DNA of 40,711 nt from Haloterrigena salina JCM 13891 (GTDB lineage Archaea > Halobacteriota > Halobacteria > Halobacteriales > Natrialbaceae): positions 42,157 to 82,867 of the forward strand of contig NZ_AOIS01000034.1 in NCBI RefSeq assembly GCF_000337495.1, written 5' to 3'. Position numbers and translations under genes: made by a program. Positions 1-40,711 of this stretch are shown here, piece by piece (the stretch's first letter is position 1; each line of letters begins with the position of its first letter). The notes beneath the pieces are model-generated. The model worked only from the letters and a program-made list of their open reading frames with translations, ran no database searches and had not been told where the DNA came from.

Positions 1-19
1 AGATGTGTATAAGAGACAG
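1..19 (+). other. Nextera/Tn5 mosaic-end adapter sequence (artefact)
   Basis: The first 19 bases read AGATGTGTATAAGAGACAG, which is exactly the Tn5 transposase mosaic end used in Nextera library preparation. It is not haloarchaeal sequence: it is AT-richer than what follows and sits at the extreme contig end. Translating through it gives the MCIRDR peptide start, a known contamination signature in protein databases. The genome should be taken to begin at base 20 or later. Confidence 0.97.
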
Positions 20-91
20 GTGCAAGACAGCGGGAGTGTATCGTAGAATCTGCGAATCGACGTCGCGGCGGTGTCGGCGCGAGTCTCCGGC
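20..91. other. contig-end sequence, no gene seen
   Basis: Seventy-two GC-rich bases between the adapter and the stop codon of the first minus-strand gene. I see no start codon, RNA or repeat here that can be supported. A junction or chimera directly after the adapter cannot be excluded. Confidence 0.5.
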
Positions 92-514
92 CTACCCGAG
101 GCGCTTGACGTCGACGCGGTGGGATCCCGCGTCGGTCTCGAGTTCCACCGCGTCGACGATCGCCGCCTCCGCTCGCGCCTGCCAGTCCTCGACGGCCTCG
201 GCGTGGCGCTTGCGGATCCGCTCGGTCTCGGACGGGTCGGCGTCCTCGAGTTCCCCCTCGAGGTCGGGGTAGTCGGCGACGACGTCGTCCGCGATGACGT
301 CCCCGGGCGGGACGTGGACCGCGCCGGTCAGTTCGGTGTCGTCGCGCCGGTAGACGTGGATCCGCGCTCGCATCCGTCCGTGGAACGGCGGCGTCACCCG
401 GAGCACGGCTGCGCCGGGGTTCTCCCGCGTGTACGCGTAGGCGTTGACCGCGTCCTCGGCCGAGAGCGCGAGCGAGCGAATCGCCGTCGGATCGTCTTCA
501 GTGTCCCCCGCCAT
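92..514 (-). CDS. conserved haloarchaeal protein of unknown function
   Basis: A 140-residue acidic protein beginning MAGDTEDDPTAIRSLALS. I chose the ATG at 514-512, because a longer reading from 607 adds an Arg/Pro-rich stretch unlike a halophilic protein. It looks soluble, with an alpha/beta N-terminal part (residues about 15-75) and a charged helical C-terminal part carrying SETERIRKRHAEAVEDWQ. There are no cysteine motifs, membrane segments or catalytic signature that I recognise. It lies at the contig end, divergent from the ZIP transporter gene, so any operon partner downstream of it is lost. I recognise the type as a conserved haloarchaeal hypothetical and assign no function. Confidence 0.75.
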   Translation of the reverse strand: MAGDTEDDPTAIRSLALSAEDAVNAYAYTRENPGAAVLRVTPPFHGRMRARIHVYRRDDTELTGAVHVPPGDVIADDVVADYPDLEGELEDADPSETERIRKRHAEAVEDWQARAEAAIVDAVELETDAGSHRVDVKRLG

Positions 515-725
515 TGCCCGTTCGTTAGGCTCGAGACGGGTAAAAGGTGTATATCGGTCGGACTCCGGGGTTCGAAACGGGCTTGAGGGTCGTCTGATGC
601 GTCTCAATTATTTGCGCTATTGGAATCGCTCTCCCGTGCTGAGTCCCGTTTCGGGTAGCGGATACGGTATATCCAGGTCTCGTGGAAATAGCATTCAACT
701 GTATCCAGACGCAAGCGGTAGTCAG

Positions 726-1448
726 ATGGCTGGGACCCTGGTACAGGCCCTTTCGTACACGATGTTGGCGGTCGTCGCCGCGCTCATCGGCGGACTCGCG
801 GCTGTCTACCGGACGCCGGGACCGCAAATGGAGAGTAACGTCCAGCACTTCGCGGCCGGCGTCGTGTTCGCCGCCGTCGCCGCCGAACTCCTCCCGGACG
901 TCCATACGCGGGCTCCGACCGTGGTCATCGTCGGATTCGCGATCGGTGTCGCCACCATGCTCGGCATCCATCGCCTCAGCAAGTACGTCGAAAAGCGGGG
1001 CATCGGCGGAAAGATGGCGGGCGCCGCTGGTCTGCTGATCACCGTGAGTATCGACATGCTGATCGACGGCGTTCTGATCGGTGTGGCGTTCTTGGCGGAG
1101 GCGGCCACGGGCGTTCTCATCGCAGTGGCGCTCGCGATCGAGGTCCTCTTTCTCGGCGTGACCGGCGTCATCGCGCTCCCGGAGGAGACGAGCACGCCGA
1201 AGAAACTGGCCGTCCCCGCCGGGTTCGGGCTGCTACTGCTGAGCGGAGTGACCGCCGGCGTCCTCCTGTTCGACGGCGTTACGGGCACGCCGATTGCGCT
1301 CGTGCTCGCGTTCGGATCCGCCGCCCTCCTCTATCTGGTGACCGAGGAACTCCTCGTCAAAGCCCAGAAGGTCCCGGAGACGCCGACGTCGACGACGCTG
1401 TTCTTCGTCGGCTTCCTCCTTATCTTCCTCCTGGACATGCTACACTGA
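726..1448 (+). CDS. ZIP family divalent metal transporter
   Basis: A 240-residue integral membrane protein with about eight hydrophobic segments. ZIP proteins move zinc, iron or other divalent metals into the cytoplasm. The diagnostic stretch is HFAAGVVFAAVAAELLPDV at residues 41-59, where His41 and Glu54 occupy typical ZIP metal-site positions. A second polar membrane patch SIDMLIDGVLIG (around residue 115) is consistent with the binuclear metal centre. The start ATG at 726 begins directly at the first hydrophobic segment; the open frame runs further upstream but that part is not membrane-like. The metal cannot be told from sequence. The gene stands alone, convergent with the cobamide operon and separated from it by a mobile-element remnant. 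Confidence 0.88.
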   Translation: MAGTLVQALSYTMLAVVAALIGGLAAVYRTPGPQMESNVQHFAAGVVFAAVAAELLPDVHTRAPTVVIVGFAIGVATMLGIHRLSKYVEKRGIGGKMAGAAGLLITVSIDMLIDGVLIGVAFLAEAATGVLIAVALAIEVLFLGVTGVIALPEETSTPKKLAVPAGFGLLLLSGVTAGVLLFDGVTGTPIALVLAFGSAALLYLVTEELLVKAQKVPETPTSTTLFFVGFLLIFLLDMLH

Positions 1449-1544
1449 GGGGCTGCTGAGAGTCGAAAGGCTAGATTCACCGTATTCGAGGGCACGGAAA
1501 ACAGTCGTCGTGACTGATCGTCCACTCGGACGGTACACGGCTAC

Positions 1545-1805
1545 GTGACATCCTCCTCGCCGTAAACGGCGAGGCTTCCCACGCATGAATACCTCGTCGT
1601 CTCCAGAACCTTCGGTTCTGGCGGGCTGCACGAGACTTTCGGTCTCGTGAACGCTGGTAGAGGGTTCCGACTCTTGGAACGCCGTGAGCGTCATCTGCGA
1701 GGGTGTCTCGCTCTTCTCACTCGGGTTGCTGTAGACTGTGGGTTGTGTAGTCAAGCGACGCGATTCACGCCCGCCCGAAAGGGCGGGATTCTCTCGCTGT
1801 TTAAA
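1545..1805 (-). mobile_element. IS200/IS605-type (IS1341 group) end remnant or MITE with four hairpins
   Basis: This gap between convergent genes holds four near-perfect hairpins: 1555-1562/1567-1574 (CCTCGCCG, loop TAAA), 1603-1610/1614-1621 (CCAGAACC), 1629-1636/1642-1649 (CACGAGAC) and 1770-1776/1781-1787 (CCCGCCC, loop GAAA). Read on the minus strand the order is one hairpin at the left end (GAATCCCGCCC... type) and a hairpin cluster ending in GAGGAGGATGTCAC, which matches the end architecture of haloarchaeal IS1341-type tnpB elements as I know them. There is no tnpA or full tnpB; an open minus-strand frame across the middle may be a scrap of the tnpB 3' end. It could be a palindrome-associated non-autonomous element, and the hairpin cluster sits where TnpB guide (omega/re) RNA is encoded. 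Exact ends are approximate. Confidence 0.6.
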
Positions 1806-1837
1806 GATAGTCGCGTGAGGCGACACTCGAGAATCGG

Positions 1838-2593
1838 CTATCGCTCCTCGAGCGTCGGTCGAAAGACCTCGGCCCGGACGTCCGTCGAGACGCCGTAGGT
1901 CGCGTCCGCGACCGATTCGGGCGGGTCCTCGTCGCGGTCAGCGTAGTGGGCCCGCAGCGACGCCCCGACGGCCTCGCGGACGCAGGCTCGAGTCGCAGCG
2001 CCGAGATCGGTACCGCTACCGGAGAACGCGGCCCGCTCGCCGGTCGGATCGTGGCCGACGACGACGGCGTCCGTCGTGGTGCCCGGCACGCCGGTCTCGG
2101 CGAGCAGCGTCGCGGCTTTGGCCTCCGCGGCGACGGCGATCAGATTCGCCAGCGCGCCGGGGGCGAGCGCCCGCGTCGTGCCGACGACGATATTGACGGT
2201 GCCGCGGCCCGGCGTCGCGTCGCCGCCCGCCGAGTCAGGGACGCCAGCACTCGAGTCGTCCTCCGGGTCCATCGGTAACGCGGCGGGATTCGAGATGCCG
2301 GCGGTCGCGTAAGCGGTCACGGAACCGCGCCGCGCGCCGCGGGCGTCGGCCTGCTCGACGCCGGTCAGTAGAGTCGGCCCGTCGGCGGCAAAGCCCGCGT
2401 GCTCGAGGCGCTCGTCGACGTACGCCGCGAGATCCGTCCGGTCCCAGCCGTCGGGGACGGAGACGTTGTAGGCGCGGTCGGCGGTCCGACGGCCGCCGTT
2501 CCAGCCGGTCGAGAGCCACTCCGTCTCCGGGCGCGCCACCCGAAGGACGCCGTCGCGGCGGACCCCCTCGTACGCGGGATCAGTCGCAGTCAT
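1838..2593 (-). CDS. cbiZ: adenosylcobinamide amidohydrolase CbiZ
   Basis: A 251-residue protein that hydrolyses the amide linking aminopropanol to (adenosyl)cobinamide, giving adenosylcobyric acid so that scavenged cobinamide can re-enter synthesis. Family marks are ATAGISNPAALP (residues about 93-104), GTVNIVVGTT and GVPGTTTDAVVVG. It is the last gene of the minus-strand cobamide operon, eight bases after cobD. Its presence beside cobY fits the known archaeal logic: CobY cannot phosphorylate cobinamide as bacterial CobU does, so salvage must go through CbiZ. A disordered Asp/Ser/Gly-rich insert (about residues 105-130) is typical of halophilic versions. Cytoplasmic; the start ATG at 2593 is the natural choice. 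Confidence 0.93.
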   Translation of the reverse strand: MTATDPAYEGVRRDGVLRVARPETEWLSTGWNGGRRTADRAYNVSVPDGWDRTDLAAYVDERLEHAGFAADGPTLLTGVEQADARGARRGSVTAYATAGISNPAALPMDPEDDSSAGVPDSAGGDATPGRGTVNIVVGTTRALAPGALANLIAVAAEAKAATLLAETGVPGTTTDAVVVGHDPTGERAAFSGSGTDLGAATRACVREAVGASLRAHYADRDEDPPESVADATYGVSTDVRAEVFRPTLEER

Positions 2594-2601
2594 CCACGGC
2601 G

Positions 2602-3666
2602 TCAGTGCTCCCGTCCGGTACTTGAGTCGTCGGATTCCGATCCGTCGGCGACGCCGAGGGCCGCGAGCAGCCGATCGTTCGCCTCGCGGTCCTTGACGGC
2701 GACGCGGACGTGCGAGTCGAGGCCGCGGAAGGTCCGCGCGTCGCGGATCGCGACGCCGTCCGCGCGGGCCGCGGCGATCGCGCCGTCGACGTCCCGCTCA
2801 CCGACGTCACACAGCAGGTAGGGCGCGTCCGACGGCTGAACGTCGAACTGCGAGGCGAGCGCCGCTCGCATTCGCTCGCGCTCGCTGGCGACCCGCGCTC
2901 GCGTCTCGCGCACGAACGCGTCCTGTCGAAGACAGTACGCGCCGACCCGAGCGGCCGGCGTGCCCAGCGACCAGGCGCGGCGGGCCGTCTCGAGGGCCTC
3001 GCGCCGTTCGCCCGTCGCGACCGCGAACCCGGCCCGCAGCCCCGGCAGACCGAACAGTTTGGTCAGCGAGCGGGCGACGATCACGTCCTCGGACTCGAGG
3101 CGGGCGGCCGACGGCAGGTCGGTGAACCCCAGAAAGGCCTCGTCGACCAGCAGCGTCGTTCCCGCGGCCTCACAGCGGGTTGCGAAGTCGGCCAGCGTGT
3201 CGGGATCGGTCGCCTCGCCCGTCGGATTGTTCGGCGTGCAGACGATCGCCAGCGCGCAGTCCTCGAGCGCGTCGTCCGCCGCCAGGATCTCGTCGTGCGG
3301 AACGAACCGCGGCGAAGCACCCTGCAGGCGGACTTCGCGCGCGTACTCGCCGAAACTCGGGACCGGAACCATCGCCTCGTCGCCGGGCTCGAGGGTGACC
3401 TCCAGCGCCAGCCGAATCGCGGCCAGTCCGCCGGGCGTCGGAATCACCCGATCGGGAGCACAGTCGACGAACTCTCCCGCTGCGGCCCGGAACTCGGGGT
3501 AGTCGTCGTCCGGATACCGGCGGGAGTCCTCGAGGGCGTCCGCATAGACCGCCTCGACGCCATCGGGCGAATAGGGATTGGTGTTGGCCGAGAAATCGAG
3601 GATATCCCGGTCGGTCTCGCCGCCGTGGGGGACGCGCTCTCCGGTGCGTATCGCGTCAGGGTCCAC
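2602..3666 (-). CDS. cobD: threonine-phosphate decarboxylase (aminotransferase fold I/II)
   Basis: A PLP enzyme of the histidinol-phosphate aminotransferase fold. CobD makes (R)-1-amino-2-propanol phosphate, the linker that CbiB attaches to adenosylcobyric acid. Visible are the N-terminal VPHGG...LDFSANTNPYSP block, CTPNNPTGE and the PLP lysine in SLTKLFGLPGLRAGF (Lys203). The GTG at 3666 gives 354 residues starting VDPDAIRTGERVPHGG, as in relatives; an in-frame ATG at 3723 would add an Arg-rich leader and overlap cobT further. With the GTG start the gene overlaps the cobT 3' end by 11 bases. The family alone could be a histidinol-phosphate aminotransferase, but VPHGG and the neighbours make CobD much more likely. 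Confidence 0.88.
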   Translation of the reverse strand: MDPDAIRTGERVPHGGETDRDILDFSANTNPYSPDGVEAVYADALEDSRRYPDDDYPEFRAAAGEFVDCAPDRVIPTPGGLAAIRLALEVTLEPGDEAMVPVPSFGEYAREVRLQGASPRFVPHDEILAADDALEDCALAIVCTPNNPTGEATDPDTLADFATRCEAAGTTLLVDEAFLGFTDLPSAARLESEDVIVARSLTKLFGLPGLRAGFAVATGERREALETARRAWSLGTPAARVGAYCLRQDAFVRETRARVASERERMRAALASQFDVQPSDAPYLLCDVGERDVDGAIAAARADGVAIRDARTFRGLDSHVRVAVKDREANDRLLAALGVADGSESDDSSTGREH

Positions 3667-4708
3667 CGTCGCCCTCCGTCTTCGGGTTCGTCTCCGTCTT
3701 CGGATCCGAGTCCGGTCCGCCATCGGCGTCGATTCCGAGCCGATCGCAGACCGCCTCGAGTCGGTCAAGTACGTCGTCCATCCGGCCGTCGGGGACCAGC
3801 GAGAGCGCGCCGCCCATCGCGACGCCCTCCTTGGCCTCGCCCGCGCAGTAGCGGGCCATGGCGACGTGATCGCGCGAACCGAAGCCGGGATCCGTGACGG
3901 TCAGCTCGCAGTTCAGCCGGTAGCAGGCCTCGCCGAGCCGATCGCTCTGCTCGTCTTCGACGAACGAGGTCGTCGCGATCGACAGCGGTTCGTCGACGTC
4001 GGCGTGGCGCAGGGCCGTCGCGACGGCCACCATCTGGGTGCCGCCGGCCAGCGTCACGTCGGCGCCCGACTCGAGCGCGCCGGCCGCGACGCCGGCCACC
4101 GTCGCCTGGACCGGGTCGCCGACGGCGCGGATCGCCGCGAGCGGGTCGTCCTCGCAGTCGCCGGGCTCGAGGTCGCTCGCCGCCAGCGCCTCGTCGACGA
4201 CCCGCCGTTTGCGCTCGATCGGGTTCCGCGGGAGCGAGGAGGAGACGCTGGTTGATTCGCCCAGCGCGGTGAGCACGCCCAGCGCGGTCGTCGTGCCGCC
4301 CGGCACGGTCTCGCCGATCAGGAGGTCGTCCTCGGGGAGGCTCGCGCCGAACGAGCGGGCGCGGTCGAAGATCGCCGCCGCGTCGGGGACGGCCTCGGCT
4401 GCGCGGACATCGGCGCCGGGTTCGACGCCCAGTTCGACCGTCGGCGCGCCCGTCGGCTGGGCGAGGCCGGCGTCGACCACGGTCGTATCGAAGCCGACGA
4501 CCTCTCGGACGGCCCGGGTCACCGCGGCCGGCGTCGGACAGCCGTTCGGGCTCACCGGCGTGACGGGGGTCGTCGTCGGCCTTCCGTACTCGAGGATTTC
4601 GACGTCCGCGGACGGGGTGTGTTCCATCAGCTCCGGGGCGGCCCCGGCGGCGCTGATGCCGTCGATCAGGGCCGTCTCGGTCGTCCCGGCGGGGAGGATC
4701 ACGCGCAT
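3656..4708 (-). CDS. cobT: archaeal CobT-type nicotinate-nucleotide phosphoribosyltransferase
   Basis: A 350-residue protein of the archaeal CobT/UPF0284 type, which activates the lower-ligand base by moving phosphoribose from nicotinate mononucleotide, giving the alpha-riboside 5'-phosphate used by CobS. Recognisable parts are MRVILPAGTTETALIDGIS, the GETVPGGTTTALGVL glycine/threonine loop near residue 135, SSSLPRNPIERKR, and LAGGTQMVAVATAL. The C-terminal tail contains the repeated PKTE motif with Asp/Gly and is probably disordered. It starts at ATG 4708, one base after the cobY stop, so translation is likely coupled. Base specificity cannot be read from the sequence. Confidence 0.9.
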   Translation of the reverse strand: MRVILPAGTTETALIDGISAAGAAPELMEHTPSADVEILEYGRPTTTPVTPVSPNGCPTPAAVTRAVREVVGFDTTVVDAGLAQPTGAPTVELGVEPGADVRAAEAVPDAAAIFDRARSFGASLPEDDLLIGETVPGGTTTALGVLTALGESTSVSSSLPRNPIERKRRVVDEALAASDLEPGDCEDDPLAAIRAVGDPVQATVAGVAAGALESGADVTLAGGTQMVAVATALRHADVDEPLSIATTSFVEDEQSDRLGEACYRLNCELTVTDPGFGSRDHVAMARYCAGEAKEGVAMGGALSLVPDGRMDDVLDRLEAVCDRLGIDADGGPDSDPKTETNPKTEGDGGP

Positions 4709-4709
4709 C

Positions 4710-5312
4710 TCAGCGGTCCTCCGTGGACGCCGCGGACAGTCGTGCGGCAGCGATACGGGCGTCTTCGCGTCGATTCACGTTGATCGCGAGTCGCGGGTCG
4801 TAATGTACGCGTGTCATGGATTCGTCCGAATCGCCGACTACGTTGACCCCGGTCGGCGCGAGGTGGTCGTCCGCCTCGAGCGTCGCGTCGACGCTGACGC
4901 CGAGGCGGCGCTTGAGCGCGACGGGGACGGCGACGGTCAGCGACGCGGTGGTATCGCGGTCGCGGTAGGGTTCGATAATCCGATTGACCGCAGCGCCCGC
5001 GAGCAGCGGGACGTCGGCGGCGACGGTGAGGATCGGCGGTTCGATCGCGGGCCGCTCGAGCAGGGCCATCAGGTCGGCCACGTAGCCGTCGCCGGCCGTC
5101 TCGATCGTCGTCACCCCGTCGACTCGCTCGAGGTGCGTTCGCGTCTCGGGGGCGTTCAGCGAGACGGCGGCGTAAACGGCGTCGACGCGGCTCTCCTCGA
5201 GGCCCGCGAGCACGCGGTCGACCATCGCGACCCCGTCGATCGGGTGCAGCGGTTTCTCGCGGGGGCTCTCGAGCCGAGTCCCCTTCCCGCCGCACATCAA
5301 AACAGCGTCCAC
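4710..5312 (-). CDS. cobY: GTP:adenosylcobinamide-phosphate guanylyltransferase CobY
   Basis: A 200-residue NTP-transferase (GT-A-like Rossmann) protein that converts adenosylcobinamide phosphate and GTP to adenosylcobinamide-GDP. The nucleotide loop MCGGKGTRLESPREKPLHPI lies at residues 6-25 and a metal-site DVPLL at mid-protein. The start is a GTG at 5312-5310 (VDAVLMCGGKG), inside the 3' end of cobS and overlapping it by 16 bases; no ATG fits, since the internal Met is already within the nucleotide loop. CobY is the archaeal replacement for the kinase/guanylyltransferase CobU. Asn-rich ending LAINVNRREDARIAAARL is typical of the family. Confidence 0.92.
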   Translation of the reverse strand: MDAVLMCGGKGTRLESPREKPLHPIDGVAMVDRVLAGLEESRVDAVYAAVSLNAPETRTHLERVDGVTTIETAGDGYVADLMALLERPAIEPPILTVAADVPLLAGAAVNRIIEPYRDRDTTASLTVAVPVALKRRLGVSVDATLEADDHLAPTGVNVVGDSDESMTRVHYDPRLAINVNRREDARIAAARLSAASTEDR

Positions 5313-6058
5313 GCGATCACCCCCAGGTGGACGCCGGCGACGCGGCCGATCTCGTTGGCCGCGCCGAAGATGTCGCCGTTGATGCCCCCGAGGTGGCGGT
5401 TCGCCCAGTACCAGGGGAGGCCGATCCCCGCGAGGGCGCCGCCGAGGCTGACCGCCGCCGCCGGGTTCGGCCACGTCAGCGCGGCGGCCGGCAGAGCGAT
5501 CAGGGCGGGTCCGACGAACGAGAGCGGATCGGACGCCGTCGTGAACTGTCGTCCCATCCCCTCGTCGCTCGCCGTCCCGAAACAGGCCATCGCGGCCATG
5601 CCCAGCTTCGTCCCGACTTCGGCGGCGATCGCGACGCCGATCGCGTGACGGGGAGGGAGTCCGGTGAGGGCGAGCCCCCCGAGCGCCAGCGCGGCGACGA
5701 CGAGGGCAACCGCAAGCAGCGCGCCGACGCCGGTCGTCGTGTCCTTCAGGACCTCCCGGCGGCGCTCGCGGTCGCCGTGGACGACGAGCGCGTCGCCCAG
5801 GTCCGCGACCCCGTCGAGGTGGTGAATCCCGAGCACGGCGTAGACAGCCAGCAGGTAGCCCAGGGCGACGGTCGGGTCCGGGAGCGCCCCGGTCGTGAGC
5901 AGGGGGACGGCAGCCAGCGTGCCCGCGACGTAGCCCACGATCGGGAACGTCGCCGGCGCCGAGCGAAACGCCGCCCAGTCGCCGTCGCGGTGGCCGACCG
6001 GCAGTCGCGTCAGGAAGCCCAGCGCGCCGCGGACGGCGGCGATCCCGCCCCCGATCAC
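5297..6058 (-). CDS. cobS: adenosylcobinamide-GDP ribazoletransferase CobS
   Basis: A 253-residue membrane protein with about six or seven hydrophobic segments that joins adenosylcobinamide-GDP with alpha-ribazole(-phosphate), forming the cobamide (phosphate) in the membrane. Family marks are GFLTRLPVGH near the N-terminus, HHLDGVADLGDAL (residues about 93-105), KDTTTGVGA and the C-terminal GGINGDIFGAANEIG. The start GTG at 6058 overlaps the cbiB stop in a GTGA, a four-base overlap that implies coupled translation. Length is normal for the family. Sits between cbiB and cobY, its two functional neighbours in the nucleotide-loop assembly pathway. Confidence 0.93.
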   Translation of the reverse strand: MIGGGIAAVRGALGFLTRLPVGHRDGDWAAFRSAPATFPIVGYVAGTLAAVPLLTTGALPDPTVALGYLLAVYAVLGIHHLDGVADLGDALVVHGDRERRREVLKDTTTGVGALLAVALVVAALALGGLALTGLPPRHAIGVAIAAEVGTKLGMAAMACFGTASDEGMGRQFTTASDPLSFVGPALIALPAAALTWPNPAAAVSLGGALAGIGLPWYWANRHLGGINGDIFGAANEIGRVAGVHLGVIAWTLF

Positions 6059-7182
6059 GCGGGCATCACCTCGAGTCCCGGCAGCGTCGCCATCGACGCG
6101 GCGAGTACGTCGGCGAGGCCCGCAGCTTCCGCGCCGAGCGCGGCGCCGACGCCGGCGGTCGGACCCGTCGGGACCGGCTGCGTCCCCTCGAGCGGCGGGC
6201 TGATCGCGATCACGGCCGCCGCGAGAAGGACGGCGAGGAGGACGCCGACGACGGCCGCCCGGCCGACGACGGTGACGGCCCGCTCGCCGTCCGCGACCGT
6301 CGGCAGGTCGGCCTCGGGATTCAGGTCGTACACGCCCGCCTTGCGGAGTCGGACCGAGAGGACGCAGGCGAGGGTGGCCATCGGCCATCCGGAGTTGGGC
6401 GACGGCGGGTCCCGCGCCCACTCCCTGGCTCGCCCGAGCGCGAGCGGGTCGGCGCCGGCGACGGCGATGGTGACCGCGGCCAGCCGCGCGGGGAGCCACA
6501 TCACGAGGTCGTCGAGTCGCGCGCTCGCGGTGCCGTGTGGCTTCGCGGGATAGCCGAGCATCGAGTCGAGCGTGTTGACGCCCTTGACCCACGCCGCGGC
6601 GGCCGCGGCGGCCGGCAGCGACAGCGGCGCGAGGAGGGCGAAAGGGACGAGCGTCGCGACCAGTCCGTCCGCAAGGTTCTCGCCGGCGCTCTCGACCGCC
6701 GCGCTGCGGATTTCAGCCGCCGAGAGCGTCGACGTATCACGACCGACGAGGCCTCGAACCCGCTCGCGGGCCGCCTCGAGGTCCACATCGGGCTCGGATC
6801 CGGAGCCGTCCGTCTCGACAGCCGACGCAGCGGTCGCAGGGGCCGCAGTGGCGTCGACGACCGCCCGGGTCAACTCGAGCAGCGAGCGCAGGCTGGTCGT
6901 CAGAAAGAGGACGAGGCCGGCGACGACGGCCCCGGCGAGCGGCGACAGGGCGCCGGCGAGCACGACGGCGCCGCCCGCGGCGATCGCGGGACACAGCGGC
7001 GCGAACACGGCGATACCGACCCCGGCCAGCCGCTGCCCGCGCTCGGTGGCGGCCCACTTCCGGTCGAGCGCGCCGACCAGTCGGCCGAACCACGCCACCG
7101 GGTGGAGCGCGTTCGGCGGCTCGCCGACCAGCAGATCGAGGCTGAAGGCCAGTCCGAACAGCGCGATCGTCGTCAGTAGCAC
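6055..7182 (-). CDS. cbiB: adenosylcobinamide-phosphate synthase CbiB
   Basis: An integral membrane protein that attaches aminopropanol phosphate (CobD product) to adenosylcobyric acid. Family marks are LDLLVGEPPNALHPVAWFGRLV at the N-terminus (within the first 40 residues), ESAGENLADGLVATL, VKGVNTLDSMLGY, and SPNSGWPMATLA. I start it at GTG 7182 (VLLTTIALFGLAFSLDLL, 375 residues), which begins straight at the first membrane segment; a TTG at 7209 would add nine residues and has a TATA-like run about 22 bases upstream of it, so it stays possible. It is longer than the usual 310-330 residues because of a disordered Ala/Asp-rich cytoplasmic insert near residues 120-150. Confidence 0.92.
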   Translation of the reverse strand: MLLTTIALFGLAFSLDLLVGEPPNALHPVAWFGRLVGALDRKWAATERGQRLAGVGIAVFAPLCPAIAAGGAVVLAGALSPLAGAVVAGLVLFLTTSLRSLLELTRAVVDATAAPATAASAVETDGSGSEPDVDLEAARERVRGLVGRDTSTLSAAEIRSAAVESAGENLADGLVATLVPFALLAPLSLPAAAAAAAWVKGVNTLDSMLGYPAKPHGTASARLDDLVMWLPARLAAVTIAVAGADPLALGRAREWARDPPSPNSGWPMATLACVLSVRLRKAGVYDLNPEADLPTVADGERAVTVVGRAAVVGVLLAVLLAAAVIAISPPLEGTQPVPTGPTAGVGAALGAEAAGLADVLAASMATLPGLEVMPA

Positions 7183-7255
7183 GGCCGTCCCTCCGGGCCC
7201 CGAGCGCAAGTGCGAGCCTGCGTTCCGTTTACACTCTCGCCGTCCCGCCGCGAGG

Positions 7256-7915
7256 TCATGATTCCCGTGACTCTCCGCGGGATTCCCGCGACTCCTCGAG
7301 GGTCGACAGACGATCCGGGATCGACTCGAGCGGACAGTCCTCGAGCAACAGCGCCGTTCCGCCGACGTCCTCGACGCCGCCGTCGGCCCGGGGATCGTCG
7401 CCGACGTGGACGAGGTCGGCGGGATCGACGCCGAGGCGATCGGCGGTCAGTTCGAAGATCTGGGGGGCGGGCTTGCGCCAGCCGCAGCCGACGCTGGTCA
7501 CGATCGCGTCGAAGTCGTCGCGCTCGAATGCCGAGCGGACGAGGGTGCGACCGACCAGTTCGGGGACGCTGCAGTTCGAACAGATCGCGACCGGCCCCGT
7601 TTCGCGGGCGGCCGCGACGGCCTCGACGGCGCCCGGTCTGGTCTCGACCGTCGGGTCGAACGCCGCGACGACCGCTCGCCGGGCCGCGTTGCGCTCGTAG
7701 CTGACGTCGCGGCTCGCGAGCGCGCGCGAGACGTGGGCCGGCAGCGGCACCTCGGCGCCCTCGGGGGCGTCGACGTGGGCCTCGGCGTAGGCCTCGCTCC
7801 AGTCGTCTGGGACCGCGACGCCGCGGTCCGCGAGTTCCTCGGCCACGGCTGCGGTCGGGTCGGACGGTCTCTCGGCGGTCACGAGCGTCCCGAAGAGGTC
7901 GAACGATACTCCCAC
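7256..7915 (-). CDS. HAD superfamily hydrolase heading the cobamide operon
   Basis: A 219-residue haloacid-dehalogenase-type phosphatase. Motif I is FDLFGTLV (Asp5 in the numbering from the GTG), motif II is ICSNCS, motif III the lysine of WRKPAPQIF and motif IV HVGDDPRAD; all catalytic residues are present, so it should be active. The start GTG at 7915 (VGVSFDLFGT) lies 25-31 bases downstream of a TATA-like box, as for a leaderless transcript. It is the first gene of the operon, 73 bases before cbiB. The pathway otherwise lacks an alpha-ribazole-phosphate or cobamide-phosphate phosphatase here, so that is an attractive but unproven role; phosphoglycolate-phosphatase-like housekeeping is the alternative. 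Confidence 0.85.
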   Translation of the reverse strand: MGVSFDLFGTLVTAERPSDPTAAVAEELADRGVAVPDDWSEAYAEAHVDAPEGAEVPLPAHVSRALASRDVSYERNAARRAVVAAFDPTVETRPGAVEAVAAARETGPVAICSNCSVPELVGRTLVRSAFERDDFDAIVTSVGCGWRKPAPQIFELTADRLGVDPADLVHVGDDPRADGGVEDVGGTALLLEDCPLESIPDRLSTLEESRESRGESRES

Positions 7916-7939
7916 GAGTGTGTAACTAGCACAAACTGA

Positions 7940-7946
7940 CTTTAAT
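7940..7946 (-). promoter_or_regulatory. TATA-like box of the cobamide operon
   Basis: On the minus strand the sequence reads CGAAATTAAAGTC; the ATTAAAG lies 25-31 bases before the GTG of the HAD gene, the distance expected for a leaderless haloarchaeal transcript, with a BRE-like CGAAA just upstream. No other TATA candidate is as close in the divergent gap. Confidence 0.5.
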
Positions 7947-8027
7947 TTCGCGGTCGGAACGCGATCGATCGGCGGCGGGAAAAGATTTGTAACGACCACG
8001 GCCGGGATAGTGATCGAGGCTTCCCCG

Positions 8028-8636
8028 ATGTCCCGACGATCCCCCTCCACCTCCCGATTCGTCCGCCGCGTTCGGCGCACCGTCCGAGCGAGTCTCGAAA
8101 CGGTCAAATCACTGGTCCGTGTCGGCTCCAGTTCCGATACCGCCATTGACGAGCCGACGCCCGCAGACGGTCCGCACCACAATCGTCACGACCGACTCGA
8201 TTCGACGGGTTGGGATCGCGCTGATCACTACAGCGGGCCCGATCGACACGACCAATCCGATCGTGACCACGACGACGGTACGCGACTCGAGTCCGGTTCG
8301 GATCCGAATCCGAAGTCGTCTCCGGGGTCGAGAGCCGCCCTGCTCGACCCTGCAACCGGTCCCACGAGTCAGAGCGAGATCCTCGAGCACGGCTGCGTGC
8401 CGGCTCAGTACGTCCGCGTCGTTCTGACTGAACACGGCGGCCGACTCAAGCAGCGGCGCTTCGTCGACGAGTACGGTTGGTCGCCGTCGACGATCAGCGA
8501 ACTCCTCTCGTCGCTCGAGGACGACGGCGCGATCGAGCGCTATCGGATCGGCCGCGAGAAGGTGATTCGTCTCCCTGACGGGGAGCAGCAGCTGGCGCCG
8601 ATGGCGGGACGGTCGCAAAACGAGCGCAGCCGCTGA
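8028..8636 (+). CDS. winged-helix (DUF7343-like) transcriptional regulator with disordered N-terminus
   Basis: A 202-residue protein. Residues 1-30 are Arg/Ser-rich and basic, residues about 35-110 are low-complexity, rich in Asp, His, Ser and Pro, and residues about 115-190 form a winged helix: ILEHGCVPAQYVRVVL, then GGRLKQRRFVDEYGWSPSTISELLSSLEDDGAIERYRIGREKVIRL, the recognition helix being SPSTISELLSSLEDDG. This domain resembles the DUF7343-type winged helix found at the end of haloarchaeal surface and regulatory proteins. I chose ATG 8028; a GTG at 8010 is in frame. It is divergent from the cobamide operon, so it could control it, but nothing in the sequence proves this. A strongly basic N-terminus is unusual for a halophile. 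Confidence 0.72.
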   Translation: MSRRSPSTSRFVRRVRRTVRASLETVKSLVRVGSSSDTAIDEPTPADGPHHNRHDRLDSTGWDRADHYSGPDRHDQSDRDHDDGTRLESGSDPNPKSSPGSRAALLDPATGPTSQSEILEHGCVPAQYVRVVLTEHGGRLKQRRFVDEYGWSPSTISELLSSLEDDGAIERYRIGREKVIRLPDGEQQLAPMAGRSQNERSR

Positions 8637-8731
8637 GCGTCATCGCGTCGCTGATCGCACGATACCGTCGCGATCGGCATGTAAATCAGTTCGGCGGCTG
8701 CGATAGCGTTCGGGAGAGCGGACGACCGGCC

Positions 8732-9343
8732 TCAGTCGAGGCGGGCGAACGCGAGGTTGCCGGAGATGTTCTTGATGTAGATGTCGACGACGTCGCCCTC
8801 CTCGGCGCCGGGGACGAAGATCGTGTACTCGCCCTTCTCGGCGACACCGTCGCCCTTGCGGCCGGTGCCGGTGATCTCGACGGTGTAGGTCTTGCCCTCT
8901 TCGACGGCGTCCTGCTGTTGTTGCTGCTGGCTGCTCGTCGAGCGCTTGGTGACGGGACGGAACGCACCGCAGGCGTCACAGCGCAGCATGGGCGTGCGGT
9001 CCTCGCGGACGAGGCGGGTGTCGGGCAGGCCACACTCCGAACAGAGGACGTACTCATCGACGTAGGCGTCGACGGCCGCGTTGAAGTCCTGCTCGGAGAA
9101 GGTGCCGTTGTACCGACCGCGGCCGTCCTCGAGTTTGCCGCTGGTCCCCAGTTCGCGCTGGATGAACCGGTGGAGGTGTTCGTCGTCGCGCGAGAGCACG
9201 TCGGCGATTTCGCCGAGATTCGTGAATCGCGTGAAGGCGCCGTCCTTCTGGGGAACGGCATCGGGGATCTGCAGTCGCTCCTCGTCGCCGCCGATGTCCG
9301 GTACGTCGTCCATCGCCCGGTCGAGACTCGCTTCGTAATCCAT
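8732..9343 (-). CDS. translation initiation factor aIF2 subunit beta with C-terminal TRAM domain
   Basis: A 203-residue protein. Residues about 5-95 form the aIF2-beta/aIF5 N-terminal domain (KDGAFTRFTNLGEIADVL, ELGTSGKLEDGRGRYNG), residues 101-125 the zinc ribbon with Cys101, Cys104, Cys122 and Cys125, then a linker with six consecutive glutamines (139-144), and residues 146-203 a TRAM RNA-binding domain (KTYTVEITGTGRKGDGVAEK...NLAFARLD). aIF2-beta works with alpha and gamma subunits to bring initiator tRNA to the small ribosomal subunit. The fused TRAM domain is seen in haloarchaea and presumably adds RNA contact. ATG 9343 is the natural start. The DUF5789-type gene lies 87 bases upstream on the same strand. 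Confidence 0.93.
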   Translation of the reverse strand: MDYEASLDRAMDDVPDIGGDEERLQIPDAVPQKDGAFTRFTNLGEIADVLSRDDEHLHRFIQRELGTSGKLEDGRGRYNGTFSEQDFNAAVDAYVDEYVLCSECGLPDTRLVREDRTPMLRCDACGAFRPVTKRSTSSQQQQQQDAVEEGKTYTVEITGTGRKGDGVAEKGEYTIFVPGAEEGDVVDIYIKNISGNLAFARLD

Positions 9344-9430
9344 ACGCGAGAACAGGGGACCGGGACGTAAATCCGTTCTGCTATCACGATCGAGAGACGG
9401 GCGGCCGACCGCGTCACGGCCGGCGAGCGC

Positions 9431-9817
9431 TCACAGCGAGTCACTGCCGCTCTCGCCGAGCGATCCCTGTTTCTCCTCGTCGAGACTCGAGAGGTCGCGC
9501 TCGGGGTTGGCCTCGTTGGGGCTGCCGGCCTCACCGGTGACCTCGCCGTAGACCACCTCGCGGACCTCCTCGGCGGTGTCGAACTGCTCGCCGGCCAGAC
9601 GGTCGAAGACGCTGCCCAGCGACTCCGTCTCGTTCGGCATGTCGATCGCCTCGTTGGCGTACTCCGAGGCGAGCTCCTCGCTCGTGACCGGATACTCGAG
9701 TTCGCCGAGGTCGCGGCCGACGTCCTCGAGGATCGACTCGGTCGTCTCGGCCCGCTCGGACTTCCGCTGTTCGGCGCTGTCCTGTGCCCGGTCGCGGCTG
9801 GGACCGTCCTCGCTCAT
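9431..9817 (-). CDS. DUF5789-type haloarchaeal protein
   Basis: A 128-residue, very acidic protein beginning MSEDGPSRDRAQDSAEQRKS. The conserved core LGELEYPVTSEELASEYANEAIDMPNET...SLGSVFDRLAGEQFDTAEEVREVVYGEV (residues about 40-100) matches what I know as the DUF5789 family, related in shape to DUF2795 of bacteria, with unknown function. The tail is Ser/Asp-rich and disordered. I chose ATG 9817; the frame is open far upstream only because of GC-rich antisense of the kinase gene. Transcribed in the same direction as aIF2-beta and divergent from the zinc-finger gene. Confidence 0.8.
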   Translation of the reverse strand: MSEDGPSRDRAQDSAEQRKSERAETTESILEDVGRDLGELEYPVTSEELASEYANEAIDMPNETESLGSVFDRLAGEQFDTAEEVREVVYGEVTGEAGSPNEANPERDLSSLDEEKQGSLGESGSDSL

Positions 9818-9887
9818 ACGCCGTGCTACCGTCGGCCGAGTGAAAAACGGCCGGCCGGCGATCGCCTGTGGCCGTCGGGATCGCTCC

Positions 9888-9907
9888 GTTGTTACAGCCG
9901 TGACAAC
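9888..9907. repeat. 20-base inverted repeat in a divergent promoter
   Basis: GTTGTTAC (9888-9895) and GTGACAAC (9900-9907) are inverted copies with one mismatch and a four-base spacer. They lie between two divergent genes, about 30 bases upstream of the TATA-like box at 9937-9945, a usual operator or activator position. Confidence 0.45.
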
Positions 9908-9936
9908 AGTGCTGTCGTTACGACTGTCCTCGCAGA

Positions 9937-9945
9937 GGATACTTT
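9937..9945 (+). promoter_or_regulatory. TATA-like box of the small zinc-finger gene
   Basis: GGATACTTT lies 26-34 bases before the ATG at 9971, so transcription would start at or near the start codon (leaderless). Confidence 0.45.
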
Positions 9946-9970
9946 GTGCCCCTCTCGAGAGAGACGACGC

Positions 9971-10147
9971 ATGCCTGAGGAGAATCGACGAACGATCGCG
10001 ATGTGCGAAGAGTGCGGCGCCCTCTACGCGGCATTCGAGATCACCGCCGGCGAGTTCCGACCGATCGGGCAACGGGACGGCTGCCAGTGCGGATCCACGG
10101 AATTCACTCCCGTCGACGACGACGCCTCGGGGCTCTCGCTCGACTGA
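9971..10147 (+). CDS. small zinc-finger protein
   Basis: A 58-residue protein starting MPEENRRTIAMCEECGALYAAF. Four cysteines form a zinc-ribbon pattern: CEEC at residues 12-15 and CQC at residues 38-40, with an aspartate-rich tail. Haloarchaea carry many such small CPxCG-like zinc proteins, some of which act in regulation of stress or swarming; no specific job can be read here. The ATG at 9971 follows a TATA-like box at leaderless distance. It precedes the giant kinase gene by 99 bases on the same strand. Confidence 0.75.
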   Translation: MPEENRRTIAMCEECGALYAAFEITAGEFRPIGQRDGCQCGSTEFTPVDDDASGLSLD

Positions 10148-10246
10148 CGGGCGGTGCGAGCCGAAGCGACCGAATATCCCTTCTCCCTTCCGAGCGCCCC
10201 CCGAGCGTACGTGGAACTTTTCCGAACGGGCCTCTCTACTGGGTGT

Positions 10247-13200
10247 ATGAGTGACCGAGCGGGGGAACGCGGCGGGGACTTCTGGGACGACGCGGACGAG
10301 ACCACCGCTCTCCAGCGCTACCGGACGCTGGTGAACACGATCGACGACGGCCTCTACCAGCTCGACGCCGACGGCACCGTCGTTGCGGTCAACGACGTGA
10401 TCGTCGACCGGACGGGCTACGCGCGCGACGAGCTGATCGGCCACCACGTCTCTCGGATCCTCGACGCAAACGACATCGAGCGTATCGAACGCGAGATTCA
10501 GGAGGGCCTGTCGGCCGATCGGGACGCCGCCGGCGTCTTCGAGGTCGCGATCGAGACGGCCGACGGCGATCGCGTCCCGACCGAGCTTCGAGTGAACCCG
10601 CTGCTCGAGGACGGCGAGTTCCGCGGGACGGTCGGCGTCGCCCGCGACGTCAGCGATCTGGAACGCAGCCGAGAGCGCGCCGAGACGGCCATGGAGTCCT
10701 ACGAGACGATCACCACAGTCCTCGACGAGGCCGACGTGGGCGTCTTCATCCTCGACGACTCCTTCGACGTCGCTTGGGCCGACGAGACCGCGGGCGAGTA
10801 CTTCGGGTTCGACCGGGACGCGGTCATCGGTCGCGACAAGCGCGAACTGATCGACGAGACGATCCGCCATCGCGTCGCCGACGGCGACGCCTTCGCCGAC
10901 ACGGTCCTCGCGACCTACGAGGACAACAGCTACGACGAGCGTTTCGACTGTCACGTCACGGCCGATTCCGACGGGGAGGAACGCTGGCTCGAGCACCGGA
11001 GCCGACCGATCGAGTCGGGCCGGTACGCCGGCGGGCGGATCGAACTCTACTACGACGTCACCGACCGACACCGCCGGGCCACCCAGTTGCGCCGGCTCAA
11101 CGAAGCCGTCAGCGAGTGGCTCGAGGAGTCCTCGCGCGAGGCGGTCGCCGAGCGGGCCTCGGACCACCTCCGGGACATCCTCGGGATGACGCTTAACGGG
11201 ATCTACATCTACGACGACGAGGCGACGGCGCTCCGACCCGCGAGCTGGACGGAGGCGACCGAGCGCCTGCTGGGCGACCTGCCGACGTTCGAACCGAACG
11301 AGGGGATCGCCTGGCGCGTCTTCGAGTCGGGCGAGCCGGCGTTTCACGCCGACGTGAGCGCGGCGCCGGACGCGTACGATCCGGACACGCCGATCGGCAG
11401 CGAGATGGTTCTGCCGATCGGGGACCACGGCGTCGCCTTCATCAGCTCCGCGGAGCGCGGCGCCTTCGACGAGGGCGACCGGATGCTCGCGCGGATCGTC
11501 GCCTCGAGCCTCGAGGCGACCTTCGACCGGCTCCGCCACGAGCGCTGCCTCGAGCGCGAGCGGGATCTGACCGACCGCATTCTCGATACCATTCCCGTGG
11601 GCGGCCTCGTGCTCGACGCCGACGGGGAGATCACCCGAATCAACGACCGCGCCGTCGAACTCCTCGGTGTCGAGAAGCCGGAGACGTTCTCGCGGGAGGA
11701 CAGGCTACTCTACGACGAGAACGGCCGACGGCTGTCGGCCGAGGAGTACCCGTCGTCCCGGGCGTTCGCGACGGGAGAACCGATCTACGACCGCGTGTTG
11801 CGGGTCGAACGCCCGGAGGGGGACGAAGACGGAGACGGGGAGCGACACTGGCTGTCAGTCAGCGCCGCCCCGATCGCCGACGACGACGGCACGATCGATC
11901 GAGTCGTCACCGCCGCGGAGGACGTCACCGACCTCAAGGAGCGCGAACGGGCTCTCGAGAGCGAACTGCGCGAGGTGTTCGGACGAGTCTCGGACGCGTT
12001 TTACGCGGTCGACGAGGAGTACCGGTTCACGCACGTCAACGAGCGCGCGGCGGCGCTCCTCGGGGTCCCCGAGGACGAACTGCTGGGTCGGCGCCTCGGG
12101 GAGGTCTACCCGGAGTCGGCGGAGCTCGAGCGGGTGCGAGATCGCTTCGACGAGGCGATGGAAACGCAGGAATCGACCGGACTGGAACACTACTCGGACC
12201 TGCTCGGATTCTGGATCGAGGCGACCGTCTATCCCTCCGAGAGCGGCGTCTCGGTCTACTTCCGCGACGTCACCGGGCGCAAGGAGCGCGAGCAGGAACT
12301 CCGGGAGAGCGAGGCGAAGTTCCGGACCCTCGCCGAGAACTTGGACGAGATCGTCTGGATGTCGACGCCCGACACCGAGGAGGTGCTGTACATCAACCCG
12401 GTCTACGAGGACGTCTGGGGCCGTAGCTGCGAGTCGCTCTACGACGACCCGTACTCGTTCCTCGAGGCGGTCCACCCGGACGACCGAGCGCGGGTTCGGG
12501 AGGCCTACGCGGCCCTGCCCGAGACCGTGTACGACGAGGAGTTCCGCGTCGTTCGGCCGGACGGCGCCGTCCGGTGGGTCCACGCCCAGGCCGTTCCGGT
12601 CCGCAACGACGGCGAGATCGTCCGGGTCGTCGGCATCGCGACCGACGTCACCGAGCGCCGAGCGTACCGGCGCAAACTCGAGACGAGCGAGCGGCGCCAC
12701 CGGACGCTCGTCGAGAACTTCCCGGACGGCGCGGTCGCGCTGTACGACGACGATCTCGAGTACACCGCCATCGGCGGCCAGTACTTCGACGAAGCCGGTA
12801 TCGATCCCGACGAGCGGCTCGGAAACAACGTCGCCGACGTGTACCCGGACCACCTCGTCGCGGAGCTCGAACCGAAGTTCCGCGCCGCGTTCGACGGCGA
12901 GGAACGTGAGTTCGAAGTCGAACTCAATGACCGCTATCTGCGCGTGCACGTCGTCCCCGTCGAGAACGCGGCCGGCGAAATCTACGCGGGGATGATCGTC
13001 GCCCAGGACATCACCGAGCGCCGGGCGTACCGGCGCAAACTCGAGGAGTCCAACGAGCGCCTCCAGCAGTTCGCCTACGCCGTCTCCCACGACCTCCAGG
13101 AGCCCCTGCGGATGATCACGAGCTACCTCCAGTTGCTCGAGTCGCGGTACGAAGACGAACTGGACGAGGACGCCGCGGAGTTCATCGACTTCGCGGTCGA

Positions 13201-13807
13201 CGGCGCCGACCGGATGAAGGCGATGATCGAGGGCCTCCTCGAGTACTCCCGGGTCACCACCCGCGGCGACCCCCTCGACCCGGTCGACCTCGAGCGGGTC
13301 GTCGACGAGGCCCTCGCCGATCTGCAGTTCCGGATCGAAGACGAGAACGCCGAGATCGAGACCGGGCCGCTCCCCCGCGTCGAGGGCGATATCGACCAGC
13401 TCCGACAGGTGTTCCAGAACCTCTTGGACAACGCCATCGAGTACAGCGGCGACGAACCACCGCGGATCGAGATCACCGCCGAGCGCCGCGAGGCCGGCCA
13501 CGCGGCCGCGGACGGGTCGGCCGAGCCGCAGCCGCGAGCGGACGGGATCGCCGCGGAGCGCGACGACGAGTGGGTGATCTCGGTTACCGATGAGGGGATC
13601 GGGATCGATCCGGAGGACACCGACCGCATCTTCGAGGTGTTCGAGCGACTGCACACCCGCGAGGAACACGAGGGGACGGGGATCGGACTGGCGCTTTGCC
13701 AGCGGATCGTCGAGCGCCACGGCGGCGAGATCTGGGTCGACGCCGAGCCCGGCGAGGGCGCGACGTTTTCGTTTACGCTGCCGGCTGTCGACGAGACCGA
13801 CGAGTAA
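10247..13807 (+). CDS. multi-PAS/GAF soluble sensor histidine kinase
   Basis: A 1186-residue cytoplasmic kinase without membrane segments. Approximate order: PAS 20-138, PAS 150-275, GAF 285-426, PAS 440-563, PAS 573-680, PAS/PAC 688-805, PAS 815-925, HisKA 935-1005 with phospho-acceptor His948 in VSHDLQEPLRM, and HATPase 1030-1180 with N-box NLLDNAIEY near 1058, G1 DEGIGIDPED near 1116 and G2 GTGIGLAL near 1144. Between N-box and G1 there is an Ala/Pro-rich insert of about 25 residues missing from its downstream paralogue. It should sense internal signals and phosphorylate an unlinked response regulator, as no receiver gene is adjacent. ATG 10247 is preceded by AACTTTT at 10215-10221, leaderless distance. 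Ligands of the PAS and GAF domains are unknown. Confidence 0.93.
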   Translation: MSDRAGERGGDFWDDADETTALQRYRTLVNTIDDGLYQLDADGTVVAVNDVIVDRTGYARDELIGHHVSRILDANDIERIEREIQEGLSADRDAAGVFEVAIETADGDRVPTELRVNPLLEDGEFRGTVGVARDVSDLERSRERAETAMESYETITTVLDEADVGVFILDDSFDVAWADETAGEYFGFDRDAVIGRDKRELIDETIRHRVADGDAFADTVLATYEDNSYDERFDCHVTADSDGEERWLEHRSRPIESGRYAGGRIELYYDVTDRHRRATQLRRLNEAVSEWLEESSREAVAERASDHLRDILGMTLNGIYIYDDEATALRPASWTEATERLLGDLPTFEPNEGIAWRVFESGEPAFHADVSAAPDAYDPDTPIGSEMVLPIGDHGVAFISSAERGAFDEGDRMLARIVASSLEATFDRLRHERCLERERDLTDRILDTIPVGGLVLDADGEITRINDRAVELLGVEKPETFSREDRLLYDENGRRLSAEEYPSSRAFATGEPIYDRVLRVERPEGDEDGDGERHWLSVSAAPIADDDGTIDRVVTAAEDVTDLKERERALESELREVFGRVSDAFYAVDEEYRFTHVNERAAALLGVPEDELLGRRLGEVYPESAELERVRDRFDEAMETQESTGLEHYSDLLGFWIEATVYPSESGVSVYFRDVTGRKEREQELRESEAKFRTLAENLDEIVWMSTPDTEEVLYINPVYEDVWGRSCESLYDDPYSFLEAVHPDDRARVREAYAALPETVYDEEFRVVRPDGAVRWVHAQAVPVRNDGEIVRVVGIATDVTERRAYRRKLETSERRHRTLVENFPDGAVALYDDDLEYTAIGGQYFDEAGIDPDERLGNNVADVYPDHLVAELEPKFRAAFDGEEREFEVELNDRYLRVHVVPVENAAGEIYAGMIVAQDITERRAYRRKLEESNERLQQFAYAVSHDLQEPLRMITSYLQLLESRYEDELDEDAAEFIDFAVDGADRMKAMIEGLLEYSRVTTRGDPLDPVDLERVVDEALADLQFRIEDENAEIETGPLPRVEGDIDQLRQVFQNLLDNAIEYSGDEPPRIEITAERREAGHAAADGSAEPQPRADGIAAERDDEWVISVTDEGIGIDPEDTDRIFEVFERLHTREEHEGTGIGLALCQRIVERHGGEIWVDAEPGEGATFSFTLPAVDETDE

Positions 13808-13945
13808 ACGCCGGCAGTCGGTTCGATGGCGTTGTCCGGGCCGGTACGACGCCGACGCCACGTCAGTCGGTGGACCGCTCGTATACTGGACGAACGCTAC
13901 GGGAAAGGGGTAGCAGCACCGTCGGTGCGAACGAATCGTACGTGA

Positions 13946-13953
13946 CACTTATC
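13946..13953 (+). promoter_or_regulatory. TATA-like box of the second PAS kinase
   Basis: CACTTATC lies 26-33 bases before the ATG at 13979, suggesting that the second kinase has its own leaderless promoter rather than depending on read-through from the first. Confidence 0.45.
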
Positions 13954-13978
13954 CGACCCGCCGGTCTTTTCCGACCAT

Positions 13979-16900
13979 ATGAGTGAACGAGTGGAGACCT
14001 CCGACGCGGACTGGAACGGTGACGCGGAGGCGCTCCAGCAGTTTCGAGCGCTGGTGGCGACCGTCGACGGCGGCGTCTGCCGGCTCGATACTGACAATCG
14101 CTTCGTCGCGGTCGACGACGACTTTCGCGAACTGGTCGGCTACGAGCGCGACGAGCTCCGGAGCGAACACGTCTCGTTCGTCCTCCCCGAAGCCGATAGC
14201 GAGCGCCTCGAGGAGCGACTCGCCGAGCGAGCGGCGACGATCGACCGACGGGCCGAGCCGTTCGACCTCGAGGCGACGGTCCGCACCGGCGGGGGCGACT
14301 CGACCCCGTGCGAGCTCCGGATCGGGCCGCTGACCGACGACGGCGAGTTACAGGGGACTATCGTCGTCGTCCGGGACGTCGGCGAGCGCCTGCGGCGTCG
14401 ACGGCGCGACCGCGAATTAGAGCAGTACCGCGCGATCACGGAAGCGGCCAGCGACGTGATCGTCACGGTCGACGGGGAGAGCACGATTCGAACGATCAAC
14501 CCCGCAGTCGAGCCCGTCTTCGGCTACGAGCCGGACGAGCTCGTCGGCGAATCGTTGACGACGCTCATGCCCGACGGACTGGCCGACCGGCACCGCGAGG
14601 CGCTGGCGCGGTATCTGGATGGTGGCGACCGGACGCTCGACTGGGAGTACGTCGAACTGCCGGGGGTTCGCGCCGACGGCACCGAGATCCCGCTGGCGGT
14701 CTCGTTCAGCGAGGTCGAGTACGAGGGCGAGCGGTACTTCACCGGCATCATCCGCGACGTTTCCGAGCGGGAGGCCCGCGAACGGGAACTCCATCGGAAG
14801 GAACGCCGGTACGAGGCGGTTTTCGAAGATCCGAACATCCTCGTCGGACTGCTCGAGCCCGACGGAACGGTCCTCGATATCAACGGGACGGCCATGGAGT
14901 ACATCGACGCCGACCTCGCGGACGTGACCGGCGAGCCGTTCTGGGAGACGCCGTGGTGGGGCGAGGGCGACGACGTGGGAGGCGACGTGAAACGGTGGAC
15001 CGAGCGGGCCGCGGCCGGCGAGTACGTCGACTTCGAGGCCGACCTCACCCACTCCGACGGAAAGCAGTACACCTTGAACGGCTACTTCAGACCCGTCACG
15101 GACGACGACGGCGACGTCGTCTCCATCATCGTCTCCGACCGCGACGTCACCGAGCGCCGCGAGTACGAGCGCAAACTCGAGGAACGCGAGCGCCAGCTCT
15201 CGACGCTGATGGACAACGTCCCCGGAATGGTCTACCGCTGTCGCAACGAGCGAGGCTGGCCGATGGAGTTCGTCAGCGACGCCTGCGAGGCGCTGACCGG
15301 CTACGAATCCGACGCGCTCGAGCGCGGCGACGTGAGCTGGGGCGAGGACGTCATGCTCGATGAGGACCGACAGAAGACGTACGAGACCATCCAGCAGGCG
15401 GCGGACGAGGTGGAGACCTTCTCGGTGACGTACAGAATCGAGACCGCCGAGGGCGAGTGGCGATGGGTCAGGGACTACGGCCGCAGCGTCGTCGACAACG
15501 ACGGGGACCTCGTCGTCGAGGGGATCATCGCCGATATCACCGAGCGCAAGGAACGCGAGCGCGAACTCGAGCAGTACCGCCGGATCGTCGAGACGATCGA
15601 CGAGGGCGTCTACGTCCTCGACGGCGAGGGCCGATTCGTCACGGTCAACGAGGCGTTCACATCGATGTTAGGGGCCGACCGGGAGTCGCTGATCGGCGCC
15701 CACGCGTCGGTCGCGTTCGGCGAGGAACAGGTCTCGAAAGGAGACGATCTCCAGCGGGAGCTGCTCGCCGGCGAGACCGACGTCGCCGAACTCGAGGAAC
15801 GGCTCCTGACCGACGACGAACCGATCCCGGTCGTGAGTCGGTTCCGGCCGCTCGAGATCGACGACGACGTCGGTCGCGTCGGTGTTGTCCGCGACATCAC
15901 CGATCGAAACCGGCGCAAACGCGAACTCGAGCGGTACGCGGAGCAACTCGAGACGCTGTTCGACGTGTTGCCGGTCGGCGTCGTCGTCGCGAACGCCGAC
16001 GGCGAGATCGTCGAGGCCAACGACGTCGCCCAGGAGATCTGGGGCGGCGACGTCTTCGACGCCGACTCCGTCGACGAGTACGCGCGGTGTCCGGTCCGGT
16101 GGGCCGATTCCGGGGAGCCGGTCGCCCCCGAGGAGATGACGCCGGCCCGGGTCGCCGCCGGCGAGGCGGTCGCCGAACCCGACGTCGTCGAGATCGACGC
16201 CGGCGACGGCACGGAACGGATCGTCGAACTCGAGGGGATGCCGATCCGCGACGAGGACGGCGACGTGATCCGCGGGGTCGTCACCATGAGCGACATCACC
16301 GAGCGGATCGAGCGCGAGCGCCGCCTCGAGGAACTGGTCGAGCGACTCGAGGAGTCAAACGAGCGCCTCCAGCAGTTCGCCTACGCGGCCAGCCACGACT
16401 TGCAGGAACCCCTGCGGATGGTCTCGAGCTACCTGCAACTGATCGAGAACCGCTACGGCGACGATCTCGACGCGGACGGGCGGGAGTTCCTCGAGTTCGC
16501 CGTCGACGGCGCCGAGCGCATGAAGGCGATGATCGAGGGCCTCCTCGAGTACTCCCGGGTCGATACGCGAGGCGACCCCCTCGAGCCGGTCGCCCTGGAC
16601 GCCGTGCTCGAGGAGGTCCTCGCTGACCTGCAGTTCACGATCGAGGAGCACGACGCCGAAATCCGCAGTGAGCCGCTGCCCCGCGTCGACGGCGACGCCG
16701 ACCAGTTGCGCCAACTCTTCCAGAACCTGCTGGACAACGCCATCGAGTACAGCGGCGACGAGCCGCCGCAGATCGAGATCACCGCCGAGCGCCGCGGCGA
16801 CGAATGGACGGTTTCGGTCGCAGACGAGGGGATCGGCCTCGAGGTCGAAGACCAGGAGCGGATCTTCGAGGTCTTCCAACGCCTCCACAGCCGCGACGAA

Positions 16901-17038
16901 CACGCCGGAACCGGAATCGGCTTGGCGCTCTGCGAGCGGATCGTCGAACGCCACGGCGGCGAGATCTGGGTCGACGCCGAGCCCGATGAGGGGGCGACGT
17001 TCTCGTTTACGCTGCCGGCGGCCGACGACGCGGCGTAA
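13979..17038 (+). CDS. multi-PAS soluble sensor histidine kinase, paralogue of the upstream kinase
   Basis: A 1019-residue soluble kinase. Approximate order: PAS 20-140, PAS 150-265 (with FGYEPDELVGES), PAS 275-395, PAS 405-525 (VPGMVYRCRNERGWPMEFVSD, a PAS_3/PAC type), PAS 532-645, PAS 656-780, HisKA 790-860 with His806 in ASHDLQEPLRM, HATPase 905-1015 with NLLDNAIEY, DEGIGLEVED and GTGIGLAL. From ESNERLQQFAYA onward it is almost the same as the upstream kinase, at both protein and DNA level, whereas the sensor half differs and has no GAF domain. This points to tandem duplication followed by sensor-domain divergence. It could share an output regulator with its neighbour. No membrane segment and no receiver domain. 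Confidence 0.93.
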   Translation: MSERVETSDADWNGDAEALQQFRALVATVDGGVCRLDTDNRFVAVDDDFRELVGYERDELRSEHVSFVLPEADSERLEERLAERAATIDRRAEPFDLEATVRTGGGDSTPCELRIGPLTDDGELQGTIVVVRDVGERLRRRRRDRELEQYRAITEAASDVIVTVDGESTIRTINPAVEPVFGYEPDELVGESLTTLMPDGLADRHREALARYLDGGDRTLDWEYVELPGVRADGTEIPLAVSFSEVEYEGERYFTGIIRDVSEREARERELHRKERRYEAVFEDPNILVGLLEPDGTVLDINGTAMEYIDADLADVTGEPFWETPWWGEGDDVGGDVKRWTERAAAGEYVDFEADLTHSDGKQYTLNGYFRPVTDDDGDVVSIIVSDRDVTERREYERKLEERERQLSTLMDNVPGMVYRCRNERGWPMEFVSDACEALTGYESDALERGDVSWGEDVMLDEDRQKTYETIQQAADEVETFSVTYRIETAEGEWRWVRDYGRSVVDNDGDLVVEGIIADITERKERERELEQYRRIVETIDEGVYVLDGEGRFVTVNEAFTSMLGADRESLIGAHASVAFGEEQVSKGDDLQRELLAGETDVAELEERLLTDDEPIPVVSRFRPLEIDDDVGRVGVVRDITDRNRRKRELERYAEQLETLFDVLPVGVVVANADGEIVEANDVAQEIWGGDVFDADSVDEYARCPVRWADSGEPVAPEEMTPARVAAGEAVAEPDVVEIDAGDGTERIVELEGMPIRDEDGDVIRGVVTMSDITERIERERRLEELVERLEESNERLQQFAYAASHDLQEPLRMVSSYLQLIENRYGDDLDADGREFLEFAVDGAERMKAMIEGLLEYSRVDTRGDPLEPVALDAVLEEVLADLQFTIEEHDAEIRSEPLPRVDGDADQLRQLFQNLLDNAIEYSGDEPPQIEITAERRGDEWTVSVADEGIGLEVEDQERIFEVFQRLHSRDEHAGTGIGLALCERIVERHGGEIWVDAEPDEGATFSFTLPAADDAA

Positions 17039-17065
17039 CGCTCCGCCCGTGGATCGGTCGCGATC

Positions 17066-17239
17066 ATGTCGCACCGTCGTCGGACGACGCTCGCGGCCAC
17101 CGCAGGCCGTTCCGTTTCCGCCGCCGTCGACATTCGTCCGACGGAGTCGAGGACGGCTCTCTCCGTCAACGGAACGCGGGTCGCGGTCGACGACACGGGA
17201 ACCGATGTTCCCGAACTGGTCGACCGGCTTCGCGAGTAG
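17066..17239 (+). CDS. possible small protein, 57 residues
   Basis: An ATG frame 27 bases after the second kinase gene, reading MSHRRRTTLAATAGRSVSAA and then an orderly segment SVNGTRVAVDDTGTDVPELVDRLRE that looks like a real beta-beta-helix fragment (alternating hydrophobics, acidic). The N-terminal 30 residues are less convincing. It may be a genuine small gene co-transcribed with the kinase or the surviving end of a decayed one. I do not recognise a family. Confidence 0.4.
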   Translation: MSHRRRTTLAATAGRSVSAAVDIRPTESRTALSVNGTRVAVDDTGTDVPELVDRLRE

Positions 17240-17408
17240 AACGGTCGCTCGTCTCGAGCGGGCCAGCCGACACGACGCCGCGTTCGGGGACCTCCACTCG
17301 AGATCGAGAGCCCGATGTGCGCTGGCGGTGATCACCGCGGGACTGAGCGGGCCGAAACGCCTCCCGAGTGGACGTTCTGAAATATTCGGGCGCGTTTATC
17401 GGTGTATG

Positions 17409-17498
17409 TTAACTAGTGTCGTAGAGTTAAAGGGCAACGATTCCTAATAGGAAACCGGGCTGGAGGGAACCACCACTATCACCTACCGCTCCAGCCCG
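17409..17498. repeat. AT-rich patch with three nested palindromes, possible small RNA
   Basis: Within 90 bases: TTAACT (17409-17414) with AGTTAA (17425-17430); TTCCTA (17441-17446) with TAGGAA (17448-17453) around one central base; and a 10-bp perfect stem CGGGCTGGAG (17456-17465) with CTCCAGCCCG (17489-17498) around a 23-base unstructured CA-rich loop. On the minus strand a 26-codon frame (17507-17427, MVERAGAVGDSGG...) also spans it. A structured non-coding RNA, a terminator for the upstream unit, or a regulatory leader are all possible; strand is not known. Confidence 0.4.
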
Positions 17499-17910
17499 TT
17501 CTACCATCCAATAAACATATCAATAATAGTTCTGCCTACTGCTAGCAAGCCTCTCACAACTCGCTCGAGGAGCCGATGATCCCAGGCGACGGCGTCGACG
17601 TCGCGGCCGCGCTCGCAATTCCGGGCGATCGTCACCGATCCCCCCGTATGCGATCTGTACTCGCACGAACTGAGAATTCAGCCCGGATTTCACGCTGCTC
17701 GAGCACACGGCGAGCGTCGGAATCGGTCGCTCGACGGGCGGGATGGACGACGACGTCCGATCCTCGTGTCATACAGTTCGCGCGCCGAGACGAACGCAGA
17801 CATCCCCCTCACCTCCCTGCCGACCGTGCGACGTCTCCGGATCGGGAAACCTGTTCGCACACGCTTTCTGAAGCCACCCGACAAGCGGTAAATATAGGAC
17901 GCAGACGGAG

Positions 17911-17920
17911 CGCTTAAGCG
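17911..17920 (+). promoter_or_regulatory. promoter element of the dehydratase gene
   Basis: The palindrome CGCTTAAGCG lies 24-33 bases before the ATG at 17944, at the TATA position of a leaderless transcript; AAATATAGG at about 17890-17898 is a second AT-rich candidate just upstream. Confidence 0.4.
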
Positions 17921-17943
17921 ACTTTGTTCGGATTGGTGGGAGC

Positions 17944-19119
17944 ATGGCCCCGGAAATTACGCGCATCGAGACGATGGAGTTCGAGTATCCCCTCGAAGAC
18001 CTTGGAACGGACGGCAACGGCTTCAACCTGGTGTACGAACCGGGTTCTACCCTCCAGGCGACCCAACTCGCGCTCAAGGTTCACACCGACGTCGACGTCA
18101 CCGGCGAGTACGTTCTCGTCACGTCGACCGCGCCCGACCAGATCGAGACGTACGCGGAGTACCTCGTCGGGAAGAACCCCTTGAAGCGCGAGCGCCACTG
18201 GAGCGAGATCAAACGCGCGCTCCGCAAGTACGACCGGATGGGGATCGGACCGCTCGATATCGCGTTGTGGGACTTCGCCGGCAAGTACTACGACGCGCCG
18301 ATCCACGAGCTGCTCGGCACCTACCGGACTGAATTCCCGGCCTACGCCTCGACCTATCACGGCGACGATAACGGGGGCCTCGACTCACCGGAGGCGTTCG
18401 CGGACTTCGCCGAGGAGTGTCTCGAGCTGGGCTACCAGGGATTCAAGATCCACGGCTGGGGCGGCAGCGACGAGGCTCGCGATATCCAGCGGGAAGTCGA
18501 GACCGTCCACGCCGTCGGCGAGCGCGTCGGCGACGAGATGGATCTCATGTTCGATCCGGCCTGCGAGTACGAGACCTTCGCGGACGCGCTCAAGGTCGGC
18601 CGCGCCTGCGACGACCACGACTTCTTCTGGTACGAGGACCCCTACCGCGACGGCGGCATCTCCCAGCACGGCCACCGGAAACTCGGCGAGATGCTCGAGA
18701 CGCCGCTTCTCCAGACCGAACACGTCCGCGGGCTGGAACCCCACGCGGACTTCGTCGTCAACGACGCGACCGACTTCGTCCGGACCGATCCCGAGTACGA
18801 CGCCGGTATCACCGGCGCGATGAAAGTCGTCCACATGGCCGAAGCGTTCGGGCTGGACGTCGAGTTCCACGCGCCCGGGCCGGCCCACCGCCACTGCATC
18901 GCCGCCACCCGGAATACGAATTACTACGAACTCGCGCTGGTCCATCCCGACTGCGACAACACCACGCCGCCCATCTACGAGGGCGGGTACTCCGACCAAC
19001 TCGAGGCCATCGACGAGAACGGTCGCGTCGAAGTCCCCGACGGCCCCGGACTCGGCGTCGACTACGACTGGGACTATATCGAGGACAACCTGACCGACGA
19101 GGTCCACGTCTTCGATTGA
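17944..19119 (+). CDS. enolase-superfamily (mandelate racemase/muconate lactonizing) acid-sugar dehydratase
   Basis: A 391-residue enzyme of the MR/MLE group, whose members remove a proton next to a carboxylate and usually dehydrate aldonic acids. The N-terminal capping domain covers about 1-125 and the barrel about 135-370. Likely catalytic residues are Lys168 and His170 (FKIHGW), metal ligands Asp204 (FDPACEY), Glu231 (YEDPY) and Glu259 (TEHV), and His309 (EFHAPGPAHRH). Haloarchaeal gluconate and xylonate dehydratases belong here, but the substrate cannot be fixed from sequence, and no sugar transporter or aldolase is adjacent. ATG 17944 follows a promoter at leaderless distance. Stands alone, with tRNA-Tyr convergent downstream. 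Confidence 0.85.
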   Translation: MAPEITRIETMEFEYPLEDLGTDGNGFNLVYEPGSTLQATQLALKVHTDVDVTGEYVLVTSTAPDQIETYAEYLVGKNPLKRERHWSEIKRALRKYDRMGIGPLDIALWDFAGKYYDAPIHELLGTYRTEFPAYASTYHGDDNGGLDSPEAFADFAEECLELGYQGFKIHGWGGSDEARDIQREVETVHAVGERVGDEMDLMFDPACEYETFADALKVGRACDDHDFFWYEDPYRDGGISQHGHRKLGEMLETPLLQTEHVRGLEPHADFVVNDATDFVRTDPEYDAGITGAMKVVHMAEAFGLDVEFHAPGPAHRHCIAATRNTNYYELALVHPDCDNTTPPIYEGGYSDQLEAIDENGRVEVPDGPGLGVDYDWDYIEDNLTDEVHVFD

Positions 19120-19290
19120 GCTGCTAATCGGTTGTCTGACGGCTACCTACAGATACGACTCCCTCAGTTGGTGTCTCCGTTGAGACGCATGGTGCGGGTT
19201 TTACCGGTTATCTAGTCCAATGAATCGATGTGGGTCGCTGAGGCTGGAAATCGGCTGCTACCTGTCGAATGTAGTTCGTGAGGAAAACAT

Positions 19291-19312
19291 TCCGCCCGCC
19301 CCGATTTGAACA
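19291..19312 (-). repeat. partial copy of the tRNA-Tyr 3' end (attachment-site scar candidate)
   Basis: The 22 bases here match the 3' end of the tRNA-Tyr gene at 19489-19510 in 20 positions, in the same orientation, and lie about 180 bases beyond the tRNA 3' end. Such a direct repeat of a tRNA 3' end is the usual trace of integration by a tyrosine recombinase into a tRNA gene. No integrase gene remains between the copies. Confidence 0.5.
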
Positions 19313-19423
19313 GCTGAGAGACGGTCTCGCTCGCTTCGCTCACGGTTAACCGTTCGCATCGCGGTTCTCACTTCGTTCCGAACCGCACACCGCTCGCGGG
19401 CAAGCGACTCTCATGTTCAAATC
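19303..19423. repeat. inverted repeat built from the tRNA T-arm sequence
   Basis: GATTTGAACA followed by GCTGAGAG (19303-19320) is matched in inverted orientation by CTCTCA plus TGTTCAAATC (19408-19423); only a two-base gap breaks the symmetry. The interior (19321-19407) is full of CGCTCGCTTCGCTCA-type short palindromes. Together with the direct copy this makes three occurrences of the T-loop sequence GATTTGAAC in 210 bases. Confidence 0.5.
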
Positions 19424-19488
19424 GTGTTGGGATCTCCTTTTCGGGATTCCAGCGACTCGCTCCGCTCGTCGTTTGGAATTCTGAAAAG

Positions 19489-19562
19489 TCCGCCCTCCCC
19501 GATTTGAACGGGGGGCAAGTCGATCTACAGTCGACTGCTCTACCAGTCTGAGCTAAGGGCGG
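19489..19562 (-). tRNA. tRNA-Tyr (GUA)
   Basis: Folds as a standard 74-base tRNA on the minus strand: acceptor CCGCCCT/AGGGCGG with discriminator A, D-arm GCTC/GAGC, anticodon stem GTCGA/TCGAC with loop CTGTAGA (anticodon GTA), five-base variable region and T-arm CCCCG-TTCAAAT-CGGGG. No intron and no encoded CCA. A T-run (ACTTTTC) directly follows the 3' end and could terminate transcription. The downstream side carries partial copies of its 3' end. Confidence 0.97.
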
Positions 19563-19590
19563 GCGTACCTCAACATAGTCGCCGTCGGTC

Positions 19591-19607
19591 ACATAAGGGT
19601 TATTATT
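19591..19607 (-). promoter_or_regulatory. tRNA-Tyr promoter
   Basis: On the minus strand the sequence reads AATAATAACCCTTATGT, giving TATA-like runs 29-45 bases before the mature tRNA 5' end, the only AT-rich stretch upstream of it. Confidence 0.5.
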
Positions 19608-19627
19608 CGCGTCGGTGCGACCGCCGT

Positions 19628-19634
19628 GTCTTAC
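19628..19634. promoter_or_regulatory. GTCTTAC half-site upstream of cdrL
   Basis: GTCTTAC is the reverse complement of the GTAAGAC heptamer that recurs in the cdrL-cdrS gap. Here it sits about 20 bases upstream of the cdrL TATA-like box, consistent with autoregulation by a ribbon-helix-helix protein. Confidence 0.45.
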
Positions 19635-19640
19635 AGCGCG

Positions 19641-19660
19641 ATCAACATGATTGATATAGT
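19641..19660 (+). promoter_or_regulatory. cdrL promoter with short palindrome
   Basis: TGATATAG (19652-19659) lies 30-37 bases before the cdrL ATG. It is overlapped by the inverted repeat ATCAA (19641-19645) / TTGAT (19651-19655), so a bound protein could block TATA recognition. Confidence 0.45.
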
Positions 19661-19688
19661 TGGAGTGTCAATGCTCGCGTAGCTCCGA

Positions 19689-20300
19689 ATGAGTAAGATC
19701 ACGTTCCGCGCCGACGACGACCTCGTCGACGAACTCGAGGCGCTCGAGATCTCCAAGAGCGAAGCGATGCGAGAGGCGCTGCGCTCGTATCTCGGGGCCG
19801 ACGGGCGGTCGGAACGTGACGGTGCGGCGAGCGAGGCCGGGACGGGCGCGATCGACGAACTGATTCGCCAGCGGGTCGACGAACGGATCGACGAACGCCT
19901 TCGGGAGCTAGATCGGGGCGTTCGAACGCGCGACCGCCGCGGACCGAACGAGTTCTCCGTTACCGTTTCGCTCGCGGACGACGCACGTGACGGGCGGTCG
20001 GAACTCGCGGGCGACCGCGCGCGTAGCGTCTCCCAGCAGTCGGACGATCCGGTCGAGAACACCGCCCCCGCCAGTACGGACGAGCAGCCGGCGGTGAACG
20101 ACGACGGTCCCGCCCAGTGTGGACAGTGTGGCGAGGTGGTCGCAGACGACCACGTCTTCTGTCCCAACTGCGGGGAGAAGGCGTCGCGACGGCTGTTCTG
20201 TGAGTGTGGTGACGAGGTCCGTTCGGACTGGTCGTTCTGTCCCGGCTGCGGTCGTCGGACGCCGGCGGCAGACGTGCTCGGACGTGACACTCCGTCATAA
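19689..20300 (+). CDS. cdrL: CdrL-type regulator: ribbon-helix-helix plus double zinc ribbon
   Basis: A 203-residue protein. Residues 1-36 are a ribbon-helix-helix DNA-binding domain (KITFRADDDLVDELEAL, SKSEAMREALRSYL), residues 52-80 a charged coiled-coil-like helix (IDELIRQRVDERIDERLREL), residues 85-140 a disordered linker, and residues 144-187 two zinc ribbons with Cys144, 147, 158, 161 and Cys171, 173, 184, 187. Haloarchaea encode such a long RHH protein (CdrL) next to the short one (CdrS) and ftsZ2, and these control cell division. It lies 196 bases upstream of cdrS on the same strand. GTAAGAC repeats before both genes are candidate binding sites. The gene name rests on context and domain order. 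Confidence 0.85.
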   Translation: MSKITFRADDDLVDELEALEISKSEAMREALRSYLGADGRSERDGAASEAGTGAIDELIRQRVDERIDERLRELDRGVRTRDRRGPNEFSVTVSLADDARDGRSELAGDRARSVSQQSDDPVENTAPASTDEQPAVNDDGPAQCGQCGEVVADDHVFCPNCGEKASRRLFCECGDEVRSDWSFCPGCGRRTPAADVLGRDTPS

Positions 20301-20308
20301 GGACCTAT

Positions 20309-20478
20309 GTAAGACACGGATAGTCGTGTCCGACGAAAGTTTTATTGTGTATGGGAGTATTCCACTTATTCGCGTAAGACGGTCGTCTTACAACGGTCGG
20401 CAAACGCCGAAAAACGCCCGATGTCGGGCGGCTCCGTGTAAGACACGCCGCGTCTGACAGGGGCGCGCGCCGTCTTAC
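20309..20478. promoter_or_regulatory. array of GTAAGAC operator half-sites in front of cdrS-ftsZ2
   Basis: The heptamer GTAAGAC occurs forward at 20309-20315, 20374-20380 and 20438-20444, and inverted at 20385-20391 and 20472-20478. The middle pair forms a perfect 18-base palindrome GTAAGACGGTCGTCTTAC (20374-20391). The outer forward copies share ten bases (GTAAGACACG). Two more palindromes lie between them: TCGGC/GCCGA at 20397-20410 and CGCCCGA/TCGGGCG at 20415-20430. Paired half-sites are what a dimeric ribbon-helix-helix protein binds, and CdrL and CdrS are both encoded here. That either binds this motif is inference. Confidence 0.6.
20334..20346 (+). promoter_or_regulatory. TATA-like box of the cdrS-ftsZ2 unit
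   Basis: CGAAAGTTTTATT is a BRE-plus-TATA-like string and the best AT-rich candidate in the gap. Transcription would start near 20370, right before the 18-base palindrome, leaving a leader of about 125 bases before cdrS, unusually long for a haloarchaeon. Confidence 0.45.
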
Positions 20479-20496
20479 CCCAAGGGGAATACAACA

Positions 20497-20676
20497 ATGG
20501 AGCGTGTGACACTGCGAATTCCGAAACAGCAGATCGAGGAAGTCGAACAACTGGTCGACTCGGGCGAGTTCCCGAACCGGAGCGAAGCGATCCGGTCGGC
20601 CGTTCGCGAGATGATCAACGAACAGAGCGACGGACCGAGCGAGCAGTCCGGCAAACACAACTGGGCCAAGGTGTAA
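20497..20676 (+). CDS. cdrS: CdrS, short ribbon-helix-helix regulator of cell division
   Basis: A 59-residue protein, [20 protein letters not shown] then [20 protein letters not shown], a complete ribbon-helix-helix domain (strand residues 2-9, helices about 10-22 and 28-42), followed by a polar tail ending KHNWAKV. In haloarchaea CdrS is encoded immediately before ftsZ2 and acts as a regulator of division genes. Here its stop is two bases before the ftsZ2 ATG, so the two are surely one operon. It begins at ATG 20497. Small size makes it easy to miss in automated annotation. Confidence 0.92.
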
Positions 20677-20678
20677 CG

Positions 20679-21872
20679 ATGCAGGATATCGTTCAAGACG
20701 CACTCGAAAACGCCGAACAGGAGTCCCGGGAGATGGAAGACATGGACGAGGACGAGTTCGGCGACCCTCGAATCGTCATCGTCGGTGCGGGCGGTGCGGG
20801 TAACAATACGATCAACCGGCTGTACAACATCGGCGTCGACGGTGCCGATACCGTGGCGATCAACACGGACAAGCAGCACCTCAAGATGATCGAGGCCGAC
20901 ACGAAGATCCTGGTCGGCAAGTCCCTCACCAACGGGCTCGGCGCTGGCGGCGACCCATCGATGGGCGAGCGCGCGACCGAGATGGCCCAGAGCACGATCA
21001 AGGAGGTCCTCGGCGACGCGGACCTCGTGTTCGTGACCGCCGGGATGGGTGGCGGAACCGGTACCGGTGCCGCTCCCGTCGTCTCCAAGATCGCCAAGGA
21101 GCAGGGTGCGATCGTCGTCGGCATGGTCTCGACGCCCTTTAACGTCGAACGTGCGCGTACGGTCAAGGCCGAGGAAGGCCTCGAGAAACTGCGCGAGCAG
21201 GCCGACTCGATCATCGTGCTCGACAACAACCGGCTGCTCGACTACGTCCCGAACCTCCCGATCGGCAAGGCGTTCTCGGTGATGGACCAGATCATCGCCG
21301 AGACCGTCAAGGGCATCTCGGAGACGATCACCCAGCCCTCGCTGATCAACCTGGACTACGCCGACATGTCGACGATCATGAACCAGGGCGGCGTCGCCGT
21401 CATGCTGGTCGGCGAGACCCAGGACAAGAACAAGACCGACGAGGTCGTCAAGGACGCGATGAACCACCCGCTGCTGGACGTCGACTACCGCGGCGCCTCC
21501 GGCGGACTGGTCCACATTACCGGCGGCCCCGACCTCACGCTGAAAGAGGCCGAGGGCATCGCGGACAACATCACCGAGCGCCTCGAGGCCTCGGCGAACG
21601 TCATCTGGGGCGCGCGGATCCAGGACAACTACAAGGGCAAGGTGCGGGTCATGGCGATCATGACCGGCGTCCAGAGCGCGCAGGTGCTCGGTCCGACGAC
21701 CCAGAAGCAGGCCGACAAGTCCCGCAAGAGCATCGAGGGATTCAACCAGGCCGACTTCGACGCGAGCAACAACGTCGAGGAGGCGGGCTCGCGGACGCGA
21801 GGCTCTAACGCGCACAGCGACGGCGGCCGCGAAGAGGTCGAGAAACAACACGGCGTCGACGTAATCCGGTAA
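20679..21872 (+). CDS. ftsZ2: cell division protein FtsZ2
   Basis: A 397-residue tubulin-superfamily GTPase. The nucleotide-binding loop GAGGAGNNT is at residues 37-45, the tubulin signature GGGTGTG at 124-130, and the T7 loop with NLDYADM near 225. The N-terminal 28 residues are acidic and the C-terminal 50 are disordered with a short ending KQHGVDVIR. In haloarchaea FtsZ1 assembles the division ring and FtsZ2 drives constriction; the acidic N-terminal extension, the CdrS neighbour and the ncsA synteny assign this one as FtsZ2. It is the second gene of the cdrS-ftsZ2 operon, two bases after cdrS. Confidence 0.96.
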
Positions 21873-22247
21873 TCGACGCGCCGCGAGCGAGCGCTGCTCG
21901 AACCGCCACTGCGACGGCATCGGCACACCTGACACACCATCCGCCGTCCGCGGCAGGCGGTCCGAGATACGACACACCACTACTCGCGGACCGATCGACG
22001 GATCGGATCCGGTTTTCGGCGTTCGTCTCGAGTCCCTGAGTGACGAGTCTCGAGAACGATAGCAGTCGCTTTCCCTCCCGTTTACGACCGTATACGACGG
22101 TAGATCTCCAGATCTGTCTACGGACGAACGAGTAGAATCCCCGCAGCGTTGGTCGCTCGGCAGCAGCGACGGGCACATTGCCCTCGTTCTCGTCACAATG
22201 GGGCCGATCGGCTGGTCGATATTCGCGCCGCTGCTCTCGTCGGCATC
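21873..22247. other. 375-base gap after ftsZ2, no gene seen
   Basis: Contains short repeats only, such as GTCTCGAG near 22025 and again near 22047, and AGATCTCCAGATCT near 22104-22117, a small palindrome in an otherwise AT-richer patch that could be part of a promoter for the zinc-finger frame downstream. No tRNA or long coding frame with halophilic composition was found. Confidence 0.5.
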
Positions 22248-22571
22248 GTGCAAGTGTACCGAAACCGGGTTCGAGACGGCGAGAGTACTGGATCGCCCAA
22301 CTACTGTCCTAACTGCGGTTCGGCCCTCGAGTACGACAGTATCGACGAAGAAACGGACGACGGCGAGTGGGCGGTCCGCTACTGTCCGGGCTGCGGCGCA
22401 CTGCTGGGTTCCGACCGTGTGACTACTGCGATACCGCCCTCTGGCGTTCGTCCCCGTTCGAGTCAGTTCAGACCAGCGACTCGAGCAGCGAACACTTCCG
22501 ACAGATTTCGCGGGTCGTCGTCGATCCGCATTCGGCGCATTCCCGGAGGTCGGCACCGTCGTCACCGCTGA
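22248..22571 (+). CDS. possible small zinc-ribbon protein overlapping ncsA antisense
   Basis: From GTG 22248 the frame reads VQVYRNRVRDGESTGSPNYC and then two CPxCG-type knuckles, CPNCGSALEYDSIDEET...YCPGCGALLGS, with acidic residues between them as in halophilic zinc ribbons. After that the frame turns Arg/Ser-rich and runs 104 bases into the 3' end of ncsA on the other strand, so the true stop may have been lost or frameshifted. A GTG at 22254 is an alternative start. I take the zinc-ribbon part as real coding sequence and the tail as doubtful. Confidence 0.45.
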   Translation: MQVYRNRVRDGESTGSPNYCPNCGSALEYDSIDEETDDGEWAVRYCPGCGALLGSDRVTTAIPPSGVRPRSSQFRPATRAANTSDRFRGSSSIRIRRIPGGRHRRHR

Positions 22572-23427
22572 ACTCGTCGGCGGCAATCGCGGCCAGATCC
22601 TCGTAGCCCGCGAGGATCGAGTGGCGGGTGCCGGGATGGTTCTCCTCTAAATCGTACAGCAACTGCTGGATCTCGCCGCGGTAGGCCTCGCTCGCGTGGG
22701 GACACTCCGTGATGTGGGCGGGGAGGTCGTTTACGTGGGCGTAGAGGGCGACCTCCTTTTCGGGGACGTCCCGCAGCGGCTTGGCACGCGGAACGAACTC
22801 ACCCTGTTCCTCGCGCTCGGAGAGGGCGCCGAGGCTGGCGTCGAAGTGTTTCGCGATCTGTTCGACGTCGCCCTCGAGGAAGTTCATCAGCGCCGTCTGG
22901 GCCTCGTCGTCGAGATTGTGGCCGGTCAGCAGGAGGTCGGCCTCGAGTTTCTCGGCGTACTTCTCCAGGAGGTCACGGCGGAAGACGCCGCAGTAGGCGC
23001 AGGCGGCCATGTTCTCGGGGTCGTCCTCGACGACGTCGTCCATCCGGACGCCGAACTCCTCCTCGTAGGAGACGAGTTCGTGGCGGATCCCCAGGTCGTC
23101 GGCGAGTTCGACGCAGGCGTCGATCGACTTGTCGCGGTAGCCTTCGATCCCCTCGTGGATCGTCAAGCCGACGAGTTCGATACGCGGGTCCTCGGCGAAC
23201 GTGTCGTGGAGGATCTGCGTCAGGACGACGCTGTCCTTGCCGCCGGAGAGGCCGATCACCCACGTCTGGGGGTTCTCGGGCGTCGCGTCTCGCGGAACCA
23301 GATCGTCCCGCCGCACTCGGCGGCGCACTCGCTTCTCGACCGACTCGCGGAAGTGATCCGCACAGAGGTGTGCCCCGGAGTAGGCGGCGTGCATCACCGC
23401 CTCCTCGCCACACCGGTTACAGTCCAT
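22468..23427 (-). CDS. ncsA: tRNA 2-thiolation protein NcsA (Ncs6/TtuA family)
   Basis: A 319-residue ATP-dependent sulfurtransferase. PP-loop SGGKDS at residues 61-66; N-terminal zinc knuckle with Cys3, Cys6, His20 and Cys22; core cysteines Cys143 and Cys146 (ACAYCG) and Cys242 (ECPH); C-terminal zinc ribbon CAECG...CRKC. In Haloferax NcsA, working with the ubiquitin-like SAMP2, thiolates the wobble uridine of lysine tRNA; the cysteine set also suits an iron-sulfur cluster as in TtuA. It is convergent with ftsZ2, an arrangement I recall from Haloferax as well. ATG 23427 starts the zinc knuckle directly. Confidence 0.93.
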   Translation of the reverse strand: MDCNRCGEEAVMHAAYSGAHLCADHFRESVEKRVRRRVRRDDLVPRDATPENPQTWVIGLSGGKDSVVLTQILHDTFAEDPRIELVGLTIHEGIEGYRDKSIDACVELADDLGIRHELVSYEEEFGVRMDDVVEDDPENMAACAYCGVFRRDLLEKYAEKLEADLLLTGHNLDDEAQTALMNFLEGDVEQIAKHFDASLGALSEREEQGEFVPRAKPLRDVPEKEVALYAHVNDLPAHITECPHASEAYRGEIQQLLYDLEENHPGTRHSILAGYEDLAAIAADEFSGDDGADLRECAECGSTTTREICRKCSLLESLV

Positions 23428-23565
23428 TAGCGGTCCGTTGTCGGTCGCCGCCCATCACGGTTTCGTCTACGAGAGGGTGACTCGAGACCGTCGATAGTCG
23501 CTGGCGAGGTCCGAGTCCGCTATTCGACGAAAACGCCTTTCAGGCGCCCCCGAGACGGGCCAGAC

Positions 23566-24276
23566 ATGACGGCCTACGACAGGTCCCCGTCGACCGGCTA
23601 CCGACTCGTCGACGAGTTCGACGGCGGGGTCGGCTGGCTCGCTCATCCCGATGAGACCGGTCGACGTGCCAGTCACGCGCTGGTCGGCGCGGACGATCGG
23701 CTCTGGTTGTTCGATCCGCTCGAGGCGCCCGGAATCGACGACGAACTCGAGCGCAGAGGCGAGGTCGCGGGCGTCGTCGTCTGTTCGGACTACCACGCTC
23801 GCGACGCGGCCGCGTTCGCCCGTCGATACGACGTTCCGGTCTTCGTTCCGTCATGGCTTGACCGGGCCGTCGATCGATTGTCCGAGACCGACCCCGAGTT
23901 CGAGCCCGTCACCGACGAGATCGGTGCGTCCGGATTCGCCGTCCGCGAGGCGAGTCCGTTCCCCGGCTGGCACGAAGCGATCGCGTATCGTCGATCGAAC
24001 GGGACGCTGTACGTGCCCGATCTCCTGGGGACGGCGCCCCCGTACCTCGCCGACGACGAACGGCTCGCCGTCTACCTGCTGGCGCGTCTCACGCCACCGA
24101 CGTCGGCGTTTACGGGGATCGCGCCGGAGCAGATTCTCCTCGGGCACGGTACAGGAATTTTGGAGGATGCGACAGTGGCACTCGCCGACGCGTTCGCGAC
24201 CGCTCGCCCCGGGTTCCTCCGCGCACTGGCCACTAACGGTCGGTCGCAGTTCCGGGTGCTGATCGACGCGCTCTGA
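23566..24276 (+). CDS. degenerate metallo-beta-lactamase-fold protein
   Basis: A 236-residue soluble protein with the pattern of an MBL-fold hydrolase: early strands SHALVGADDRLWLFDPLEAP, then VVVCSDYHARDAAAFARRYDVPVF in place of the zinc motif, and a late LLGHGTGIL. The canonical HxHxDH is here Asp75-Tyr-His77-Ala-Arg79-Asp80, so most zinc ligands are lost, and activity of the usual kind is doubtful. Function unknown; haloarchaeal relatives are usually annotated only as hypothetical or MBL-like. ATG 23566 lies 138 bases from the divergent ncsA start. Confidence 0.72.
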   Translation: MTAYDRSPSTGYRLVDEFDGGVGWLAHPDETGRRASHALVGADDRLWLFDPLEAPGIDDELERRGEVAGVVVCSDYHARDAAAFARRYDVPVFVPSWLDRAVDRLSETDPEFEPVTDEIGASGFAVREASPFPGWHEAIAYRRSNGTLYVPDLLGTAPPYLADDERLAVYLLARLTPPTSAFTGIAPEQILLGHGTGILEDATVALADAFATARPGFLRALATNGRSQFRVLIDAL

Positions 24277-24295
24277 CCGACGGTGACGGGACAAG

Positions 24296-24307
24296 TCTTT
24301 TAGTAAT
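24296..24307 (+). promoter_or_regulatory. TATA-like box before the membrane histidine kinase
   Basis: CTTTTAGTAATC lies 65-76 bases before the ATG at 24372, giving a leader of roughly 45 bases; it is the clearest AT-rich element in the gap. Confidence 0.4.
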
Positions 24308-24371
24308 CGTTTGATATTCCCACACATAGAGAAGCGAATCGTCGACGAGTGCCGTCGTTCCCGAACTCACA

Positions 24372-25265
24372 ATGGAATCGAGGACCAGTCGACTTCGAAG
24401 CGCCGTCGGAATCGCGTTCACGTACCTTCTCGTCGGGGTGTCGTGGATCATCGTTACTGACTACGTCGTGCTGGAACTGGTCGGCGATCCGCAGACGACG
24501 GCGCGGCTCCAGACTGCGAAGGGCTGGCTCTTCGTCAGCGGGTCGACCGGTCTGGTCTACGCGCTCGTGCGCTCGAATCAGCGGCGCCACGAGCGGACGA
24601 CCGACCGACTCGAGCACGCGCTCCAGCAGACGAGCGTGCTGCACCGACTCCTGCGGCACAACCTGCGGAACAACTGTAACGTCATCCGGGGCAACGCCGA
24701 ACTCCTCGAGGCGAACGACGAGGTTCCGGCGGACGTCGACCCGTCCCTCGCGGAGATCAAACACCAGACGGATCGACTGGTCGAACTCGGATCCAAGACG
24801 CGGTGTCTCCGGGACGCCGTCCTCGACGGGAACGAGCCGGTTCGCCGGCTGGACCTCACTGCGGCGATCGACGCCGTCGTCGACGACGTCCGCGATGGCC
24901 ATCCGGCGGCGACGATCGAAACCGATCGTCCCGAGACGTGTTACGTGCGGACGACGCCGAAGATCGAACGCGCGCTCCGGGAACTGCTCGACAACGCCAT
25001 CGAACACAGCGAGCGGGCGGATCCCGCGGTTCGCATCGCGGTTCGGCGAACGGGCGAGGGCATCGATATCGTCGTCGACGACGACGGCCCCGGGCTGCCG
25101 GCGACCGAGCGAACCGTCCTCGAGGAGGGGATCGAGTCGCCGATGACCCACTCGGAGGGGCTTGGCCTCTGGATCGTTCGGACGATCGTCGTACAGGCCG
25201 GCGGTAGTGTGAAACCGGTCGAGAAGTCGTCAGGGACGACCATCGTGCTCTCGCTTCCGGACTGA
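24372..25265 (+). CDS. membrane sensor histidine kinase
   Basis: A 297-residue kinase. Two hydrophobic segments (about 14-36 and 50-67) separated by a short outside loop anchor it; there is no PAS or HAMP domain. The dimerisation helix carries LLRHNLRNNCNVIRGNAELL with likely phospho-acceptor His96, the RHNLRN form common in haloarchaeal kinases. The ATPase domain has LLDNAIEH (N-box), DDDGPGLP (G1) and SEGLGLWIV (G2). Its tiny sensor suggests detection within the membrane itself. No response regulator is next to it. Confidence 0.9.
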   Translation: MESRTSRLRSAVGIAFTYLLVGVSWIIVTDYVVLELVGDPQTTARLQTAKGWLFVSGSTGLVYALVRSNQRRHERTTDRLEHALQQTSVLHRLLRHNLRNNCNVIRGNAELLEANDEVPADVDPSLAEIKHQTDRLVELGSKTRCLRDAVLDGNEPVRRLDLTAAIDAVVDDVRDGHPAATIETDRPETCYVRTTPKIERALRELLDNAIEHSERADPAVRIAVRRTGEGIDIVVDDDGPGLPATERTVLEEGIESPMTHSEGLGLWIVRTIVVQAGGSVKPVEKSSGTTIVLSLPD

Positions 25266-25322
25266 TGGACTCGAGCGAGATCGTCACGGGCTTGTCGTCG
25301 TACGACGGGTGAGCCGCGACCT

Positions 25323-26063
25323 TCAGGCCGGTACCGGATCCGTCTCTTCTTCGGATTCGTCGTCCGCTTCGACGGCCGCGGCGCCGTCTTCGAGGGCGGC
25401 AAGCAGGGTCTCGAGATGGCGCTCACGGCTCGCGGAGGAGAACAGCTCGTGCCCGCCGTCGTAGAGCACGACGTGTTCGGCGGGGACGCGTTCGCCGATC
25501 GGCCGGAGGCTAATCACGGGGTCGCGCAGCGAGCAGAAGACGACCGCGTCGTGATCGATCGTCAGCAGTTCCTCTTGGGCGCGGCGCGTCTCGCGGACGA
25601 ACGCCGGCGAGACCCAGTCCGGCGTCGTCTCGAGCTGGTGGTCGGTGGCCTCCTCGCCGATCGCCTCGCGGTCGAGCCCGGACACCGGGAGGCAGGGCAG
25701 CGTCGTCGGCAGCTTCGAGACGGCCTCGAGCAGCGGCTCGGGGAACGTCTCGCCGTAGCCCCACCACGGGCTCAGGTAGACGTGGTTGTCCGCGCCGTCT
25801 AGGGCCTGTGCGATCAGCGCGCCAGCGCTGTGGCCCAGCAGCTGGTACTCCTCGAGATCGCGGACGTACTCGGCGATCGGCTCGAGCCAGTCGGCTTTGA
25901 AGTCGTCGATGTTCGTCGGGAGTTCGAACGCGTGGACCCGGTAGCCGGCCTCGGTCAGCTTCCCGATGAGCCAACTGACGTTCTCGTGGGTCCAGCGGTT
26001 GCCCCAGCCCATGACGAACACGAGTTCCTCCTCGCCGTCCTCGTTGAAGATCCGGTGTCGCAT
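25323..26063 (-). CDS. alpha/beta-hydrolase-fold protein
   Basis: A 246-residue protein starting MRHRIFNEDGEEELVFVMGWG. The nucleophile elbow is GHSAGA with Ser79, the oxyanion region MGWGNRWTHEN lies near residues 18-28, a candidate acid is Asp in LRDPVISLRP, and the catalytic His is in YDGGHELFSS. The tail is a disordered acidic run ending DPVPA. Substrate unknown; esterase, thioesterase or lipase roles are all possible. ATG 26063 is preferred because the upstream frame is not halophile-like. Divergent from the following plus-strand gene. Confidence 0.85.
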   Translation of the reverse strand: MRHRIFNEDGEEELVFVMGWGNRWTHENVSWLIGKLTEAGYRVHAFELPTNIDDFKADWLEPIAEYVRDLEEYQLLGHSAGALIAQALDGADNHVYLSPWWGYGETFPEPLLEAVSKLPTTLPCLPVSGLDREAIGEEATDHQLETTPDWVSPAFVRETRRAQEELLTIDHDAVVFCSLRDPVISLRPIGERVPAEHVVLYDGGHELFSSASRERHLETLLAALEDGAAAVEADDESEEETDPVPA

Positions 26064-26222
26064 AGGATTCCGTTCGCCGGGAACCGATAAAAAAGGTCCT
26101 CTCCTGACACAAGCGTCGCGGCCGGCTCGAGCCTCGAGCGACAATCGACGGCTCTGTCGCTCGTCGCGGTCTCGAGCGCGCCGAAGAAACCGTTTTGCGA
26201 CTCGAGCCCGCACGTACGCGTC

Positions 26223-26888
26223 ATGAATGGATTTGACCGCGACGACGCGGTCGACCGCCTCGAGACCCTCGTCGACACCGTCGAGAGCGAGCGCATGCCG
26301 GTCCCGGTCCGGGAAGTGTGGGCCTTCGGCGATATCGCGCTCGGGCTCGATCCCGTCGAACGACTGGACATCTACGTGACCAAGGACGTGCTGATGCGCG
26401 ACGACAGCGGCGATAGCGAGGCCGACGCCGACGAACTCGCCGCCGAGTACGATATCGAGGGGATCGGCAAGTCCGTCCGGGCCGACTGGGCGGCCGCGCA
26501 TCCGGAGTACCTACGGGCCAACGCCAACGGCCACGCCGCCCCCGAGAAGTGTCTCGCCGCCCACCTGCTGGGCGACGACGAGCCGATCCACCTCGAGGTC
26601 TGTAACTCGCCGTTCGAGGACAACGTCACCCAGCGGCTGCGCGGGGCGCAGCTGCGCGAGGATTACACCCGATTGCTCGACCCCCGCGGCGTCTGTCTCT
26701 GGGCCGACGGCACCACGAGCGAGGAGGCGTTTCGCAAGCTCCGGGAGAGCGAACTGGCGCTGCCGACGCTCTCGCAGGCCCTCGAGATGCTCGGGTTAGA
26801 CGAGACCGACGCCGAGACCGCGGCCCAGGAGCTTCACGCCTGGCGCGAACAGCAGGACGGCGTGACCGTTCGCGGCGACGTCGTCTGA
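26223..26888 (+). CDS. haloarchaeal DUF7095-like protein with nucleotidyltransferase-like motif
   Basis: A 221-residue protein. The N-terminal part (residues 30-55) reads VREVWAFGDIALGLDPVERLDIYVT, which has the shape of the nucleotidyltransferase GS..G....LDL motif (a short G-containing turn then an acidic strand), but the second acidic residue set is not clear. Middle and C-terminal parts carry HLEVCNSPFEDNVTQRLRGAQL and a helical end. I believe this is the family named DUF7095 in haloarchaea; function is not known. Starts at ATG 26223 and is divergent from the alpha/beta hydrolase. Confidence 0.7.
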   Translation: MNGFDRDDAVDRLETLVDTVESERMPVPVREVWAFGDIALGLDPVERLDIYVTKDVLMRDDSGDSEADADELAAEYDIEGIGKSVRADWAAAHPEYLRANANGHAAPEKCLAAHLLGDDEPIHLEVCNSPFEDNVTQRLRGAQLREDYTRLLDPRGVCLWADGTTSEEAFRKLRESELALPTLSQALEMLGLDETDAETAAQELHAWREQQDGVTVRGDVV

Positions 26889-26963
26889 ATTCGATCGATT
26901 CGGGTTTCGTTCGAACTCGCTTCTGGTTTGACTCGAAGAACGGGACGGAGGCGCGAATTCTGT

Positions 26964-27087
26964 ACCGTGGCAACGGGGGATTGCCACTCCCTCCCCAGCC
27001 GACTCGCTCCCTACGGTCGCTCATCCCTCGCACGCGTTCGAGCCACGACTCGCGGGTCGCTCGTCGCGTCTCAGCGCGCGCCACCGC
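26964..27087 (+). repeat. dispersed intergenic repeat, copy A
   Basis: Begins with a hairpin GTGGCAA (26967-26973) / TTGCCAC (26981-26987), then CTCCCTCCCCAGCCGACTCG, and ends with CAGCGCGCGCCACCGC near 27087. Both end blocks recur in inverted orientation at 35735-35920, while the middle differs in length. It fills most of a 305-base gap that otherwise holds only the YwbE promoter. Confidence 0.6.
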
Positions 27088-27163
27088 ACGCTGGATGGGG
27101 AATTCGGGGACAGTGTCGACTGCCGCTTTCGACGACCGATATCAGACGACTGCAGGCACTACG

Positions 27164-27170
27164 CTTTTCG
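27164..27170 (+). promoter_or_regulatory. TATA-like box of the YwbE gene
   Basis: CTTTTCG lies 24-30 bases before the ATG at 27194, leaderless distance. It supports that ATG rather than the in-frame upstream ATG near 27093. Confidence 0.4.
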
Positions 27171-27193
27171 AGGCGACCGACCCACCATCGCCC

Positions 27194-27400
27194 ATGTCCA
27201 ACGAACGACCGACAGCCGAGGAACTGCGACAGGGCGTCACCGTCGAGATCGTGCAGGGCGATCAGGACGTCGAGTCGACGGACACGGAACCGATTATCGG
27301 CGAGGTCGGGACGATCTACGGCGACGATCCCCAGGGACCGGAGGTCGAACTGAAAAGCGGCGTCGTCGGCCACGTACAGGCCATTCGACACGACGAGTAG
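27194..27400 (+). CDS. YwbE family protein (DUF2196)
   Basis: A 68-residue protein, MSNERPTAEELRQGVTVEIV followed by TEPIIGEVGTIYGDDPQGPEVELKSGVVGHVQAI. This is the YwbE family, a small beta-barrel-like (KOW/SH3-like) protein found in bacteria and haloarchaea, function unknown, sometimes suspected to touch nucleic acids. Length is normal. The gene is alone between the repeat and the YihY gene. Confidence 0.85.
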   Translation: MSNERPTAEELRQGVTVEIVQGDQDVESTDTEPIIGEVGTIYGDDPQGPEVELKSGVVGHVQAIRHDE

Positions 27401-27526
27401 CCGCTCGAATTACGTTTCCTCCCAACGCGTCCGTCGGACACCGGAAGACGGTGACCGGCACTCTGTCCGTCGGAAAGCGGAGTCTGCCGGCCGAATCCAT
27501 TTCCGACCGATCGTTGAGGTCAGGAC

Positions 27527-28384
27527 ATGGCCGACTCGAGTCGTCTCGCGCTCGTTCGTGACGTCGTCGCGGTCGCCCACGAACGCCAGCTCAGCGTTAC
27601 GGCGGCGGGGCTGGCCTTCCACGCGTTCAACACGCTCGTTCCGCTGGTCATCCTGGCGCTGGTCGGCGCCTCGCTGATCGACGGCCTCGAGCCGCTGGTG
27701 TCCACGCTGGAGACGGCGGCCGGACTCGAGGGGACGGTGACCGGCGGCGGCCTCGAGGAGATGGCCGGTGGCAGCGCTCGGACGCGGGCGGCGCTGCTCG
27801 CCGTGGCGGTCCTGCTCTGGAGCGCCGTCCGGCTGTTTCAGGCGATCAACAGCGCGTTCACGGACGTGTACGGAGCCCGGACGGACGAGTCGTACGTGGC
27901 GACGGCGGCGACGGTCACGCTCGTCACGGCCCTCTACACCGTCCTCGTGACGGCGACGATCGCGGTCGGCGTCGCGTTGGTTACCGTCGTCGGTATCAGC
28001 CTCTCGGTGGTCGTCAACGGCGGCTGGACGACGGCCGGCAGCACACTGCTGCTGGCCGGCCTGCTGCTCGCGGTCTTCTTCCCGATGTACTACCTGTTCC
28101 CCCAGCCCGACGTCTCGGTCGGCGAGGTCCTTCCCGGGACGGCCTTCGCGGCGGTCTCCTGGACCGTCCTGGCCGTCGGCTTCCGGTTCTACGTCTCGAC
28201 GTCCGAGAGCGTCGCCCTGTTCGGGATCGCTGGCGCCGTCCTGTTGATCCTGACGTGGGTGTACCTGGGCGGGCTCTGTCTCCTGCTCGGAGCCGTTCTC
28301 AACGCCGTCCGCGCGGATCACGTCGATCCCGAAGAGAAGTGGGTCCCGATGGAAACGGCGTGGCCGGTCGATCGAACCGACTAG
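27527..28384 (+). CDS. YihY/BrkB family membrane protein
   Basis: A 285-residue protein with about six membrane segments. Family marks are the N-terminal AHERQLSVTAAGLAFHAFNTLVPL, LWSAVRLFQAINSAFTDVYG, PMYYLFPQPDVSVGEVLPG and the late TWVYLGGLCLLLGAVLNAV. YihY proteins were once thought to be RNase BN but are membrane proteins of uncertain role, perhaps export or transport. Starts at ATG 27527; the C-terminal tail is cytoplasmic and acidic. No operon partner. Confidence 0.92.
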   Translation: MADSSRLALVRDVVAVAHERQLSVTAAGLAFHAFNTLVPLVILALVGASLIDGLEPLVSTLETAAGLEGTVTGGGLEEMAGGSARTRAALLAVAVLLWSAVRLFQAINSAFTDVYGARTDESYVATAATVTLVTALYTVLVTATIAVGVALVTVVGISLSVVVNGGWTTAGSTLLLAGLLLAVFFPMYYLFPQPDVSVGEVLPGTAFAAVSWTVLAVGFRFYVSTSESVALFGIAGAVLLILTWVYLGGLCLLLGAVLNAVRADHVDPEEKWVPMETAWPVDRTD

Positions 28385-28474
28385 CTACCACGAGTTGATC
28401 TATATCGTCCGGTACGCCTCGAGTCAGCTACGGCTGGTATCAGCGGCTACGACCGTCGTCAATCCCCACGGACG

Positions 28475-28681
28475 TCACAAGTCGGATCCCCGATCCTGCG
28501 ATTCGTACCATCCTGCGGCGATCAGCGAGAGCGCCAGTAGCGAGATGCCCGTGACGACGCCGGAACTCACTCGGTCGCCGATTCCGACGTCGACGAGGCC
28601 GCTGCTGGCCAGTACGGCACCGATCGCGATCGCGGTCGCGACACCGGTCAGTAGCAGTAAGCGGTCTCGAAAACCAACCAT
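28475..28681 (-). CDS. small two-segment membrane protein
   Basis: A 68-residue protein with hydrophobic segments at about residues 7-30 and 40-58 and a charged end ESQDRGSDL. Hydrophobicity and the halophilic tail argue for a real gene. No family or function recognised. Convergent with the YihY gene. Confidence 0.65.
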   Translation of the reverse strand: MVGFRDRLLLLTGVATAIAIGAVLASSGLVDVGIGDRVSSGVVTGISLLALSLIAAGWYESQDRGSDL

Positions 28682-28825
28682 CGCGTCAGCCCGTAGCCAG
28701 TCGGCCGGGATAAGGGGTCGGCCTGAGCCTGAACGATCCGTTAGCGAGTTAGAACGTTACACGCCGGTGGTGCCGACGCGATCGAACTGTTCGACCTGCG
28801 CTCCTGTCCGCTGCTCGCTGCGGCG

Positions 28826-29488
28826 TTACTCCGGGCGTCCGTCCTCGCGAAACGCGGCGTCGATCGTCCGCGCCCGCCCCTCACCGATCCCCTCGACCTC
28901 CGTGAGGTCCTCGAGGGAGGCCTCGAGCAGCGACTCGACGGTGGGATAGCGCTCGTAGAGCGTCGCGGCGAGTTCGGGACCGATCCCCTCGATACAGCCG
29001 TACATGCGCTTGGTCGTGGGTTCGCGACGGCTCGGAACGGAGCCGACCGACAGGCGACGGCTCGAGGGCTCCTCGACGTGCTTTCGCCCCAATCGGATCG
29101 CGTAGTCGACGAGGTGCGCGCGGTCCGTACAGGGGACGACCGGCACCTCGTGGCGGGCCGTGATCGAGGCCATCGAGCCCCGGACCGACTCGGGGGAGAC
29201 GGCCGTCCGCAGGGTCGCGAGATCGGCGAAATCGCCCTCGAGGAGGACGTAGGAGTGGTCGTAGGCGGCGGCCATGCGCTCGACCTGATCGGTGAGGTCC
29301 GATCCCGAGCGGCCCATCGCGCTGTTGACGTAGTCCCGCAGAGTCTTGCGTTCGATGCCGACCGAATCGATCGCGAGGTCGCCGGTCGACAGCCGGTCGA
29401 CGACGACCTCCGTCACGTCGGGGTGATCGCGGACGGCCTCGACGAGGCCCGCGGGCTCCCGATCGTCGACGGTGACGGCGACGCGCAT
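28826..29488 (-). CDS. ERCC4-type structure-specific nuclease with helix-hairpin-helix
   Basis: A 220-residue protein. Residues 1-125 form an XPF/Mus81-type nuclease domain with the acidic strand VTVDDREP and the catalytic ERKTLRDYVNS (the ERKxxxD signature). Residues about 150-215 hold two helix-hairpin-helix motifs (IEGIGPELAATLYERYPT, VEGIGEGRARTI) that bind DNA. It lacks the helicase half found in archaeal Hef, so it resembles the short crenarchaeal XPF type. Likely role: cutting branched DNA in repair or replication restart. ATG 29488; divergent from the Bat-type regulator. Confidence 0.9.
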   Translation of the reverse strand: MRVAVTVDDREPAGLVEAVRDHPDVTEVVVDRLSTGDLAIDSVGIERKTLRDYVNSAMGRSGSDLTDQVERMAAAYDHSYVLLEGDFADLATLRTAVSPESVRGSMASITARHEVPVVPCTDRAHLVDYAIRLGRKHVEEPSSRRLSVGSVPSRREPTTKRMYGCIEGIGPELAATLYERYPTVESLLEASLEDLTEVEGIGEGRARTIDAAFREDGRPE

Positions 29489-29490
29489 GC

Positions 29491-29526
29491 CCGATACCAG
29501 GGCCTCGAGACGGGTACGGGTATCGG
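29491..29526. repeat. inverted repeat in the nuclease/regulator divergent promoter
   Basis: CCGATACC (29491-29498) and GGTATCGG (29519-29526) are perfect inverted copies 20 bases apart, beginning two bases before the nuclease start codon. The spacing of two helical turns suits a dimeric regulator. Confidence 0.4.
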
Positions 29527-29593
29527 TCCGTCGCCTCGCACGGGCCGAGGAGAAGCGATGGATTCTATCGCTCCGAGCCCCTACGTACGGCGA

Positions 29594-32575
29594 ATGGTTA
29601 CCGCAGGAATCGACGACGGTGGAACCGTGCTCGTCGTCGAACCGTCCGGAGCGGACCCGGCGCCGCTGCTCGATTCGCTCGACTCGCGGCGGAACGACGA
29701 GGCGGTCTCGAGCGCGGCGGCGGCCCTCGAGGCCCTCGAGACGCGGTCGGTCGACTGCGTCCTGACGCCCCAGTCGGTGGCCGACGCCACCGGCCTCGAA
29801 CTCGTCGAACGGATCCGCGACCGCGATCCGGACGTTCCGATCGTCCTCGCGCCCCGCGAGGGCGCCGGCGGCGAGAGCCTCGCCGGCGACGCGATCGCCG
29901 CGGGTATCACGGAGTACGTGCCGGCCGATCGCGACGCCTCGGCCCTCGAGGCGGCCGTCGAACGGGCGATCGAGGCGGGCCGCGACCGGCGCGAGCGCCG
30001 CGAGCGCGCCCGCCAGTTCGGCGCGGTGTTCGACGATCCCGAGACGTACGCGTGGGTGCTGGAGCCGGACGGACGAGTGCGTCGGGCCAACGAGCGCGCC
30101 CTCGAGGCGCGCGGAACGCCCGACGCGGCCGGCGCCGACGTTCGCGGAGAGTCGTTCGCGGCGCTCCCGCTGTGGAACCGCCTCGAGGAGGACCGATCGA
30201 CGATCCGGACCGCGGTCGACCGAGCGGCGAACGGGACGGTCGTCCACCGCGAGGTGACCCTCGAACTCGGCCGCGGGGCGCGGACGAACGGCGCGGGTGC
30301 GGACACGGACGCCGGCGTCGAAACCGAAACCGGCGCTGGAGCCGATACGGCCGACGACCCGCGGACGCTCGAGGTGGTAGTCCGACCCGTTCGCGACGAG
30401 TCCGGGACCGTCGTCTCCCTGCTCGCGCGGGCGAACGACGTCACCGAACGGGCCCGACTCGAGCGTGAACTGCGCGAGTCGGAGGAGCTCCACCGGGTGA
30501 CGCTGAACAACATGACCGACACCGTCCTCATCGCAGACGACGACGGGGCGTTCACCTACGTCTGTCCGAACGTCCACTTCATCTTCGGCTACACCGACGA
30601 GGAGATCTACGAGATGGGGACGATCGACGACCTCCTGGGGTCGGAGCTCTTCGATCGCGAGGAACTGGAGCGGGAGGGCGTGCTGACCAACATCGAGTGT
30701 ACGGCCACCGATAGGGCGGGCCGCGAGCACACGCTGCTGGTCAACGTCCGCGAGGTCGCGATCCAGGGCGGGACGACCCTCTACAGCTGTCGCGACGTCA
30801 CGACGCGCAAACGTCGCGAGGAGGCCCTGACCGCGCTCCACCGAACCGCGCGGGAACTGCTCTACGCCGAGAGCGACCGCGAGATCGCCGACCGTGTCGC
30901 GGCCGACGCCGCCGACGTGCTCGGCCTCGAGGCCAGCGGCGTCTACCTCTTCGACGACGAGGAAAACGTCCTCGAGCCGGTCGCCGCCTCGCCCGGGATG
31001 GATCGTCTCCACGGGCCGCTCTCGCGGCATCCGGTCGGCGAGGACAGCGTCTCGGGACGTGCGTTCATCGACGGCGAGTCCCGGTTCTTCGCGGACGTCC
31101 GCGACGCCGAGGCGCTGGCGGACCCGACGACCGATATCCGGGGCGCAGCGGTCGTCCCGCTGGGCGATCACGGCGTCTTCCTCGCGGCCTCGTCGGAGCG
31201 CGACGCGTTCGACGACGTCGACCGCGAACTGACCGACCTGCTGGCGGCGACGGCCGAGGCCGCCCTCGATCGGGTCGAACGCGAGCGGTCCCTCCGCGAG
31301 CGCGACCGGGAACTCAAGCGCCAGAACCGACGGCTCACGCGGCTCGATCGGATCAACGAGATCATCCGCGAGATCGATGCGGCGCTGGTTCGGGCCGAGA
31401 CCCGCGAGGAGATCGAGACCGCCGTCTGCGAGCGACTGACCGCCGCCGACCGGTTCGCGTTCGCCTGGATCGGGACGACCGATGCCCCGGGCGAGCGACT
31501 CGAGCCGAGCACCCACGACGGGGCCGGCCGCGGCCGGGACTACCTCGACGGCGTCTCGCTCTCGCTGGCCGACGCGGCCGAACCCGCGGCCCGCGCGGCG
31601 GCCGACGGCGCGGTGACGGTCGTCTCCAACGTCGCCGACGGGCTCCGCGAGGAGCCGTGGCGCTCGGCGGCGCTCTCGCGGGAGTACCAGTCCGTCGCGG
31701 GCGTGCCCCTGGCCTACGACGAGTTCACCTACGGCGTGCTGGCCGTCTACGCTGATCGGCCCGACGCCTTCGACGAGGTCACGCGGAGCGTCCTCGCGGA
31801 ACTGGGCGAGACGATCGCCTCCGCCATCGCCGCCGTCGAGCGCAAACAGGCGCTGCTGACTGACTCCCGGACCCGCCTCGAGTTCGACGTCGGCGACGAC
31901 GGCTTCGTCTTCTCGCGGCTGGCCCGGCGGGCCGACTGCGTCCTCTCGTTCGACGGCGGCGTCCGCCTCCACGAGGACGGCGCCGCGGTGTTCGCGACCG
32001 TCGAGGACGCCACGGCGGACGCCGTCGTAGATGCAGCCGCCGATCTCGTCGCCGTCGAGGGCGCTCGAGCGGTCGGTTCCGGGGACGACGAGACCGAGGC
32101 CACGGACGATCACGGGGGGACAGTCCTGCTCGAACTGGCGCCGCCGTTTCTGGCGTTGCGCCTCGCGGACCACGGCGTCGTGCTCCGCAGCGTGGAGGCG
32201 TCCCCCGACGGCGCGCGCGTCGTCGTCGACGTTCCGCCGACCGTCGACGCGGGCAACAGCGTCGACGTCGTCTCGAACGCGTTCGACGACGTCGACCTCC
32301 ACGCCAAGCGGACCGTCGACAGAACGACCGCGCGCGACCTCCGGAGCGAACTGCTCGAGCGACTGACCGAGCGCCAGCTCGAGGTCGTCCAGCTGGCCTA
32401 CTACGGCGGCTACTTCGAGTCGCCCCGTGAGCAGTCCGGCGAGGAGATGGCCGCCACGCTCGGCATCTCCTCGGCCGCGTTCTACCGTCACGTGCGGGCG
32501 GTCCAGCGGAAACTCTTCGTGCTCCTGTTCGACGAGCTCGGCCTCCCGGCAAACGCTGCGCCAGGGGTTGAATAG
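29594..32575 (+). CDS. bacterio-opsin-activator (Bat) type HTH regulator with degenerate receiver
   Basis: A 993-residue regulator. Order: receiver-like domain 10-120, PAS about 130-295 with a disordered insert, PAS about 300-410 (the NNMTDTVLIADDDGAFTYVC, GYTDEEIYEMGTIDDLL type), GAF about 415-570, second GAF about 585-755, Bat domain about 760-920, and HTH_10 from about 925 (LTERQLEVVQLAYYGGYFES...MAATLGISSAAFYRHVRAVQRKL). The receiver position that should hold the phospho-accepting Asp is Pro59 (VDCVLTPQSV), so it cannot be phosphorylated in the usual way. I start at ATG 29594, with TTCTATC at 29563-29569 at leaderless distance; ATG 29558 is an alternative. Bat in Halobacterium controls bacterio-opsin and retinal genes; none lie here. 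Confidence 0.9.
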   Translation: MVTAGIDDGGTVLVVEPSGADPAPLLDSLDSRRNDEAVSSAAAALEALETRSVDCVLTPQSVADATGLELVERIRDRDPDVPIVLAPREGAGGESLAGDAIAAGITEYVPADRDASALEAAVERAIEAGRDRRERRERARQFGAVFDDPETYAWVLEPDGRVRRANERALEARGTPDAAGADVRGESFAALPLWNRLEEDRSTIRTAVDRAANGTVVHREVTLELGRGARTNGAGADTDAGVETETGAGADTADDPRTLEVVVRPVRDESGTVVSLLARANDVTERARLERELRESEELHRVTLNNMTDTVLIADDDGAFTYVCPNVHFIFGYTDEEIYEMGTIDDLLGSELFDREELEREGVLTNIECTATDRAGREHTLLVNVREVAIQGGTTLYSCRDVTTRKRREEALTALHRTARELLYAESDREIADRVAADAADVLGLEASGVYLFDDEENVLEPVAASPGMDRLHGPLSRHPVGEDSVSGRAFIDGESRFFADVRDAEALADPTTDIRGAAVVPLGDHGVFLAASSERDAFDDVDRELTDLLAATAEAALDRVERERSLRERDRELKRQNRRLTRLDRINEIIREIDAALVRAETREEIETAVCERLTAADRFAFAWIGTTDAPGERLEPSTHDGAGRGRDYLDGVSLSLADAAEPAARAAADGAVTVVSNVADGLREEPWRSAALSREYQSVAGVPLAYDEFTYGVLAVYADRPDAFDEVTRSVLAELGETIASAIAAVERKQALLTDSRTRLEFDVGDDGFVFSRLARRADCVLSFDGGVRLHEDGAAVFATVEDATADAVVDAAADLVAVEGARAVGSGDDETEATDDHGGTVLLELAPPFLALRLADHGVVLRSVEASPDGARVVVDVPPTVDAGNSVDVVSNAFDDVDLHAKRTVDRTTARDLRSELLERLTERQLEVVQLAYYGGYFESPREQSGEEMAATLGISSAAFYRHVRAVQRKLFVLLFDELGLPANAAPGVE

Positions 32576-32603
32576 TGAACCCCGGCTAACCATCGACGCT
32601 AGC

Positions 32604-32636
32604 TATCCTACGAATATACCTATCCTAATATCCTTA
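32604..32636. repeat. three TATCCTA-type direct repeats before the zinc-ribbon/glutamate dehydrogenase pair
   Basis: TATCCTA at 32604-32610 and 32621-32627 and TATCCTTA at 32629-32636 lie directly upstream of, and merge into, the TATA-like box at 32631-32641. AT-rich direct repeats in this place are candidate binding sites for an activator or an Lrp/AsnC-type regulator. Confidence 0.45.
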
Positions 32637-32641
32637 TTATT
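32631..32641 (+). promoter_or_regulatory. TATA-like box of the zinc-ribbon/gdh unit
   Basis: TCCTTATTATT lies 26-36 bases before the ATG at 32667, so the transcript would be leaderless for the zinc-ribbon gene and carry glutamate dehydrogenase behind it. Confidence 0.5.
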
Positions 32642-32666
32642 CCTAAGTGCCGTGACCGATCTCTCC

Positions 32667-32807
32667 ATGAAAGACGTTCCACTCGCCCCCGACGAGGAAT
32701 CGACCTACGAGTGCTTCGACTGCGGAACCGTCGTTCGCGCGCCGTCGGGAACGACCTGCCCCGACTGCGGCAGCGACATGCGTAATCGCGGTACACCGAT
32801 CGAGTAA
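32667..32807 (+). CDS. small rubrerythrin-like zinc-ribbon protein
   Basis: A 46-residue protein, MKDVPLAPDEESTYECFDCG then TVVRAPSGTTCPDCGSDMRNRGTPIE. Two CxxC pairs (CFDC, CPDC) form a rubredoxin/zinc-ribbon-like site, the type annotated as rubrerythrin-like domain protein in haloarchaea. I use ATG 32667; a GTG at 32652 is in frame but would place the TATA box too close. It ends 15 bases before the glutamate dehydrogenase gene, so the two are probably co-transcribed. Role unknown; a redox or metal accessory to the dehydrogenase is only a guess. Confidence 0.8.
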   Translation: MKDVPLAPDEESTYECFDCGTVVRAPSGTTCPDCGSDMRNRGTPIE

Positions 32808-32822
32808 CCCAATTCCGACTTC

Positions 32823-34142
32823 ATGGCTTCGAACCAGCAGTCGACGGCACCACCCGAGGAGCACCGCCCGGTCGAGTCGACCGAACCCGAAACCGCCCTC
32901 GAGACCGCGCGCAGACAGCTCGATCGCGCCGCGACCCACCTCGAGATCGACGATGCCGTCCTCGAGCGGCTCAAACACCCCGCGGCGGTCCACGAGGTGG
33001 CCGTTCCGCTCGAGCGCGACGACGGGAGCGTCGACGTCTTCACCGGCTACCGCGCCCAGCACGACAGCGTCCGCGGGCCGTACAAGGGCGGCCTCCGATA
33101 CCATCCCGAGGTGACGCGCGACGAGTGCGTCGGCCTCTCGATGTGGATGACCTGGAAGTGCGCGGTGATGGACCTCCCCTTCGGCGGCGCGAAGGGCGGC
33201 ATCGTGGTCGATCCCAAGTCCCTGTCCGACGAGGAGACCGAGCGGCTCACGCGCCGATTCGCACAGGAGATCCGCGACGTGATCGGGCCGACGACGGACA
33301 TCCCCGCGCCAGACATGGGCACCGGTCCGGAGACGATGGCCTGGCTGATGGACGCCTACAGCATGCAAGAGGGCGAGACCATCCCCGGCGTCGTCACCGG
33401 GAAACCCCCCGTCATCGGCGGCTCCCACGGCCGCGAGGAGGCGCCCGGCCGCAGCGTCGCCATCGTCACCCGCGAGACCTGCGACTACTACGGCTACCCG
33501 CTCGAGGACGTCACCGTCGCCGTCCAGGGCTTCGGTAGCGTCGGCGCGAACGCGGCGCGCCTCCTCGACGAGTGGGGTGCGACCGTCGTCGCCGTCTCCG
33601 ACGTCAACGGCGCCGTTTACGACCCCGACGGGATCGACGTCGCCGACATTCCGTCCCACGACGAGGAGCCCGAGGCGGTCACCGCCTACGCCGCGGCCGT
33701 CGGCACGGACGTCGACCGGCTCTCGAACGACGAACTGCTCGAACTCGACGTCGACGTCCTCGTGCCGGCCGCCGTCGGCAACGTGATCACCGCGGACAAC
33801 GCCGACGCGATCGACGCGGACATCGTCGTCGAGGGCGCCAACGGTCCGACGACGTTCGCGGCCGACACCATCCTCGAGGAGCGAGGGATTCACGTGGTCC
33901 CCGACATCCTCGCCAACGCCGGCGGCGTCACCGTCTCGTACTTCGAGTGGCTCCAGGACATCAACCGCCGCGCCTGGAGCCTAGAACGGGTCCACGAGGA
34001 ACTCGAGACCGAGATGGTCGACGCCTGGTCGGCCGTCCGCGACGAGGTCGAGGCGAAGGACCTCACGTGGCGCGACGCGGCCTACGCCGTCGCGCTCTCG
34101 CGGGTCGCTAAGGCCCACGAAGCGCGCGGGCTCTGGCCCTGA
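32823..34142 (+). CDS. gdhB: glutamate dehydrogenase (Glu/Leu/Phe/Val dehydrogenase family)
   Basis: A 439-residue enzyme that interconverts glutamate with 2-oxoglutarate and ammonia using NAD(P). Substrate-domain marks are [13 protein letters not shown] with Lys88 and [13 protein letters not shown] with Lys124, the catalytic lysine; the Rossmann motif is [15 protein letters not shown] near residue 235, and [16 protein letters not shown] closes the active site. Length is normal. The choice of glutamate over other amino acids, and the gdhB symbol, rest on overall resemblance to haloarchaeal Gdh proteins. It follows the zinc-ribbon gene by 15 bases. Confidence 0.9.
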
Positions 34143-34223
34143 GACAGGTTGTTCTTCCAGTCCGATCTTCCCGGCGCGGTCGGGTCACCGTTTCAAGGCC
34201 GTGGCGAGCGTACCACGACGAGC

Positions 34224-35021
34224 ATGTCCGCCCAGGGAACCATCACGATCGTTCCGAGCGTCCACTTCTCGCCGACCCACCGGCGTCGGGTCCGGTCGAC
34301 GATCCGCGAGACCGAACCGGACGTCGTCGCCGTCGAACTCGACGACCGGCGGTACGACCGCCTCGAGGAGCGAAGTGGCCGCAGCCCCCTCGAACTGGCC
34401 CGGGAGTTACCGCCGGCGACGGCGGCGGCCTACACCGTGTTGCAGACGGTCCAGCGGACGGTCGTCCGGCTGTACGGGCTCGATCCCGGCCAGACCGACA
34501 TGGAGGCGGCCGTCGAGACCGCGGCCGAACTGGACAGAGACGTCGCGCTGATCGACGATCCGATCGCGGAGACGCTCTCCGCGCTCGCCGACCGCGTCGG
34601 GCCGGAACTGCTCCCGAAGCTGTTCGCGCGCACCCAGCGGATGGGACCGGACCGACAGGCCAAACAGCTCGAGCTGCTGACGACGTCGTTCGAGGAGATC
34701 ACCAGCGGCGAGGACGTCCAGCCGGCGATCGAACAGATGCGGCTGCTCCTCCCGGAGCTGACCGAGGTCATGATCGACCGCCGCGACCGATCGATGGGGC
34801 GGCGGCTTCACGCGCTCCGCAGCGAGGGCCACGACGTCGTCGCCGTCGTCGGCGCGGGCCACCATCTGGGTATCAAACGAACGCTCGAGGACCTCGAGGC
34901 CCGGGACCGCGATGCGGGCCCGCTCGAGTCGGCGGAGACCGAGTACCGGGAGTTCGACGCGGATGCGACCGTACCGATCCGCTCACCCACCCGGAGCGTC
35001 ACCCGGATTCCGATCGAGTGA
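34224..35021 (+). CDS. TraB-domain protein
   Basis: A 265-residue protein starting MSAQGTITIVPSVHFSPTHR. The N-terminal VPSVHFSPTHRRRVRSTIRETEPDVVAVELDDRRYDRL and the late VVAVVGAGHHLGIKRTLED are the two GxxH/ExxxR-type blocks of the TraB/PrgY/GumN family, which may be proteases or signalling suppressors; the catalytic chemistry is not settled. Unlike many archaeal relatives it ends without C-terminal membrane helices. ATG 34224 chosen over an upstream in-frame start at 34149. Convergent with the phosphoribosyltransferase gene, only seven bases apart. Confidence 0.85.
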   Translation: MSAQGTITIVPSVHFSPTHRRRVRSTIRETEPDVVAVELDDRRYDRLEERSGRSPLELARELPPATAAAYTVLQTVQRTVVRLYGLDPGQTDMEAAVETAAELDRDVALIDDPIAETLSALADRVGPELLPKLFARTQRMGPDRQAKQLELLTTSFEEITSGEDVQPAIEQMRLLLPELTEVMIDRRDRSMGRRLHALRSEGHDVVAVVGAGHHLGIKRTLEDLEARDRDAGPLESAETEYREFDADATVPIRSPTRSVTRIPIE

Positions 35022-35028
35022 CGCCCAC

Positions 35029-35658
35029 TCAGCGGTCGAGGTACGCCATCGCTTCCTCGTCGGTCACCTGTCCGAACTCGCGGTAGAACTGGCCGACCGC
35101 GCGGAACGACTCGGGCGTCTCGAGGGCGATCACCTCGTCGGCTTCGCGCTCGAGGTCGGCGACGCCGCGTGGCGAGCCGACCGGAACTGCCAGCGCGACG
35201 TACTCGGCGCCCGAATCCTGCACCTGTCGGAGACAGGCCGTCGCGGTCGCGCCGGTCGCGACGCCGTCGTCGACGACGACCGCGCGCTTCCCCTCGAGGT
35301 CGGCCAGTCCCGACCGATCCCGCGGCCGGTAGCGATCCGCTTTTTCCGCGGCGTTTTCGGCCTCCTCCTCGCGAATCTCTTCGAGGTAGTCCTCGGAGAC
35401 GCCGAGTCGCTCGAGGAGGTCGTCGTTGTACCAGACGCTGCCGTCGCTGGCAACCGCGCCGATCGCCAGCTCGGGGTTCCCCGGCGCGCCCATCTTCCGG
35501 GAGACCACCACGTCGAGGTCCGCGTCCAGCGCGTCCGCGACCGGCCGCGCGACGGGCAAGGCGCCGCGGGGGATCCCGAGGACGATGTCGGCCTCGAGGC
35601 CGCGGGACTCGAGTTCGGCGGCGAGCCGTTCGCCGGCGTCGGTTCTGTCGTCGAACAT
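35029..35658 (-). CDS. phosphoribosyltransferase
   Basis: A 209-residue protein starting MFDDRTDAGERLAAELES. The PRPP-binding motif is RAVVVDDGVATGATATA near residues 120-133, a hood region LGIPRGALPVARPVADAL lies near 34-51, and SRKMGAPGNPELAIGAVASDG is typical of the type I family found in archaea and actinobacteria, often annotated simply as phosphoribosyltransferase. The natural base is unknown. ATG 35658 preferred over a GTG-type start at 35679. Confidence 0.87.
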   Translation of the reverse strand: MFDDRTDAGERLAAELESRGLEADIVLGIPRGALPVARPVADALDADLDVVVSRKMGAPGNPELAIGAVASDGSVWYNDDLLERLGVSEDYLEEIREEEAENAAEKADRYRPRDRSGLADLEGKRAVVVDDGVATGATATACLRQVQDSGAEYVALAVPVGSPRGVADLEREADEVIALETPESFRAVGQFYREFGQVTDEEAMAYLDR

Positions 35659-35734
35659 ACGACTCGCTACGACGGCCACATACTATGCCTTGGTGTGGCA
35701 CACGACGGGATCGACGGCGGTGAGGAGACCGCCC

Positions 35735-35920
35735 GCGGTGGCGCGCGCTGAAGACGCGCTCGAGTCTCTGCGAGAGTGCGTCGTCGATACCGCGCGTGGT
35801 CTTCGTGAACGGAGTGAGCGAAGGCTTGGAAGACGCGAAGCGTCTTCCTGTGGATGAGCGAGTGACTGGAAGGAACGAACGAATCGGCTGGGGAGGAGGT
35901 GGCAATTCCCCGTTGCCAGT
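35735..35920 (-). repeat. dispersed intergenic repeat, copy B (inverted)
   Basis: On the minus strand this begins with the hairpin TGGCAA/TTGCCA (35918-35900), continues with TCCTCCCCAGCCGATTCG and ends with TTCAGCGCGCGCCACCGC at 35735, matching both end blocks of copy A at 26964-27087. The middle is about 60 bases longer and contains a strong hairpin. It fills half of the 391-base gap between two divergent genes. Confidence 0.6.
35828..35848. repeat. perfect hairpin inside repeat copy B
   Basis: GGAAGACGC (35828-35836) and GCGTCTTCC (35840-35848) form a nine-bp stem with a GAA loop. It is absent from copy A, so it looks like an insertion or an expansion within the repeat; it could also act as a transcription block. 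Confidence 0.55.
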
Positions 35921-36049
35921 CGTAGCAGAACGCTCGAGGTCGTAGTGTGGGATATCGAACTACGATCGACTCCGAACCGATAGGCGCGTCGGTATAGAAC
36001 CGTAACTCGCCTGCCGAACGTCTACCCGTCCCGCTTCTGGAAGTGCGGT

Positions 36050-36823
36050 ATGGGACGACTGCAGCGAACGCTCTCGAACATCTCCGAGGAAGAGATCGAC
36101 AACGGCCGGATCGGCATCGTCGCCGGGTCGATCGAGTACCCCAACCAGCCGGCGCTCGTCGGTCGCGCGGCGCTGCGAACCGGTTCCGATCACGTCCGGA
36201 CGTTCGTCCCCGATCCGATCTACGAGATCGTCGCGGGGCAGGATCCGAACCTGCTGGTCGACCGCTACGCGGGCGAACAGTTCGAGGAGAGCGCGGTCGA
36301 ACGCACCCGCGAGATAGGCGAGTGGGCCGACGCGCTCGTGATCGGCCCCGGCCTCGTCGACGCCGATCCCGAGGCCGTCTGCGAGGCGATCGACACCGTC
36401 GACGTCCCGATGGTCGTCGACGCCCTCGCCCTCGAGCCGTCGCTCGATGCCGACCTCTCGAACGCCGTGCTCACACCCAGCGACGCGGAGGTCGGGCCGG
36501 TCCGCGACGAGTACGGCTCGCTCGACGAATTCACGACGGAGACCGGCGCCGTCGTCGCGCTGACCGGCGACGTCGACGAGATCGTGGCCGACGGCGAGCG
36601 GCTCGAAAACGAGACGGGGACGTCCGCGATGACCGTCGCCGGCACCGGCGACACGATGGTCGGCATCGTCGCCTCGCTGCTCGGCCAGGAGATGGACCGG
36701 CGCGAGGCGGCCGAACTGGGCGCGTGGATCCTCGGAAAGTCCGGCGAACTGGCGACGGCCGACCACGGACCGGGCGTCGTCGCGACCGACGTGATCGAGC
36801 GCATTCCGGACACGATCCGCTGA
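36050..36823 (+). CDS. NAD(P)H-hydrate dehydratase (YjeF C-terminal type)
   Basis: A 257-residue ribokinase-fold protein. These enzymes repair hydrated NAD(P)H using ADP or ATP. The family marks are GIVAGSIEYPNQPALVGRAALRTGSDHV near the N-terminus (normally GS..Y.GA..LA..AALR.GAG), ALVIGPGL, VVDALAL and VAGTGDTMVGIVASLL near residues 200-215 with the catalytic Asp of GTGDT. The N-terminal epimerase half of fused YjeF proteins is missing, so the epimerase must be elsewhere. ATG 36050. Another small-molecule kinase role is possible but less likely. Confidence 0.85.
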   Translation: MGRLQRTLSNISEEEIDNGRIGIVAGSIEYPNQPALVGRAALRTGSDHVRTFVPDPIYEIVAGQDPNLLVDRYAGEQFEESAVERTREIGEWADALVIGPGLVDADPEAVCEAIDTVDVPMVVDALALEPSLDADLSNAVLTPSDAEVGPVRDEYGSLDEFTTETGAVVALTGDVDEIVADGERLENETGTSAMTVAGTGDTMVGIVASLLGQEMDRREAAELGAWILGKSGELATADHGPGVVATDVIERIPDTIR

Positions 36824-36920
36824 GGTCGAACGGGCGCCGATCCGCTGCGTACTGAGCGCGTCCCGACCGGCCTCGCCACGGGAAACCATTACCTCTCGCT
36901 CCGTCGTCACGTCGAGTGAG

Positions 36921-37601
36921 ATGTCCGACCTGACTCCCGAATCCGCGACGCGATCGGCAGACGAACACGAGGTCGACCACCCGCTCTTCGCCGCCTGCTA
37001 CGACTTCCTCCCAGAACCGGAGGCCCTCGAGGCCGAGCGCGGCTACCTCGCCCGGAACCTCTCGGGTTGCGCGCTCGAACTGGGCTGTGGCACCGGGGAC
37101 ATGTTCCCGTTCGTCGTCGACGGCACCGCGGGCGATCTCGAGTACCACGCGATCGAACCGGATCCGAACATGCGCAAGCGGGCGGCCGAGGCCGCCCGTG
37201 AGGCCGGACTCGCGGTCGACCTCCGGGACGCCCGCGCCGAGTCGCTACCCTACCCCGACGACAGCTTCGACGTCGTCCTCGCCGGCGTCGTCTTCTGTAC
37301 CGTGCAGGATCCCGACGCCGCGCTCGAGGAGGTCGCCCGCGTACTGAAGCCCGGCGGCGAGTTCCGCTTCCTCGAGCACGTCGGCGCCGACGGCTGGCGC
37401 GGGAGCGGGCAGCGACTGCTCGATCCCGTCTGGAAGCGCGTCGCGGGCGGCTGTCACCTCACCCGCGACACGGTCACGCGCTTCGTCGACCACGAGGCGC
37501 TGGCGGTCGAAGAGATCGATCGCCTCGACGACGGCGTCTTCCCGGCGACGCCGATCGTCCGGGGCACGCTGCGACGACGGCAGGACGGCGTTCTCGGGTG
37601 A
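36921..37601 (+). CDS. class I SAM-dependent methyltransferase
   Basis: A 226-residue protein. Motif I is LELGCGTGDM (near residues 52-61), motif II YHAIEPDPNMRKRA, then the acidic DLRDARAESLPYPDDSFDVVLAGVVF and the post-motif EEVARVLKPGGEFRFLEHV, typical of the Methyltransf_11/UbiE-like group. Substrate unknown. ATG 36921 lies 97 bases after the hydratase gene on the same strand; they may or may not share a transcript. Confidence 0.9.
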   Translation: MSDLTPESATRSADEHEVDHPLFAACYDFLPEPEALEAERGYLARNLSGCALELGCGTGDMFPFVVDGTAGDLEYHAIEPDPNMRKRAAEAAREAGLAVDLRDARAESLPYPDDSFDVVLAGVVFCTVQDPDAALEEVARVLKPGGEFRFLEHVGADGWRGSGQRLLDPVWKRVAGGCHLTRDTVTRFVDHEALAVEEIDRLDDGVFPATPIVRGTLRRRQDGVLG

Positions 37602-37726
37602 CCCGCCCCTCGAAGAGCGATCGATTCGCCGCTCGAGACGGTCCGGGCGTCGCTTTCGGCGGAATCGATCGAACCCCGGATCCTGCAGGTGGAACCGTTT
37701 CCCGCGCGTCCGTGGTAGGCACCACT

Positions 37727-38005
37727 ATGTCCGAACCGGATCGAGAGCCGACGGAGAAGCCGACGACCTCCAAGGAGGAGGCCGAGGCGGAGACGAAATG
37801 GATGACCCGCAACTGGATCGGGATCGCAGTCGTCTCGATCCTGGGGCTGTGGCTGCTCGTGCTCGGCGCGATGCAGGCGACCGGGCTAGTCGATATCTTC
37901 GCCCCGATCGCCGACTCCGGAGCCGCGCAGTGGGGCGTGTTCTTCGCCATGGCGGTCGTCCTGATCATCCTCGCCGGCTGGAGCTGGAAGGCCATCGCCA
38001 GCTAA
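37727..38005 (+). CDS. small membrane protein with acidic N-terminus
   Basis: A 92-residue protein: residues 1-25 are charged and disordered (EPDREPTEKPTTSKEEAEAE), followed by two hydrophobic segments at about 30-50 and 65-88 and a short end KAIAS. No family recognised. Starts at ATG 37727; convergent with the lipoate-ligase family gene. Confidence 0.7.
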   Translation: MSEPDREPTEKPTTSKEEAEAETKWMTRNWIGIAVVSILGLWLLVLGAMQATGLVDIFAPIADSGAAQWGVFFAMAVVLIILAGWSWKAIAS

Positions 38006-38063
38006 GGGCCTCGCCGCCTCGCGACCGATCCGCGCCGCTTCGCAACCGATCCGTTTCTCGCGG

Positions 38064-38900
38064 TCACTCGCCGTCCGCTTCCAGCACCGCTCGATTCCGG
38101 ATCCACGCGTCCGCGCCGAACTTGCGGTCGGCGAGGTCGCGGGCCGTCTCGAGTTCGGCCTCCCGCCACGTCGATTCGTCCGCGTCACACCACTCCCCCA
38201 GCGCCGTCGCCAGCGTCTCGACGGCCGCCTCGCGATCGATCCCCGCCTGCTCGCGAACGCTCGTCACGCGGTCTGTGAACGTCGCCGGCTCGAGGTCGGT
38301 ATCGAAGACGCCGACGTGGCGCTCGGGCTCGAGGTCGTAGCTGATCGACCCGTGCTGGATGACGACGTCGCGCTGGCGGTACTGTGCGTTGCCGCTGATC
38401 TTCTTTGCGTCCGCGCCCGCATCGGCGGGTGCGACCACGTCGTGGGCCGGATTGATATCCCGGAGGTAACAGGAGGGCCGGTAGATCGACGCCTGCTCGG
38501 TCGCGGCGAAGTCGGCGTCGACGCCCATCTCCCGGAGCCCCTCGAGGATCGGCTCGCAGAACAGTTCGTAACAGTCCATCAGGTCTCCCGGCACCTCGTC
38601 GGCGGGCGCGACGATCGTGTAGGAGATGTCCGCGTCCCGATCGTGGTAGATCCCGCCCCCGCCGGTCTGGCGACGGGTGACGTCGATCCCCTCGCGCTCG
38701 CAGTACTCCCAGTCGACGGTGTCGGCGTCCTGGCGATACCCCAGCGACAGCGTGCTCGGCTCCCACGAGTAGACCCGAACCGTCCGCAGGTCGTCCTCGA
38801 GGGCCGTTTGCGCCGCGATCTCCTCGAGGGACATCTGTAGGTCCCCGGCGCGGGGCTCGTCCCGGATCAGCCGCCATTCCCGGTCGGCGAGGTCGCTCAT
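38064..38900 (-). CDS. lipoate-protein ligase A/B/BirA family protein
   Basis: A 278-residue protein of the biotin/lipoate ligase fold. Visible are WEPSTLSLGYRQD near residue 46, the RRQTGGGGIYHDRDADISYTIV ligand loop near 76-97 and DAKKISGNAQYRQRDVVIQHGS with the likely catalytic Lys167. Such proteins attach or transfer lipoyl groups to 2-oxoacid dehydrogenase or glycine cleavage proteins; octanoyl transfer is also possible. ATG 38900. The nearby genes do not include its acceptor proteins. Confidence 0.88.
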   Translation of the reverse strand: MSDLADREWRLIRDEPRAGDLQMSLEEIAAQTALEDDLRTVRVYSWEPSTLSLGYRQDADTVDWEYCEREGIDVTRRQTGGGGIYHDRDADISYTIVAPADEVPGDLMDCYELFCEPILEGLREMGVDADFAATEQASIYRPSCYLRDINPAHDVVAPADAGADAKKISGNAQYRQRDVVIQHGSISYDLEPERHVGVFDTDLEPATFTDRVTSVREQAGIDREAAVETLATALGEWCDADESTWREAELETARDLADRKFGADAWIRNRAVLEADGE

Positions 38901-39006
38901 ACCTGCCGGTCATCGGCGACCGAGTTAGTGGTTGCGTCGTCTCCTTGCGGATCGCTGCGGGTCCACCGCCAGTGGTCCGTATCGCGCCTCCAGTGAGCCG
39001 GCGGTC

Positions 39007-39070
39007 GGTAATAACAATACTGTAGAAGAAGTTAGCAACTACCATTATCTATAAACGTCATTTTATTACC
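39007..39070. repeat. inverted repeat flanking the ABC-importer promoter
   Basis: GGTAATAA (39007-39014) and TTATTACC (39063-39070) are perfect inverted copies; the second ends one base before the ATG at 39072. Between them AGTT (39030-39033) and AACT (39037-39040) form a smaller palindrome. The whole patch is AT-rich against a GC-rich background. Confidence 0.5.
39045..39055 (+). promoter_or_regulatory. TATA-like box of the ABC-importer operon
   Basis: TTATCTATAAA lies 17-27 bases before the ATG at 39072, close to leaderless distance, and is enclosed by the inverted repeat 39007-39070. Confidence 0.5.
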
Positions 39071-39071
39071 A

Positions 39072-40109
39072 ATGCTGGATCAGCGCCGTCGAACCGTCCT
39101 GAAGCGCGGTACGGCAGTCGCATCGCTCGGCCTCTCGACGGCCGGTTGCCTCGATTCGCTCGCCGGGAGCGGTGACCTCGAGACGCTGTCGGTCGCGTAC
39201 GTGCCGATCTACCCGAACATGCACCACTACGTGATGACCGAAGAGAGACTCTACGACGATGTCTCCGCGGACGTGACGCCCGAACGGTTCGCGTCGGGGC
39301 CGGACGTCGTCAAAGCCTTCGCCGGCGACGAAATCGACGTCGCCTTCTTCGGCGTCACGCCGGCGATGGTGCTCGTCGACCGCGGGAAAGCGGCGGGCGT
39401 TCTGACCGTAAACTCCTGTGAGGGGTTTCGCGTGATGGGAACGTCGGCGTTCGCGACCCTGTACGACGACCACGGTCGCGACGCGTTCTCGCGGTTCGAG
39501 TCTCGAGAGGGCCGAAAACCGCGGATCGGTGCGGCGCCCGACGGCAGCGTTCCCGACGCGGTGTTGCGCTACTGGATCGAGCGAGACCTCGACCTCGGCG
39601 AACTGGAATCGGTCGCCTCGAAATCGACGGTGCCGCCGGCGAGGACCCCGCAGGCGATGGCGTCGGGCGACCTCGACGCGACGATGATTCAGGAACCGTA
39701 CGCGACCGCCATCGGCGACGGGGACGACGATTTCCAGTCGGTCGCGTGGTCGGGCGACGTCTTCCCCGACCACCCCGTCACCGTCATGTTCGCCCAGGAG
39801 CGCGTCCTCGAGGCGACCGACCTTTCGAGGGAACTCGTCGCGGCGCACCTCGAGGCCACCGAGTTCATCCGCGAGAACCCGGAGATGGCCGCCGAACACG
39901 CGAGTACGGTCATCGGTTCCGGAACGAGCGACGAGCGCGCCGCGGCGGCGATGGAGTCGAAGGCGGCGAACTTCTACTCGGACCCCCACCGGATCGCCGA
40001 TCCGACCGAACGGATCGCACGGTACGTCGCCGACGTCGGCAACACCGATGCGGTGGTCTCGAACGAGGAACTGTTCCACTTCGACGCGTACGACGCGGTT
40101 CGCGAATGA
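39072..40109 (+). CDS. NitT/TauT-type ABC importer substrate-binding lipoprotein
   Basis: A 345-residue extracytoplasmic binding protein. It starts MLDQRRRTVLKRGTAVASLG with a twin-arginine pattern and the lipobox STAGC (Cys26), so it is probably a Tat-exported lipid-anchored protein, as usual in haloarchaea. The mature part shows VAYVPIYPNMHHYVMTEE, GDEIDVAFFGVTPAMVLVDRGK and ASGDLDATMIQEPYATA, typical of the SsuA/TauA/NMT1-like group that binds nitrate, sulfonates, taurine or pyrimidine precursors. The ligand cannot be told. Its stop overlaps the permease start in ATGA. Confidence 0.88.
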   Translation: MLDQRRRTVLKRGTAVASLGLSTAGCLDSLAGSGDLETLSVAYVPIYPNMHHYVMTEERLYDDVSADVTPERFASGPDVVKAFAGDEIDVAFFGVTPAMVLVDRGKAAGVLTVNSCEGFRVMGTSAFATLYDDHGRDAFSRFESREGRKPRIGAAPDGSVPDAVLRYWIERDLDLGELESVASKSTVPPARTPQAMASGDLDATMIQEPYATAIGDGDDDFQSVAWSGDVFPDHPVTVMFAQERVLEATDLSRELVAAHLEATEFIRENPEMAAEHASTVIGSGTSDERAAAAMESKAANFYSDPHRIADPTERIARYVADVGNTDAVVSNEELFHFDAYDAVRE

Positions 40110-40711
40110 GCGTCGATATCGACCTCGAGGCGGACGGTCGGACGGGACGACTCGTCGGCGGCGATCCGATCCGACTCGTCCGCGGGACGGTCGGGATCGC
40201 CGCCTTCCTCTCCCTCTGGTGGCTCGCCGCGCGGGCGACGACACCGTCGTATCTCCTCCCGGGCCCGGTCGCGTCGGCGGGCGCGTTCGTCGATCTCTTC
40301 GTCCGGCGGAGCTCCGTCGACCTCCCGATCGCAGGGACTACGGCGGTCCCGGTCGGGCTGTACAAACTCGGCCAGAGTCTGTTTCACTACGTTCCCGGTC
40401 TGGTCGTCGGGAACGTCGCCGGAATCGCAGTCGGCGTGGCGATGGGCTGGTCGACTCGCGTCGACGACTACCTCCGGCCGGTCGTCCGGCTCCTCCGACC
40501 GATCCCGCCGCTGGCGTGGGTGGTCTTCGCCATCCTCTGGTTCGGTATCCACCACACGGGTGCGGCGTTTATCGTCTTCATCGGCGCGTTCTGGATCACC
40601 CTCTACGGCGCCTACAGCGGCGTCGAGGGCGTCCCGAGGGAGTACCTCGAGGTCGCGTCCGTGCTCGGCGTCGATTCCGACCGAACGCTGCTCCGAAATC
40701 TCGTTCTCCCG
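40106..40711 (+). CDS. NitT/TauT-type ABC importer permease (partial, cut by window end)
   Basis: The first 202 codons of a permease, starting at ATG 40106 with a four-base overlap with the binding-protein gene. Sequence begins MSVDIDLEADGRTGRLVGGD; membrane segments include GIAAFLSLWWLAA near 35, LVVGNVAGIAVGVAMGW near 110-126 and AFIVFIGAFWITLYGAY near 160-176. The EAA-type loop reads EGVPREYLEVASVLGVDS near 180-197. It forms the membrane channel of the importer; the ATPase gene is expected just beyond the window. Confidence 0.9.
   Translation, partial: MSVDIDLEADGRTGRLVGGDPIRLVRGTVGIAAFLSLWWLAARATTPSYLLPGPVASAGAFVDLFVRRSSVDLPIAGTTAVPVGLYKLGQSLFHYVPGLVVGNVAGIAVGVAMGWSTRVDDYLRPVVRLLRPIPPLAWVVFAILWFGIHHTGAAFIVFIGAFWITLYGAYSGVEGVPREYLEVASVLGVDSDRTLLRNLVLP

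Follow-up and report, generated by a model that had tools for sequence, protein, structure and literature searches.

The heptamer GTAAGAC, clustered between cdrL and cdrS in the window (the whole 40,711-nucleotide stretch of Haloterrigena salina DNA analyzed here), is a class-wide conserved, operator-like motif of the cdrS-ftsZ2 leader. We consider it probable, at roughly three chances in four, that CdrL reads this motif as a putative operator round the start of the cdrS-ftsZ2 transcript, probably repressing it, and that this arrangement replaced an ancestral CdrS array. Dimers of CdrL, which has the ribbon-helix-helix (RHH) fold, would bind GTAAGAC heptamers bracketing the promoter and the transcript start, laid out as a facing pair after the start, one or two additional half-sites within the leader and, in many lineages, another 5' of TATA; judged by the position of the sites, CdrL would repress initiation or early elongation. 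At ftsZ1, dacZ, psmB, hisB and probably cdrL, CdrS would read another box, GTCNGAC, typically as two copies 11 bp apart just 5' of the core promoter. We infer these protein-DNA assignments from sequence together with published ChIP, and repression and the evolutionary order likewise. The features of the locus are as follows.

19628..19634, minus strand: lone GTCTTAC, 61 nt 5' of cdrL, about where many relatives have a CdrS-type GTCWGAC
19689..20300, plus strand: cdrL, RHH (KITFR strand) and double zinc ribbon, proposed reader of GTAAGAC
20309..20315, plus strand: half-site F0, GTAAGAC, 65 nt 5' of the palindrome and upstream of TATA
20334..20345, plus strand: probable BRE/TATA of cdrS-ftsZ2, CGAAAG TTTTAT, conserved in the footprint alignment
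20374..20391, unstranded: putative core operator F1/R1, GTAAGAC-GGTC-GTCTTAC, by conservation across genomes
20392..20437, plus strand: leader segment II, a predicted RNA hairpin, stabler than shuffles in diverse relatives
20438..20444, plus strand: half-site F2, GTAAGAC, by sequence and the alignment of relatives
20452..20458, unstranded: CdrS-type box GTCTGAC within the leader, kept in many Natrialbales (alignments)
20472..20478, minus strand: half-site R2, GTCTTAC on the plus strand, 18 nt 5' of the cdrS start
20484..20490, plus strand: near-invariant GGGGAAT right before the cdrS ATG, by alignment
20497..20676, plus strand: cdrS, RHH protein of 59 aa, by profile match
20679..21872, plus strand: ftsZ2, 2 nt 3' of cdrS, by profile match

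Five GTAAGAC sites lie within 170 bp (20309+, 20374+, 20385−, 20438+ and 20472−), as an earlier note on this DNA had counted, and one more is found at 19628−. The whole 4.84-Mb genome contains 80 copies, of which 42 are forward and 38 reverse; that density predicts 0.0028 copies per 170 bp, and the Poisson probability of at least five is about 1.5e-15, so that the genome-wide count places the locus far above chance. The paired form is single-copy in this genome, as it is in each of five congeners. The sequence GTAAGACGGTCGTCTTAC at 20374-20391 had been described as a perfect 18-base palindrome, but only 16 of its 18 positions equal its reverse complement, with 8-bp arms around a central GT; the perfectly symmetric version, GTAAGACGGCCGTCTTAC, is present in many relatives. 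Repeated short half-sites, both inverted and direct, are present at the locus, as expected for the operator of an RHH regulator. The claim that both adjoining genes encode RHH proteins was also supported: CdrS scored over the cut-off of the RHH family PF01402 and CdrL at 20.0 against a cut-off of 20.5 (Pfam matches of CdrL: DZR and Zn_Ribbon over the cut-off, CdrL_M and RHH_1 slightly under it), and cdrL lies 5' of cdrS in 80/80 named relatives.

When the cdrL-cdrS gaps were aligned, the motif was present in the corresponding gap of every relative examined. Each of the 80 named haloarchaeal loci, retrieved by CdrS similarity, has exact copies of GTAAGAC in the gap at near-fixed positions, and in a set of haloarchaeal cdrS leaders that includes 18 further genomes, picked because they were exceptions or belonged to distant families, all 99 carry the heptamer (440 copies versus 3.5 in dinucleotide shuffles). 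Over the class, GTAAGAC-N3-6-GTCTTAC was found in 280 of 292 genomes (single in 279, double in one), counts which overstate independence because the genomes are related; genera are the better measure, and 74 of the 77 covered have a match. Among the 12 genomes without an exact pair, 11 show a variant at cdrS (spacer 2 or one mismatched arm), and in the twelfth, G232, no cdrS was detectable. Probable Halobacterium genomes, their genus guessed from a 55-aa CdrS, have the complete site set. The sole genome of the 292 with a second GTAAGAC pair is G242.

The arrangement relative to the promoter is also conserved. The pair stands about 100-130 nt 5' of cdrS in 22/22 genomes for which both coordinates were at hand (compared by eye), and a TATA-like element begins 32-33 nt 5' of the palindrome in 71 of the 79 gaps with an exact pair; therefore the pair would lie just 3' of the transcription start, as the earlier note had proposed, and in the window this start is inferred to fall at about 20367-20372. 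Farther upstream, F0 is present in 38/79 gaps, nearly all at −64/−65, where most Natrialbales have it, a reverse half-site R0 occupies −45 to −53 in 18 further gaps, and 23/79 have no upstream half-site. Spacing of the half-sites in the core pair is most commonly 11 bp and ranges from 9 to 13 bp, which is unusual for a rigid tetramer. The GGGGAAT ahead of the cdrS start codon was seen in nearly all haloarchaeal relatives and is not a canonical Shine-Dalgarno sequence.

It had been suggested that one motif serves the whole division locus through CdrL and/or CdrS; instead, GTAAGAC was confined to the cdrS-ftsZ2 leader, and a look at other division genes revealed that ftsZ1 and many cdrL promoters hold GTCNGAC, different by one base. 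GTAAGAC was absent from the ftsZ1 upstream regions of 29 haloarchaea, which held 25 GTCWGAC and 16 GTCSGAC boxes; these stand just 5' of the core promoter and are 11 bp apart in 15 of 16 intervals. CdrS ChIP-seq in Haloferax yielded 18 loci, including ftsZ1, dacZ, psmB and hisB, from which the cdrS promoter is absent (PMC8406309). GTCAGAC stands at conserved positions, at dacZ in all four Haloferax and at psmB in three or more of the four; no exact box was found at the alpha-type subunits. The paired CdrS-type pattern is rare in Haloferax genomes (3 and 4 places); ftsZ1 is among the places in each, and hisB among those of one, G268, a Haloferax genome by plasmid match in which the pattern gave 5 matches at 4 places. 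When A-type and C-type boxes were compared by locus, the ratios were 460:55 versus 7:65 (Fisher p ~1e-44, for sequences that are non-independent): the heptamers of haloarchaeal cdrS leaders are overwhelmingly GTAAGAC, with A where the CdrS-type box has C at position 3. GTAAGAC as the CdrS box was rejected on the box sequences of ftsZ1, hisB, dacZ and psmB. Two further placements of the CdrS-type pattern were noted: at L127 (G000:C63:149406) is the only GTCWGAC-N4-GTCNGAC of this genome besides that of ftsZ1, and at L161 and L163 (Haloferax) a conserved pair lies between two divergent genes, possibly among the published hypothetical targets.

As for cdrL itself, the copy 5' of the gene, at 19628, is real in this sequence but is not kept as GTAAGAC in relatives, by which a GTAAGAC before cdrL as part of a single shared code was ruled out. 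Many haloarchaea outside Natrialbales (many of L037-L080) have a CdrS-type pair ahead of the core promoter of cdrL (scores of 10/12 or more in 67%, versus 1% of shuffles); the window itself has a degenerate form of the pair, and the GTCTTAC at 19628 is near the same place. Action of CdrS on cdrL via this predicted pair is tentative, because cdrL is absent from the Haloferax CdrS list despite the promoter box. Deletion of cdrS in Halobacterium has been published to leave ftsZ1 unresponsive.

Since four published CdrS targets in Haloferax, and ftsZ1 promoters across the class, carry GTCNGAC, we assigned GTAAGAC to CdrL. In Halobacterium salinarum, CdrL ChIP-seq (GSE148065) is described as giving one reproducible site per genome, 5' of cdrS-ftsZ2 (Darnell et al. 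2020, PMC7439475), matching the near single-copy paired GTAAGAC at the same promoter; the accessible text of that study describes the peak with no motif, summit, site positions or conservation. The published binding supports this promoter as a CdrL site but not the motif itself; four of the published CdrS targets carry GTCNGAC. In the literature searched we found no CdrL binding sequence, and a search for GTAAGAC in haloarchaea returned unrelated papers only. The RHH strands of the two proteins are alike (ERVTLR in CdrS, KITFR in CdrL; common pattern [K/R]-x-T-x-R), and Arg versus Lys at position 3 may account for the one-base difference between their boxes.

Activation of cdrS-ftsZ2 by CdrL through the half-site 5' of TATA, which we regard as unlikely, would fit with the presence of an upstream half-site in 56/79 gaps and with the co-expression of cdrL and cdrS-ftsZ2 reported under metal overload in Halobacterium (PMC7439475). 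This co-expression is unlike what a simple constitutive CdrL repressor would predict, and leaves room for activation; besides, the published cdrL deletion strain bore second-site mutations, masking the effect of the deletion. However, the upstream half-site is missing in 23/79 gaps, whereas the pair, the sole universal site, lies just 3' of the predicted start, a position for a repressor.

Reading of GTA-A-GAC by CdrS alone, or by a CdrS-CdrL heterodimer with CdrS on the GAC side and CdrL on GTA, has distinctly low odds in our estimation. The heptamer is asymmetric and retains one half of the CdrS-type GTC-W-GAC, the two proteins share the strand pattern given above, and a GTCTGAC box is kept in the leader of many Natrialbales. 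Nevertheless, the 18 Haloferax ChIP loci do not include the cdrS promoter, and the asymmetry needs no heterodimer because the RHH homotetramer NikR of Escherichia coli recognizes a half-site, GTATGA, that is itself asymmetric (PMC7055735).

It is improbable that the repeats act mainly as RNA, with GUAAGAC/GUCUUAC stems in a long cdrS leader governing translation or mRNA decay, for although F1/R1 and F2/R2 are able to pair, the intervening segments are stabler than shuffles despite sequence variation and post-transcriptional control of cdrS-ftsZ2 has been proposed in Halobacterium (PMC8303175), the heptamers are near-invariant rather than covarying, a copy 5' of TATA is retained at constant spacing, F2 is kept where R2 is lost (L097, L098) and no Rfam family matches. 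A DNA operator is favored because of the near-invariant heptamers and the copy 5' of TATA, and an RNA layer may exist alongside it. Leader hairpins were judged by folding versus shuffles; the segments between heptamers at 20392-20478 fold as hairpins whose sequence varies among genera. A known structured RNA leader or riboswitch was rejected, since the Rfam search gave nothing besides tRNA-Tyr and one chance match below the threshold.

With CdrL binding at GTAAGAC as the preferred reading, the locus can be set beside known RHH operators. In Haloferax volcanii (Liao et al. 2021, PMC8406309), CdrS is likewise an RHH regulator of the same locus and its motif is symmetric; the paired heptamers that we deduced at ftsZ1 and hisB have the 7-4-7 layout of those sites, and the CdrS box deduced here from sequences, apart from the published logo, is GTCNGAC as opposed to GTAAGAC. 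CdrS sites are mostly 5' of promoters, whereas the GTAAGAC pair follows the start site. The NikR operator, GTATGA-N16-TCATAC, is also read by an RHH protein at inverted half-sites of nearly the same word, but these are far apart and spanned by a tetramer domain that binds metal. CdrL and CdrS lack this domain, with zinc ribbons taking its place in CdrL. The top PDB sequence matches of both RHH domains were NikR proteins, very weakly for CdrL. Plasmid Omega repressors use 7-bp boxes, direct and inverted, with one RHH dimer per box, as may also be the case at this locus; their heptads are contiguous on plasmids, whereas here they are dispersed around one chromosomal promoter.

Outside the haloarchaea, 20 cdrS-ftsZ2 loci in the same phylum but in other families (L107-L126) had 40 GTCWGAC in their leaders, downstream of TATA, at intervals that were all multiples of 11 bp and with weaker boxes in the same phase; GTAAGAC was absent from these 20 leaders and no cdrL was found within about 3 kb around cdrS. 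CdrL was confined to Halobacteria in a published survey (PMC7439475). The leader of L118 resembles about nine 11-bp units. Such an outgroup leader looks like a phased CdrS array, a candidate for autoregulation, and since the array occurs in relatives without a nearby cdrL, self-control of cdrS appears ancestral. Haloarchaea appear to have passed the cdrS promoter to CdrL through a one-base box change when CdrL appeared. It is possible, albeit speculative, that cdrS autoregulation was thereby replaced by a two-regulator loop, in which CdrS, by way of GTCNGAC pairs, would control cdrL and ftsZ1, and CdrL, by way of GTAAGAC repeats, would in turn control cdrS-ftsZ2. If true, such a negative loop with a delay could set the timing of FtsZ2 levels or buffer them, with its two codes separated by a single base.

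Knowledge of how archaeal division genes are transcriptionally controlled comes from two papers, those naming CdrS and CdrL. The single-copy, class-wide candidate operator described here would supply the binding sequence of CdrL, assigning it to one of two sister regulators, and its conservation illustrates how an operator may have evolved along with its regulator upon the appearance of CdrL. How cdrS is controlled in methanogens and related archaea becomes testable as well.
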